Notes under the pieces: generated by a model
What the model saw: the letters and a program-made list of their open reading frames with translations, nothing else
Told to the model about the DNA's origin: nothing
The model's database searches: none
Program-made: the position numbers and the translations under genes
Shown: in pieces, positions 1 through 64,000 of the stretch
Numbering within the stretch: position 1 is the stretch's first letter
How the letters are laid out: every line of letters begins with the position of its first letter
Origin: Aphanomyces cochlioides
Taxonomy: Eukaryota; Oomycota; Saprolegniomycetes; Saprolegniales; Verrucalvaceae
Reading direction: 5' to 3'
Length of the DNA stretch: 64,000 bases
Assembly (NCBI GenBank): GCA_019828595.1
Contig: JAHQRK010000007.1
Coordinates: 1-64,000 of the forward strand

Positions 1-288
1 CCCAAACCCCCAAACCCCCAAACCCCCAAACCCCCAAACCCCCAAACCCCCAAACCCCCAAACCCCCAAACCCCCAAACCCCCAAACCCCCAACCCCCAA
101 ACCCCCAAACCCCCAAACCCCCAAACCCCCAAACCCCCAAACCCCCCCCCAAACCCCCAAACCCCCAAACCCCCAAACCCCCAAACCCCCAAACCCCCAA
201 ACCCCCAAACCCCCAAACCCCCAAACCCCCAAACCCCCAAACCCCCAAACCCCCAAACCCCCAAACCCCCAAACCCCCAACCCCCCCC
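1..288. repeat. Telomeric repeat array, (CCCCCAAA)n
   Basis: A near-perfect tandem array of an 8-bp unit, five C then three A (TTTGGGGG on the other strand). Small irregularities occur: one unit with a missing A near 91-97 and a run of nine C near 140. The C-rich strand reads 5' to 3' into the chromosome, the orientation of a left chromosome end. The array ends at about 288, where the subtelomeric module starts. Short stretches of the same unit recur at 711-731 and, degenerate, near 1216-1245. Confidence 0.85.
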
Positions 289-705
289 GAAACCCCAAAC
301 TTCCATGGAACTTCCTCCCCAAGGAACTTCCCCCATGGAAATCCCCCCAGGGGCCCCCGAAATCCCCCCGGGGCCCCCAAATCCCCCTTATCCGGATATC
401 CGGATAAAGCTGGCAAGCTTCTGAACTGACTAACTGATCCCCTCAGTCACTTCATGCTTGCACAATCAGCGACATAACTCACACTGAAGAAGGCAAACGA
501 AAGGACCAATGAAATTAGATTACGAGTGCCTACAACCAATTAAAACGAGCCATGGGAGGCTCCGCCTCCCAGACCCTCCGGACGCCCTTCGGGCGTGACG
601 CGCTAAAGCGCGTGGTCGCTTCGCTCCGTAGTTGTAGCGTTAATTTTTAATTCACCCCTTTGTGACAAAGCTCGCTTCGCTCGCGTGGTCCCGTCGCCTC
701 TCCCT
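289..705. repeat. Subtelomeric module, copy 1
   Basis: A GC-rich module of about 400 bp that recurs at 806-1213. It contains the NcoI-like segment TTCCATGGAA, a perfect 20-bp palindrome at 388-407 (TTATCCGGATATCCGGATAA), and a run of short stem-loops at about 553-640: GGAGGC/GCCTCC, ACGCCC/GGGCGT and GCGC/GCGC. It ends with CTTTGTGACAAAG and a segment resembling CTCGCTTCGCTCGCGTGG. No convincing coding frame exists. Copy 1 carries a 19-bp C-rich insertion near 361-380 that copy 2 lacks. Confidence 0.8.
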
Positions 706-727
706 GACTACCCCCAAACCCCCAAAC

Positions 728-773
728 CCCCGACACCTGCTAGTCTACTCGATAACTAGTACAGGTGTCGGGG
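728..773. repeat. Long hairpin between subtelomeric modules
   Basis: CCCCGACACCTG at 728-739 pairs perfectly with CAGGTGTCGGGG at 762-773. The stem continues with CTAGT (740-744) against ACTAG (755-759) after a 2-nt bulge, leaving a loop of about 10 nt. It sits between a short internal telomere-like stretch (711-731) and the start of module copy 2. Confidence 0.75.
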
Positions 774-805
774 TGAAACCACCAACCCCCGAAACCCCCA
801 ACCCC

Positions 806-1213
806 GAAACCCCTAAACCCCAAACTTCCATGGAACTTCCTCCCCAAGGAACTTCCCCCATGGAAATCCCCCCAGGGGCCCCCGAAATCCCCCTTATCCG
901 GATATCCGGATAAAGCTGGCAAGCTTCTGAACTGACTAACTGATCCCCTCAGTCACTTCATGCTTGCACAATCAGCGACATAACTCACACTGAAGAAGGC
1001 AAACGAAAGGACCAATGAAATTAGATTACGAGTGCCTACAACCAATTAAAACGAGCCATGGGAGGCTCCACCTCCCAGACCCTACGGACGCCGTTCGGGC
1101 ATGACGCGCTAAAGCGCGTGGTCGCTTCGCTCCGTAGTTGTAGCGTCAATTTTTAATTCACCCCTTTGTGACAAAGCTCGCTTCGCTCGCGTGGTCCCGT
1201 CGCCTCTCTCTGC
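806..1213. repeat. Subtelomeric module, copy 2
   Basis: A second copy of the module at 289-705, offset by about 506-525 bp. It differs at a handful of sites, for example CTCCACCTCC instead of CTCCGCCTCC, and lacks the 19-bp insertion. The 20-bp palindrome recurs at 894-913. The hairpin run is preserved apart from changes that weaken two stems. Confidence 0.8.
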
Positions 1214-1241
1214 TTACCCCCAAACACCCAAACACCCCAAA

Positions 1242-1297
1242 CACCCTTTGTGACAAAGCTCGCTTCACTCGCGTGGTCCCGTCGCCTCTCCCTGCTT
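1242..1297. repeat. Subtelomeric module, partial copy 3
   Basis: Only the last about 55 bp of the module is repeated here, starting at CTTTGTGACAAAG and running to the CTCTCCCTG end. It is preceded by degenerate telomere-like CCCAAACACC repeats. It marks the inner edge of the subtelomeric array; the first transposon starts 50 bp further on. Confidence 0.7.
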
Positions 1298-1349
1298 ACC
1301 CCAAACCCCTAAATATTCTTCAAAACATCTTTGATTGAAATTTATACTA

Positions 1350-2881
1350 CAGTCTACTCTACCAGTACGGACCCCTCCAAGAATATAAATTTTTAAAACT
1401 ATTTGGGATGGAAGGGACAATATTTTGGAGGTTTGACTGCATAACTTCACTTCTGTGTTTGAACGAGATGTGTGCAGTATGAACACCACAGTCCTGCTAC
1501 AAAGTTTAGCGAGACATTGGACCTGACAGGCATGTCGTTTCAGGGGTCTTACAGATTCAAAAATTCAAATGAATGGCGGCAAAATAGCGATAGACAAGCC
1601 TCATATTAGCTTTCATTGTCATTTTACCAGAATGAGACAACATTTGACCATCAAACAGAAGATCGCAATCGTCAACATGCATGAGCAGAATCCACATTGG
1701 GTCCGAAACGACTTAATCTCCTGGGCATCTCGTGAGTTTATGCTAAGTAGACCACCAACAAAGTCAACAATAAGTAGAATTTAGCAAGCCAAGACGAAGC
1801 TGCTGTCATTAAAAAGAGATGAAATTCAAGAAAGCAGGAAGCAATTCCACCCTTTTACTTCACAAGACTTGGAAACTCGACTTTGGACATGGTTTCGAGA
1901 AAAGGAGAAAGACCAAATTGAATTATCTGGGCCAGTTATCACCGTTAAAGCGGAAGCAATTCTCCAAGAGCTCGGTGCTGAGTCGAACTTGAAATTGTCG
2001 AGCGGGTGGCTCACTGGTTTCAAGTCCCGCCACAACATTCGTGAGTACGTGCTACACGGTGAGAGTGGAAGTGCTGACGTTGACGGTGCACAGAAGGCGA
2101 TCCCTGAGCTGCTCAAGTTGACACAATTATACGAGCTCTGTGATATCTACAATTGTGATGAGACGGGATTGACGTGGCGATATACATCAAGCCGAACGCT
2201 GGCAACAAAGCCAAGACCGGGAAAAAAGAAGCCAAAAAGTCGCGTGTCTGTCTTGCTCATGGCTAATGCTGACGGCACGGACAAATTGCCTCCCCTTGTC
2301 ATTGGATCTGCAATGCGACCACGCTGCTTCAATGGTAAAAGACCAAGTGAATGTGGTTTGTCTTACCAAAGCAACAAAAAGGCATGGATGACACGTGCAT
2401 TGTTTGAGGAATGGCTTCAATATTTGAATGAGCGGATGACTCGGGAGAAGAGAAAAATACTGTTGCTACTTGACAATATGTCAACACACAAGGAGATCAA
2501 GCCATTGAGTAACATTGTGCTCCATTACCTTCCCGTGAATACCACATCTTTGCTCCAACCACAAGATGCTGGTATCATAGCGGCGGCAAAACGACGTCAC
2601 AAAACAAAGCTATTGCAGAACGTGGTTGCCAAGTCGGACGAGGGCGATGACCATCCATATCATTGTACCTTGCGTCAAAGCCTACAATGGTTCTATGAAG
2701 CTTGGAATGAAGTTTCAGCCCAGACCATCACAAACTGCTGGAAACATGTTCGGTACGTGGCTCATTATGAGCCAGAAGAGCTGATCTGACCTTGAAAATC
2801 GACAATGCATATTCCTCAAATATATATTAAAGTTTAGAGTTTATTTATTTGTATGGGAGTCCTTACTTGTAGAGTAGACTG
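1350..2881 (+). mobile_element. Pogo-like DNA transposon with intact ends (pogo A)
   Basis: The left end CAGTCTACTCTAC at 1350 matches the reverse complement of the right end at 2881, and the match continues imperfectly for about 27 bp (roughly 23 identities). A TA dinucleotide flanks both ends (1348-1349 and 2882-2883), the target duplication typical of the Tc1/mariner/pogo superfamily. The element is 1532 bp long and holds one transposase frame that is interrupted once. Confidence 0.85.
1569..2789 (+). pseudogene. Pogo-type DDE transposase, one in-frame stop
   Basis: One reading frame runs from 1569 to 2789 and is broken only by a TAG at 1782-1784. The N-terminal part holds a helix-turn-helix (TIKQKIAIVNM...) and a CENP-B-like segment (SSGWLTGFKSRH). 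The DDE core shows the three acidic residues expected: NCDETG, LLLLDNMSTHK and LQPQDAG. Length and order fit pogo/Tigger transposases that cut and paste the element using its terminal repeats. A product starting at 1869 would keep the catalytic core but lose the first DNA-binding helix-turn-helix. It is therefore either recently dead or read through. Confidence 0.85.
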
Positions 2882-2883
2882 TA

Positions 2884-3260
2884 TGAATATTGACCAAACT
2901 TGCATATTTGTTAGAGGCTCGAAGTCGAGCACAGTTTTTGACTTGATCAAAGTATTAAAACTAGAAGTTTGAAAAGGTCAGGTGCAAAAGGGATAGGCTA
3001 TAAATTTATACAACATTTATTAAATATTACAGGTTACAGGTTACATGAGGCAACAACAGTGTTTGAGAGGCATAGTGGAAATTTAACCTGAAATCCGAAA
3101 ATATAAATTATTATATTTCAGAGTTTTAACTACTGTGGAATACTGCGATTCGATTGGTGCTCGACTTTGAGCCTGTGCTCGACTTCGGTCGTTTACGTTA
3201 GTCAAGATACAACCATGCAAGCCTTCGCTCGGCCATGTGTGGATTTATGCGATGAAGTGA
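2884..3260. other. Non-coding stretch with a 15-bp inverted repeat
   Basis: No gene is visible. CGAAGTCGAGCACAG at 2920-2934 is the exact reverse complement of 3173-3187, about 240 bp apart. The pair could be the ends of a small decayed element; no target duplication was found. Confidence 0.4.
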
Positions 3261-4367
3261 ATGAAGAGACTTGTGCACCCGAGCTGGTCAATTGTTCTCG
3301 GGTTCCACATTCGATGTCAACAAGTATTCAACCTATATGGAAGAAGACGGCATCTCGGCCGGAGAGTTCAAAATGCATGCATTGCAGCAATGCTCAAGAT
3401 GGACATCATCTCGTTCTTCTGGTACAAGTCCCCAAATGGGCCAGGATTCAGTCGATATTCTGCTTTGGAAGACCTGCAAGACCATGTCGGGATGAAGATT
3501 GAAACCACAACTGCGCCTGCCTATATCTACTTCCACGGTTTCAAGCGGCCAAACGAAGTTGTCGAGTTTGCTTGCCTGAACCACTACTGTGCTCTCTTGG
3601 TACAAGACAGTGTCACGTGTATTGAAGAAGCTGGACCAGTCTCGATGGTTGGCAACTTTGAGCAACCCTGCTTAGAAGGTTTTGTCTGTGGCACCTCTGA
3701 AGCTTCATTCCAGAACGTCCAGCAATCGCAACCAAGCGAGCAGAAGAAGAGAACGTTCAAGCAACAAACGTTATGGAACGTGAAGCCTGTCCAAGTGAAA
3801 AGGCAAAGGACAGGCAGACAGCCACCTACAAAGAAGCAGTCTAAAGATTACTTTAAGAATATTGGTATCATGGTCAACTACATGAAGACTCTGGAAGCGC
3901 CAGCTTGTGTCGTTGACTTGACATGTAAGTCAGTCTCAGTGAATGCAATGATGAATAAACATGAATAGGTTGACAGTGAGAGTTCTGGGATCGTTCAACT
4001 CACAAGCTTCAAAACGAACAAGCTTGAGCTTACGTGGCATCCTCGAGTTTGCGTACTAACTTCATCCAATGCTTGGCAATCGTGACATGAACGCGACGCT
4101 CCGTGTTTTCGGTGATTTTGCGAAACCAGGTAGTCTCGTACTATGTTGTGCGCTCACTACTTATGTTTACAGAAACGATTCGCCACTGGATATGAGCCTT
4201 CGTTGGTACACAAGTGGATGAGCTCTGAGGCAGCCTTGACACTGAAGAGTATTTTGAGCGTCGTTGAAGACAAGTTCAAGCAAAAATTGCCCTCAATTCA
4301 AGACCGATCCATGACCAAAGTGCCAGAGAGTATCTTGAATCAATTTTCCAGCAAAAAGTCATTGTAA
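3261..4367 (+). pseudogene. Decayed gene of unknown identity
   Basis: Several plus-strand frames look like one broken protein. A frame at 3271 (FSGSTFDVNKYSTYMEEDG) seems to continue, after a shift, in the frame at 3403-3968 (FFWYKSPNGPGFSRYSAL, then a Lys/Gln-rich stretch). Intron-like joins occur at about 3925-3967 and 4104-4172, but joining them does not restore a single frame. The last piece, 4173-4367, ends in a Lys-rich tail. I do not recognise the family. Its position between transposons suggests a mobile-element passenger or a captured gene fragment. Confidence 0.4.
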
Positions 4368-4464
4368 CCAGCAAACAGTTATGAAAACGTCTTGGTACAG
4401 TTCTGACGTATTGTTATCTCATCCATGATTAGACTGCACTTCAATCGACACAGCAACTTTCTAC

Positions 4465-7215
4465 TCAAAAGATGCTTGGAATTGCAAAGACCGGCATGAT
4501 GTCGGTTGGCAGGTATTGGAGCTTGATTTTCTTGTTTGCGACCAGTTCTCGCAGGAAGTGGAACTTCAGGGCTAAATGTTTTGTACGCTGTATGCTGGAT
4601 GTGTTCGAACCGATAGCGATCGCGCTTTGGTTGTCGAGAAACAAGGTTGTCACGTTAGAGTTGGTGCATCCGAACTCTTCTAGTATGTTCCTTAGATGCA
4701 TTCCATGCTGGGCCGCAAGGCACGCTCCAACATATTCTGCTTCTGCTGTTGATAGAGTTACCAGTGCTTGCAATTTTGATCGCCAAGATATAGGTCCACA
4801 GGAATACATCCATAGATATCCACACGTAGATCTTCCAGTAGTTCTATCGTCTGCCCAACTGGAGTCGCTAAAACCAATCAATTGATCTCCATTTTTTGCT
4901 TTGTCACTCTGTTTCATTCCATATAGTGCTTTTTCAATTTTCCATACGTTTCCATTTGATTCAGGGAAGCCGTTGGGGGGCTCCATGAATATTTCTCGGT
5001 CTGAATCAGCATGAATATAGCCGTTGGTCGCGTCCCCTTGTCTACATTTTTATCCATACTTTGCAACCAGTGCTAATGTCAAACGCAACGTATCTCCATG
5101 AATGACTGGTGCGTAAGTTTCATCGTAATCAATACCATAACGTTGCGAGCAGCCTTTAATTACGACTCTTGCTTTATAGATTTTTGCTCCATCGATCAAT
5201 TCCTTGCGCTTGAAAACCCATTTGCTTTTAAGTAATCGTCCATTCGGAGGTTTTGGAACCACTACGTAACAATTCATTTGTTGTAGATTGGCAATTTCCT
5301 TTTCACAGGCTTCTAACCACTTCTCTGCGTCTGGTCCATCCAAAGCCTCCCAGAAAGATTGAGGTTCACCCTCATCATATTAAAGCATAGATCGTAAATG
5401 ATATTTGCATGATCGTCATAGGTATTTCCTGATGGCGCATTCAACATGTGTTGATCTGGCTCGTCGTATTCCATAGTTGCTATTCCTCTTTCATTTTCTG
5501 CAGACCTGAGTGTTTTGGCGGGTGGTTGAATCATTGTAAGGTCCTCGTGTCGTGGTCGCGCAGTCGACCGGATGAAATGAAATGGAGTTTCGGATTTTTG
5601 TTCTCCCTCGAGCGCTCGTCTTTGATTTAGCGCTTCAATTCGAGCGCTTTTTCTAAGTACTTGCATCGTATCGTGGCGTTGTTCTTTTGCTTGATCTGAT
5701 AGACCACGCCTCGTTTTCAGAGTTTCTCGATTTATGGATGTTTTTACAATTGTTGATGGACTCGGTGTTAATTGCTCAATTGCTGATTTGTTATTAGTTG
5801 CTTGTGAGGTGCTTTCTGTCTGTCCTGTATTGTTCGGCGTCCGATCGTTGTTAATGGCGGCTCTATATCGTATTTGGGGAGGGTAGAATGCTATAGGTCT
5901 CTGGTGTGTCACTACGTTGTGTAAAAAGTATCGATTTGCACTGTTTGGCTGCTCTGGGGTATTTTGGTTGTCCTCATCTGATGTGGTATCCTTGTCGTTG
6001 TCATCTTCATCATTAAATGGTTGTTGTTGTGAAATGGCTTCTGCTTTGTTCGAAGGGACTCCAGCATCGTCAGAAAATTCCAAAACATTGGGTGTCAAGA
6101 ACTGAGTTTCATCGAATTTTGCGTCCACAGTAAAAACTACTTTATTGTCTTTTGAGTCGTAGACCTTGTATGCTTTCTTTGCTTCATGGTAGCCTAAGAA
6201 AATGCATTTGTGCGCTCTGATATCTGTTTTGTCATTTGTGTTGATTCGGCGATAGCAGATGCATCAAAAAAATTTGAGATTCGTGATTTTCGGCTTTGTT
6301 CCACGAAGAATTTCGTGCGGGGAGATGCCGTTTGTCTTTGAATTCGGCGTTCTATTTCGTAGAAACGCAGCTGTGTTGATTGCTTATGCCCACCACCTCT
6401 TAGAAATATTGGAGTGTATCATCATTGTACGAGCCATTTCTACTAAGGTTCTGTTCATTCGTTCAGCAGTGCCGTTTTGCCATTGTTTGTTGGGCGTGCT
6501 TGTTTCAAGGTGGATACCATTCTCCGATAGGTAGTGCTCAAATTCCGCGCTCTTGAATTCCCCTCCATTATCTGTTCTCAGTGTTTTTAATTTGGATGTA
6601 CACTGTCGTTCAAGCCACGGAACGTATTCCTTCAGAGCTAGGATAGCGTCGCTTTTTCTTTTAAGAAACTTCACCCAAACGTAATTTGTTGAGTCTTCAG
6701 GAAATGCAATGAAATATTCCGATCCATTTGGAAACTGTATTTTTGCTGGTCCCCATAAATCTACGTGAGCACAAGTTCCAATTTTGTGCCTGGGTCGATC
6801 TCCGTGATTTGGGATTGAGTTGAAAGTCAATTTGCCTCTAATGCAATCCTCACAAACAAGTGTGCTATTGAATTTTTGTGGGCCACCTTCCGATGCATCG
6901 ATGACTGCTGACATGGAATTAATGGGTATATGACCTAGCCATGCGTGCCATAGCATTGTATCAGATATATTAGCCAAATAGGCTTCATCAACGCTGTTGG
7001 GGATAATAATTTGTCCACGAATGGAGTAAAGGTGGCAAGAGTTCCGTTTTGCCACAAATGAGAGGTCGTCTCTGATGTATACTTCACAACAATCTCCGCT
7101 AAATGTAATTGATGCGTCATTTGCATTGTAGGTCAAGCGGCTGATTGAGATCAAAGTTTTAGTCAACGTTGGTACGAACAATACATTTCTAAAAGCCACT
7201 GTGCGTTTGGTATCG
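4465..7215 (-). pseudogene. Copia 1 integrase, linker, RT start and RNase H remnants
   Basis: From 7215 downwards: GAG-pre-integrase (LWHAWLGHIP), integrase core (HVDLWGPA, TDNGGEFK, NGTAERMNRTLVEMAR), stops at about 6384 and 6271, a Ser/Thr/Gln-rich linker (6128-5340), a frameshift near 5345-5385, then the first about 100 residues of reverse transcriptase (KWVFKRKELIDG, YDETYAPV), a stop at 5050, and a jump from KALYGMKQS straight to RNase H (FSDSSWADD, STAEAEYVG, LFLDNQSAI). The catalytic part of reverse transcriptase is missing. The copy cannot be autonomous. Confidence 0.85.
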
Positions 7216-7217
7216 TA

Positions 7218-9066
7218 CTACTCTGGTCCGAAATGATTGCAGTATATCACTTCTCATTGGCGGCATTTTTCTAAATATGCTCGTTTTTATCTTCTGATTG
7301 GCTGTTCAAATGGAGCGATCTAAGACCTTTGATTGGATAGCTTTTGGAGCATCCAACTCGTTTTCATTCGTCAGATAGAAGCGACCAATGTTGCTCCCAC
7401 TTGGCTAGCAAAGACAAATCGATCGGCCAGAGAGTCATTTACAAAGTTTACTTGTGTCTAACACGTTCAATACGTTTCACGTTGTCTCTTGATGCCCACT
7501 GAACCACACCGATCGAGCGCTTGTCGTCCTTCAAAGACAGAGCGCAAGCGGAACCTCCGGCACGACGAACGGCTTGCCATCTACGAAGCTCTTCTATCCT
7601 GCAGTTCTGGCGGCCGTCTACCGCATGGTATCTTCGCAACATTAGCAGCCAAGTATCGATGCCACTCGGATACAATCTCCCGTCTGTGAGCTCGAGCTAG
7701 ACTCTCCTTGAGGAAAGGCTCGTCGTCCGCTGATGTCAGCGCCAAAATCAAAGGTAAAACTCTCAAAATTTTATTTCTATCCAAATTTTATCGAAATTGA
7801 CAGGAATAATGTTTTAAAGGTTTACCTTTTTAGGCAATTCTGGCCGCAAGAAAAAGAGATCGGCCGCGGCAATTGTAGAAGCTGTCAAGTCAGCACCATT
7901 GGAAGATCGACAAACTCTTCGAACCATGGCTACACAATGTGGAATACCCAAGACGACGCTCATCCGTTTCATGAAAGAAGAACGAGGATTGAAGGCACGG
8001 TCAAGTCATTGCAAGCCATACTTGACTGAAGCCAACAAAGTCGCTCGAATGCAACATGCCATGTCCTTTCTGCGACCTTCGTCTCGTTCGAACCACATCT
8101 TCACCAGCATGCACAATATCGTGCATGTTGACGAAAAGTGGTTTTATGTGACGAAGGTCAAGAAACGGTTCTACGTGTTTCCTGACGAAGTACTGCCCAA
8201 GCGGTCCACGAAGTCGAAACATTTTATCACGAAGATAATGTTCCTTGCGGCGGTGGCAAGACCCCATTATGACCATCATCACGAGAGCTTTTTCGATGGC
8301 AAAATTGGGATTTGGCCCTTTGTCGAGAAGACGGTTGCCAAGCGTGCGAGCAAAAATCGCCCTAAAGGTACAATCTTGACGGAGTCCCAGACAGTGACGT
8401 CAGAAATATACAAGGCGATGATTTTGTCCAACGTTATTCCTGCGATACAAGCAAACTTCCCTCGTGACGACCAATCTCGAACAATTCTGCTGCAACAAGA
8501 TAATGCAAGTCCGCATCGTCGAATGACAACAAGCCTTCTCGTGGAAAATGCCATTTATGGCATCGAAACAGCGCCGCAGCCTCCAAACAGCCCCGACTTT
8601 AATGTTCTAGACTTAGGATTTTTTAATTCTATTCAAAGCCTACAGCATCAAAAGCTTACTCGTACAATCGATGAGCTTATTGATGCCGTAGAAAGCTCGT
8701 TCAATGAGCTGCCTTCGAGTACTCTCTCGAAAACATTCATTACCTTGCAGAAGGTCATGGAAAGAGCTCTGGAAGCGAAGGGTGGCAATGATTTTCCACT
8801 CCCTCACATGAATAAAGACGCTTCAATCAAGGACCTCTCGACGTTCAATGTGATTTGCGATCCACTTATTTTTGAAAGTGCTCAAAACCACCTCAGCGAT
8901 ATTGATTTCCCCTAAATAAACAGCATTAATAAAATGCCATTTTGCATTATATTTTTGACGAAGAAAATAAGATGTCAGGGCTCAATACAAACTTTAGTAT
9001 ATTTTCCTGGAGGCACAATACTTTAATCAAGTAAAAATATCCTGCAATCATTTCGGACCAGAGTGG
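7218..9066 (+). mobile_element. Plant-type mariner-like element nested in copia 1
   Basis: The 1849-bp element has terminal inverted repeats starting C(T/C)ACTCTGGTCCG at 7218 and at 9066 (reverse complement), and extending through GAAATGATTGCAG. TA duplications flank it at 7216-7217 and 9067-9068. Removing it rejoins the copia 1 frame on the minus strand exactly (protease side KLISY, integrase side DTKRTV), so the mariner inserted into an existing copia copy. Confidence 0.92.
7489..8915 (+). pseudogene. Mariner-like transposase (plant MLE type), one stop
   Basis: Exon 1 encodes an N-terminal helix-turn-helix region (LRHDERLAIYEALL, LAAKYRCHSDTISRL). An in-frame TGA lies at 7687-7689, where relatives normally have a Trp. 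An 80-bp intron (7754-7833, GT-AG) joins in phase to exon 2. The catalytic domain shows VDEKWFYVTKVKKRFY, LQQDNASPH and SPDFNVLDLGFFNSIQSLQ, the signature of plant-type mariner elements. I count 36 residues between the second and third catalytic Asp. It ends 150 bp before the right terminal repeat. Confidence 0.85.
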
Positions 9067-9068
9067 TA

Positions 9069-10262
9069 TGAAATAAGTTTAATCGTTCCCATTGTCGATA
9101 CGGGTATAATATGGCCATCAGCAAGTCGAACTCCTCTCGAGCATGGCACTATATCGTGAAGGATTCCTAAATCACCTGTCATATGACACGAGGCGCCACT
9201 ATCCATGATAATTTCCATTTTGATATTGGCAGCCACATTGTTGCAATCATCAAAAGAAGAGTTAATATTTTGTCGTGTTGAACTGTAATGGGGTCCAAAT
9301 AGTATTTGATCATCAGAAAATTCGTTCTTGATTTCCTCAATCATAAAAAGATCCAAATCTTCTTTGCTCTCTGTTTCTGAAATATTGTTATTGTCCTCAT
9401 GCTTTTGATGTCCATAACGCTGTCCAGCACGAAAAAATGGTCGTCCTCTGCCACGTCCACGCTGTGAGTTATTCCGTCCATTGGTCTTGTCGTTTTGATT
9501 TGGATTGAGTTTAATGTTGCTACGGAAAATACCTTTTGCACGGTCGTGGTCTTTGCGTCTATAATCTGACTTATAGTGACCAGGTTTGCCACAATAGTAA
9601 CATTCATTGGGTCCAGCGTGTAAAGCCACGTCAAGTTGTGCAGATTTCTTCTGCATATGTGGGTTCTGCAATTTATATCGCTCGTCGACGACTTTCAATT
9701 CAGCCAAAATTGCAGGCATATTATCATATTCACTTCCCTTTCGTCGTTCTCTGGCAATATACATGGTGGTATTCTCAAATCTGGATGGTAATAAACAAAG
9801 GAACCTGTTAAGGTGGGCTTTTTCGGGGGTTGGATCACCTGCGGCTCTCAATTTCCTCATTATTTCTTGGAATTGGTCTGCAAATGCTTCAAGACCAAGT
9901 TTCTCATTCCATGTGATCTGACTCATTTGCATTTGGAGGGTCATTAAGTTGATTTTAGATGTGCTTTCATACACTGCTTTCAATGCCTCCCATGTTTCAT
10001 ATGTCGTAGCATTGTCCTTTAAGTATTTCATATGGTCTGCATGTAAACTCAGCTGAATGTATGATAAAGCCACCAAGTCGTCCTCTTCTGTGTATCCTAC
10101 AATATATGATCCACTCCCGCTCTTGCATTTCTTGAGGTACTTCCCAAGCCTTTGTTGATTGAGTTTAGCTTTGGTCTTCATGCACCACTCCCTATAGTTG
10201 CTGCCATCTGGGTTCAGTTTCGTTGATATGTCGATCGTGTATCGCTCTGCCATTTGACTCAT
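9069..10262 (-). pseudogene. Copia 1 Gag and start of protease
   Basis: This open frame starts with an ATG inside the primer-binding site. It encodes a copia-type Gag (LNPDGSNYREWCMKTKAKL at the N-terminus), then a CCHC zinc knuckle whose last cysteine is replaced by tyrosine (CYYCGKPGHYKSDY), an Arg/Gly-rich stretch and the aspartic protease motif MDSGASCHMTG. The frame is cut at 9067 by the mariner insertion; the natural continuation resumes at 7215, where the integrase part begins. The lost zinc ligand implies a defective Gag. Confidence 0.85.
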
Positions 10263-10266
10263 AACC
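10257..10266 (-). promoter_or_regulatory. Copia 1 primer-binding site overlapping the Gag start
   Basis: The plus strand reads ACTCATAACC, nearly the anticodon-arm sequence of initiator tRNA-Met (GGGCTCATAACC). The minus strand would therefore pair with the internal part of that tRNA, the half-tRNA priming known for copia. The ATG of Gag (10260-10262) lies inside it. The LTR would begin at 10267, read TATTGACTTC on the plus strand, and run to somewhere near 10500. Confidence 0.6.
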
Positions 10267-10528
10267 TATTGACTTCTATTGCACTTGGTCGCGTTGGCAG
10301 ACTCTAAGATCGTTTTGTTCCCTTCTTATCCTCTTTAGAAGTGAATCTACCGTCGGTTCCACTAGAGATCTTTCCGGATGTGCACCTACTCCTATCATTT
10401 GATATGTATTCTTATATGCATTCTCAGGGGCAGAAACCGCAACAAGCATAATAGTGGTTCTCACGGTTCCATCAGCGCAGTCAGCCGCCAATCACATCAA
10501 GCGTAGTAATGCGTATCAGGCCATAAGC

Positions 10529-10557
10529 CCAAAAAGCAAAAAAATCATGCTTTTTGG
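10529..10557. repeat. Perfect 10-bp hairpin
   Basis: CCAAAAAGCA at 10529-10538 pairs with TGCTTTTTGG at 10548-10557 across a 9-nt loop. It lies between the copia 1 LTR and the first PIF/Harbinger gene. No function is assigned. Confidence 0.6.
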
Positions 10558-10683
10558 AAGAGGCTTTGCTGAAAACTAGCGATTGGTAGAAAGAGTAAAC
10601 TTGATGAAACAAGATTGGTTGGCTGATGGTGTCTTTATCTTTGCTGATAGCGACAACGACGGGCATTCATCAACCAGACAATC

Positions 10684-11439
10684 ATGGCGAAGGAGAAATG
10701 GAGTGACAATGAGACCCATGACCTTATCTCATACTGGGAAGATCACTTTGAAGACTACAGACGTCACAAAACTCCCTTCTACGAATCAGCTGCAAAGGCA
10801 GTAGCAATAAAAGGCGCCAAGTCGGTCAAAAATCGGTGTGAACACCTCGAAAGAAAATACACAGCCATCAAAGAGAAAATGAGCGCTTCTGGATTTGGAG
10901 TTAGTGATGATGATCCACCAACATTGAAGGCAGCAATCACCAAAGAGCTCAAATGGTACTATGAACTCGACAACATCCTCGGATCATCTATCCAAATCCG
11001 AAGCCAAGCTCTCGTCGACACCACTCAGCGTATTTCAGTCGCAAACACCAGCCAACAAGAGTCCACTCCCCCAGCCGATGGCCACGACATTTTACCTGAC
11101 ATAGTTGCGGTCCACGAACACGGCCAAACTCACACCTTTGACAATACCCCTACAATTAACGACACCATGTCCACCTCCAGCAACAATCCAAACAAGCGGA
11201 AGGCGTCCGACTCTATCACAGATGTACTTCTCAAGTTCGGTGAGCGCGGCTTAGAGCTTGAACGTTGCCGTCTGGAGTTGATGCAAAGACAATTTGAGTT
11301 TGACATGCTGACGAGGCGTGAAGAAATGGAACAACTTCGGCGCGAGTTTGAGTTGATGCATCAAACAGCAAAAGCCCCGTATGATATCGACAAGCTAACT
11401 TTGGAGGCGAAGCTTCGAAAGCTTAATGGTTCAAGCTAG
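10684..11439 (+). CDS. PIF/Harbinger ORF1, Myb/SANT-like DNA-binding protein
   Basis: The 251-residue protein starts with a trihelix/Myb-like domain (KEKWSDNETHDLISYWEDH, residues about 4-75), followed by a low-complexity Ser/Thr linker and a C-terminal coiled coil rich in Glu, Arg and Leu (residues about 185-250). PIF/Harbinger elements encode such a partner, which brings the transposase to the element ends and into the nucleus. Here it runs head-on into the transposase gene: the two stop codons are about 50 bp apart. The frame is uninterrupted. Confidence 0.75.
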   Translation: MAKEKWSDNETHDLISYWEDHFEDYRRHKTPFYESAAKAVAIKGAKSVKNRCEHLERKYTAIKEKMSASGFGVSDDDPPTLKAAITKELKWYYELDNILGSSIQIRSQALVDTTQRISVANTSQQESTPPADGHDILPDIVAVHEHGQTHTFDNTPTINDTMSTSSNNPNKRKASDSITDVLLKFGERGLELERCRLELMQRQFEFDMLTRREEMEQLRREFELMHQTAKAPYDIDKLTLEAKLRKLNGSS

Positions 11440-11490
11440 GAGAACAAACAATAACATGAATTGATTACAAATGTTAAGAACGACTAGCAT

Positions 11491-12516
11491 TTAATGTGTG
11501 TAGCCAAAGTGACGAAGGACCAGGTGCTTTTGGACTTCCAATACAAATTCACACGCTGGTGTCCAGCTCTCATGTGTGTCGTCTTCTAGATCTTCCTGAA
11601 ATTCGTCATTTGAATCGCTTTCGCCTTCTTCTGTCTCTTCGTTTGTGAACTCATCGTTTCTTTCATCATCAGCATTGATGCAAATATTGTGAATGATCAT
11701 GCAAGATAAGATCATTTGAACTACCAATTCTTGATTTGCTGCATCACGGAGAATGCTGAAAAATCCATCACGGAGACGGGAGAATCGTGACTTTATCATT
11801 CCAATACAATGCTCAATTCTCATTCGGACAGAGGAAAAGTGATAATTGAATCGCCTGTTCTCGCGGATTTTGGCTTTGGGATTCTTGTATGGACGCAACA
11901 AGTGATCTTGAAGAGCATAAGCTGAATCACCAAGCAAAAATTGGCCTTTGGAAAAATACAGGTTTGGTTCGAGAGCAATACCCATTGACTTGTGCTGGCG
12001 GCTGTCGTGTACACTGCTAGGATATCCAATTAGAGCCGCACGAATTCGACGTTGATAATCACACACAAGCTGAGCGCCAAGAGCATAGCGTGATTTTCGA
12101 TTGAAATACACCTCATGATCCTCTTGTGGTTTGTATTTGAGCTCGAAAGCAGTACCATCAATCATTCCCACAACTCCTTTCATACCACACTTTGCCTCAA
12201 TTGTTGCAGAAATCCGCTGCCTCTCTTGCGGTGTTGGCCACACAACGAACTCGTCAAGGCAACTGTTCAATGCTGTCGTTACCCTCAAAACAAACTTCCG
12301 CACCGTGCCTTCACCAATTCCAAAATGCTGGGCTATGTTGTGGTACGATCCACCGTTGCCACTCGTTGCCATGATGTGCACAAATACTTGCAGTTGAAGC
12401 TGGATTGGAGCTTGGGGCGGACCAGATATGTTGTGGAATTTATCTCTATTTCGTAAGATTGCAGTGACTTGATTAAACGTTTCCATGCTCATTCGTACAT
12501 CTCGTGTAGCTCGCAT
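11491..12516 (-). CDS. PIF/Harbinger transposase (DDE, HARBI1-like)
   Basis: A 341-residue protein in one uninterrupted frame. It carries a helix-turn-helix (SYHNIAQHFGIGEGTVRKFV, about residues 60-80) and the DDE nuclease core: MIDGTAFELK, FLLGDSAYALQDHL and MRIEHCIGMIKSRFSRLRD, with the Asp, Asp and Glu expected. The C-terminal 60 residues are acidic. The frame continues upstream of the chosen ATG (EQNWPLDCRASHLLDP) to a stop, so an additional 5' exon is possible. With the Myb-like gene at 10684-11439 it forms a standard two-gene PIF/Harbinger unit. Terminal repeats were not identified with confidence. Confidence 0.85.
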   Translation of the reverse strand: MRATRDVRMSMETFNQVTAILRNRDKFHNISGPPQAPIQLQLQVFVHIMATSGNGGSYHNIAQHFGIGEGTVRKFVLRVTTALNSCLDEFVVWPTPQERQRISATIEAKCGMKGVVGMIDGTAFELKYKPQEDHEVYFNRKSRYALGAQLVCDYQRRIRAALIGYPSSVHDSRQHKSMGIALEPNLYFSKGQFLLGDSAYALQDHLLRPYKNPKAKIRENRRFNYHFSSVRMRIEHCIGMIKSRFSRLRDGFFSILRDAANQELVVQMILSCMIIHNICINADDERNDEFTNEETEEGESDSNDEFQEDLEDDTHESWTPACEFVLEVQKHLVLRHFGYTH

Positions 12517-12919
12517 AGGATCAAGTAAATGAGATGCTCTGCAGTCCAGTGGCCAATTTTGCTCACGATGGACCTAGCGGCAACGTATCGACGAGACTTC
12601 ACAAGGGCGTACAGGTGGGGCAGGAAAGGATATATCTTCTTGAACATGCTCGACGAGTAGCACAGTGCCAAGAATGGTTCCAGCTCATGAAGGATGTCGT
12701 CTCGGACAGAGTTCTGGCGCATCCACGTAAGAGCTTCGCTTCCAAGTCCACAACCGCTGACAGCCAGACTCCACTGACTCCAGTCCTCACAGTCAACAAT
12801 ATCAGCACGAATTCTATTGGCAGAAATATTCCTTCAGCACCAGCCACTTCAGCAACTGTGAGAACCACTAATATGTTAGACATCGTCCGGATAACAATAC
12901 CGAATGGCATCTTAGATTA

Positions 12920-13200
12920 CTGAGCAATTTCAGGGACGAACTGGAAATTCAACTCTTCCTAAAGTGGTGGAAATAAATATATGACAGTCGTATTCTTTGT
13001 TAATTTCGCATTGGAAATATGTTGATCACACATATCACATATCGTTCTGCATATGTGTGTACAATGATCGCTTCGATTTCAACAAAGTCCACGTCATACA
13101 AGTTTTCTAACAACTTAAACTGCTTGGGTTATCATAAGACAGCGCCTCAGAAGCCCATTGAACACGATTTAGCATGTGAAAGGGTATCATAATTGGCGCT
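12920..13200. other. Gap without a recognisable gene
   Basis: AT-rich sequence after the PIF/Harbinger unit. I see no long frame, terminal repeat or RNA gene. Confidence 0.4.
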
Positions 13201-13209
13201 GCTAATCTC

Positions 13210-13525
13210 ATTTTATATTTCAATTTCCCACTCTTGTTGAGAGGCAGGCAGACTCGTCATGTCGTGACCTCTAGATCAAGCTTCTCGACGAGTCTTTGGG
13301 CAGTGTTTGACCTGATCGTCCGTGACGAAGGAGTCTCGGATGCAACGCATGGTCCACAGGGGGTGGCCTTCCAGGAGGTTTTGTAGTCCCATAAGAGCTG
13401 AGACTACTCAAAAACTTCTGCACACAGCCACGCGACCTTTGCAATCGCGTTTACTCTCAATCCCTCCCGATAAAGAACCATTGCCTCGATCTTCTCATCT
13501 TCATCCAATATACGGTCCTTCGTCA
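13210..13525 (-). pseudogene. N-terminal scrap of a Tc1-like transposase
   Basis: The minus strand from 13525 encodes a helix-turn-helix start (DEDEKIEAMVLYREGLRVNA) and, after a frameshift, the segment YGTTKPPGRPP typical of the linker between the two DNA-binding helices of Tc1-like transposases. The catalytic half is absent. The rest to 14018 shows nothing clear; the motif TACAGTACTGTGCCCCCATA near 13828 resembles a transposon end but has no partner. Confidence 0.5.
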
Positions 13526-14018
13526 TGTTTTTCTTAGTTCAAAGTGATGAGAATACTTCTCACGGCGTTGGTGTTGCGCTTGGTGCCAGTCAGTGAGCTC
13601 ACTCTTCGTCAAATTGACAATATACTGTTGACTGGCATATATTTATTTTTTAACTTCAACTCTTGCATCAGCTATGTCAACCTTGAATCGGGGCATGACG
13701 AAATGAATCTTCGCATCAAGCGATGCTCATGAGATTTATGCCGCGATTGGCAAAATGTACGGAATTTTAAGCCAATCGTGAGCTTTTTGGAGCCTAAAAA
13801 CTGGGTTGACATACACTTTACATGTACAGTACTGTGCCCCCATACCATGACCGTACTGGCAGAGTATCAGACTGTCAATCCAACTGGATATGATTGGTTG
13901 AAATTATACTACTTTGAATCGAATGATGAATGCACACTTAGAAATAAGCAGCCGTGAGCTTGGACCTTCGCAGCTCATTGAGGATGGCTTTCACCGACTT
14001 GGACCTGCCCAGCTTGGC

Positions 14019-16130
14019 TTAGATAGAGTCAATTGCCGTGCCTCTTGTGTATCCACGTTTCAACATGACTTCGACGAGTCTCCATAGCTTGGCACCGAAG
14101 CAATAAGTGAATTTGATGGCACCGCGTTCTTTCTCGCTGAACAGTTTGGCAGGTATCGATCCTGCAAGACCAAATTCATATTCTTTTCCACAACTCAAAG
14201 AGATCACGAGGACGCTTGGACAAACTTGCTTGGACTCGTGGGAGCGACTCACTGCTCGATTCATGGCTGGAGTGGCCATTGCCAAACGGCATCGACGCAT
14301 TCCTTTGGACAGACGTATGCAAACGATTGAAATTTGATTTCATGCTGCTTCGTATAGACTCAAGATCATTGTGGAATTGCTCATGGACCTCCTCCAGTTG
14401 TCGCTTGAGGGCGCCAATGTCTGCAGGTTGAGCACAGAGTGAAGTCATGATTGATGTGCTCGCAGAGCCACCCGCGCTCATTGCCCCAATCTCAACACCC
14501 GCGTAAACAATTCGAAGTTCTTCACCCATTCCAGTTGCAGCAATAGGGACTTTAGTGACGAATTGCGGCGACGTCTCGTCGATTACTATTCCTGGGATGC
14601 CAGACACTGCGCTACAGATCCTGGACTTCAATCAGTCGGGCACCAAAGGAAAGGCTTGATCAATAGGACTCACAGACTGGTAGGATGCATACAAAAGAGG
14701 CAACACCAAAATTTCAGCCAACTCGGGACATAACAATCGGCATGCATTTGGCACAATCTGCGTCACCAAAAAATCTCGGCTAAACCAATCGGGCTCAATC
14801 AAACAGTATCGTGCTGCACCAGACGGTCCAGACAGACAAGCTGCGACTTGTGCCTCAGGGTAGCATCGTTCAACGTCAATATTATCGATTTGATACGAAT
14901 TTCCCGGATCGGTTTGAAGAATCGCGCAGGGCAGAACCGATCCCAAATCGATCCCATTAGTCAATATACAAATTTTCGAAATTTTGACCAATCAAAATGC
15001 TTAAATGATTTTCGGCATCTCCATGGTGAATAAATTTAGCCAATCAAAAGCTCTCATATTCTTGGGATCAATTCGAGGAATCACTCCAAATTGGCAAATA
15101 TCAAGCGAATCGACAATATGTGTGTCTACTTGTTTTTTCTGGCCACGCCAGCGGTCTCTGAGTTCAATGGAGTCTTTACTTACGCCATTGTTTGCGCAAT
15201 ATGTCGCTGCACCCTTTCGTATACTGTACGTTCCAAGCAAACCAGGCACAATCTTTTTGAAATTGCTGTTGTCCAAAGCATGATTTAGTAGTAAGCGTAC
15301 ATTCCTGTCACCATCGATTCCATTGCCAAGTAGAAAGATATTGTCGTCACGAGCAATATCAAGCAGCTCGACATACACGGCCAAGTTAAGGATACGGTAA
15401 ATTCGATCGACCATGGAGGCCAATATGGATTGATGTGGGGCTTCTCGTCCTTCTGTGTTATTCTGGGCCAGCGCATTTGGCACATGATCGTCGACAATTG
15501 ACTCGGGTTAAACGACAAGTTTTCAAACTTTAGCTTCATCATGACGTCGACACGGCCAATGAGATGCCACTGAAGGGTCAGGATACAACAGAGACGATAC
15601 CTTTGGACTGTTTTATAGTCGTGTTGTGTGCGTATGACAAAGAGAGCATTGAGAAATTCGCTGAATTCGATCGATGTTCGAGCTTTTGACTCGACTCCTT
15701 GCTTCCTTACCTCACATTTCATCACGAGTTTTACGACCTCATTCACAGCAACTGAGCGCGTTGGGTTTCCTTCTTGTCTTATCTTGTCCCACGGCTGCAT
15801 TTGTCGTGGCATGAACGTACTAAGCTTCTTTTTCATGGCTTTGAGAGTGTTCGAGCGTGCGTGTACTGGGAGGGATGTTGGCAATGGATTGATCGATCCA
15901 AATGCCTTTAAATTGAAATACTGGCGAATGTTTTCGGGAGTGATGTCGAGAAGCTTCGTGCTCGTAAACTTTGGGTCGCGAAGCTCGTCCGACCGCCCGA
16001 GGAAGTTCATAAAGCGCTCGAGCTCAGCCAAATATGACTTGCTCTTGTGGAAGCTGGCCATTGATGCAGGGTGAGATAAGTGTGATCCTGAATAGAAATA
16101 TCTTGCGTTCAAAATCACACTGTGAATCAC
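14019..16130 (-). pseudogene. Crypton-type tyrosine recombinase, broken
   Basis: Read downwards on the minus strand: an N-terminal core-binding region (MASFHKSKSYLAELERFMNF), a catalytic region with LIGRVDV and, after a frameshift near 15490, EGREAPHQSILASM and SIRKGAATYCANNG, and then RWRGQKKQVDTH. Relatives have a catalytic Tyr in the last motif (DTYI); here CAT encodes His. Further down come PEAQVAACLSGPSG, a coiled coil (14310-14420) and, after another frameshift near 14180, KEYEFGLAG...LWRLVEVML, the GCR1_C-like DNA-binding domain of Cryptons. At least three frame breaks and the lost tyrosine mean it is dead. Confidence 0.8.
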
Positions 16131-16740
16131 ACTGGTGAAGGCATGATATCATCTCCAGGTATATGCGTGATGCAGACTTTGATGTTTTATTTACCAACCA
16201 AAAATGAATATGATTATTTCTGATATCTGCCATTGGTTGAGCCATGGGAAATACAACATCGGTGTGATTTTGTGGATAACATAAAAATTCCGACACACAA
16301 TTGATTCCGACAAAATTCCGACATCCACAAAAAGGGGAATATTATCGAAACGTTTACGTTTTCTAGTTTTGTCGTAAACAACATCGAATGATTTGATTTT
16401 ATTATACTGACCAATCACGATTAAAAAGTGTCATTTCCCAATTTGCCCGAGACCACTCGTTGGGAAAGTTAGCAGTACGTGGCGGCGCACGAAAACTGGG
16501 CGAGGGGAGGGCTATCCGGAGCTTGGCTGGTAGCGCCACCGGGAACCTGCGTACCAGGTGTGCCACGAAAATAGACGAGCAAAGGGTCCCCTGAGAACCT
16601 TTAGCGCCTGGGGTTTGGATCTGTCGCCGGAATGTGACGTCACGTACTGCCAGTTAGCTCTATAGATGTCTCAATCAAGGACACGCCGACGTAACAAGTA
16701 CGAGCCGTCAAGTTTCTATCGTCAACTAATACAGCTAAAC
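16131..16740. other. Gap with a GC-rich patch between two recombinase wrecks
   Basis: The first half is AT-rich and contains three copies of TTCCGAC within about 60 bp (16287-16325). The second half (about 16440-16660) is unusually GC-rich for this region and free of long frames. It does not fold into a tRNA by eye and matches no RNA gene I know. Confidence 0.4.
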
Positions 16741-17719
16741 TCATAGAACCATCATGACACGAATAAGTTTTGCCACCGCCTTGTCTCGCCGCTGCTTGAA
16801 ACGTGAACGAGAAATCAGCGACTTTTGAACGCCTGCTGGCTCGGAAATCCGCCTTAGTAGACGAATGACATAAGTGTGGATGCCTGGAGATTGCTTCAGC
16901 GTCTTTGCTGTAACCAATGGAACATTGCTGAGACCATTTACATCATCGGATTCAAGGCTCATGGATTGGTCTTCGATCGTTTGTTCCGTGATACTCTCCT
17001 TGATGCAAGCTCCAGATAGTACAAGTGATAGAGGTGCAAGTTCAGATGGACCATTGAGATCAGTAGCACTTGGTACAGGTAGATGGGGAAGAAGGGACGC
17101 CCTCGGTGGTATTGCATGACAATGGCAGCAGTCATTGCTGTGATGGGACAGATCTGGAGTACTACATCGAGAGAGACATGCCTTATTATCCGTGGTCTTC
17201 ATTCGCATGATCCGGAGAAAAAACACATTCGTCGACATATTGATAAGTTTTCTTTTGGAGTATATTCAAGTCTGACGCCAGCCCAATGATGAGCCAGTGA
17301 AGTGATAACAATGCAGTGTCTTGGTAGTCGATAGAGACAGTGGCTGTGGGGTACAAGTAGGTCATCAGTAGACGAAGTTCTTCCTTTGTACATGCCCCTG
17401 CTTGCTTCACCATTTTGACCATCGGACGGTGCGTGCAGAAATTCTTGAAAACGCGTTCTTTCTTCAGAAGGGTCCTCTCCACGCAGGAGTTTCCTTGTGG
17501 ATACTTCTCCAATATCCACCCCTTTACTTGCCGGTAGTACTGCTCTACAGTATTTGACGCAAGTGTGTTGCCACTCTTAGTCTTATAGTAGGCTAGATAC
17601 AAACCAAAGCGATCGATTAAAGCAACGAGTACAGAGCCAGATTTGTCCTCGCGGATGGACAAGTCTACAGTGTGCATGTTGACGCTTTCTTCGCATAAGA
17701 AGAGCTTAAAGATACTCAC
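16741..17719 (-). pseudogene. Second Crypton-like recombinase fragment
   Basis: The frame from 17719 encodes a core-binding-like region (FGLYLAYYKTKSGNTLASNT, EQYYRQVKGWILEKYPQG) and a helical segment (TKEELRLLMTYLYP, LLSLHWLIIGLASDL). After a frameshift near 17235 it continues as NVFFLRIMRMKTT and a Cys/His-rich, proline-rich tail. The pattern resembles the N-terminal half of oomycete tyrosine-recombinase elements; the R-H-R-Y catalytic half is not recognisable. It lies in the same orientation as the better preserved Crypton at 14019-16130 but is not similar enough to be a plain duplicate. Confidence 0.5.
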
Positions 17720-18277
17720 GTGCCTTCTGCGTGTTGATTCTCTTCAGATCTTCAAGGCTCATGATGTCAGAGCCTGTGCGAATATGGAGATTTTTATGGC
17801 AGTACTTAGAATTTGAATGCCGATACATATATTTCCTTCCCTATTCCGACAAATTATGTCGGAATCTGTCGGATTCAAGCCATCAGTGTTAAAACGACTT
17901 TCAATTGGACCAAATTATGTTTCAGTAGTCGTAGATTGGCTAATAATACTATTGGGTGATTGGATTGGATAAAATTCCAAATACAAAGATTAAGTCATGT
18001 CGGAATTTTGATGTTAATCATCCATACAGGGTTCTCTCTGAGATTTGATATCACTTTTCTGAAGTTTGACTTTGAAACATTGCAGGCAACGCTCATGCAT
18101 TGCATGCTTGCAGATACTGAGGCCTGGTAAATATACACGTACAGTTGTACTTGAACTTTGAGACCGATTCTTGCGACCTCTAACATATTATAGTATAAAA
18201 TTTAACAATGATGATATTTTGGAGGGAAAAGATAGAGGACAGATAAATGGTTGATAGAAGTCCATTCAAATTTCGAC
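17720..18277. other. Gap with TTCCGAC-type motifs
   Basis: No gene. The stretch 17843-18006 repeats the motif ATTCCGACA / TGTCGGAAT in both orientations, as does 16287-16325 on the other side of the recombinase fragment. The two clusters could be the ends of one element enclosing 16741-17719. Confidence 0.35.
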
Positions 18278-19560
18278 ATGGACAATGAAGTTACGATCGT
18301 GAAGACCCGGCGTTGGTACAGCCTGGAGAGAAAACGGAATGTTCTGCGTGCTCTGTCAGAGCACACACAAAAGCAGGTCGCTGAACTTAGTGGTATTCCA
18401 CTCCGCACCGTTCGAAACTTTGTACGAGAGAAGAACACGATTCAAGCGTCTCTCTTGGCAAAGAGACGTCAGCACTTAGGGGCCCCAGGCCGCAAAGAAA
18501 TCCTTCCTGGAGGCGATGTATGTCATTATAATAAAGTTTATCTTATTGTTATATTAGGATTTATTGGACTACATGGTTGCCATGAGGGAAAAGAACTTTC
18601 CCTTGACGACTTACCATGTAGTTCAGCAAGTCAAAGCTCATCATCAGGAATGGGTTAATGAGTATTCTGCCTCAAAGGAGGATCCATATAAGTCTTTATT
18701 CAATTTATGTAAGGAATTCGTCTATAGGCACGTTTTTTCGCGCCGACGAGCCTCGACAGCAAAAGCAATGACTACATTGCAGATGCTCGAGGTTCGAACG
18801 AAATTTCGCAATGACTTTTGGATCGAAAACGATCATTTTGATGCCAGTGACGTCATCAATTGTGATGAAACTGGCATCTATTTTGACACTCCTCCGCGAT
18901 ATATCCTCGCTCAGAAGGGCAGCGATGCCAGCATTTCCCACGCGGACAAGTCCTGCCGTCTAACGGCCGTGTTAGCAGCGAAACGTAACGGTAACTTTTC
19001 CCGTTTTTTAGTCTTACTAACTCTATTTAGGAGATAAATTACCTTTTGTTGTCAAAGGCAAGCCAGGGGGCTTGATTGATGCAAACGAGCTTCGGACCTA
19101 CCCTCTGGCCATTTTATGCTGTCCAAAAGAATGCATGGATCGACGGCGAAGGATGGAATTTCTATCTTGACACTATTTTAAGGTAATATACTATTTTTAT
19201 TTTTATTTTATTTTATTAGTGTTAGACCTGAAATTGTGAGACCTTCGTTGATCTTGATTGACAACTTTGAGGCTCATCGAACCCCAAAGAACATTCAATA
19301 CATTGAAGAGGAATTGAGCTCGACAGTGTGCACTCTGCCCCCCCAATATGACGTCTATTTTGCAGCCCTTAGACGTCGGGGTCATGGGTCCTTTTAAGGC
19401 TAAATTGAGAAATTTGTGGCTACAAGAAACCTACCACCCTTCAAGCGCTGTTGAGAAGCGCATGGCCTGTATCAAACAGGCAATCAAGGCATTGGATTTA
19501 ATATCCCCTGAAACGATCAAGAAAGCTTTTGATAAAGCAATTCCCAACAAAACTAGTTGA
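18278..19560 (+). pseudogene. Pogo-like transposase with three introns, two frameshifts (pogo B)
   Basis: Four exons are joined by introns of 37-40 bp (18518-18557, 18991-19030, 19183-19219), all GT-AG. The product has an N-terminal helix-turn-helix (KQVAELSGIPLRTVRNFVRE), a CENP-B-like middle and a pogo DDE core: INCDETGIYFD, LILIDNFEAHRTPKN and LQPLDVGVMGPFK. A 1-nt loss near 19100 and an extra C in a run of seven near 19341 break the frame. Terminal repeats were not found. Confidence 0.8.
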
Positions 19561-20330
19561 TAATATTCACACTAATATATGTTTCAATATCGACACTATT
19601 TAGAGATTTTCTTGGATTGGCTTCTCCCTTGTATAAAATGAGTCATTCGCATTGTCTATTGTAATATCATTCATATTTATTGCTTATTATAGTTGATTGT
19701 CTTTGAAGGCAGCTTGTGTGGGATATTTGCTAGTTGTGTGAATATGAAAATATTACATATACAAGTATATAATGTTTAGAGGATATTGTGAAAATTGATG
19801 GGGCGAGGGAAGACCTCTTGCCCAATCAAAATAGTGTACGGCCTCTGTAATTTACCTATTAACGTTACAGTATTGTCGTTTGGGTCCAAAACTGGAATTT
19901 TGAGATGTTTCGAAAATGATTCAATGAATTTACGCATACACTATTTAAGGTTTACGCAAGCATTTTCTTATATTGCCCTCGATCATGAACCATAAATAGT
20001 GTAATTTCAAACGTTTTAAATGTTTGAAGAACAGGTTCGAAACATTCAATTTCATTTCATTTGAAGTTTGTATTACGTCATTTTTGCGTCAAAATGGCTG
20101 CGTCGATATTTTCTTTGCAAGATTCCAGTATTTTATATTTTATAGAGACACAATATGGGGTAGAGATAATTAATCAATGCATGAGAGGAAACAAGAGAAG
20201 AAATGTCCCCACAGTGCATCTCAATTTGTGATTGCAATTTACTAGTATGACTTGTTCCATTCGACAATTCTCCATGAGGCCGCGGGAAACAACCAGAGAC
20301 AATGTGAATTACAATTAAACTACCGGTAGA
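19561..20330. other. AT-rich gap
   Basis: No long frame, RNA gene or repeat with a partner was seen in this 770-bp stretch between the pogo B and PIF 2 wrecks. Confidence 0.4.
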
Positions 20331-21223
20331 CTATTCAAAAACAGAAAACAATGGCGAGCCATTCTCGATCGTGATTTGAATGATGTTAGCAATCGCATGC
20401 ACGCATACAGGGTGAAGATCCAATTTGTGGCGAAACACTTGTGCAAGCACGCCAAATTGCTTGAATCTGGCATTGACTGTCTCGTGTCGAGACATAATAT
20501 GTTTTTGTCGTTGCCTCGTTCTAGGCTGCGATTGAGGATTGACAAAATATCTTGCATCGCGATAGCCAAGGTCTGCCAAAGTCATTTCTCCTGGCAAAAC
20601 AGCCTGGACATATGCACTGCGCGCAAGTGTAATATCGCTCCAAGAGCCTCAGGGGGGGGGCCATTAATCCAAACAATGTAGCCTGTTTGAATACACGAGG
20701 CTACCTCATAACGTAGACCCGCCCCATGGAAATTGTGGGAATACCACATAGGATCGAATAGTCTAGGCTCACATACTCTGAAGTCAGTACCATCTAAAGA
20801 TACAAACATCGTGGCTCCTTCTGCCGCGTTGGCAAACCTATTTTGCCACAATATCTATGCAAAATCAATACATTTAATGAGAAAGTACAAACTAGATACC
20901 GTTTGAAAAGACGATAGATGTTCAATCCATAGACAACACCATTTTCTAAATGTCTTCTCGTCTACGCCAGCAAGAGACGTGTGCACTGTCTCCGTGGCGT
21001 AGACTTTCATGAACATCAGAGCCCAAAGTAAATGGGGCGGCACTGTATTTTCTGGCCGATTGTCTTTTTCGGCCCAAAGAAGAGGAACTACGCTCGGGGA
21101 AACACCAAAAAGAGCCCGAAAGCGTCTCTCGCTGCACGGAATCTGCCTAGAGCCACTTTGACGGCGAAGCATACTCTGTGCAGCTTGCCAAATGTCCCGC
21201 TCAAGTTCTTCGATCTCGCACAT
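20331..21223 (-). pseudogene. PIF/Harbinger-superfamily transposase, one frameshift (PIF 2)
   Basis: Exon 1 (21223-20900) and exon 2 are joined in phase by a 45-bp intron (20855-20899). The product resembles DDE_Tnp4 nucleases: SLDGTDFRVCEP, then WYSHNFHGAGLRYEV and IVWINGPPPEALG, LADLGYRDARYF, and MSRHETVNARFKQFG, supplying Asp, Asp and Glu. The frame breaks at a run of nine G at 20652-20660. It differs clearly from the PIF units at 10684 and 51713, so three lineages of this superfamily are present. Confidence 0.75.
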
Positions 21224-21577
21224 TCACAATCAACTTCGTCAGTTTTGATGAATGACTCCAATAATTTTAAATGAGCTTCATTTAATAATAATAAAAATGT
21301 TTGAATAAAATAAAATTAAATGTCCGAATATTAAAATAAAAGCAGCTTGATTGCAATAATTTATTGCAATAAAGTTTTGCAATATCATGTGATTCATAGA
21401 AAGTACCAGAAGTTTGAGAGCATAGATATGAGTGGTTTTAGCAAAATCGACACTCAAACTTGGGGTTTAACGACGTCAGAAATTATTCGAAACTTTGTTT
21501 CGAAAGTTTAAAGGCCACATTTAAAAAAGAAAGGACATTTAAAAAAGAAAATTGATTTAAATTTTTGTTGAAGTGAC

Positions 21578-22439
21578 GTGAATTATCCGGATATCGAAAT
21601 CTCTTCATTTCACGAATGTCCAGCCGCTGGACAGCCGACTGCACCGCACAGAAAGTACTGCAACAACTCATTCACGACGGTCTCGTCGACGGATCGACTG
21701 AACCTTCTGAAGCGCGCGCCCTCGCACCTGAAGTGTTTAAAGACTTCAACAACACAGTATTTGCTCTGCACTTGCGAAACCCAAATATGGCAAACAGTAA
21801 GAATATTCGAGTTGCATAAATGAAGGATTTATTACGATACGCTTGATTAGATCTTCGAGTAACAACGAAACGAGCAAAAGGAGGAAGAGGGGTTGTTGAG
21901 AGAGACGATGGTGAGCTCGACATTCCCCAGATTGGGAAGCGAAAAGCGGCGGTAGTTCCACCACCACAGGATTTCGAAAAGTTCGACAACAACTCACTTC
22001 GAAATCCTGGGTACATTGTTGCCCCTTACTACGACCATACGACAGACGAATCCTGTGTTGGGATTGGTCTGTCGTTGATGAATGGAGGTAAATCAAGGCT
22101 CCTCGAAGTAAAGGCGGAAGACCCTTGGACCCTCGTATTGAAATACGAATGGGCTCCTGGACTTTTGTCCATTGCAAAAACTATAAAAAAGACAGTGACA
22201 CATCCGAGACAAAGCGCTGGGCCAAAGTCAACGCTTTTGCCCTTGCGATGAAAGCATTGACGAACAAGTTCGATAATGTCCCAACGTCAGCACAGGTAAT
22301 TGATTTACAACAGCCTGATGTGCCACAGAAGTCTCGTTTTAATGTTGGCCAAAACGCAGCCAACACCGAAGAGATACTAATGATCGAGTTCAAAGTTCAA
22401 GGCAGCTGTGGTGTAGCTGCGACTGTGAGTCGTATTTGA
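21578..22439 (+). pseudogene. Unidentified coding fragment
   Basis: Plus-strand frames look protein-like: SRWTADCTAQKVLQQLIHDG (21619 onwards), then, after an intron-like GTAAGA at 21796, an open stretch at about 21845-22250 (PQDFEKFDNNSLRNPGYIVA), and a further frame at 22185-22436. The pieces do not join in one frame. I do not recognise the family. It may be a partner protein of one of the neighbouring transposons. Confidence 0.35.
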
Positions 22440-22473
22440 AAGCTTCTTTTTCATAATGCATAATATATACTTG

Positions 22474-24525
22474 CACGACAAATTCCGTGACACGACACAT
22501 TCCGTGACATTTGTCATCTCGCGCTTTTGCCTCGCAAGGATTGGCTCATTTAATGATAATAAAAAGACGCGATTCTGACCAATCACAGACACGACGTATT
22601 GCCGTTCGAAACAGAGAAATCGACGAAGTTTTGTGGGTGATACGTCATTTCTCCCCCTTCCAACAAGACCTTCAGGGTTCCGCTATGAATGAAGATCTTC
22701 TCCAGAGGGTTGAAATGACCCTTATTGATGTCCGAGATAACAACATGTCTTGCAGAGGCGCTGCTGCCAAACATGGCATTGGTCGCATGCTCCTCGATCG
22801 GCGTCTTAAAGGGACTGTCGAAGTGAATGCAACCAACGGACCAGTTTCAGTTCTTACCCAGGGCGAGGAGATGGGCTTGATAGACGCCATCAATCAGCGC
22901 GCCCAACACGGCCAATGCTTTACAAACAACGAGTTGGCTGGGTTCATCCGTCGCTGTATTGACGAAAGCCCCCACGCACGCATAATTCCAAGTGGTTTTC
23001 CATCCAAACGATTCGTTCAACGATTCGTCAAGCGTCACAAAGACAAAATATCACACCGACAAGCGCAGTTTTTAGAGACCAATCGCGCAATGCGAAGCAC
23101 GGAGGAAGTCGTCACTGATCACTATTCTGCAATTGAGAAAGTTATTCGCGACAATGGCATTACACCCGAACGGCTATGGAATTTGGACGAAATTGGCATG
23201 TGTGCCCAAGGTTCAAGAAACAAACGACGAGTCATTGCTCCAAAGGGACAAGCGGCTAACGTTCAGATCTCACAATGCCGTCGAAACGTATCTGCATTGG
23301 TCTGTATGAATGCTGCAGGGGACTACTTGCCACATTTCTTTATATTCCCTGGAAAAAATATTGCACAACGGTGGACTCACGGTGCCATGGAAGGCTCAAA
23401 CTTTGCTGCTTCCGAATCGTCATTCTTGACAACGAAGCTTTTTGTTCAATACTTTACTTGGTTTGTGGACCAAATTGCCCCCCAGCGACCTGTTTTGTTG
23501 TGCATGGATGGATACAAAGCCCATTGGTCGGCTCGAACACTTGCTTATGCAAAGGAGAATGGTCTACTGCTGTATGCTCTTCCATCACACATATCACACT
23601 TTTTGCAGCCACTTGACGCAACAGTTTTTTCCATTTCAAACGCAATCTGGACAAAGAAATTGTCAATTTCATATCGTTAAACAAAACAACGCCAGAGCTG
23701 GGTGACATGGTTGCCGTTGGATCTCGGGCTTTGGCCAAAAGCGTCTCAAGGGCAAACATTGTAAGTGGTTTTGAGAAGACCGGACTGTGGCCTTTGTGCT
23801 TGGATGTGATGTTATCAATGATAGTTGGTGATCAGCCACACTCAATGCAACGAACAGTGCTCATCCAGCCAGCAATCTCCATATCACCCGCGGCTGATGT
23901 CTTGCTTCGAGAGCTCAACATTGATCCCGATGCTGCTCGAGTCGTCCATCTGAACACATCTCATTTGATTGAGATGAAGCAACGCTTGAAAGCCCCAAAG
24001 GCACAAGACACATGGGTTCACGGGGGCTGCTTGATGACTACAGAAGCAATTATAAAGGCCGTGAAGGAGAGAGAAGACGCGAACCTTGAAAAGCAACGCG
24101 TTATGGCCGAAAACAAGAAAGCACGCGACATACGACGCTCTGCTGCTGTCTTGAAGAAACTGCAAGTTGCAATCAAGAACAAAGAAAAGATGGAAAGAAG
24201 AACTATGGCGATGGAGGACAAGCAAAAGCCCACGCGACGCAAGCGCAAACGCGCGGTCCACGACGAAAGTGAGCACATGGTAGTTGCTGGCGTATTGTGA
24301 GGTTTTCCGGATACGGATAGTGATGTCACGGAATATGCCATCAGGATTATTTGTGCCCATCATAAGTCAAAAATTCATCACGTTTTTATCTTGGAACACC
24401 ATGTTTTTTTTGCATCAACAAACTGCGTTTTTCTTCCTCTATCGAACCCACTATATATTACTGTGTGCAACAAATAGTAAGTCGCTCAATGTGTGCTGTT
24501 GAAACATGTCACGGAACCTGTCGTA
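22474..24525 (+). mobile_element. Pogo-like DNA transposon (pogo C)
   Basis: The left end reads (C)ACGACAAATTCCGTGACA at 22474, and the right end at 24525 is its imperfect reverse complement (about 17 of 21). The motif CACGACA.ATTCCGTGACA is repeated at once at 22491, and GTCACGGAATATG recurs inside the right end at 24325, so each end carries two copies. A clear TA duplication was not found, so the exact outer border may be off by a few bases. Confidence 0.7.
22685..24300 (+). pseudogene. Pogo-type DDE transposase, one frameshift
   Basis: Starting at the ATG at 22685, the protein has a helix-turn-helix region (MSCRGAAAKHGIGRMLLDRR), a CENP-B-like segment (FPSKRFVQRFVKRHKDKIS) and the DDE core LWNLDEIGMC, LLCMDGYKAHWSA and FLQPLDATVF. 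The frame breaks at a run of six T at 23624-23629 and resumes as NLDKEIVNFISLNKTTPELGDMVAVG (given in part), continuing into a Lys/Arg-rich coiled tail to 24300. The first ATG of the longer frame (22511) lies within the terminal repeat and is unlikely to be the start. Confidence 0.8.
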
Positions 24526-25486
24526 TGAGTATAATAAAATTCAATTTTAATTGTGTGATAACATTGAAAGCTACACCACAAAAGCTTGTCGAAACGTGAA
24601 TCCGAACAATATTGCTACAGCTACGATCTTTCCCGCAGCCTCCAGGAGGTCTAGTCAATCAATTGATTTGAGTCGTATGGTTAAAATTAAATGATACTAG
24701 TATCTGCTTGCCACGTCCTATTTTGTCCCTTGCATGTAATGACTTCAATTGAGTTAAACATTTCTGCAATGGCGGTACACCATCAACATAAGGACATGAC
24801 GCTCGAATCACTGCACCTAATGACAAGGGGCATCGGTATGAAATGAGGAGTTTTCACTGGAAATGGTTTCTCCCTGATTGTATTATAACATATTGTGACT
24901 TATTATTATAATATACTGATTGTTCTTCTCGCCAAATTCCTTCTGCGCTCATCAAAGACTTTATCTGGAGATGGGCTTTCAACATGTTGGACAAATCCAA
25001 ATTCACTGATTGTTCATGACTCTGGCATTGCATCACAATTCTCAGGTTGAGAGCTTTCTCTTCTGACTTGTGGATTTTTCCTCTCTTGTTTATCCGGTCA
25101 ATGACATGCGAACGACGTTTGCAACGATAGATTGAATCAGGCGACTCCTTGCCCCTTCTCATTGGCTGCCAATTTCCACTTGAAACAGGGATATAACAAT
25201 GTTGTTGAATCTATTCCTGATGCCACGGTAAGAGAAGTATCATGGCCGCTCATCTTCCGACCAGAAACAACAAAACAATGCTCGACCACTTGAGATCTAT
25301 CTACCTATCAGCCGAATGCGACTTGCGCTCGTCGATCTTCTGCAATTGTTGCACTCTGTCCGCCAAAATTACATAGGCTTTCCATGTGAGTAATCCTATC
25401 CCGCATGGTGATTTCAGCCTCTTGAGTCTGGATTCCCCTCTTATCCGGACAAGTATCCCGGATTTCCTCTGGCTCCTTCAAGTAGT
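24526..25486. other. Intergenic region and likely MFS promoter
   Basis: This is the border between the transposon bed and the first ordinary gene. No coding frame is convincing. TTATCCGGACAA at 25441-25452, 35 bp before the first ATG of the transporter, resembles the TTATCCGGATAA palindrome of the subtelomere and of the zinc-finger gene. Confidence 0.45.
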
Positions 25487-27061
25487 GTGCCTTTTCCACT
25501 TTCAAATTTGTTCCCCGAAGGATTGGCCATGGGGTTTAAGCTCAACAATGTCGCGCACATCTTCGCGCTGCTCTGTGCGATCAATATGCTCAACTACATT
25601 GATCGAGGTATTATCCCTGGCGCCCCCGTCGAGTTTCAAGCCTTCGTGCAGCAGACGATTGAGAAACAATCGTTTCTCAATTCAATCACCAATTCGACAG
25701 ACCGCCATGACACCAGTCATGTGAGTACGTACATCGGTGTTCTTGTCTCGTCTTTCATTGCCTCGTACTCGATCTTCATTTGCATCTTCGGTTACATGTC
25801 CATGACCCGTCGTCCCTTCTTGTTGTCAGCAATTGGCCTTTTCATTTGGGTGATTGCTATTGTGTTGTGCGGTCTTGCCAAGCCTATCAAGAGCTTCTAC
25901 CTCCTTCTTGCCGGTCGTCTCCTCAGTGGTATTGGTGAATCCTCTTTCCACGCTACGACTCCTCCATTTATCGATGAATTTGCCCCAACCAAGTCGCGCA
26001 CCCTGTGGCTCGGATTTTTCTACTGCGGTATTTCCGTCGGCACGGCTCTCGGCTATGGTTACGGTGGTGCCTTGGCCCATGTTTGGGACTGGGCTTTCTA
26101 CATCACAGCTATCATCATGTTCCCAATGGCTTATGCCTGCTGGCAATGGATTCCTCTGCACTATGACTACCCACTTGCCCATGGTGCTCCCAAGGAGCTT
26201 GAAGGCATTGAAAGTCGCCCAAGCCTTGCGGGTCCTGGTAGCTTGAATCAAGCTGAAGTGCAAGCTGAAGTTTCCAAGGAATTGAACCACAACCCGTCCG
26301 CAATCCAAGATATCATTGTCATTGTCAAAGAACCCATGTTTATCTCGGCTACGTTGGGTGTGGCTGCCTATTCATTCACTCTAGCTGGTATGGGTGCATT
26401 CATGCCTGCCATTTTGATTGGCTCGGACATTTTGGGCGAAGGCATTGCTTCGTTGGCTTTTGGTGGTCTTACAGTTGTCGCTGGTGTCATCGGTTCGCCT
26501 CTAGGTGGCTGGCTCGTCGATCGCCAAAGCCGTGGCCATGAAGAAGACGAAACCTACCGATGCTACATTGCTGCTCGCCAGATGATTGTGTGTATGACCA
26601 TTGGTGTCATCTTTGGTTTCCTTGCCTTAGCCTTCATGGGTAATACTGCCATCTTCATCGTGTGCATGCTGTTGGCTCTCATCTTTGTCTTCACAACTCA
26701 AGCTGCACAAACTCTCGTTATCCTCTACTCCGTTGCCAAGCATCGTCGTGGTTTTGCGATGGGTCTCAACACACTTTTCCTTCACGTTCTTGGTGATGTC
26801 CCCTCGCCAATTGTCCTCGGTGCTCTTAAGGATGCTTGGGCCCCGAACTGCGGTAGCGTGTGGAACGAAAAGAACGAAGCCAAGTTAGACCCCAACTGCT
26901 ATCTTGACAAGTCAGGCTTGCGCAACGTCCTTCTCTTCTCTGTTGCATGGCTTGTGTGGTCTGTCCTCACGTGGACAGCTTCGTACTTCATTGCCCGCCG
27001 CCGACTGAACAATGCGAAGAAGGATTTGGCTCTCGCTGAAACCCCCATCCGATCTGAATAA
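25487..27061 (+). CDS. Spinster-like major facilitator transporter
   Basis: A single-exon gene for 524 residues with about 12 membrane segments. The start region (IFALLCAINMLNYIDRGIIP) is the first membrane helix with the NYxDR motif of spinster (SPNS) proteins, and GRLLSGIGESSFHATTPPFI matches the conserved helix 4-5 loop; GGWLVDRQSRG is the loop after helix 8. Family members move sphingolipids or lysophospholipids across lysosomal or plasma membranes; the substrate here is inference. The ATG at 25529 (MGFKLNN) is an equally plausible start, which would remove 14 residues before the first helix. A central loop (about residues 235-270) is hydrophilic. Confidence 0.88.
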   Translation: MPFPLSNLFPEGLAMGFKLNNVAHIFALLCAINMLNYIDRGIIPGAPVEFQAFVQQTIEKQSFLNSITNSTDRHDTSHVSTYIGVLVSSFIASYSIFICIFGYMSMTRRPFLLSAIGLFIWVIAIVLCGLAKPIKSFYLLLAGRLLSGIGESSFHATTPPFIDEFAPTKSRTLWLGFFYCGISVGTALGYGYGGALAHVWDWAFYITAIIMFPMAYACWQWIPLHYDYPLAHGAPKELEGIESRPSLAGPGSLNQAEVQAEVSKELNHNPSAIQDIIVIVKEPMFISATLGVAAYSFTLAGMGAFMPAILIGSDILGEGIASLAFGGLTVVAGVIGSPLGGWLVDRQSRGHEEDETYRCYIAARQMIVCMTIGVIFGFLALAFMGNTAIFIVCMLLALIFVFTTQAAQTLVILYSVAKHRRGFAMGLNTLFLHVLGDVPSPIVLGALKDAWAPNCGSVWNEKNEAKLDPNCYLDKSGLRNVLLFSVAWLVWSVLTWTASYFIARRRLNNAKKDLALAETPIRSE

Positions 27062-27702
27062 ATGTTGTAGATAATCTTATTTCACACTTTGAAATGTCCA
27101 TCAATCCATGTCTTCAATCAAGATTCATTTGCAATTTTCTAGAAAAAACAAAGGTCGCGGTTTCCTCTCTAGGTTTTGAAACCTCAAAATCAAGGACTAG
27201 CAGTATGAAACCCGGCCTTTTGCTGGATACGAAAGAAACGAGGGGACATTTGGATCTGGTACTCCTCATTGAGCAGTTTCTGATGCTAGGATTGTCCTAC
27301 AGTACGTACCAGTACTTCCCCATGCATAATCTTCTGGGCAAGCCTTTGCTTGCTCGCTACTTGATCGCAATCAATTTCACGCAAAAAATATATATAGAAG
27401 CAAAAGACGCTGCCTGAGAGCAAGTCCACGCATTATAGTCGTCAAGCTTTGGACTTTGGACAGACAGAAACGAGTTGCTTCGACCAGTATGCACTGCCAA
27501 CATTCCATGCGAAAGATTTGTTTTCTATTTTTAGACCACGAAGTCGTTTCTTGCGTGAAAGCGCATCGATCCATGAATCAGCAGTAGTGCAGCCGACAAA
27601 AGGATCTTCTGCTTTATTCATGACATCTCTTGTTCTGTGACGATTGTAAATAAGTCGCCACACTTCTCGTCGGCCTAAGACTTTTCTCCTGCTCCCTGAC
27701 CA
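27062..27702. other. Intergenic region
   Basis: Contains the 3' end of the transporter transcript and the promoter of the mucin-like gene. No frame longer than about 100 codons looks like a gene. Confidence 0.45.
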
Positions 27703-30700
27703 ATGTCGACGGTTACAATGATGGAGCCGTTTCGTTTTGTTTGTCGGACGCATGCTATGCCTCTCAAAATTACTTTGATGCACTCGCTGCTGGAGCAAAG
27801 ATCGACTCGATCCTACGGGAGTGAATTCCAGGAGACTGATTTATTCCTTCGCGGTTTACACAGTCGATACACACCCAGAAAGAGGAAATCACGACGATTA
27901 CTCCGGCTCCTTGCACTCACTGCCGTAGCAGCAAGCGTTGTCGCTCTTATTGCAATAGCAGCAGTCACAGGGTCTTTTACCCACTACGAAGATCTTGTTG
28001 CACAAGGTAATTCAATGTCAATCTTCTAAGAAACTAATGTCTCCAAGCTCCTAAGGCCCCAATCGTAACATTGCAAGCATCGACTGCCTGTACGAAAGTA
28101 AGTGTTGCGGGAGATGCGACGTTTTGTATTGTTGGATCTACGTGCGGAGCTGATGCCGGAACTCGATGTCCAGCCAAGGGCGCAGTAACTTCCATAGATT
28201 GTCGGCAAGGAATCCTAAGTTTCGTCAACTTGACGACGTGTATTGCGCCGTACAATGCAATTTGCTCATGGTTACCGCAAGGTGGAAAAGGATGTGTCTA
28301 TAACATTCCCAAACAAGCCATTGAGAAACCGTCAGACACTGCCACCAAACAACCGACTACAAAACCACCAGGTACGAGGACGACAGCAGATTGTCTAGTT
28401 TACGACTCCAATACAGGACCGACAATACCACCGCTCTCTTCGAATGACCCCCAGATATCCAACGTCGTTCTTACACCTACTCCAACCTCACTTCCAACAA
28501 CCGCCAGTCCTGCTCTCGCGCCGCCTTCCACTCCCCCCGTCCCACCCCCGACCACAACAAACCCTCCCATCACTCCTAGTCCTACACCACAAAGCACAAC
28601 AAAATTGCCGGACACACAATCAACTAGCTCCGGGGCTGCATCTCAGTCAGATTCAGGTCTTATAGTTGTATCGAGAACTACATCGACGCCAACGACGACT
28701 GCACAACCAACAACAAGAAGTCCGACGACAACTCTGCGCGTTGGCTCAGATAGCGTTCTGCTTCCTGCATCTACAACAACGCCACTACCAACCACTGCAC
28801 GCCCAGTTCAAAGTCCCACAGCTCAATTACCAACTACTTCAATACCAGCATCCCCAACAACTTCTCCAGCACCAACCAATTCACCAACAACAACTACAAC
28901 ACCGACCGTAAATCCAACTCCCGCGCCAACGTCAAAACCGAGTAGACCTCAAGCCACATTTGTGGCTGTCGTCGGGGGGAGCAAGACTACCACGGTTGTA
29001 CCGACAACAGTCAATCCTACGAAGAGTGCTCAGATACCAGCGCCAACGACAGGAACGCCCTCAACGAATCCACCCACAACTCAAGTCCCAACAACACAAC
29101 TTCCAACAACAACTTTATCGCCCGTTAGTTCCACGCCTGCTCCTACTTCAGTAAGCCCAACGAAGAGCATACAGACACCAGCGCCAACGACAGGAACGCC
29201 CTCAACAAATCCACCCACAGCCCAAGTCCCAACAACACAACTTCGAACACAGCTTCCAACAACAACTTTATCGCCCGTTAGTTCCACGCCTGCTCCTACT
29301 TCAGTAAGCCCAACGAAGAGTGCTCAGACGCCAGAGCCGACATCACACACAACTCAAGTCCCATCATCAACTTCCTTCCTCGTTACCGCAACGACTACAG
29401 CCAGCCCTACGACTAGCGTAACAACGCCATGGCCAACAAAAGCTACTGCCCAAACAAGTCAGACTACTACTCAAGTCTCTACGATGCAAATTCCAACGAC
29501 ACAGTCAGTCCAGACGACACTACTTCCAACCACAACGTCATCGCCCATCAGTCCCACGCCTGGCCACACTACAATCAACCCAGAAATAAACGTACAGACG
29601 CCAGAGCCAACTACAATAGCTTCAACAACGAGCCAACCAACAACCCAAATCTCAACAACAGAACTCTCAGCGACACAACCAGTACACACGACACTTCTTC
29701 CAACGACGACTAAGTCACCACTCAGTCTTACACCTACTACATCTGGTTCCCCCACATCGCAAACCACAATGACATCTACCCCTCCACCAGTAACCTCACT
29801 GCCAACAACGACACCCGTAGATGATTCAAAGCCCGCTTCGCAGCCATCAACTGAGCGTCCTTCTTCCTCCCAATCCATTACGCCACCAGTTCAGCAACCT
29901 TCAACAACAACAAACAGCAACTCTCCATCGTCAACTGACCTTCCAACAAGTCCCAGCGCTCCCTCAACATCAAATCTACCCGTAACCACCACAACTGCAA
30001 CATCTTCGACGCAGGCACCAACAATCACAAGCTCTCCAGAACCAACCATGGAACCAACCATGGAACCAACTACTATTACCGCAACAGTCCGACTTTCACC
30101 AACGCCGACTTCAACGATAACATCAAAGCCGACAACACCTCAAGCTACGTATGTGGCTCTCCCAATCACCAACAAACCGACCTCAAAAACAGCTACGACC
30201 CTCCATCCAACGACGATGGAGCCAACCCCAGCGCCAGCTACAGTCGCCCCTCTGACAAACCAACCCACGACACAAATTTCTACAACAGCTTCTTTGAATC
30301 CGACACCAACAACACCTCTTCCCCCCACACCACCAACAAACACGAGTGACTCGACAATATCAACAACTCAACCTGCATCGAGTCCATCAACACAAGCTCC
30401 AGTACCTCTCAGTCAACCAACAAGCCAAATAGTAACAACTGAAGTTCCAACGACCGCTTCCTTCAGCCCTGCAACCACAACACCTGCAACACCAGCACCT
30501 GTCACCACAACGACACCAGAAACTACCACGCCAACTACTATGTTTCCGGACACTCCAGTTCCAACAGACACCAGCTCTCCCCAAATAAACACTCCGGTGC
30601 CCCAGCAAACGAGCTCGCCAGCTCCTGAGCCTATAACTACTTCTGCGCCTCAATCACCTAGCCAAGCCATGACCTTAAATCCACCTACGAGTCAACCAAC

Positions 30701-32577
30701 TTCTGCTCCTGCTACAGTCCCTCCTCCAATCACGAATGCACCTACAATCCAAGACCCATTAACAACCAGTACTTCCAACAGTCCTGCTACGACTTCACCA
30801 GAGATACAACAGCCTTCTACTACACTCACCCCTCATCCTACTTCCACTTCAACCTCCGAAACGACCTCTTATCCCCCCAGGCCAACAACCACAAGTATCA
30901 GTGATTCTGAGCCTGCATCGCAAACACCCGCAAAAACTCCCCCTTCACAGCAACCAAACACCACGCATGATGAACAAACACCTTCACCAACTGTGAGCAG
31001 CAACGCTCCATTACCATCTGAAACACCGTCTCCTCTGACGACGACTGCAGTATCAAGTCTTCCAACTACACTCGATCCACATACCAGGCAACCCACTACG
31101 GTAGTTTTACCAGTGGATCATGCCACAACTATAGCTCCAACAACCTCCTTCAGCCCTACAACAACTCCAACAGATGCATCAAGTCTGACTACCTCTCGAG
31201 CCCCCCAGCCGACAACACAATCTGCTGCTGAGCCAATTTCCACATCTCCTCGGCCAACAACTTCATCGACCCCAGAATCAGCATCCACTTCCCTTCAACC
31301 AACAACCACGTCTCCACCAACGACATCGTCGACACCAGAGCCAACATCCATGTCTTCTCCTCAGCCGATGACTGAATCGTCTCCAAAGCCAACAACCACG
31401 TCTCCACCAACGACATCGTCGACACCAGAGCCAACGTCCATTTCTTCTCCTCAGCCGATGACTGAATCGTCTCCAAAGCCAACAACCACGTCTCCACCAA
31501 CGACATCGTCGACACCAGAGCCAACGTCCATTTCTTCTCCTCAGCCGATGACTGAATCGTCTCCAAAGCCAACAAGTACTTCTCTTCAACCAACAACCAC
31601 GTCTCCACCAACGACATCGTCGACACCAGAGCCAACGTCCATTTCTTCTCCTCAGCCGATGACTGAATCGTCTCCAAAGCCAACAAGTACTTCTCTTCAA
31701 CCAACAACCACGTCTCCACCAACGACATCGACGACACCAGAGCCAACATCCATTTCTTCTCCTCAGCCTATGACTGAACCTCTGCCTACCACTCAGCCAT
31801 CAACCCAAACTGCCCCATCAGTGCAGCCGGAAACTACCTCGTCGCCAGCTTCCAGAAGATGCTCATACGTGGATGACAACGACGGGATCTTGAGAGCAAT
31901 GGACAGAGATTCAAGCTGCTCTGTGAGTTTGCCTGAGCTTTTGGAATACATGTACGCGCGTGAAGAAGCTGAAGCGAATACATTTGAAGATGCTACGAAG
32001 AGGGAGATGAACGCGACGATCGCTCGCTTTGAATTCCAAATTGAGTGCATTCGAAGTTACTACGCCTCTGTGAGTACTTCTACTCTTGTTTAATTGACGC
32101 TTTACTCTTGTAGAACCATACAATATCAAGCCACACCGAGCTGGACCAAGTTTTGGAGCTGCTGCATCAGTCTTGCACCCCACCGAACGCAACTAGCACT
32201 GCACAACCCACGACATCCACACCAGAGGCTTCACCCAACACGAAGTGCTCCTTTGTGGATGATAAATGGGGTATACTCCAAGCTATGGACACCGACTCAA
32301 GCTGCTCAGTGAGCTTGTCGGAGCTCTTGGCTTTTGTCCGTTTGGAGAAAGACATCAAGATAGCAGCCCTCCAAAATACAACACAAGTATTCATCACGTC
32401 CACAGTGGCAAGCTATGATCTTCCACCAGAGTGTGTCCAGCGAATTAATAGCTCGGTACGTCAATCGTGTGTACTTTCATTGAAATTGTCTTTTAGGACA
32501 TCTTTAAACAAACCATATCAACCCATCACGATCTAGAGTCTCTGCTCGCCACGTTGCGGCAGAACTGCGGAGTTTAA
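27703..32577 (+). CDS. Mucin-like type II membrane protein with two EF-hand modules
   Basis: Four exons (27703-28006, 28048-32069, 32114-32455, 32497-32577; introns of 41, 44 and 41 bp) give 1582 residues. A basic stretch (RKRKSRR) precedes one membrane helix at about 66-90, which suggests the N-terminus is inside and the rest outside. A Cys-rich domain of about 75 residues follows. Then come about 1,050 residues dominated by Thr, Pro and Ser, suited to dense O-glycosylation. The C-terminus holds two similar modules, each with an EF-hand-like loop: DRDSSCSVSLPE near residue 1387 and DTDSSCSVSLSE near 1501, with flanking cysteines. It is probably a cell-surface or cell-wall protein. Function unknown. 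Confidence 0.8.
31299..31760 (+). repeat. Minisatellite inside the mucin domain
   Basis: A 90-bp unit encoding 30 residues (PTTTSPPTTSSTPEPTS...SPKP) is repeated about five times, the later copies carrying a short extra segment (PTSTSLQ). The copies are nearly identical, so repeat number probably varies between strains. Confidence 0.8.
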
Positions 32578-32680
32578 AATTCTTACAAACATATCTAAAT
32601 ACATAGTAGAAATAACTTTAACATCGCAATGTTCACATGCTCATTTTCGACACAAACGACCAAGGGACGCAATGTTTCGT

Positions 32681-32738
32681 AAACCCTTCAACCCCAACCC
32701 CCTTAACCCCTTTGGTTCATGGCATTTTATCCGGATAA
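32681..32738 (+). promoter_or_regulatory. C-rich telobox-like tract and palindrome before the zinc-finger gene
   Basis: AACCCTTCAACCCCAACCCC at 32681 onward continues as CCTTAACCCC. It is followed by the 12-bp palindrome TTATCCGGATAA at 32727-32738, seven bases before the ATG. Similar C-rich tracts lie in the same orientation before the genes starting at 39509 and 41860. A regulatory role is inference. Confidence 0.45.
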
Positions 32739-32744
32739 GAAGGA

Positions 32745-33776
32745 ATGGTGTTACCTCATGGTGCAGGTCCAGAGAGTGCCAAGCTGGTTCGCCCAACTGA
32801 CATGGACGATGGTGACGCATTTGACGTCTACAGCTGTGTGGAAGAAAAAGCATTAGCGCTACTAGACGACAGTGCCATGAGGGACGAACCTTGGCTCGAA
32901 GACGATATGAAATACCTCGATAAACCTGGTCTGGACAAGGTCTTCATTTGCCACGAATGTGGAATCGTCTTCTCCAAGCCTTCACATCTAGCTCAACATG
33001 AGCTCAGCCACAAGTCTAAAGGGTTCTACTGTCCACATGAAGGATGCGAAAAGCTCTACACACGAAAAGATCACTTGACAAGACACATCAAGGTCGAACA
33101 CGACGATACAGCGCCAACCTTCACTTGCTCCTTGTGTCAAGCGACCTTCAGATACAAGCATGGACTGAGGCGTCATGAGATGGAGAAGCACCAAGTGAGT
33201 GCCGACAAGCCGTATCAATGTTCAGTATGCCATCAACATTTCAAAAAGAAGACTCAGCTTCAACAGCATTCGTTTTGCCACACTGGTGTGCCTCCATTTC
33301 CATGCCCAGACTGTGACCAAGCGTTCATGAAAAAATTCCAGCTCGACAAGCACAGACTCCGATCTCATGTGATTGCTACAGTTGTGTCGGTAGATTTCAA
33401 CTCGGACAAGCCGATTCCGGTGGACGACTTTGTCCCCACAAGGATAGAATGCCCAGAATGCCACGAATTCTTTCTCACGAAGAAGTCTCTTCGAGGACAC
33501 GTGCGAGGCGTCCACATGGCGCAGTCTTTCGAGTGCTCTGACTGCTCCAACTTATATTCTTCCCAAGCCAATTTGAACAAACACCGGCGAATAGCCCATG
33601 AAGTAGGCAGTGCCAAGTACAAGTGCGATCTCTGCCCACAAGCCTTTCATTACAAGCATGTCCTACGAAAGCACATGGAAAAGACCCACGACAGACCACA
33701 GCCTGCGAGGAAGCGCAAGCGCACTCAATTAGACGAAGAAGAGATCCGAAAACGCCTGATTGGCAACAACATTTAA
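32745..33776 (+). CDS. Eight-finger C2H2 zinc-finger protein, TFIIIA-like
   Basis: One exon, 343 residues. After an acidic N-terminus of about 65 residues come eight C2H2 fingers, from FICHECGIVFSKPSHLAQH to YKCDLCPQAFHYKHVLRKH. Fingers 5 and 6 are separated by a 20-residue linker. The C-terminus is basic (ARKRKRTQL), a likely nuclear signal. Tandem fingers with CxxxxC spacing in finger 2 (CPHEGC) and short linkers resemble transcription factor IIIA, which binds the 5S rRNA gene and 5S rRNA, but that assignment is tentative. Its stop codon is one base from the stop codon of the opposite gene. Confidence 0.75.
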   Translation: MVLPHGAGPESAKLVRPTDMDDGDAFDVYSCVEEKALALLDDSAMRDEPWLEDDMKYLDKPGLDKVFICHECGIVFSKPSHLAQHELSHKSKGFYCPHEGCEKLYTRKDHLTRHIKVEHDDTAPTFTCSLCQATFRYKHGLRRHEMEKHQVSADKPYQCSVCHQHFKKKTQLQQHSFCHTGVPPFPCPDCDQAFMKKFQLDKHRLRSHVIATVVSVDFNSDKPIPVDDFVPTRIECPECHEFFLTKKSLRGHVRGVHMAQSFECSDCSNLYSSQANLNKHRRIAHEVGSAKYKCDLCPQAFHYKHVLRKHMEKTHDRPQPARKRKRTQLDEEEIRKRLIGNNI

Positions 33777-33777
33777 G

Positions 33778-36700
33778 TTAATACACGACGGAATTGCGAC
33801 TGAACATATCTTCGTCCTTCTGCTGAGGAAACTGCTTCACGAGGGTTTGAATGGTGTCTTGCAAGATATAGACCCATCCACGCGCTTCATTCTCGGACGT
33901 AGCGCGGAATTGGGTCACTTCTTCCGTGTTGGCGAGCATACCGGGAGTAATCACAGTGATGCAGATGAGATTTTCGCCACCGAAGTCGACCTTGACGCTG
34001 CGAGTCGATGACTGCGCAAGATCGAGCATGCCACGAACTTTCGTATCGCTCGGGCTCTTGTACCAAAGGAGGCATCCGTTCGTTTCAAGCTTGACCCAAA
34101 CCACTTTGCCTCCACGGAAGATTTTCAATGTTTGTGGCATCCATTCAAGGAAGCCAGCTTTCTCCGTAACGTTTTGATACACTTGAGTCATACGGGATGA
34201 AAGAAGAGCATCAATGACCAAGGCAGGTTCGTCTTCGTTTGAAGACACGACAGAGCCTTTTCTGCTGCTGGAACGTTGACTAATTCGCTCTTGCTCGGCC
34301 TGTTGTAGAGCCATGAGCTGGTCTTGGGCATTGCGGAGGTTTTTCTTCAGATCATTCCGCCGACGAAGATTCATAGCATTGATGGTAGGCATATCTTGAG
34401 TTCGAGTAATTTGCGATACCACTTGTTTCAGGTCAGCCTTGAGAGACTCAATGTACGATTCAAGCATCTGCACTTCGCTGGAAGGTTTTGGTGGAGGTTC
34501 ACGGAACGTCGCCAGTTTGTCTTGTGCCAAAGCAAGATGATGCTTGAGCGTGCTTCGTTGTGACTTGAGTTTATTCTTGGCTCCCAGCGAAGTTGTTTGA
34601 GCAATTTTGCTCACAATTTGGCGCTACGACAGGATCCTAAAACTCTCCAAAAAGGATAATGTCTTACTAGTTCTTTCTTGAGGATATCAACGTGCGCTTT
34701 GAGGGTTTCCCTGTCCACATCCGGTTGCAAGACTGGAATTTGAATTTCAGGCACTTGTTCTTCCTTCAGCTGGTCAATGCGATCCAACGCAGCTGAGATG
34801 GCATTCTTGAGTTCTCCGCGTCGATGCATGTAGAAAGCGCCAGTGATGCTTTCTTTGTCGAGGGTGGCACACCTCTTGACGATTTCTCTCTATGGAAGTC
34901 CATCAACCCATTGATGATCACAAAGCAAGAGTTACCAATTCTTTTTGCAATACTTCCGTGTGCTTTTTGACATGGCGTATGTCCCATTCCATGTCGAGAG
35001 GTGTAATTGGCGGCAAAGTTGGCAAAAGTTGTTCCTCTGTGGCAGCTATGCGAGTCTTGATCTCAGCTCGTTCAAACAGGAGATGCTTGATCTTCTTTTC
35101 GTTGGTTGTTTTGTCCAGTGCTTTGTCAATTGCAGCCTAAAGAAGAAGTGAAAGGCATGAAGAAGAGAATTATCATACCAGTTCTTCACGGTAGGCAACC
35201 AGCGCTGCCTGAGCTACCTTGCTCTCAGACATCTGAAAGTTTTCATCGTGGAGGGAATTAGGCTCAGAAGACCCATTGCTAATGAAGGAGCTGTTGACAA
35301 GTGTTCGGTCGTGAGTTCGAGATTGCGAAGAGGAGTTGCTGGTAAATGACTGGTGGTTTGACTGACTCGGTAGTGGAGCTGCTGATTGTCCAGTGAAGGA
35401 CTGGTGGTTCGAACTCGATGTCGAGGATGAATAGGCTGCAATGGAATGGTGGTTGGGTTGCCTTGAGTTGCCAACTTCTGCCGGGATTGGAGCTTTGGCT
35501 TCTGGTTTCGACGGTACGCCAGCAAATGACTTGTTACTCGTGGCCTTAGCGCCCCCTGCAGGCGCAACAGCGACTGAGAGAGGATATCCTGCAATGGACT
35601 GGTGATTTGGTTGGCTTTTGGCTCTGGTGGGTGGCTCTGGATTTGCAACTTCATTCTGACTTGATCCCATGAACCATTGACTCTTGTTAGGAGCTTGTTT
35701 AATGCCAGCAAAGGACTGGGCTTTAGTGGACTGGCGTTTCCCACCGTCGCTTAAGCTCATAAAAGAAGACGCGTTCGACTTGTAGCCTTCAGATGAAGTA
35801 GAGCTGCTGGCAGATCCACGAGCTTGCTTGTCTGAACGACGCTCGTGATCTTGAGCTCGAGCTAGTGCAATTTTGAGGTCTGATCGTCGTCGCATGAGCT
35901 TTTCCACGAGTTTTTCGTCGTTTTCTTTTGACGCAAGGGAAATATTGGCAACCACTTTGCGCAATTCTTGCTTGAGAGTTTCAATGTCTGTGGCGTGAGG
36001 TATGAACTGAGGCTGCTTAGCAATGATAAGTTGCTTCAGTTCGCTCTTTTGTTGCATCAACAGCTCAATTTCTTGTTTGGTCAAATTCGATTTTTGCAAA
36101 TCTTTCACCACGGCGCGCTAATAACAGGTTTGGTTACCACCAGTCAAACTTCCGAATCGTACCAATTCATTCTTGAGTTCTTCAAGGGGCTTGGCTTCTC
36201 TTAGTGACTTTGCATAAGCCTCGTTGGCAACACGAAGCTGTGCTTTGAGCTGAATTCGTTTTTGCATCCAGTGGTCAGCAGCAGCCTTGTCGTTGTGTTT
36301 GGAAGCTTGGGCAATTCTGACAACTACTTCTCTCTATGAGTGACGTAAGTAAATATCGTTGGGGAGCATATCTTACCAGATCTTGCTTGAGCTGCTCCAC
36401 CTGCATTTCGTCCTGGGCAAGGACAAGCTCAGATTTGATTTGGTTTCGTGCTCGCATCAGCTTTGTAACGAGATTCTGGTTGTGTACCTTCGTGGCTTGG
36501 TTGATTTGGGCAACAATATTGCGCTATGCACGTGTCAGTAAACTGATGATATAATCCAAGCTGTACCAAATCAGACTCAAGCTGCTCAATTTTAGACGGC
36601 GCACCCATGTCCTCGGAGCAAATACTGATCGTATCCGACAATCTCGCTGCCTCCGAGTCGTCGAGACTGTAGACAGACTGTGCACTACCGTTGGATATAC

Positions 36701-39509
36701 GTTTCTGCTCGAGATCGCTCAAGATAGAGTGGAGCTTAGCGCCAAACACCTCAACGTCAACATTTGGGCTTGGTGTGGGCTGAGGTACCACGGCAGACAT
36801 TGATGGTGGTGGCACAAACGCAGCAGCGACAGGTTTCTTCTCTTCACGTTGCGGCTTTTCATCGAATCCTGACGCGAATGCCTCTTGTTCGTACCGGGGT
36901 TTCTCTTCGTAGCGTGATTTTTCTTCAAACCGAGGTTTTTCCACAAATTGTGGCTTGTCCTCAATGTGTGGTTGGGCTTCGAATCGAGGTTCCAATGTCA
37001 ATGGCGGCATGTAAGGAACCGAGTCCACAGATGATGCTGCTGCAAGAGGTGGGGTTTGAAACGGTGGTGATTCGGACTTGCGGGGTGGAGACTCAGATCT
37101 GCGAGAAGAGGACATTGAAATATGGAAAGGCGATGTGGCTGCTTCGAATGGCGGCGTATCAGCCTTGAGCGGAGGAGAATCTGGTTTGAGTGGTGGTGTC
37201 TCGGCTCTGAGAGGTGGGGAGTCGGGCACAAGCGACTGGTGTTCGACTGCTCGGAGTGGTGGTGTGGCTGCTCGGAATGGTGGTGTGACTGCTCGGAAAG
37301 GTGGCGTAGTTGGCTTGAGAGGTGGCGTCTCTGCTTTAAGTGGCGACGCAGCAGCTTGAAATGGTGGTGTTTGGGGCTGAAGAGGAGGTGTCGTTGCCTC
37401 CTCAGGGGGTGGAGTGAGGGTCTCTGGGAAGAACTTAGGAGTTCCAGGCGGGGTTTCGTCTTCAAGGTCAAATGCACTTTGACGAATAGAGTCCATGACA
37501 CTCATGCGGTCGTTCAAAACAGGTGCCACACCAAGAGAACTTCTGCGGATAGTGTTGACAGGTAAACCGAGCTCCAAACATCGATCAATTGTCCGTTCCA
37601 GTTCTTTTTGGAGGAAATCTCGGCGGTCTCGGAATAATTGCTGTTGATTCTTGGGGCAAGTTGAAATCATCTGAGCTGCATCTCTCTGTAATTGAACCAC
37701 ATGACGACCCATTGTAAAATCGTGAAGCTTACCATGGCCTGGCGAATGTATTCCATCTTCTCTTCGAGCAGAGCTGGCTCCTCTGGGCATGTTGGCTGTG
37801 GTCCCATTTGCTGCAGCTTGGTCTGGAGCTCGTCTTGGACGAGTTGATATTCAATCTTGAGGAGGTTGCGGCGACGATAACCAGCCTTGACATTCTTTGT
37901 CTTTCCTTTCTTTTCAGCTCGAGCAATGCTGTCCATTGTCTTGTTCTACATTGCGTTTGAGCAAAATCCAGACTGCAACAATTAAAGTACCAGTTGGCCA
38001 CGGAGCCAGTCAAGTTTCATCTCGAGATCTCGAACGCTACTCGCATCTGATGGCTCGGACTTTTGGCCAGGTACTCCATTCATGATGACCAATTGTTGTT
38101 TGAGTTCGTCAACTTCAGCTTTGTTGCGCTGCAGCTCTTGCTCTTCGACAAGAGCGGCCTCTTCGAGCGTGAAGAAGAGCAAATGAAGATCTTCCAGGAC
38201 AAATGGTCCGCGTTTGATGCCGTACTCGTCGTAGAGTTGGGTCTTTGTCATGAGCATCACATTATTCGATTCGTCCTTGTCCAGTTGGGCATACAACCTG
38301 TCCAGTTTCACAGTTTGCACCGCGAATTCGTCCACGAGACGTTGGTTCTCGGCGGTGGTTTTGGCAATCGCCTTGAGCAAAGCTATTCGAGTTTGTAAGC
38401 CTTCATCATGAATCCCAGTGTACCTTGTTCCTTCTCAGCAAGTTCGTGTGTTCGTTGTTCTTCGATAGACGCCAATTTTTTATTTTCCTACAACAATGAT
38501 AACTTTGGTGACCACATTCTTGTACCAGCATATGAAGGTTGTCCAGCTTGGCGCGGAATTGATCCTTCTCAAGGACATACTGCGCGACAATAGCTTGGAG
38601 CTGTTCTCTTTCTTCTTCGATCGCATCAATTTCCTTTTGAAGGCGGGCGCATTTAGCACGGCACTCCAATTCAAGCTGAGTGAGTCGCTTGTTATCAACG
38701 TTCCAGAGTTCCTTGTCTAACTCAGTAAGGACCAACGTCTTCATGTACTCGGATTGAATTGTGTTGAAACGCTGTTGGTAGACAGATTTGAGTACATCGT
38801 TTTCGTCTCCTTCTAGGTCTTCATCTTCGTCAGGATCTCCAACAAGACCACGATAACAGTCGCAAAAACCGATGACGAGCGGTCGAGGGGTCTTATTGAT
38901 CTTCTCGATCACTTCAGAATATGTGAACCCAGCGACAGAAGTGCCTGAGATTTCAACGATGCGGAAACCAGCGTAGATTCGTCTGTTGTACAGTCAATTA
39001 ATGCTGTGTGCAAAAGGACGACGCACCGATCAGGTTTGACACTCCAATTGTAAATCTCAGCGGGTGACGCGTGTCCATTTCCAAGCTTCCGCAATGTGTG
39101 AATTTCGACTTGAAATTGTGTCCAGATCGTGTCGGGAAGCGCGTCGACAGCTTTCAAGTTCATGCCAAGCTTGCCTGGACCAAACTCAATGAAGAGTTGA
39201 AGTTTCCATTCATAGAGCTTTCCTAGATACCGCGTGCGTGACGAGAGATGCGACTCATAAACAGAACGTACCAGTTTTAACCAGTGGTGGAATCCATTGA
39301 GCTTGTCCTGTAGGTGAGATGTAGTACCATTTGCCTTTGTGTTTCGTCGACTCTCGATACGTCCATCCTTCCGGAAGTGGCGTATGGTAGTCTCCTATTG
39401 TGATAATCTTCTTCTCAGCGACGCGTGACTCCATGGACATGCGCCGCTTGACGGAGTTCCTCCGCACGGAGTCGATCTTGGACCGCTCATCCGTCCCTTT
39501 CTTCTCCAT
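33778..39509 (-). CDS. WW, PDZ-like, repeated coiled-coil and PH scaffold protein (gene A)
   Basis: Thirteen exons give 1734 residues: 39509-39272, 39222-39027, 38982-38526, 38487-38424, 38382-37991, 37945-37733, 37685-36567, 36523-36377, 36333-36163, 36117-35179, 35136-34936, 34889-34668, 34623-33778. Introns are 38-49 bp. Order: WW domain (PLPEGWTYRES...WYYISPTGQAQWIPP, about 45-75), PDZ-like domain (EFGPGKLGMNL to TPRPLVIGF, about 90-195), coiled coil, a proline-rich part with repeats of TPPL/SPPL, then several about 65-residue helical modules, most in their own phase-0 exon, and a C-terminal PH domain (GFLEWMPQTLKIF...WVKLETNGCLLWYKS). Such proteins usually tether signalling partners at membranes. 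The helical modules resemble HR1-type antiparallel coils; that is inference. Confidence 0.85.
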
Positions 39510-39603
39510 TTCACACGCGGCGTTGCTCTAGCAACATGAACGCATTTGGGCGGACAAATGGTCGGGTTCGGGCGGGTTAGTTAAATAGGTTAAACTCGTT
39601 GAA

Positions 39604-39666
39604 GTCAGGGGGTGTAGGGGTTTCTTCACTTGGTTTTAGCTGTGAGGTGCAGGGGTTTGGGTTAAA
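39604..39666 (-). promoter_or_regulatory. Telobox-like tract upstream of gene A
   Basis: Plus-strand AGGGGGTGTAGGGGTTT (39607 onward) and AGGGGTTTGGG (39651-39661) read on the gene's strand as CCCAAACCCCT and AAACCCCTACACCCCC. They lie about 100-150 bp before the ATG of gene A and resemble the telomere unit. Confidence 0.4.
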
Positions 39667-39716
39667 GTGGGTATTCACAATAAACTCAACGCAACGATGA
39701 CTACACACACGTTAAA

Positions 39717-41860
39717 TTAAAATTCAACTGCGCGTCGAGCAGAAGATTCATCCATGTATGTCGGCGCCGTTTGGTTCTCCGTGAGAGAAGCCTAGAGGAG
39801 GAAGATATCAATCCGAAATGATTAAAGAGGAAGGTCCTACCCGTGAGTTCATCCATCCGCTATGAAATGTCAAAATTGCAGTCACCCAACCACGCATATC
39901 GTCCATGGTAGCCGCTTGGAATCGGTTCTGGGCTTGCGTCGTGCTCACTGTGAAGATCAATTCCTTGGGTGGCCGTCTTCCTGAACTACTACTACTGCAC
40001 GGAAATTAGATCAAGCAAAATAGGACAAACAGCAGTACCTCATGGCTTCACAAACAACTTCCAGAGTTGGGTCTGTCAACGCAATCTCGCCACGAGGGAC
40101 TGGATCGCCTCGCTTCTTGTAATACACCAATGTGCCAGTCGACGTGAGCTGGCACCAACGTTCACGGGAGCCACGCATGAGACGCATGGATTGAAGCATG
40201 CCTACGTCCCATGATCAGGCACATGCCAAATATATTTCTGTACCACCGCCTTCTTGGTTGAAGTGTGTTGGGAATTTCTCCAAGTGTCCTTGGCGCACGA
40301 TGTTGGCCGACGTCATTTGAGCCGAGTTGGATCGGTTGTAGAATCCACCGCGAGACGAACCCAAGAAGGACGAATGTTGTTGTTGTGGTTGAGGAGGCGG
40401 AGGAGGTGGCGTTGGTGCAGGAGGAAGAGGAGGCTTGGATTCTAGTAGAGAACGTCAAAAAGGATCAGAGTGAGAGGACCAACCTGCGACGGGAGGAAGA
40501 GGAGGACGCTCCACTTGGCGCCGCATATCTATCCATCGACCATGAGATTCGTCGTGAAGGCGTGTTTTACCTGGAAGCGGCATCATCATACCACCGCGAG
40601 AAGACTCGAGAATAACTTCAGTCTGCTGGTTGTACACCTTGCTCAACTGTGCAAGCTCCACTTCGGCTTGTTTTGTCTTCATCTCTTCGCGCTGGAGTTC
40701 GAATTGCATCGCTGCGATCTTCTGCGCAATGATTTCAATCTTGGCGGATGGTTCGAGCAGTGGATCGATGCCCGCAAGAGACTCTGGAAGTGGTTGGCTC
40801 ACGCCATGGACTAGTTGTGCTTCTAGCTCATCAAGTTGGCGCTGGTTCAGGTCTCGCTCTCGTCGAAGCTTCTTGTTTGCAGCTCCCATCTTGCCAATAT
40901 CATCTGTGAGTTCGGCATTCTTGCTACTGAGTTCATTCATGCGCTGGACTTCAGGCGAAAGGATCGCGCCAGATTCTTGGAGTTTGAGTTGCTTGAGCAT
41001 CTCTTCATACTTGGCCTTCTCAGTCATCGAAGCCTCAATCTCACGTTTTGACTTGAGTTTGTCCTCCATGAGCGCACTGAACGAAGCCGACAGGATGTTC
41101 CACTTGTATTGGAGGGCAATGAATTGCGATTTGACCTTCTGTGTCTCGAGGCGCCACATTTCATTGCTCAGCTCACTTGTCACGAGGAGATTCATATATT
41201 CTTCCTTCTTCTGCTTTTGGACACTGTAGGCAGAAGGAGCGGCTGCAGAGGGAGCAGCCACAGCAACTGCAGCTGGGGCAGTGTCGGCAGTCTCACCTTC
41301 ACCAAGCAAACCTTGCGCAACGTCGGCAAACTGCACAAAAATGAATGTGGTCAAGGCAATGGATAAATAACAAGTACCTTCAGTTTCACAGGTCGTGCGG
41401 CACGCTTCAGTCTATCGACGACCTCGGTGTATCTGTTTCCTGCAAGTACAACGCCGTCAATTTGTGTTAAACGCATGCCCGGCGTCAGTCGTCTCTCAGG
41501 ACGCACACTCCAATTGTAAATCTCAGCTGGACCAGGTTTACCACCAGGCAGCTTTGGTAGCTCTTCCACTTCAGCTTGGAACATGGGAAATGGAAGGTTC
41601 GTTGTTTGAGGAACTTCTTTCAAGTTGACACCGAGGCGGCCAGGTCCAAACTCGATTTCAATCTCGCATCGCCAATTGAATTGCCGAATGCCAGGGACGC
41701 GGCGCGGTGGAAACCATTGGGTTTGTCCCTGGGGAGAGACGTAGTAGTATCGGCCTGGCTGAGATTTGGATTCCCGCCGTTCCTACATCGATAAAAGCGT
41801 CAATTCCATGCACAAGAGTGGCGACGAGACCCATCCTGGCGGCAGTTCTTCGTTGCTCAT
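39717..41860 (-). CDS. WW, PDZ-like, coiled-coil and PH scaffold protein (gene B)
   Basis: Seven exons (41860-41831, 41782-41378, 41330-40484, 40441-40247, 40201-40039, 39994-39841, 39791-39717) give 622 residues; introns are 42-49 bp. The order is WW (LPPGW...YYYVSPQGQTQWFPP, residues about 5-40), PDZ-like domain (EFGPGRLGVNLKEV to RPVKLK, about 55-145), a coiled coil of about 230 residues, a Pro-rich stretch (PPAPTPPPPPQPQ) and a PH domain (LEKFPTHFNQ...GTLVYYKKRGDPVPRGEIAL...MDDMRGWVTAI). It is a compact paralogue of gene A without the repeated helical modules. The exons splice in phase to a single frame. Confidence 0.85.
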
Positions 41861-42520
41861 GCTTCTGTCGTCTTGACTATATTTAGTCAATAGTGGCCCA
41901 TATTCTATTTTATTTCATACAAACATCAAGATAGAAATAATAAAAATATCAAAACTTGCCCGACAGCCTCAGCTTCAAAGTCTTGTGGATTTAGGGGTGA
42001 GGGGGTTTGGGGGTTCACAATGCGCCAAACAGTTCAAGGGTTGACAAATGCTAGTTTCTCGAGCTCCCCACACTCCAAACAGCCCGCGATCTCCATCTTA
42101 CTTTGGTGGATCTCCTTCATCGTCTGGAGCAGTATCTCAGAGACATATCATTGACTCTGTGAGTAAACGATGAAGGGCTACAATTCACAGCAGTCGCAGT
42201 CAGGCGTCCATCATCATCGCCTACATTGCATTGCAGGGGGCGAAATACTGCGTGGAAGTTCCAAAGCAAGCATGAGTACTTATGTATACTGTAGAGCCAA
42301 CTCGATGTAAGCCATAGAATTGCATTCGTGCTTTTGTCTCGTAGATGGAGTAGAAAGGAAATTGTAAATTGAGATTCGTCACAATCCACTCGTGCAAGCA
42401 GGCGAATGGCCAGCACAGTTTGAGAAGAGAAAGAGGCGTAGCTCAGAGTTGATGTCTTGGACTCTATGAGGAAGAGAAGGCATGTAAATAGACGTGGTTC
42501 AATTATTCGACGCATGACAT
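41861..42520. other. Intergenic region with telomere-unit match
   Basis: Holds the promoter of gene B and the 3' end of gene C. Plus-strand GGGGGTTTGGGGG at 42001-42013 is an exact 13-base match to the telomeric repeat, oriented as CCCCCAAACCCCC on the strand of gene B, 141 bp before its ATG. A 132-codon minus frame at 42117-42515 has no recognisable features and is not counted as a gene. Confidence 0.5.
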
Positions 42521-44433
42521 CTAGCCAGACTTCCGAGTAAAGAAGAGATCGTCGTCGTTTTGGTGGGCAAACTGCTTTGCCAGGAGGTCGACGCTATCTT
42601 TCAAAGCAGAAACCCATGATTTGGCTTCGTCCTCCGATGAAGCTCGAAAATGAACCACCTCTTCCGACTTTGTGAGTATTCCAACAGTGCAAACGGTGAT
42701 AGCTACGATACGCTGGTGAGAATAAGCAACCTTGACTGTGCGAGACGTCCTCTGAGCCAAATCCACAGAGCCTTTGGGTTTCTTATCACTGGGACTCTTG
42801 TACCAGAGAAGACAGCCACTGGCATCGAGCTTGACCCAGTAAACTTTGCAGCCACGGAAAAGTTTGAACTTTTGCGGCATCCATTCGAGGTACCCAGACT
42901 TCTCGGCCACGGCTTCGTATATTTGGCTAGGAGCGTTCAAGTCGTCATTGAATAGAGATATCACTGAGCCCTTCCGCGAGCTGGCTCGCTGCCGTTCTTT
43001 TTCAGCAGCAACCAGTTCGCAAAGTTGATCTCGGGCTCGTCGTAGGTTCTTCTGGAGGTCTTTTTGTCGCCGCTTGTCCATTGCATTGAGGGTCGGCATA
43101 TCCTCAGTCTCTGAAATCCGAGCAACTACGCTCTTGAGCTCGTCCTTGAGAGTTTCAATGTAGGATGCAAGCATGCGCATTTCATGTGTAGGTTCTTGCG
43201 GGGGATCTCGGCAATGAGAGAGTTGTTCCTCAGCAAAGGCAATGTTTTCGTTCAGTGCGCTTCGTTGTGCCTTGAGTTTGCTCTTGGCTGCGTCAGATTT
43301 CGTTCGACCGATGCTCCCAGAGACTCGACGCTATGCCTTCTTTGAAATCGTCCATTGCATTTTCACCTTACCAGCTCTTTCTTGAGAATGTCGATGTGAG
43401 CTTTGATCGTTTCTCTGTCCATGGTGAGGTCCAGCTCTGGAATTTCAATCTCTGGCACTTCATCCTGCTTGAGCTGTTCGAGGCGATCCGCTGCGATTGA
43501 GATGGCCACCTTAAGCTCGCCCCGTCGTCGAATGTACATGGCACCAGTAGGGCTAGTTTTGTCGCGGGATTTGCATTCCTTGACGACTTTTTTCTACTCG
43601 AGCACTTAGGAAGGCGATGAGCAGCAACGAACCAGCTCCTTTTGAATGTTTTCTGTGTGCTCTTTGACTTTGTCCAAGTCCCACGACATATCGAGTCGAG
43701 GAATGGGTGGCAACAGAGGCTCTTCAGCGACAATGCTGTCCGTCTTGCTCTTGTCTTCGCTCGAGGACTTCTCCGCAGCCTAGCATTCCTTGTTAATTCG
43801 ACAAGCAAGGGAAGACAGCACCACTTCTTCAATTGTCGAGAATCGTCGGCTTTGCTTTCGTTCAGACGACAGGAAGGAGACTTCGTACTGGGAACTTTCA
43901 CTGGACGTGGCGTTGCTGACGAAGCTGTCGGCATTTGATAGATCGTTTTTCCTCGAAGATTGCCGTCGACTTGGGTTATTTGCAGAGCTGGTGGCACAAG
44001 ACGACTGGTGGCTTCGAGGACTTAGCGTTTGAGCTCTCGGTCGCCCTGCAATCGACTGACTGTTCATGGTTGGTTTCAACTTGGATGCTGACGGATCGCC
44101 GATGATAGAGTGGTGATTCGTCTGTTTTGAGCTGCTAGCCGTGGAGACGACTCTCTTGTGGCTTAGAATGGACGCTCCTGGATCCGCAGCACGTCGGCTG
44201 GTCTGCTTTTGCGTGCTCGTCGAGGTCATTTGGCAAATAAGCTGCAGATGCTTGGGTTTCTCTACGCGCCCTTCAACTTTGCCTTTGTGCTCCGGCGTGG
44301 ATAAGCACCACAGTGGATAATCGATGGTTCTTCCAGCTGGATCATCAACTTTAATGGCTCGAGCTACTTGCATGTAGAGGCCGTCCAGGCCATATACGAG
44401 CACTGCGGCTGTCGTGGATGCCGTGTACGCACG
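42521..44433 (-). CDS. Coiled-coil and PH scaffold relative (gene C), 5' end unresolved
   Basis: Four exons (44433-43825, 43779-43633, 43593-43372, 43330-42521; introns 39-45 bp) give at least 595 residues in one frame. They match the C-terminal half of gene A module by module: the 222-bp exon has the same length and phase in both (MDRETIKAHIDILKKEL against VDRETLKAHVDILKKEL), and the PH domain (GYLEWMPQKFKLF, LLWYKSPSDKKPKG) is close. An N-terminal low-complexity part repeats an NHxSI-type motif also found in gene A. No upstream exon with WW or PDZ was found before the copia insertion at 45359; a TAG blocks the most obvious extension. It may be truncated. Confidence 0.7.
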
Positions 44434-45353
44434 CTAAGTCAAGAACGCAGTGCATAAAGAGTACCTCGTGCTACGACAAAGCTCCGGAATGGCTCGTGGA
44501 ATGGGAATCTCTGTTTTTACCACCAGTTTTACATTCTGGTTACGTCACCGTCATCGTGGAGGTTCTTTTAGGGTTGACACATGATGACACCTCAGTGGAC
44601 TCTCTATTTCCCCGACGAAGACCTCAAATGCCTTCAGTGACTCAAGCACTAGGATCGCAAGGAGCTAGCTATCTTGTCCCCTCGGGCGTGGTTGAGTTAG
44701 CACGCTCGTGCAGTTTCAGTTGAGTGGCGTGCAATCTTCAGAGTCAGATGGCGAGATGTACAGGACAACTGTACAGTAGATCAGGAGGATAGAACACTGT
44801 CTGTTCATTCTTCCATCGCCAAAGCTTCGCAAGTGTGGCGAAGCTGCAGTGAGAATCGTTGAAATTAGCTCCTCGAACGGTTCTTGAGACTGACATTCGA
44901 AGGCTGATCTCTGCTATTTTGTATGATCGTTCGTCCAGAATTGGTGGCTCAGCGTCAAAACCAAGGCGCGACGTCTCATCGCGTTGATGGACATTACTTG
45001 TGCCGCCGACAATCTGCAGATTCAGCGTTTTGAAGGGAAGTAAGGTCGTTTGGCTCTCCCTTGTCTTGGGTTTCTCCAATTTCTCCAATGCCCCTCGAAT
45101 GACTTGGAAGTCGGTGGGATCGCCCTTTTTATGTGAGCCAGTGGAAGGGAGATGAGCGTTGCAAGCCCACAGCATAAAGTGTTGCCATCATTAACGCAAA
45201 GATCCACTGAACGTGGACAGGACTCTGACGCTCCTTGTGCAGTATCTTCATCGACATGTATTCGAGTAGCACATAACTTGCTGTATTTCTTTCTCCACGC
45301 AGAAAGTAAAATCAGGCCAGGGCTTGTGGAATGCGAGACCACTGCTGTCTTTG
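44434..45353 (-). other. Open but unassigned region upstream of gene C
   Basis: A minus-strand frame at 45175-44744 (GDPTDFQVIRGALEKLEKPK) and an overlapping one at 45354-45022 look partly protein-like. Neither joins gene C in phase by an obvious intron. They may be former 5' exons of gene C or an independent decayed gene. Confidence 0.3.
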
Positions 45354-45358
45354 GAAGA

Positions 45359-45801
45359 TAGAAGTAATCTGAACAAAAACGGGCTTGCAGAGGAACTGTA
45401 GTTGTCGTAGAAGGCGCTAAAAGCAACACAACAATTTAGTAGCAAACGTCCCAAAAAGGAAGTGGAAACCCAGCTCCAGCTGAACCCAAAAGGTTTCGCT
45501 AGCTAACTGCCATAAGGCCGTTCCGTTAGTGCTGATAAAACCACTCCCTGTCCAATAGATTAGACACTTACAAAATACTGCAAACACATAGGCTCCGTGT
45601 GCTGGCTTTGTCCCATATATCGCAGTGTCTCTGTTGGCTCACACTTCCCAAATGTCCCTCCTTGGCAACACCATGTGCAGCTCCGACAAGTCCAAGTTGT
45701 GAGCCGCCTGAGCACCAAATATCAGCATGACAATCACAGCCCAACGCATGCACCATAGTAGATAGCTGTGGATTACTTTGTAGAGTTTCAAATACCTCAT
45801 A
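45359..45801 (-). repeat. Copia 2 3' LTR
   Basis: 443 bp, starting TATGAGG and ending CTTCTA on the minus strand, rather than the usual TG...CA. Next to its inner border the minus strand has the purine-rich tract GGATGAAGGGAAGG (45802-45815), the expected plus-strand priming site. Confidence 0.85.
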
Positions 45802-45824
45802 CCTTCCCTTCATCCACAGACTGT

Positions 45825-46395
45825 CTAACTCAATGGCCAAACACACTTGCACACTTCGTGGGCCTTGTTGCATTCCATGAGATCTTGAAACTGCTTCGCA
45901 GATTCTATAGAGCCATTGCAGATCATCTTCTCAATGTCTCGCATTCCAATATGTTTTACCAAATCTTGGAATCGTTCTTTGGACAAGGCTTTTGTATTTA
46001 CGTCAGCCAAATTTCTTTCGGACGGAACAACAAAGGTCCGCAAACCATATCTCTCAACACATTCTTTGACAAATAGATGTCGCACTTCAATGTGCTTCGA
46101 CCGTTTGTGTTTTCCTGGATGCCAAGAAGTACAATGGCATCTGTATTGAGACCTGGGTCGATAGCGACTGGGCGAACAATGAATATGATCGCAAGTCAAT
46201 TACTGGATATGTTACCAGGATTAACGGCTGTACAATTTCCTCGAAGTCTGAAAAGCAGGACATCATTGCAACAAGTACTTGCCATGCAGAGACTGTTGCA
46301 GCGAGCACGGCAGCTCGAGATATCCGTTGGCTTGAACAATTATTGGAGGAATGCTACTTTGTGAGGTCACCATCCTCATTAATTATGGATAATCA
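45825..46395. pseudogene. Copia 2 RNase H split by an inversion
   Basis: The minus strand encodes only the RNase H C-terminus (KHKRSKHIEVRHLFVKE, then NLADVNTKALSKERFQDL) at about 46122-45840. The preceding RNase H part lies on the plus strand at about 46126-46395: ETWVDSDWANNEYDRKSITG, SEKQDIIATSTCHAETV and SSLIMDN. So about 270 bp are inverted relative to the rest. Between this and the integrase frame the whole reverse transcriptase is missing. Confidence 0.85.
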
Positions 46396-49300
46396 TGGAG
46401 CGGAAAGGCTTTGCAACTGGCAACTGTCTAGTGCGTTTCGGTCTTCCGTCTTTGCATTCATTTTCTATTCGTTGCCATTTCTTTCTTTCTTCGTCAATAT
46501 CTTTTTCGTGATCGTCAAGCGATTTGTCCTTACGCTTTTTGTTTCTCACGCCATGATTGTTGTTTTCATCAGGGGTCGCACTAGATCCAGCTTCCTCAAA
46601 TTCATCATCAACATCTCTCGTAATGCCGCTGCCAAGTGTATTCTGTTCCTCATTGTCTGTTTCATCACTGGCAATACTATTTCCATCATCGATCGATGCG
46701 TTGTGCTCTACATCCACCATAGACTGTGGAAGTTCTGGAATATCCAATACAGGTAGAGTCACAAAAGGAATTTCAGCTGGAAGCTCATCTGTAACTTCTC
46801 GACTTGCTATCACAATAAGTTGCTGAACGTACGAGGTCTCAATTGTAGTGTCTTCATAAAATTTGACATTGTTGTATCTGGACAAACAACATTTTCCAGT
46901 CTCGACACTAAGCATGCTGTAGCCCCGACTCGGTCCATCATATCCCATCATAAGGCATGGCCTTGACTGGTGTGATAATTTCCCTTTTCGGTACTTTTTA
47001 TCCACAAACATTATCCCAACACAGCCAAAGGGTCGCAGATGTTTAACATTGGGCACTTCGCCGTAGAGAGCTTCGAATGGTGTAAGCCCATCAAGAGCTT
47101 TTGTCGCAGTCCTATTTTCAGTATACACCACATACTCAATTGCTTCTCCCCACAATTCCTCTGGCATACCAGACGCTGTCAATACAGCTCGTGTTTTATT
47201 CAGTAGCACAAGATTCGTTTTCTCAATCAACGAGATCTCTTGCGGAGAATATGGATGTGTCCACTGCTGCTTGATTCGCTTTCGTTTTAAAACGGTGGCC
47301 AATTGATCATTTCGGAACATTTTATCATCGTCAGACGAGATGACCTTAATGCCTGGTCCAAACTCATGCTCAATGTTATCGATCAATTCAAGCAATGCAG
47401 ACGTCGCTTGCTTCTTCCTTTCAAGCAGTACAATCCATTTAAATCTCGAGCCTTCATCAATAGCCGCAAGATAAGCTGTTTTCAACGATGGTGTAATAGG
47501 GCCATTCAAGAAACCAATATTCACGATAATCTTGTGTAGTGGTTCCGTAGTTCTAGAAGGATTTGTATTCCTGAACGACATCTTTTTCATCTTTGCAGCC
47601 ACGCAGGACATGCATCCACGATCATCGTCCAAGTCTACCTTTCGTAATTCCATTCCTTTAACACGGCCTTCGCGAAACATATTTTTCACGACATTCATAT
47701 TGGCATGAGCAAGACGGTTGTGCCATTTCCGCAGCAAGCTCTTGTTTTCGGCAACAGGCGCAGTGGTATAAAGTGTCTGTGCACTATTCACATTCACCAC
47801 TCTGCCAACGTGACGATACATTCCGTTCTTCAGCCAAAAATCCAGTTTAATTTCATCACTAACAAGGCTGCAGCATCGGTTGTCTGGAGTGTACTGAGCC
47901 ATCATTCCAAACTCCTCTCTCATCATAGACTGACTGATTAAGTTGACTTTTGCTTCACTGTCAAAATTGCAGACTAGTTGAACTTGGCGATACTCATGTT
48001 CCAATTCATCAAAGAATGCTAAGGTTGCCACCCCACATCGCTGAGTACACGTCTTTCCATCAAACCATTTTACACTCGTTTCATCATTAGAAAAGTCGGT
48101 AAAGGATGGTAAGTGATTGCAAATGTTAACGTGGCTGGCGTTATCCAGGATGAACTCAATTTGTTCTCCTTGTTCGTCAAGATCTTCGGTAAATAGTACG
48201 TCACCAACGTAGTTCACATCATCCGTGGATCTCTTGTTGATGTTTGTTTGCCAAGGAGTAGATTTTCCCTTTAGGATTGGCTTCAAGCTTACTTTCTTGT
48301 TCTGCCTCTCCTCCTTGAATTTTACTTTTCGTTTATTTCCAACTTTAGCTCCCGATGTAACATTCACACTTGACTGTGATTCACCTCCACCGGATGGACA
48401 GTACCTCTGGACATGGCCAAATTCCCCACAGTTGTAGCATTTAACTCGGGATATGTCTTTCTTCTTTCGAAAAAATGGTTGCTTAGTAGATTGTGGACGT
48501 TCTTTACCAGATCGAAAATGACCAAAAGATTTCTGCTTCATTCTTTTAGTAAAGTGCACTTGTTCTTGCACATCATCTGGATCCCACGTCTCTCGTTTAT
48601 CTTCATACTCTGACTGAAGTGTTGCTGTAATATCAATCAAAGGCATGTGCTCCAATGCATCTCCAGGAAAGTTTGACGATAAGTTGAGGTACTTTCGAGT
48701 ATTTCGTAGTAAAATTTCCCTTTCCTCTCCTTCAGACAAGGGCCTCCCCATACTTGCAAGATCGTGTTTCTTCTTCGCAAAGTTGATTAAGTATTGATGG
48801 ATGGTCTCACGATAGGGGTCAAAGTGATATTCAATCAATCGCGCTTTACAATCGAGTTTGTTCATGAAAGGTCGAGTCGCATGCTGACGTTCCAACCATT
48901 TGAACTTGTCTGCAACAGTAGCAAGATCACACACTGCTACCTTGTTGCTTTTATCCAGTGAAGTAACGAGTAATTCATTTGCCATAGCTTCTCGTTTCAT
49001 AAATTCGGCAAATTTTCGAGGCGTTTTTACTCTGTCAGGGGCCATTTGATTCCCAAAAAGAACATCCCAAACGCCTTGCCTCTGAGCAACAGCACGAATA
49101 TCTTCACGACATGTTGTCCAGTCCACTCCATCGAACGGCATAATCTTGAAAGGATTCGTAAATGAATTCCTTTTTAAACCAGATGTTTCATACTCATCAG
49201 TCTCTTCTGGGCTTCCATCAGCGCCACATGAAGCAAGATCGATATCACTCTCACTGTCTGAACTGGAAATGGATTCATTCTCCATCGAGCTGCTTGAGTT

Positions 49301-49837
49301 ATACTCGCCAATTGAGAAATCACTGTCATCAGGGTCACTATCATAATTGCCATCGTCGTGATCGCTGGGTGGTCCACCGCCATTAAGGCGCTTTGATCTT
49401 CTCGGTGGCAGTTGACTTTCAAGTCTTTCAATAGGTCTAGCAGGCGGTTTCTCCTCTATGTCACTGTCATCGTCACCATGGGAGGAATTTCCTCCAGGTG
49501 ATTTCTGAAGTTTCGATTGCGTTAAACGGTCTTGAAGGAGTTTTCTAAGGCCAGCAACATTGAGTCCTGCACCTCTCATAATCTCGCAGACTTCTGAGCT
49601 TTTTTGTTCACTCATTTGTCTAGCCGTATCATCTTCCATACCCATGGGAACCATGCTGGCAGCATCAGATGATTGTAAATTATCAGTAGGTAAGTTGCTG
49701 CGAGTAGGCCCCTCCGCCAAACAACGACTTCTCGTAGGCACTGGTCGATCGCCTAAGATCCCACTCGGTTGAACGGATAAGTTCGTTTTCTTGGCCTTCG
49801 ACATAACACCAACAGTTCTAGTAGCCGTTGGGCTCAT
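46379..49837 (-). CDS. Copia 2 Gag-protease-integrase polyprotein
   Basis: One uninterrupted frame of 1152 residues. A Ser/Asp-rich N-terminus and a Gag region (LEHMPLIDITATLQSEYEDK) are followed by a CCHC zinc knuckle (CYNCGEFGHVQRYC, near residue 475), an aspartic protease-like site that reads LDNASH instead of the usual DSGA/DTGA, GAG-pre-integrase (LLRKWHNRLAHANMN), and an integrase core with AIDEGSRFKWI, SSDDDKMF and SLIEKTNLVLLNKTRAVL. The C-terminus stops just where the reverse transcriptase linker should begin, at the inversion border. An intact frame in a defective element suggests recent rearrangement or selection for these parts. Confidence 0.85.
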   Translation of the reverse strand: MSPTATRTVGVMSKAKKTNLSVQPSGILGDRPVPTRSRCLAEGPTRSNLPTDNLQSSDAASMVPMGMEDDTARQMSEQKSSEVCEIMRGAGLNVAGLRKLLQDRLTQSKLQKSPGGNSSHGDDDSDIEEKPPARPIERLESQLPPRRSKRLNGGGPPSDHDDGNYDSDPDDSDFSIGEYNSSSSMENESISSSDSESDIDLASCGADGSPEETDEYETSGLKRNSFTNPFKIMPFDGVDWTTCREDIRAVAQRQGVWDVLFGNQMAPDRVKTPRKFAEFMKREAMANELLVTSLDKSNKVAVCDLATVADKFKWLERQHATRPFMNKLDCKARLIEYHFDPYRETIHQYLINFAKKKHDLASMGRPLSEGEEREILLRNTRKYLNLSSNFPGDALEHMPLIDITATLQSEYEDKRETWDPDDVQEQVHFTKRMKQKSFGHFRSGKERPQSTKQPFFRKKKDISRVKCYNCGEFGHVQRYCPSGGGESQSSVNVTSGAKVGNKRKVKFKEERQNKKVSLKPILKGKSTPWQTNINKRSTDDVNYVGDVLFTEDLDEQGEQIEFILDNASHVNICNHLPSFTDFSNDETSVKWFDGKTCTQRCGVATLAFFDELEHEYRQVQLVCNFDSEAKVNLISQSMMREEFGMMAQYTPDNRCCSLVSDEIKLDFWLKNGMYRHVGRVVNVNSAQTLYTTAPVAENKSLLRKWHNRLAHANMNVVKNMFREGRVKGMELRKVDLDDDRGCMSCVAAKMKKMSFRNTNPSRTTEPLHKIIVNIGFLNGPITPSLKTAYLAAIDEGSRFKWIVLLERKKQATSALLELIDNIEHEFGPGIKVISSDDDKMFRNDQLATVLKRKRIKQQWTHPYSPQEISLIEKTNLVLLNKTRAVLTASGMPEELWGEAIEYVVYTENRTATKALDGLTPFEALYGEVPNVKHLRPFGCVGIMFVDKKYRKGKLSHQSRPCLMMGYDGPSRGYSMLSVETGKCCLSRYNNVKFYEDTTIETSYVQQLIVIASREVTDELPAEIPFVTLPVLDIPELPQSMVDVEHNASIDDGNSIASDETDNEEQNTLGSGITRDVDDEFEEAGSSATPDENNNHGVRNKKRKDKSLDDHEKDIDEERKKWQRIENECKDGRPKRTRQLPVAKPFRSMIIHN

Positions 49838-49841
49838 AACC
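49830..49841 (-). promoter_or_regulatory. Copia 2 primer-binding site
   Basis: The plus strand reads GGGCTCATAACC directly next to the LTR, identical to the anticodon arm of initiator tRNA-Met as known from plants and fungi. The minus strand would pair with that internal segment, as in the half-tRNA priming of Drosophila copia. The ATG of the polyprotein (49835-49837) lies within the site. Confidence 0.7.
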
Positions 49842-50284
49842 TAGAAGTAATCTGAACAAAAACGGGCTTGCAGAGGAACTGTAGTTGTCGTAGAAGGCGC
49901 TAAAAGCAACACAACAATTTAGTAGCAAACGTCCCAAAAAGGAAGTGGAAACCCAGCTCCAGCTGAACCCAAAAGGTTTCGCTAGCTAACTGCCATAAGG
50001 CCGTTCCGTTAGTGCTGATAAAACCACTCCCTGTCCAATAGATTAGACACTTACAAAATACTGCAAACACATAGGCTCCGTGTGCTGGCTTTGTCCCATA
50101 TATCGCAGTGTCTCTGTTGGCTCACACTTCCCAAATGTCCCTCCTTGGCAACACCATGTGCAGCTCCGACAAGTCCAAGTTGTGAGCCGCCTGAGCACCA
50201 AATATCAGCATGACAATCACAGCCCAACGCATGCACCATAGTAGATAGCTGTGGATTACTTTGTAGAGTTTCAAATACCGCATA
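49842..50284 (-). repeat. Copia 2 5' LTR
   Basis: 443 bp, matching the 3' LTR base for base by eye except at the fifth base from its outer end. It should contain the element promoter; no TATA box was singled out. Confidence 0.85.
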
Positions 50285-50289
50285 GAAGA

Positions 50290-50956
50290 TAGCGACGCAA
50301 TTCAGTAACGATGTTTGCGACTGGCCCCTGAAATCGTGCAGAGTTAGAAACCCTTTTCGACTGTCACGCCCAACTCGATCTGGTATAGTCGCCTAACAGC
50401 TACGACGCTGTCGTGCTAACTCAGGAATTGCCATTGAGCTACTTGAGTTGGTTGTTGTTGGGAGTGACTATTCCCCCTTTAGGTTTCACTTTCATAGAGT
50501 TTTCGGCAGGTTTGAGGCAGACTGTGGGTGAAATGCGACGGCATCCAAATTCTTGGCTCTCGTATTGTGTTGGAAGGCTGTAGGAATAGCCAAATTGGAG
50601 GAAGTTGTCATTTCCTGATTCGTCCACAAACGAAACCACTAGCATTTCGTCATCAACTTGTGTATGATTTCAAACTTTCTTCACTGGCAAAAGGCAGAAC
50701 GTGTTTTTCTATACCGGTTTGTTGGAGGAAATGACTTTGCTGAGACCCTGCAAAGCAACTTTTGCTCGTAAGATGCCCAAATGCTGTCTCCTTGAATATG
50801 GTGCACATCAGCTTAAGACAGCGAAATTTATAGCCTAGCGCCTCTCGCTATAAGTCCTTTGAAAGTGCATATTCAGGTATGTAAGACCACAAAATCGTTA
50901 GCGCTGGACAAGACGAAGAGAAGTTATCGCTTGGTTTTTCAATCCGATGAAAACTA
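50290..50956. other. Stretch between copia 2 and the PIF element
   Basis: No recognisable gene. A minus frame at 50645-50439 and plus frames of about 65 codons are present. Joining 45353 to 50290 restores the site before copia 2 inserted; a minus frame stays open across that join but was not recognised. Confidence 0.35.
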
Positions 50957-51087
50957 TAAGAGCGCGTTCGGGTGCCAACATTTTTCACGAAATACTCGAG
51001 ATTTCATGGAAAAAATCGATTATATGAAATCCTCTCATTCTCGAGCGTTCGGATGGGCTTTCAATATCGTGATATCGAGAAAAATAA

Positions 51088-51613
51088 GAGCGCGTTCGGT
51101 GGCCACAAAATAATATGATATTTTTAAAATATCATGAAAAAAATCGATATCATGATATTGGGTTTCGTATACAGCGTTCGGTTGTCATCGTTATATCATG
51201 AACTTTCCGAAAAATGTCATAATAATATCGTGAAAAAAATATACACCTCTGACCCTGTATATTTATATTGGAATATCGTTGAAGGTGCTTTGTGGTCGGG
51301 CCTGAATGGCACTCGAGTCTCAAGGAAGGGTGGATCTGCGTGAGAGGTCCACCGAGAAGCAAGAAGACAAGCACATTTTGCTCTACCACTGCCAGTCTTT
51401 TGCATGATGTTCCAGTACTGAAGTGATGCTGTTGAAACCAAACAATCGTAACCGGTTAGCGAGCGTATGAACCGGACACAGATGAAAACATGAAATATGG
51501 AACGCCCTTGATATAAAACGATATCTGTGAAATAATGATATTTTGCTTGAATCAAATATAGCAATTTCATGATATGAAATATCACAATATTTCGTTGACC
51601 ACCGAACGCGCTC
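51088..51613. mobile_element. Related MITE nested in the PIF 3 left end
   Basis: A 526-bp unit bounded by GAGCGCGTTCGGTGG at 51088 and its reverse complement at 51613, each flanked by TAA (51085-51087, 51614-51616). It has no transposase frame and is rich in ATGATAT/ATATCAT palindromes. It shares its ends with PIF 3 and was presumably moved by that transposase. A further truncated end (GCGTTCGGTTGTCA) lies at about 51173. Confidence 0.7.
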
Positions 51614-51712
51614 TAACATGAAAAGGGAGTGATTATTTCATGAAATTGAAATACAGGCCAGGACATGTATTTCTTTTTCATGACATTTCATTTGTGGTGG
51701 ACTCCTTGCGTC

Positions 51713-52980
51713 ATGGACGAGGACGCGAACCTCAATCACCGTCGTCGTCGACGAATTGCCACATGGCAAGCTGGTACGTCACCACGCATTTGTGCCATCT
51801 CCCCTGTCGGACGTCAGTTTTGACCGGTGCAGCATACGTACAAGAGCTTCTGGACGCCAATGCAAACACGTCACGGCGCCACGAATGCATGCGCATGGAT
51901 GGAGATGTCTTCGAACGCTTGCATAAGCTCCTGACTGATCACGGCGGGTTGGCATCGTCACGTAGTGTTGCTAGTCGTGAGAAATTGATGATCTTCATGT
52001 ACATTGTGGGCCAAGCCGCGAGTAACAGATCCGCACAAGAGCGATTTCAACATTCAAGGGACACAATTTCGAGGAACTATCAATGTTGACCCATGTTCAT
52101 TATTGCATTAGAGTATTTCATCAAGTTCTAAACGCCATCATTCGTTGTAGCCCATTCGTCATGCGTCTACCAAATCCCAACAAGTATCCGTTTGAGATTC
52201 ATTCGAGCCCGAAATGGTTTCCCTTCTTCAGAGACTGCATTGGCGCGCTCGATGGAACACACATCCCAGCCTTTGTTCCAATTGGAGAACAAAAACCATT
52301 CAGAAATCGGAAGGGATATCTGAGCCAAAATGTCCTGGGAGTATGTTCGTTCGACTTGCAGTTTGTTTACGTTCTAGCTGACTGGGAAGGTTCAGCCTCT
52401 GATGGCGCTGTATTCCAGCATGCTCTACGTAATGGTTTAAATATCCCTGAAGGAAAGTACTATCCCTTGACTCGTAAGTGCATGACTCCCTACCGTGGAG
52501 TCCGCTATCATTTGAGAGAGTGGGCTCAAAGCAATGCTAAGTAAGTAAATGTTATATGCATCTCACAATTATCTACTTTAGACCGCGCTGTGCGAAGGAG
52601 TTGTATAACCTGCGTCATGCACAGCTACGCAACGTCATAGAGAGGGTATTCGGTGTGATGAAGAAGCGATTTCCAATACTGAGGTAAGCGATCTGCCATG
52701 GCGAACTACATTCTTTCTCTCTAGAACGGCCCCTGAGTTTGATCTGTCAGTTAAAGTCCAACTAGTTCAAGCCTTGGCAGTGCTGCACAATTTCATTCGT
52801 CTCCATGGAGGTGATGATCTAATCACTCGGCAATACGGCTATGACGTACTAACTGGCCGAAGACGAGCAAAGCCGTGTCAACTGTCTACTGGAAGCTCAG
52901 GATATGAATATGAGATGGCCAAAAAGCTGCGCGATGACATAGCAAATTCCATGTGGGCACATTTTATTAGTAGCTCATAA
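51713..52980 (+). CDS. PIF/Harbinger transposase with four introns
   Basis: Exons 51713-51773, 51833-52073, 52112-52540, 52582-52683 and 52725-52980 join to exactly 362 residues. The product starts MDEDANLNHRRRRRIATWQA, has a helix-turn-helix (REKLMIFMYIVGQ...RFQHSRDTISR) and the DDE core GALDGTHIPAF, DWEGSASDGAVF and RNVIERVFGVMKKRFPIL, with Asp, Asp and Glu in place. Introns are 59, 38, 41 and 41 bp; intron 2 (52074-52111) begins GA instead of GT, although joining it restores the frame. If that donor is dead the gene is recently broken; otherwise it is a rare GA-AG intron. Confidence 0.85.
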
Positions 52981-53048
52981 TCGAATCAATAAGACTAAAC
53001 AAACCATCAGCCAGATAGAACATTGATTTGTCGCTTCAGCCATATGTC

Positions 53049-53933
53049 TCATGGAGCTCCGGCCGGTAGGAGTAGAAAAAGCTCGGCTTTGGATGGCTCA
53101 AGCATTACATCGTAAGCTACGGCCATCTCATTGTCATCAATTTGGTCCAAATATTCGCCATTCAGTAAAGCAACGGCTTCAGCAGACGCCTTCCTCAAAG
53201 CGCAAGAACGCACCGCTGTACTCTCCTTCTCAAGCTGAACCCAAGCTTCGATTGATTTTGCAATTGCCATTCCTGGGGTGTTCCGTTTGCGAATTGATGT
53301 CGTTGTTGCTTTGCGCTTCTTTGATTCATCTTCCTCGCTAGATATATCTTCGCCCATTGCAGTCGAATGGTCGTTTTCGTGATACAGCGACAAAGAATCA
53401 TTGGCAAGTTCGTCGTCCGATAGCGCCAGCTCGCCTCCAATGGATGAAGCCAATGCTCCCTCTGCCAACATTCCGTCAAAATGCACGGCCAATGCGTCCT
53501 GGTTTTCGATTCCTTCACGCTGTATGCTCCTCATCTTGGCTTGGACTTGCTATGACTTGACGGCAATGCGCTCAGCCCACACAGTCTCGGGAGCAGTTGG
53601 TTTCTTAAGTTCATCGTCCCAACCAAACCCACTGTCATCCTTGAGCGAGAGAAAGAGCTTCCAATCAGCCTTGAGCTACACAGAACACAGATAGGACATA
53701 GAGTTGCGAGATATGATGCGATAAGCTACCTGGTTGTACCGTGTCTTGACTTTGTTTCGATCAAGCTCTAATCCGAAGCGGGCGTTGAACTTGGAGAGTA
53801 TAGCTGTCCAAGCCTCCTTTTTGAACCCTGAGTCGGTTTGCTTTCCTGCTTCCTTCTGTCGAAGCAGCAACTTGACAAGGTATGCATCCTTATCTGCATC
53901 CCACTTGGCACGCGTCTTTGATGCGTTGTTCAT
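53049..53933 (-). pseudogene. PIF 3 ORF1, Myb/SANT-like partner with one stop
   Basis: Exon 1 from 53933 encodes a Myb/SANT-like domain (KTRAKWDADKDAYLVKLLLR, LDRNKVKTRYNQ). A 54-bp intron leads to LKADWKLFLSLKDDSGFGWD, and the same frame then meets a TAG at about 53552 before an acidic, Ser-rich C-terminal half (MRSIQREG... to 53049). The order matches the ORF1 protein of PIF/Harbinger elements. The transposase gene and this gene converge, with 69 bp between stops, the same layout as in the unit at 10684-12516. Confidence 0.7.
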
Positions 53934-54135
53934 ATGACAATGTGATGGTTGGTTTTCAGAACGTTGACCCTCTGCGGATTATCCGTATCACTCCCAAAGT
54001 GTAAATATGCGTGTCATGCCGAACGCCCATGAATTTCACAATCAGCTGAATATCATCATATTCCTCTTTGGGCAATATCAAGTTTTCACGAAATGATGTT
54101 TTCATGAAATCCATTGACAACCGAACGCGCTCTAA

Positions 54136-54643
54136 AAGTTATACTTGAGTGAAGTAGATATTTAACGTCAGTGCTTTGAACTGTGAAGATGTATAGTCTG
54201 TCATAAATTGGCCGTTCGATCTATCTTGATGATTGTATACTTATGATATCCGGACTATTTATCCGGACACATTGATGAGTTTGACCACTTGACACCTAAA
54301 TAACGTTTAATTAATTGGTTAAACGCAAAAATCAGTAGGTCTAACTTATTACAGTCTACGTTATATAATAAAACCATGTGAGATCAAATTGGCCAGAATG
54401 CAGTCTGCAGCTGATGTGCTCCATATCATGGTCGACAAAAAATTTCACATCTGACGTATCCCGTTGCCACTTCGCATCATATAGCAACCCCCCCTTGAAA
54501 ATTTCTTCGGGGGGCTTTGATATGCAAGTGTCTATTCAGACAATAGAGTTAGTTCCCTTCAAAATACCAGAGCTCGACATGCATTAATTCGATAAGTTCA
54601 GTTTGGTGGCGACGAGTCGCCCCTCGGCGTGAATTAAGCTCGC
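54136..54643. other. Gap between PIF 3 and the foldback element
   Basis: AT-rich and non-coding. It contains ATCCGGACTATTTATCCGGA (54248 onward), two near-copies of the TATCCGGA half-palindrome, and a small CCCCCC/GGGGGG hairpin at about 54489-54517. Confidence 0.4.
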
Positions 54644-54652
54644 AAATCTGAT

Positions 54653-56756
54653 GGGAGACTTTAAACATCCTACCCCTTTTTTATTTGTCCTACCCTTTTT
54701 AACTTGAATAAAATATGTGCATACAAATAACGGTATAACCACTAATCTAGTATGGCTAGTTGTTCTACTAGCATCTTTGTGTTTGCTTCGTGTCTGGATT
54801 GACCGATGGATATCACAAACAACTTAAAAGCATTGTGATGATTTCTTTGGAAACACAAAGCGAGGAATAATATTCATCAAAGCATTGGAACTGGAACCAA
54901 ACTCATGTCTAATTGGATAAACTCTATTTTGATTCCTTTGAAGAGTATAGTGCTTTCCATGCACAAGGGATAAATGAACGGACAATGAATCGGAGTCGTC
55001 TCACTCCATAAAAGTGTTGCGCATTGGAAGTAGACATGCACTCCAAGGCTTGCAGCTTCAATAGCCTGCATTTTCTTCGTGGTTGAAGCACACTTGACTC
55101 GATCAGAGTGACGGCTTACGTCATTATTAATAGTAGTGATAACTTTACTCAAGAAAGCGTGCATTACAGTTCGGTGCAACAAGAGTTCAGCCAACAATTC
55201 TCATTATGAAGCAACTCATTATGACGCTACTGGTGCGCCAATATTAGCGCTGAGTCTGTGGTATACTTATAGATCTGAAATAATTTGACATCTTGTTTAT
55301 GATAATTCATTCATTTGATGGGTAAAGATTTCAATTTGTCGTAGTTATGGGTCTACTTTACAAAACCAGCTAAACACTGTACTCAGCCAGTTCTGTGACT
55401 TTCAAATATTAAGGACAATCACGTCCATAACATACATTTACTTCGTGTCAATTTATTCTTACAGCAAGTCATTTGATTTCTGATGAGTCGCAAAAACCTT
55501 ACTATGGAAAAACTTTGAACAGCAGTGCAGGTACGGAGGATTAACAATGACGCAGTTGAGTACTGTTTTAATCCATTCTGTTGAACTACCATTTAATACA
55601 CTGCGCAGGATGAAGGCAAAACATTCCCCTTCGCCCAAAAATTACATGTGCATGGCAAACTGCTTGAAATCTTCACATGTCCCTGGATGCATTTGAATCG
55701 CATTCTACTGCATCATTGTTGTGCATTTCTACCTGCAGTGCAGTTCAAGGGCTTTCTATAGTAAGGTTATGCAATGTGACTTGTCCAAAAGCAGTCGATT
55801 GTCGTAGGAAAAACGAGAGAATTGTTTCCGTAGGTAAATTCTAAACGTGATTGCACTCAATAGGTCACACCATTTACCTGGATGCATTTTAAATCGTAGT
55901 CTGCTGCATCGTTGTTGAGCATTTGTATCTACAGTGGAGCTCAAAGTCTTTCGATAGTTAGATTATAGTGGCTCATGAGAAATCAATTAACTTGAAGTGA
56001 AATAATTGGTTGAGTACATCGCTTAGCAGCATTCATCAATTAGACCCATAACTACGACATACTGTCCACTACGGTGAATAATCTTTCCTCATCAAACGAA
56101 TGAATTATCGTTGACAGGATGTCAAAGCTATTTCAGAGATCTCAAATATCTCACAGACACATCATCAATATTGGCGGGCGCTTAAACACCGCGACTATGA
56201 GCTTCGTAGGCTAGACTTCTAAAGCACCGAATTGTAGTGCATGTGTTTTCTCGATTAAAGTTGTCAGTGCTAATGATTTAAACCGTCGTATTGATCGAAT
56301 CGCATGTGCCTTTAACTGTGCTATAATTACCAAGAAGAAGCAGGTTATTGAAGCTGCAAGCCTTGGAGTGCATGTCTACTTCCAATGCGCAACACTTTTA
56401 TGGAGTGAGACGACTCCGATTCATTGTCCGTTCATTTATCCCTTGTGCATGGAAAGCACTATACTCTTCAAAGGAATCAAAATAGAGTTTATCCAATTAG
56501 ACATGAGTTTGGTTCCAGTTCCAATGCTTTGATGAATATTATTCCTCGCTTTGTGTTTCCAAAGAAATCATCACAATGCTTTTAAGTTGTTTGTGATATC
56601 CATCGGTCAATCCAGACACGAAGCAAACACAAAGATGCTAGTAGAACAACTAGCCATACTAGATTAGTGGTTATACCGTTATTTGTATGCACATATTTTA
56701 TTCAAGTTAAAAAGGGTAGGACAAATAAAAAAGGGGTAGGATGTTTAAAGTCTCCC
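54653..56756. mobile_element. 2.1-kb foldback element, probably Mutator-like
   Basis: The arms 54653-55073 and 56346-56756 are inverted copies of each other, about 410-420 bp, identical as far as I could follow by eye. They begin GGGAGACTTTAAACATCC. Beyond them a weaker inverted match continues (for example TCGTAGTTATGGGTCTA at 55338 against 56041). The element is flanked by 9-bp direct repeats AAATCTGAT (54644-54652 and 56757-56765). Long arms and a 9-bp duplication fit Mutator-like elements. No transposase frame is present, so it is non-autonomous. Confidence 0.85.
55660..55975. repeat. Direct repeat in the foldback loop
   Basis: A segment of about 110 bp around 55670-55765 recurs, diverged, at about 55870-55975. 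Shared landmarks include CCTGGATGCATTT, CTGCATC.TTGTTG and CTTTC.ATAGT. The loop thus grew by internal duplication. Confidence 0.6.
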
Positions 56757-56765
56757 AAATCTGAT

Positions 56766-57471
56766 GGTGGCGTTGCCATTTGTTCACTACCTCACTTCTG
56801 CCACTGCAAATGAAGCACCATGTGATGATGTAGTGAGAATGGACAAGGGCCAACTGAAAGATGAGGGGGGGTCTGTAATAATTTGTAGGGGAGGAGGGTA
56901 AATTCAAAGAAGTTTATATCGCACTGCGAATATTCCATCGAGCATCTGCTTGGAACCCTCGCGATGCACATGGGGAGAAGCGCGTTCGGTGCTCTCGCGG
57001 CCGTCGAGTCTTGTGCGATGTTCAATGGAGATTGGGTTTCTACGATTGCATTGGTCAGAATAATGCGGTTCTCTCACTTTGATTGGATAAAATTATGACA
57101 CAATTGAATATTGTGAACAAATGGAAACAATTGACGATCTCCTTGAACACTCTCCCGTCATGCGGTAGAACATGGCGGCATGTTGGCAATGGCTGCAGCA
57201 CCCATCCATCCATTGCTCGACGTGAGAAGAAACTCAAATGCTCAACAGCATCAAGAAGCACCATGGTCCTCGTGACAAAGAACACGACAGATCGACCCGA
57301 CTTGCGCTCGTTCTCCCACACGCAGCGCTGAGTGGTCGGGCCAAATTATTTCACCATGCGACAACTATTAATAGACCGAGGACGAAGCTTCTGCTTTGGC
57401 TGACACCTCGTCGTTGCGTCGTGACAGACACGTCGTCGATTTTTCCTGGCACACGATGAAACGCTGTCATC
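56766..57471. other. Intergenic region, possible small frames
   Basis: Contains AAGCGCGTTCGGTG at 56981, a lone trace of the PIF 3 terminal sequence. Plus frames at 57083-57331 and 57238-57459 are open for 70-80 codons but show no recognisable motif and overlap in different frames. Confidence 0.4.
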
Positions 57472-57889
57472 ATGGGAGATGTTAAGGCCGATAATGTTCC
57501 AGAGGTTGATACAAAACCCAAGTCAAAGCCATGGCTTGCTGTCGTTCCTTCCGTGTTAGGACAAGAGCATACGTCATGCAGCACCCAGAAACCCAGTGCG
57601 ATCAATGAGTTCCTTTGTATAAGCTGGGTCAATATAAACCCAATTCTCCAGTGCGATCAATGAACGACGTATCAACGAGGATTTCTCTGAATTCTCTTCG
57701 CCCCCGCTGTTTTCCCCTCGCTTTCACCCCAGTTACAGCATCAACCACGAACAAAGCTGCTACATGGGAATCCTCGTCGAGAGAGAGCAACTTCTTGCTA
57801 TATCAACCACAGGTGGGAGGATGCACGCCGGATTTTTGACAACATCCGAAATCGTACGACGCTATCTTTGCATGTCGATGGGTAGCTAA
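57472..57889 (+). CDS. Small unknown protein, one intron flanked by a direct repeat
   Basis: Exons 57472-57608 and 57652-57889 join to 124 residues. The 43-bp intron is GT-AG. The 12 bases TGCGATCAATGA stand both at the end of exon 1 (57597-57608) and at the start of exon 2 (57652-57663), so the protein repeats AIN: SAINDAINERRINED. The remainder (SPPLFSPRFHPSY, REQLLAISTTGGRMHAG) belongs to no family I recognise. It is convergent with the gene at 57981-58427, leaving 91 bp between stops. Confidence 0.65.
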
Positions 57890-57980
57890 TACTGCTTGGA
57901 GCTTTCGCCTGCCTCGGAATCGACGCGCGTTGATGGAAATAGTCCTGTTGATGTGGATATAAATAATAAATAGAGCTCGT

Positions 57981-58427
57981 CTACTGCTTCATGAATTGTT
58001 CGGTGCGCTGTTTCTTGGCCTGTCGCATCGTTTGCACCTCTTGCAATCTACCTAAAAGTGTCGATGGATCCATGTACTCGGCTTTTGTCTTGGCGAGACG
58101 AAGTAGAATCGAATCGAGTTTCTTGGCAAGCAATGGCAATTGCATTCGCATGTGGACTGGTGTATTCGGTCTTGCTGCGATGAGCACTGCAACGAGTTTC
58201 TTCTGGACCGAGTCTCGGTCGCTCAGGTGCACTTTCTCGGCCAGCACACCTTGCTCCTCTTTCAGCTGTGTCGTGAGCAAGAGCGACGCGATGTCATCAA
58301 TGTTATGGCGAATGGTGTCGGCGTAGCTGCGCTTGAGAGTCTGAACGGTCGGAGCAAGCGGAGGCAACGTCGGCTTGAGCACCATTTTTCCAATTTCGAA
58401 ATGGCGTTCGGGCAGTAAAATCGACAA
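57981..58427 (-). CDS. Small helical protein of unknown function
   Basis: A 148-residue single-exon frame, mostly alpha-helical in character (SYADTIRHNIDDIASLLLTT, QLPLLAKKLDSILLRLAKTK), ending in a basic, Gln/Lys-rich helix (MRQAKKQRTEQFMKQ). The ATG at 58385 (MVLKPTLPPLAP) is an alternative start. Size and composition would suit a subunit of a nuclear complex such as Mediator, but I see no diagnostic motif. Confidence 0.6.
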   Translation of the reverse strand: MSILLPERHFEIGKMVLKPTLPPLAPTVQTLKRSYADTIRHNIDDIASLLLTTQLKEEQGVLAEKVHLSDRDSVQKKLVAVLIAARPNTPVHMRMQLPLLAKKLDSILLRLAKTKAEYMDPSTLLGRLQEVQTMRQAKKQRTEQFMKQ

Positions 58428-59105
58428 AGATGAATATAAATTTATACAGGTGATGACGCAGCTGTGTGCAATTTGGTCATATTGTCATTCCAACTCCAGT
58501 TGAAATATAAACTCAAAGGCCACTTGATAGATAAACAACAAACTTTGCGTTGCCGCAGCAACTTGAATCCACTGCAGTTGACAAGGAAGGGGAAAAGACC
58601 ATCTTATTCTCCGCAAAGACACTTTTTTCAAACTCTGTCAAACGCGCTTGTTGTCAAAGTGGCGGGCTAATACGCTTTCATAACTGTGTCGATTCCGAGA
58701 GTGAAATGCGGAACCAGCACGGAACAGTGGCTTGCAATTGTTGAGTGGAGCTTATTAGACATACGTTTCGATAGTCACGGCGTGTCAAAGACTTCAAGTT
58801 GGACATTTGACAACAACGACTCCCTTGTCAGCATGTTGTAAAATGACCTGTGAGACTTTGTATCACTCCAACAGGAGGACGGGGGGAAAAGAATCCAAGC
58901 CACATTGCGTCCTGTGCAGTGAGATTTGTCCAGAGTCATCAACGATCCTGTGATGCTTGTCAAGCCCACACAGTTGTTGGCCGCGTGACAAAAGAAACGA
59001 CTGATGCACGGGAAATTCTTTTTTATACAAGCTGACCTGGTTTAATTTTTAATCGAAATTTTTTCCAAGTCGAGTAAACCCAAAGGTGGGATTCCAAGGT
59101 GACAA
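58428..59105. other. Intergenic region
   Basis: Upstream of the small helical gene and downstream of the channel gene. No gene, RNA or repeat was recognised. Confidence 0.4.
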
Positions 59106-62100
59106 CTACAAATCGGTCGTGTTATCGTCGCTGGCTGTCGTCGAGTAAATACGCCGCTGTGCGTAGGATGTGTTGAATTCAGCTTTGGTGGAGCCGAGGG
59201 TTGGTGGCGTTTTGATCGAGCGCGAGAAATTACCGCGGAGAAGCAGGTGGAGTTGCTGCAGCCGCTTGAGCAAGTTGGAAGTAACATCGTCAAGATCATG
59301 GTCCAGCATGGCCAAGCGAGCAATACCTCTGCGAGAAGTTTAGGACATGTGATGAGATTGGAGACTACCTGTGGAGTTCTTGAAGCATCGACGGTATACC
59401 GCGATCAACTGCAGTGATTGCGGCATCGTTGGCCTCTGACATTTCCCACGGACTGAACGAAAGTTTCCGAACTGTTTGCTGACGTTCTTCCAGCATGCGT
59501 TTGAGAACTGTCTTTGCCGCGCGGAACGCGGCCTTCATATTCGCACGACGGTGGCCTTTTCTTGGACTGGAGACTGGTTGAAGCATTCTCCTTGGGGGTT
59601 CACGAGGGCACAGAGCAAAGCCCATGCGGAGCAATGGCACGAGAAGATACTATGCATTTCGTCAAGAGATGAAAGATCCAAAGTGTTCTTACAACCACAA
59701 CAAGGCTCAAAGCCAAGTTGAAAACGAAGAAAAAATAGGGTGATGACGAGACCAACGTGCCTCTGCACATAGCATTCAAGCCATAGACAACCCAGTCAAT
59801 CCAGGACGATGGCGATTCTGACACGGCTAGAGTTAAGCAGTGGGCAACGCCGACGAGAACCACCAGCACCAAGGCGATGTACGCGACGATGTACCCATTC
59901 GTAGCCTAGATACATGTGGTGAGCTATCATCGTCAAATGAAGATTACCTCGAGGACACATAAAAGGTAACGAAGGTTGTGGAAGGAGAGATAGCGCGGCC
60001 AGTTGAACCACATGATGAGTGAAACAAAAGCAAAGAGAACGCGTTCTTGCTGTGCCAAGAGAGTCACGTCGCGAAGGGAGACATAAGAAGGGCCGGCCAA
60101 TTGAGTGATGAGCGAGAAGGATGCCGTGACGAGGAACTGGACGCGAGTGCACCACACAGACAGCCACAACATAAGCATAGAGAAGTCGGCCAAGTGCGAC
60201 GCGATGTGAAAGTAATATTGACGATACCTATGGCCAAACATCATCGTGATGAAGAGAGGTATGAAGTTACCGCTGGAGTTTGCCAACTGCGAGCCTGACG
60301 CTGTAGATTGTAAAGCAGAGCATGGCCACGTCAACGTAGAACAATAGCGAGATTAGAAAGAGGCCTTGGTAAATGTTGAAATACGCTGGAGTCGCGTCAA
60401 CTGCGGCTTTGATGAAGCCTCCGACTGGAAAGTTGAGACGCATCTCCATGGCAACATGCACGTCCAACGCTGCATTGTACACATTCCACTGCACTTTGAC
60501 AGTGCTCGTGAGGTTATCAAGCCAACCAGCCAATTGGAGATTGAGAAGAGCGCAGGAAACATTGCTCGAGCATGCAGGAGCAAGTGTCGAGTTCGGCACG
60601 AACATCACGTAGCCACGCTCGGCCGAGTCCCAAGGACCCAACGCAGCCTGCTCAGCAGCAATACCAGAAGGATTCAAGCGTGTTTGGACGAGTTGGACGG
60701 ATCCAAGGAGGATGTTACTGCCGCCAAGCATGTTTGGAGTCGCCATGGAACCAGTGGGGACGATGGGAAAAACAGCGTGAGTGAAAGGGCCGTTCAAGTA
60801 TGACCATACCGCGCCAGTATCACGAAAAGTCTTGGGGAGATGAAGCGCGTGGATCAAAGTCTTTGTTTCATTCGATGTATGCTGGTTGTACGGCGACAAT
60901 GCAGCAGCAATCGCAGTGAGGAGAAGAAAGCAAGTGTAGAGAACGCAGTCGCCTTTTGTGCGTCGCTCTTGCAGTGCATACGCGCGGCCATCTTGAATCG
61001 CACACGTTTGAAAGGTCAGCACGCGCTTCTTGATCTCAAGGCGAGTGTGCGTGTACTGAGCTCCTAGCGATATCAATGAGGAACAAGATCGAGCAGGAGG
61101 AACGATTACCTTTGTAGAGCGAAAGAGCATGGTAAGCGAGCTCGAGGATGTGGTTTTGGTTGATCACTTGGAAGAAATCCGGCAGAGATGCAATGCTCTC
61201 AAGGAGTTGAAAGCCTTCTAGGGTAATCTCTTCAATGTCAACATGTTTGGCGATCGCTCGGGCAATAGTATGTACGCTTCGTTGCTCCGAGAGCGATGCG
61301 ATGATGGTTGTGTGATAGACGTCAGTCGTGAGTGCGTTGAGAAGCGCCAAGGCGTACCAAGCGACCTGCTGATCGTCTTTGTAGCTTTTGAGGATCGACA
61401 AAGTGTCTGGAATGCCATTGAGCTGAACGAATTCGCTCGCCATGTTCTCTAAGAAAGATCATCGGATCAGTATGGACATCAACAGGGAGACTGGGTATAC
61501 TGAGGACAACAAGATGACTCAGCGGGTACAAGAGTGCGCGGGAGACTTCGATGTGCGATTTGAATCGACGGAGGAGCTCCGTGAGTTCTTTGATGAGCGC
61601 TGACGATGCAATATGAAGCCGAATGTCATCTACAACCAATTCAACCTCAACAGGATAACTTCAGTCTTACCATTAAGGACAAGACTCCCGAGTGCTTCCT
61701 GCGTGATGCAAATGATCTCGGGCTTGTCGTAGTGGTTCCGAACACAGTTCATGAGGATATCAATAGCGTCATCGACAGCACAGAACGTCAGTGCACGCTC
61801 GACTGGACATCGTCCATGAGGGGAATGAGATTGCAGGCAGATAGTACCGTCGAGTTTGGCGTAGATGGAAATGGTATCAAGGACTGGAAAGAGGACATCT
61901 CGATGGTGGGGAAACTTTTTCAGCGCAAAGAGGGCGAGAAGGAGACCGTCGCTGTCGTAAAACCCATCTGCTGGACTCACCTACTCGTCCTTAGCACGAT
62001 TCCATGACGTCTTGCGGGTCGTACCGCCAAGACTTGGTCGCCACATGAGAAATAGAAGTGGCCGACGCTTGCTAGCGTCTTGAATGCTGTCTGGACGGCC

Positions 62101-62330
62101 CAGCTGGTGTCAATTTCAGCTTTGATCGTCTTGCAAATCTCAGCCACGCCATTTGTCTTGAGCACATGGACGAGTTGAAGCTCGACTATGAATGTCCCAT
62201 GAAGTTGTCATCCATGGACGGAGTTGATCGTACCTTCTTCCAGCTCATAATGTGCTTCCTCGTCTGCCGCTTCTTGAACTAGAGGCGTCGAGTCTTCTGT
62301 CGCCTTGGCGCGCTTGTTGGGACGCAACAT
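59106..62330 (-). CDS. ARM-repeat and polycystin (PKD2-like) channel fusion
   Basis: Eleven exons (62330-62234, 62185-62025, 61980-61848, 61802-61671, 61629-61501, 61448-61110, 61063-60271, 60227-59948, 59905-59693, 59649-59369, 59328-59106) join in phase to 926 residues; introns are 40-52 bp. Residues about 1-330 are helical ARM/HEAT-like repeats (GIPDTLSILKSYKDDQQVAWYALALLNAL in part). Then come a first membrane helix (about 370-388), a polycystin extracellular domain (VWSYLNGPFTHAVFP, GGSNILLGSVQLVQTRL, TVKVQWNVYNAALDVHVAME), and further helices ending in the pore region (SPYFFFVFNLALSLVVVYLL). The tail is basic and helical. It should be a cation channel in ciliary or other membranes; the site is inference. 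Confidence 0.8.
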
Positions 62331-63228
62331 TTCGGTTTCATGGTGCGTCTTATTGAGCAGGCGGTCGGTTTCACATGTCGGATTTGTTGTGCAGAGACAT
62401 CGTCACGCCCCAACACCTCCACAGTGACGTCTCATGCTCTGCCTGATCCAATCTGCAGCCTTCAAGTCGCACTGAGCGTCGTGGAGTTGTCATGAGATTC
62501 ATTTGGAGACAGGACCACCCCCCACTCCCCCCTCGTCATCCTCCCGTTCTCAGGAGAACATTTGGAGCGAGAAATCTTTATCCAAAGCAGATGGAAACAC
62601 ATCTCGCGGAAATGTGCAAGACGAAGAGCGCGTTCACCACGAATCTTTGATGACTCAAGGCCTACATAGGCCTCACATGTCAGGGGACCTACCACAGATT
62701 GGGTTCAGTCGCTTCCACTCATTGTATCTGCGTCTTTATTGAGGATGCAATGGGATGGACTTGCACTTGCGAGCGCGCTGAGCAAGATCAGCGTCTCTGT
62801 ACAGTACGGGGAGGGCCGTTCAGTCCGTTGTCAATCGACAGCTGAAGAACTCCTCGATGGATTCAGTTGACGCGGACATCTCCAGCGCGAAATACTCCAC
62901 GGAGCTGACGACCACGTGGATAGAGTGGAAGGACAGACGGCGCGTCATTCGTAGATTGTATCTTCAAGCCAGAGGAACTCTCGAGTAGGTGCACCCTTGA
63001 GTCCAACTGCCTCCTCCCCCCACTCAAGACGACGATGAAGGTTGCCAGGTTCAACAATTTTTTCCGAACTGATCCAGATGGCAATTTAATTGTCGAAATA
63101 TCACAGAGTATACATAATCCAAGATATAAAATAGAGATTTGAAGTAATTTTATTGTATTTTTTACCTTATTTTTCGAGATATATACAGTGGTCAAGTTCA
63201 TTCCTCTCCCATTTTGCTTCCGTCCAAC
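62331..63228. other. Divergent promoter region
   Basis: Separates the channel gene (-) from the last gene (+). No convincing coding frame; the 142-codon minus frame at 62863-63291 has a repeat-free, unrecognised sequence and overlaps the next gene's first exon. Confidence 0.45.
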
Positions 63229-64000
63229 ATGGGGAATTGCACAGGCCGCGACTTGGAAGCGGCGGAAGCCCGCGCAGCTGGCGTGGATCATAACCGACAG
63301 GTATTCTATTATTCGGTGAAGTCAAGCTCATGAAGCGTAGATGCGAGCGGTACCAGCCGATCGGAGGTGGACGAAACCCTCGGCGTCGTTCTCCGAGACG
63401 TTTTTACGACCTACCACGAAGTCCTTTATGGATCGAAACAGCGGCAGCGGAGGCGCTGCGAGGAAGAAATCAAACCGCTTCTCCCTCAGCTTTATGAACA
63501 GACATGAATCGGAAATACCCATCGCGGAAGAATCCTCTACGGGACGCACGTCGCAACCCAATTCATCCGGACGAAAACCGGCGCCACAGACACCCAGTAC
63601 AGACTACTACCGTAGCGACACTGATGATGACGATGGGGTACGTGCTTCAGGAGGTCATGCACCGATAAGATCTGCGTGATTCTAGGTTGGTATTGATATC
63701 GATTTGATTCTGGGCAACGAATGCGACTCCCCTGGGGTCATCCATGCACGATGGGGCGAACCTGACCCCGAAGAAGAAGAAGTTTGCTTGGAATACAAGG
63801 CGAATCCATTCAAGCTTGGCTTCTGCATCAACTGCCAGAAACAGCATGACTTGGATGAATCGGGCGAAATCCGCAAGACGAAGGAATACAAGCGAATTAG
63901 TACCTTCACAGTATGGCAACTTCAAATGCCGGCAAACCCAAACATCTCCATCGCACCAGAAGCCGTCGTCGGTGTCGGTCGAATCAATGCGAGCTACAGC
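63229..64000 (+). CDS. Probably myristoylated protein, 5' part only
   Basis: Exons 63229-63300, 63341-63637 and 63686 to the window end join in phase; introns are 40 and 48 bp. The first exon gives MGNCTGRDLEAAEARAAG: Gly2 with Cys4 is a typical N-myristoylation/palmitoylation start, so membrane anchoring is likely. Exon 2 is Ser/Arg-rich and low in structure (SGGAARKKSNRFSLSFM, DYYRSDTDDDDG). Exon 3 begins a folded domain (VGIDIDLILGNECDSPG, EYKANPFKLGFCINCQKQHD). The gene runs off the right edge. No family recognised. Confidence 0.7.

What the first reader, a model, noticed from the sequence alone, without database searches (positions are those of the whole stretch)
1..288. Unusual telomere unit TTTGGGGG
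The terminal array is made of an 8-nt unit with five G and three T on the G-rich strand. Plants and many stramenopiles use TTTAGGG, and ciliates use TTGGGG or TTTTGGGG; I know of no lineage with TTTGGGGG. If this is a true chromosome end, the telomerase RNA template must have changed, and a G5 run could alter quadruplex formation and shelterin-like binding.
Basis: partly seen in the sequence, partly recalled or inferred. Interest (0 to 1): 0.75.

Follow-up and report, generated by a model that had tools for sequence, protein, structure and literature searches.

The report
Water-mould telomeres made of TTTGGGGG
The first 286 bases are a real chromosome end from a water mould of the Aphanomyces group, capped with the repeat TTTGGGGG instead of the TTTAGGG reported for its relatives, which implies that its telomerase now copies a different template.

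Summary
Bases 1-286 are 36.4 copies of CCCCCAAA (TTTGGGGG on the outgoing strand) at base 1 of a 3,046,785-base contig. The assembly (76.2 Mb, 94 contigs) is Aphanomyces cochlioides, an oomycete: two contig lengths equal those listed for A. cochlioides proteins. Of 188 contig ends I read 139. Of these, 32 carry the same array at the extreme end, with the G-strand outward; none carries it inward and none carries TTTAGGG. Three contigs, including this one, have it at both ends. In 31 arrays 1141 of 1259 units are exactly C5A3. (CCCTAAA)x3 has no match in the assembly. A shared subtelomeric block lies behind many arrays (49 of 49 matches within about 16 kb of an end, uniformly oriented). The genome has a TERT gene. 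So this is a genuine, probably telomerase-made, telomere with a unit that I could not find in print; the reports I saw give TTTAGGG for other oomycetes. CCCCTAAA pairs (12 sites, control 0) hint at a TTTAGGG > TTTAGGGG > TTTGGGGG route. I did not find the telomerase RNA, so the template change is inferred. The kind is known, the variant new. G5 is no record: AATGGGGGG is published.

The parts
1..286 (-). terminal telomere array; TTTGGGGG on the - strand (running out of the left end), CCCCCAAA on the + strand
   Evidence: TRF 36.4 copies, 96% matches; unit count; same array at 32 of 139 contig ends read
281..299 (.). junction of the array with the subtelomeric block; degenerate units CCCCCCCCGAAA, CCCCAAA
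   Evidence: sequence; unit scan
288..720 (+). first copy of the subtelomeric repeat block shared by many chromosome ends
   Evidence: 49 matches in the genome, this one included and some partial, each within about 16 kb of a contig end and in one orientation relative to that end (read by eye)
711..726 (+). short internal telomere-type stretch (two units CCCCCAAA) at the end of the first block
775..825 (+). degenerate telomere-like units (CCCCCGAAA, CCCCGAAA, CCCCTAAA, CCCCAAA) at the start of the second block
815..1313 (+). second, about 93% identical, copy of the subtelomeric block, with a partial third piece at 1244-1313
   Evidence: blastn of 287-760 against 761-1320: 93.3% over 445 bases and 93.0% over 71 bases; genome search rows C67:815-1225 and C67:1244-1307
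1869..2789 (+). first transposon gene next to the telomere: Tc5-type transposase ORF (DDE_1, HTH_Tnp_Tc5)
   Evidence: Pfam E 2.2e-45 and 1.6e-11

Best explanation
Bases 1-286 are the left telomere of a chromosome of the oomycete Aphanomyces cochlioides. Its native telomere repeat is (TTTGGGGG)n, with arrays of about 290-390 bases in the assembly. Shown here: terminal position, uniform outward orientation, uniform unit, shared subtelomere, a TERT gene, and no TTTAGGG array. Inferred: a telomerase whose RNA template reads like CCCCCAAA plus a few more bases of the repeat adds it, and the template changed from the TTTAGGG-type template expected of other oomycetes, possibly through an eight-base step TTTAGGGG (one more G) followed by A to G.
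For: 32 of 139 ends read (188 exist) carry the array at the extreme end, 0 in the inward orientation, 0 with TTTAGGG. C4, C45 and C67 have it at both ends. Exact units are 1141 of 1259 in 31 arrays. The assembly holds 1100 matches (579 + 521, overlapping within arrays) to a 29-base pattern of the unit and 0 to (CCCTAAA)x3. The subtelomeric block has 49 of 49 matches near ends, uniformly oriented. TERT: Telomerase_RBD over Pfam's cut-off on contig C34; RVT_1 in neighbouring open frames, one over and one below the cut-off; the best solved-structure matches of one exon are telomerase reverse transcriptase chains, E 1.3e-18. An internal run of three units with the same five C lies near base 4,378,560 of contig C1. 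CCCCTAAACCCCTAAA: 12 sites, 0 for the backward control; one (C36:301-316) lies at the inner end of a terminal array.
Against: No telomerase RNA with a matching template was found. No raw reads, Bal31 or TRAP data. 107 of 139 ends read have no array (three of them read as N); expected of a fragmented assembly, but not shown to be only that. One of the two Telomerase_RBD matches has a TAA inside the matched stretch, which may be an intron edge; I did not model the gene. A search for the POT1 family found nothing, but it rang in none of its controls either, so it says nothing. There is no general rise of variant units toward the inner side of the arrays (14 of 29 arrays cleaner distally, 15 of 29 cleaner proximally, p 0.96).
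Confidence: 0.92

Rival explanations
1. The array is a real telomere but its unit is misread: the true unit is TTTGGGG or similar and the assembly has a systematic homopolymer error.
For: The arrays hold some units with other run lengths, and contig ends have thin coverage (inference). C4A3 occurs 25 times in 1259 units; C3 left alone has 5 C4A3 units against 26 C5A3.
Against: The run length is sharply peaked: C5A3 1141, C4A3 25, C6A3 5 of 1259. Copies away from the extreme ends have the same five C (C3 from base 2456 on; C1 near 4,378,560; window 711-726).
Confidence: 0.04
2. The array is a satellite or microsatellite at which the assembler broke, not a chromosome end.
For: Short runs of the same unit occur in prokaryote genomes (28 stretches). 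Of the 16 that I looked at, three (L185, L208, L209) sit at the very end of their contig stretch and several more within about 600 bases of one, so assemblies do break at this unit and the unit alone does not mean telomere.
Against: Breaks at a satellite should leave arrays in both orientations; here 32 are outward and 0 inward, while of the three prokaryote cases one (L185) is inward. The flanking block is subtelomeric in 49 of 49 matches.
Confidence: 0.02
3. The ends are real and carry TTTGGGGG, but are maintained by recombination, not by a telomerase with a changed template.
For: Subtelomeric blocks are nearly identical between many ends (most rows 94-99%, range 87-100%), which suggests exchange between ends. 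No telomerase RNA was found.
Against: TERT parts are present. The arrays are homogeneous, and several sit directly on sequence that does not look like the block (C8, C12, C23, C34, C45, C56; by eye), as after addition by telomerase.
Confidence: 0.04

Closest known systems
Oomycete TTTAGGG telomeres (Phytophthora parasitica and P. nicotianae, PMC7290008; Pythium oligandrum, PMC7003069; proposed for oomycetes, PMC11139960; passages of all three)
   Same: same phylum, short G-rich terminal repeat, arrays of tens of units; in P. parasitica next to shared repeats
   Different: unit TTTAGGG (7) against TTTGGGGG (8); no (CCCTAAA)x3 in this assembly
Ciliate telomeres TTGGGG and TTTTGGGG (PMC9498494, passage)
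   Same: only T and G, no A, in the G-strand unit
   Different: different run lengths (T2G4, T4G4 against T3G5), another lineage
Algal telomere AATGGGGGG (PMC7658794, passage; the species Cyanidioschyzon merolae is recalled)
   Same: a G run longer than four
   Different: G6 and A in the unit; another lineage
Lineage-specific telomere units of Allium, Cestrum and Genlisea (PMC12133305, passages) and Bombus (PMC10767889, passage)
   Same: a lineage-specific change of the repeat; in the plant cases matched by the template of the telomerase RNA
   Different: there the RNA was found (plant cases); here it was not

Membership tests
telomerase-maintained telomere | array at the extreme end of many independent contigs | tested here: met
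   32 of 139 ends read; both ends of 3 contigs
telomerase-maintained telomere | G-rich strand runs 5' to 3' toward the end | tested here: met
   32 outward, 0 inward of 139
telomerase-maintained telomere | one homogeneous short unit | tested here: met
   1141 of 1259 units C5A3 in 31 arrays
telomerase-maintained telomere | TERT gene in the genome | tested here: met
   domains only, full gene not modelled, one matched stretch holds a TAA
telomerase-maintained telomere | telomerase RNA with a matching template | tested here: inconclusive
   promoter-plus-template pattern searches and five inspected sites gave no convincing gene; only some template and promoter forms were covered
telomerase-maintained telomere | Bal31 sensitivity, 3' overhang, TRAP activity | not testable with these tools
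   needs DNA and extract
canonical oomycete telomere (TTTAGGG) | unit TTTAGGG at contig ends | tested here: not met
   0 of 139 ends; (CCCTAAA)x3 0 matches
ciliate-type telomere (TTGGGG, TTTTGGGG) | unit T2G4 or T4G4 | tested here: not met
   C5A3 in 1141 of 1259 units; the host is an oomycete

The most novel reading that the evidence does not exclude
The Aphanomyces lineage switched its telomere from TTTAGGG to TTTGGGGG by two changes in the telomerase RNA template, through TTTAGGGG. Remnants of the middle step survive as CCCCTAAA units at the inner side of one terminal array, in subtelomeres and inside chromosomes, so one genome records a telomere-repeat switch.
Probability: 0.45. Interest if true: 0.65.

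Novelty: new variant of a known kind. Interest (0 to 1): 0.5.

Why it matters
Oomycete assemblies have been scanned for telomeres with the motif TTTAGGG (PMC11139960, passage); such a scan would miss the ends found here (inference). A unit that differs from that of relatives narrows the hunt for the oomycete telomerase RNA, and gives a case in which a switch of template, telomerase and end-binding proteins can be followed between related species. A G-strand of T3G5 should fold into very stable quadruplexes (inference), so it also tests how end-binding proteins cope.

Tried and rejected
Telomerase RNA. I looked for isolated template sites AAACCCCCAAA (69 + 165 matches, with duplicates from the variable gap; the list is cut and ends on contig C14, so the rest of the genome was not seen). 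Then for template cores near a reversed tRNA B box (consensus recalled), the element seen upstream of the U6 genes: TGGGGGTT at 70-130 bases, 0; GGTTTGG at 70-130, 0, backward control 5 and 8; TGGGGGT at 120-180, one match, control 0, whose printed stretch does not look like a telomerase RNA to me; GGTTTGG at 110-170, 118 matches, control 1 and 2, of which those listed are copies of one tandem repeat on contig C15. Of the isolated sites I read five: one is a run of three telomere units at a junction in what reads by eye as a copia fragment; all five lie in stretches with an open frame of 76-133 codons, none has a reversed B box within about 200 bases upstream, and one (L181) has a TATA 55 bases upstream. 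None was accepted. Shorter templates, other distances and other promoters, in particular the USE-type promoter by which telomerase RNAs of some stramenopiles were found (PMC9498494, passage), were not covered. No Rfam family reached its gathering score in the window.

Gradient of variant units along the arrays: none (14 against 15 of 29 arrays); only C18 right and C26 right show clustered variant units at their inner side among the stretches printed.

POT1 by Pfam: uninformative. The same unit in viral contigs: 0. In prokaryote genomes: 28 stretches, of which I looked at 16; short runs next to ordinary sequence, some at or near contig ends.

Quadruplex energies were computed with RNA parameters only and are not used as evidence.

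The published A. cochlioides genome paper (recalled, MPMI 2022) is not held under the DOI that I recalled, so I cannot say whether it mentions the repeat.

Full report
What is there. The window begins with a tandem array, 1-286, of CCCCCAAA on the + strand, 36.4 copies, 96% matches. 31 units are exactly C5A3, two are C5A2, one is C9A3. CCCCCAAACCCCCAAA is expected 0.00 times by chance in the window and is found 30 times. At about 288 the array gives way to a G+C-rich block with degenerate telomere-like units, repeated at 815-1313, and then to transposons, the first a Tc5-type transposase at 1869-2789.

Where it comes from. The window is bases 1-64000 of contig C67 (3,046,785 bases) of an assembly of 76,215,617 bases in 94 contigs. 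A transporter gene in the window (25487-27061) has its closest relatives in Aphanomyces: 98% identity to A. euteiches, 74% to A. astaci. Two further relatives, named Aphanomyces cochlioides, are listed with a longest contig of 2,102,146 and 4,030,798 bases, which are the exact lengths of C7 and C23 of this assembly. So the genome is that of A. cochlioides (Oomycota, Saprolegniales). That identification rests on the two length matches and on the protein similarity.

Other ends. I read 139 of the 188 contig ends: 93 left ends (all but that of C2) and 46 right ends. The right ends were not a random choice: one search took large contigs and contigs with a subtelomeric match. Of the 139, 31 begin with a clean array and one more (C24 right) with an interrupted one. 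All 32 are outward, 0 inward, and 0 of 139 show TTTAGGG (tests: at least four copies of the unit, or three of TTTAGGG or its complement, in the first 120 bases). Three of the 139 read as N and cannot be judged (C33, C49, C59 left). C4, C45 and C67 carry the array at both ends. In the 31 clean arrays, leaving out the first unit of each and the array of C24 right, 1141 of 1259 units are C5A3, 25 are C4A3, 14 are C5A2, 10 are C9A3, 5 are C6A3, and the rest other forms. This count reads the variant units CCACCAAA and CACCCAAA of C18 right and C26 right as two small units each. The fifteen left arrays read to their inner end are 287-387 bases long; C78 left was read for only 120 bases. The whole assembly holds 1100 matches (579 + 521) to a 29-base pattern of the unit and none to (CCCTAAA)x3.

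Subtelomere. The block at 288-720 has 49 matches in the genome, itself included and some partial (a lower bound). Reading the list by eye, all 49 lie within about 16 kb of a contig end, and all are oriented the same way relative to that end. At other ends, for example C8, C12, C23, C34, C45 and C56, the array is joined directly to sequence that does not look like this block (by eye). That fits addition of new repeats to broken or unprotected ends (inference).

Telomerase. The RNA-binding domain of telomerase is found on contig C34 at 1,444,186-1,444,302 and 1,444,545-1,444,694 (E 9.3e-8 and 4.7e-6, both over the cut-off; the first stretch has a TAA inside). Of five open frames of this locus scanned, one matches Telomerase_RBD, two match RVT_1 (E 1.9e-9, over the cut-off, and E 3.2e-4, below it) and two match nothing. 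One frame, which I read by eye as holding motifs B' to E, matches telomerase reverse transcriptase chains in the Protein Data Bank, best 7qxa at E 1.3e-18 (that 7qxa is human is recalled). I did not model the whole gene. The telomerase RNA was not found in several pattern searches or among five inspected sites. The changed template is therefore an inference from established knowledge: the repeat is a copy of the RNA template, and in the plant cases reviewed in PMC12133305 (passages, and section 6 in full) unusual repeats had a matching RNA. Telomerase RNAs have been reported from some stramenopiles (PMC9498494, passage); I saw no sequence of them.

Is the G5 real. The run length is sharply peaked at five, and copies away from the extreme ends have five too: C3 from base 2456 on, window 711-726, C1 near 4,378,560. 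Short repeats of this very unit also occur in prokaryotes (28 stretches, 16 looked at), some at contig ends and in mixed orientation, so the unit alone proves nothing. It is the position, the uniform orientation and the number of ends that do.

Possible route of change. Subtelomeres carry units CCCCTAAA and CCCCGAAA besides CCCCCAAA: 14, 8 and 56 in the scan of 15 left ends, where many copies come from one duplicated block and are not independent; CCCCAAA was found 15 times. CCCCTAAACCCCTAAA occurs at 12 places in the genome and its backward control at 0; five of the 12 lie within 25 kb of a contig end, and one of these lies at the inner end of the terminal array of C36. The three eight-base units fit TTT-N-GGGG. 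A path TTTAGGG to TTTAGGGG to TTTGGGGG is a simple reading. Slips of telomerase or mutation of old repeats could also make them, and no TTTAGGG array was found to anchor the first step.

Known or not. Passages that I saw give TTTAGGG for Phytophthora and Pythium (PMC7290008, PMC7003069) and call it proposed for oomycetes (PMC11139960). The string TTTGGGGG together with 'telomer' is in 53 open-licence PMC papers; the 40 listed include none whose title suggests a telomere of this unit, and I opened none of them. One search (140 papers, 25 listed) gave no better lead. The 32 papers with 'telomer' and 'Aphanomyces' include none whose title is about Aphanomyces telomeres; I saw passages of three of them, PMC7290008, PMC7003069 and PMC9584435, and none of those passages gives an Aphanomyces telomere repeat. 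The TeloBase article does not hold 'Aphanomyces', 'oomyc' or 'TTTGGG' in its text, but its database was not at hand. The published genome paper of this species is not held. So 'not found in print' goes no further than these searches.

Verdict. A genuine chromosome end with a telomere unit new to me and not found in the library as searched; a new variant of a known kind. The surprise is moderate: telomere units do change in single lineages. It is useful, because it makes the oomycete telomerase RNA easier to find and shows that a TTTAGGG scan would fail for this species.

Noticed in passing
L033, L034, L035 (G000:C3:1181827+, C1:3434030+, C3:1673640-): The three U6 snRNA matches over the gathering score (of 6 matches) have a tRNA-type B box in reversed orientation upstream: at -62 in L033 and -65 in L034, and by eye in the variant GGTTTGAACC at a like place in L035. 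In L034 it belongs to an intact tRNA-Lys(TTT) gene, head to head with U6 and about two bases from it. This resembles the trypanosomatid arrangement (recalled) more than a USE/TATA type-3 promoter.
   Followed up: partly
G000:C15:1085733-1461372: A tandem array of a unit of about 1,180-1,186 bases (118 pattern matches, all on one strand, list cut) that contains a tRNA-type B box motif.
   Followed up: no
G000:C1:4378360-4378760 (L179): A short interstitial run of three telomere units between what reads by eye as a copia fragment and other sequence, as if a break had been healed with telomere repeats.
   Followed up: partly
L106 (C18 right end), L112 (C26 right end): Variant telomere units CCACCAAA and CACCCAAA, mixed with normal units, cluster on the inner side of these two arrays.
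   Followed up: partly
window 28071-32093: An open frame of 1340 codons rich in Thr, Pro and Ser with internal tandem repeats of 90, 111 and 153 bases, mucin-like.
   Followed up: no
window 1869-23680: The first 24 kb inside the telomere hold transposon genes of several kinds: DDE_1/Tc5, copia gag, DDE_Tnp_4, and a weak DDE_3 match below its cut-off.
   Followed up: no
L184-L211 (prokaryote genomes): Short (CCCCCAAA)n runs in several bacterial assemblies and one archaeal assembly, 9 of the 28 stretches in one Bacteroidota MAG; some lie at or near contig ends.
   Followed up: partly
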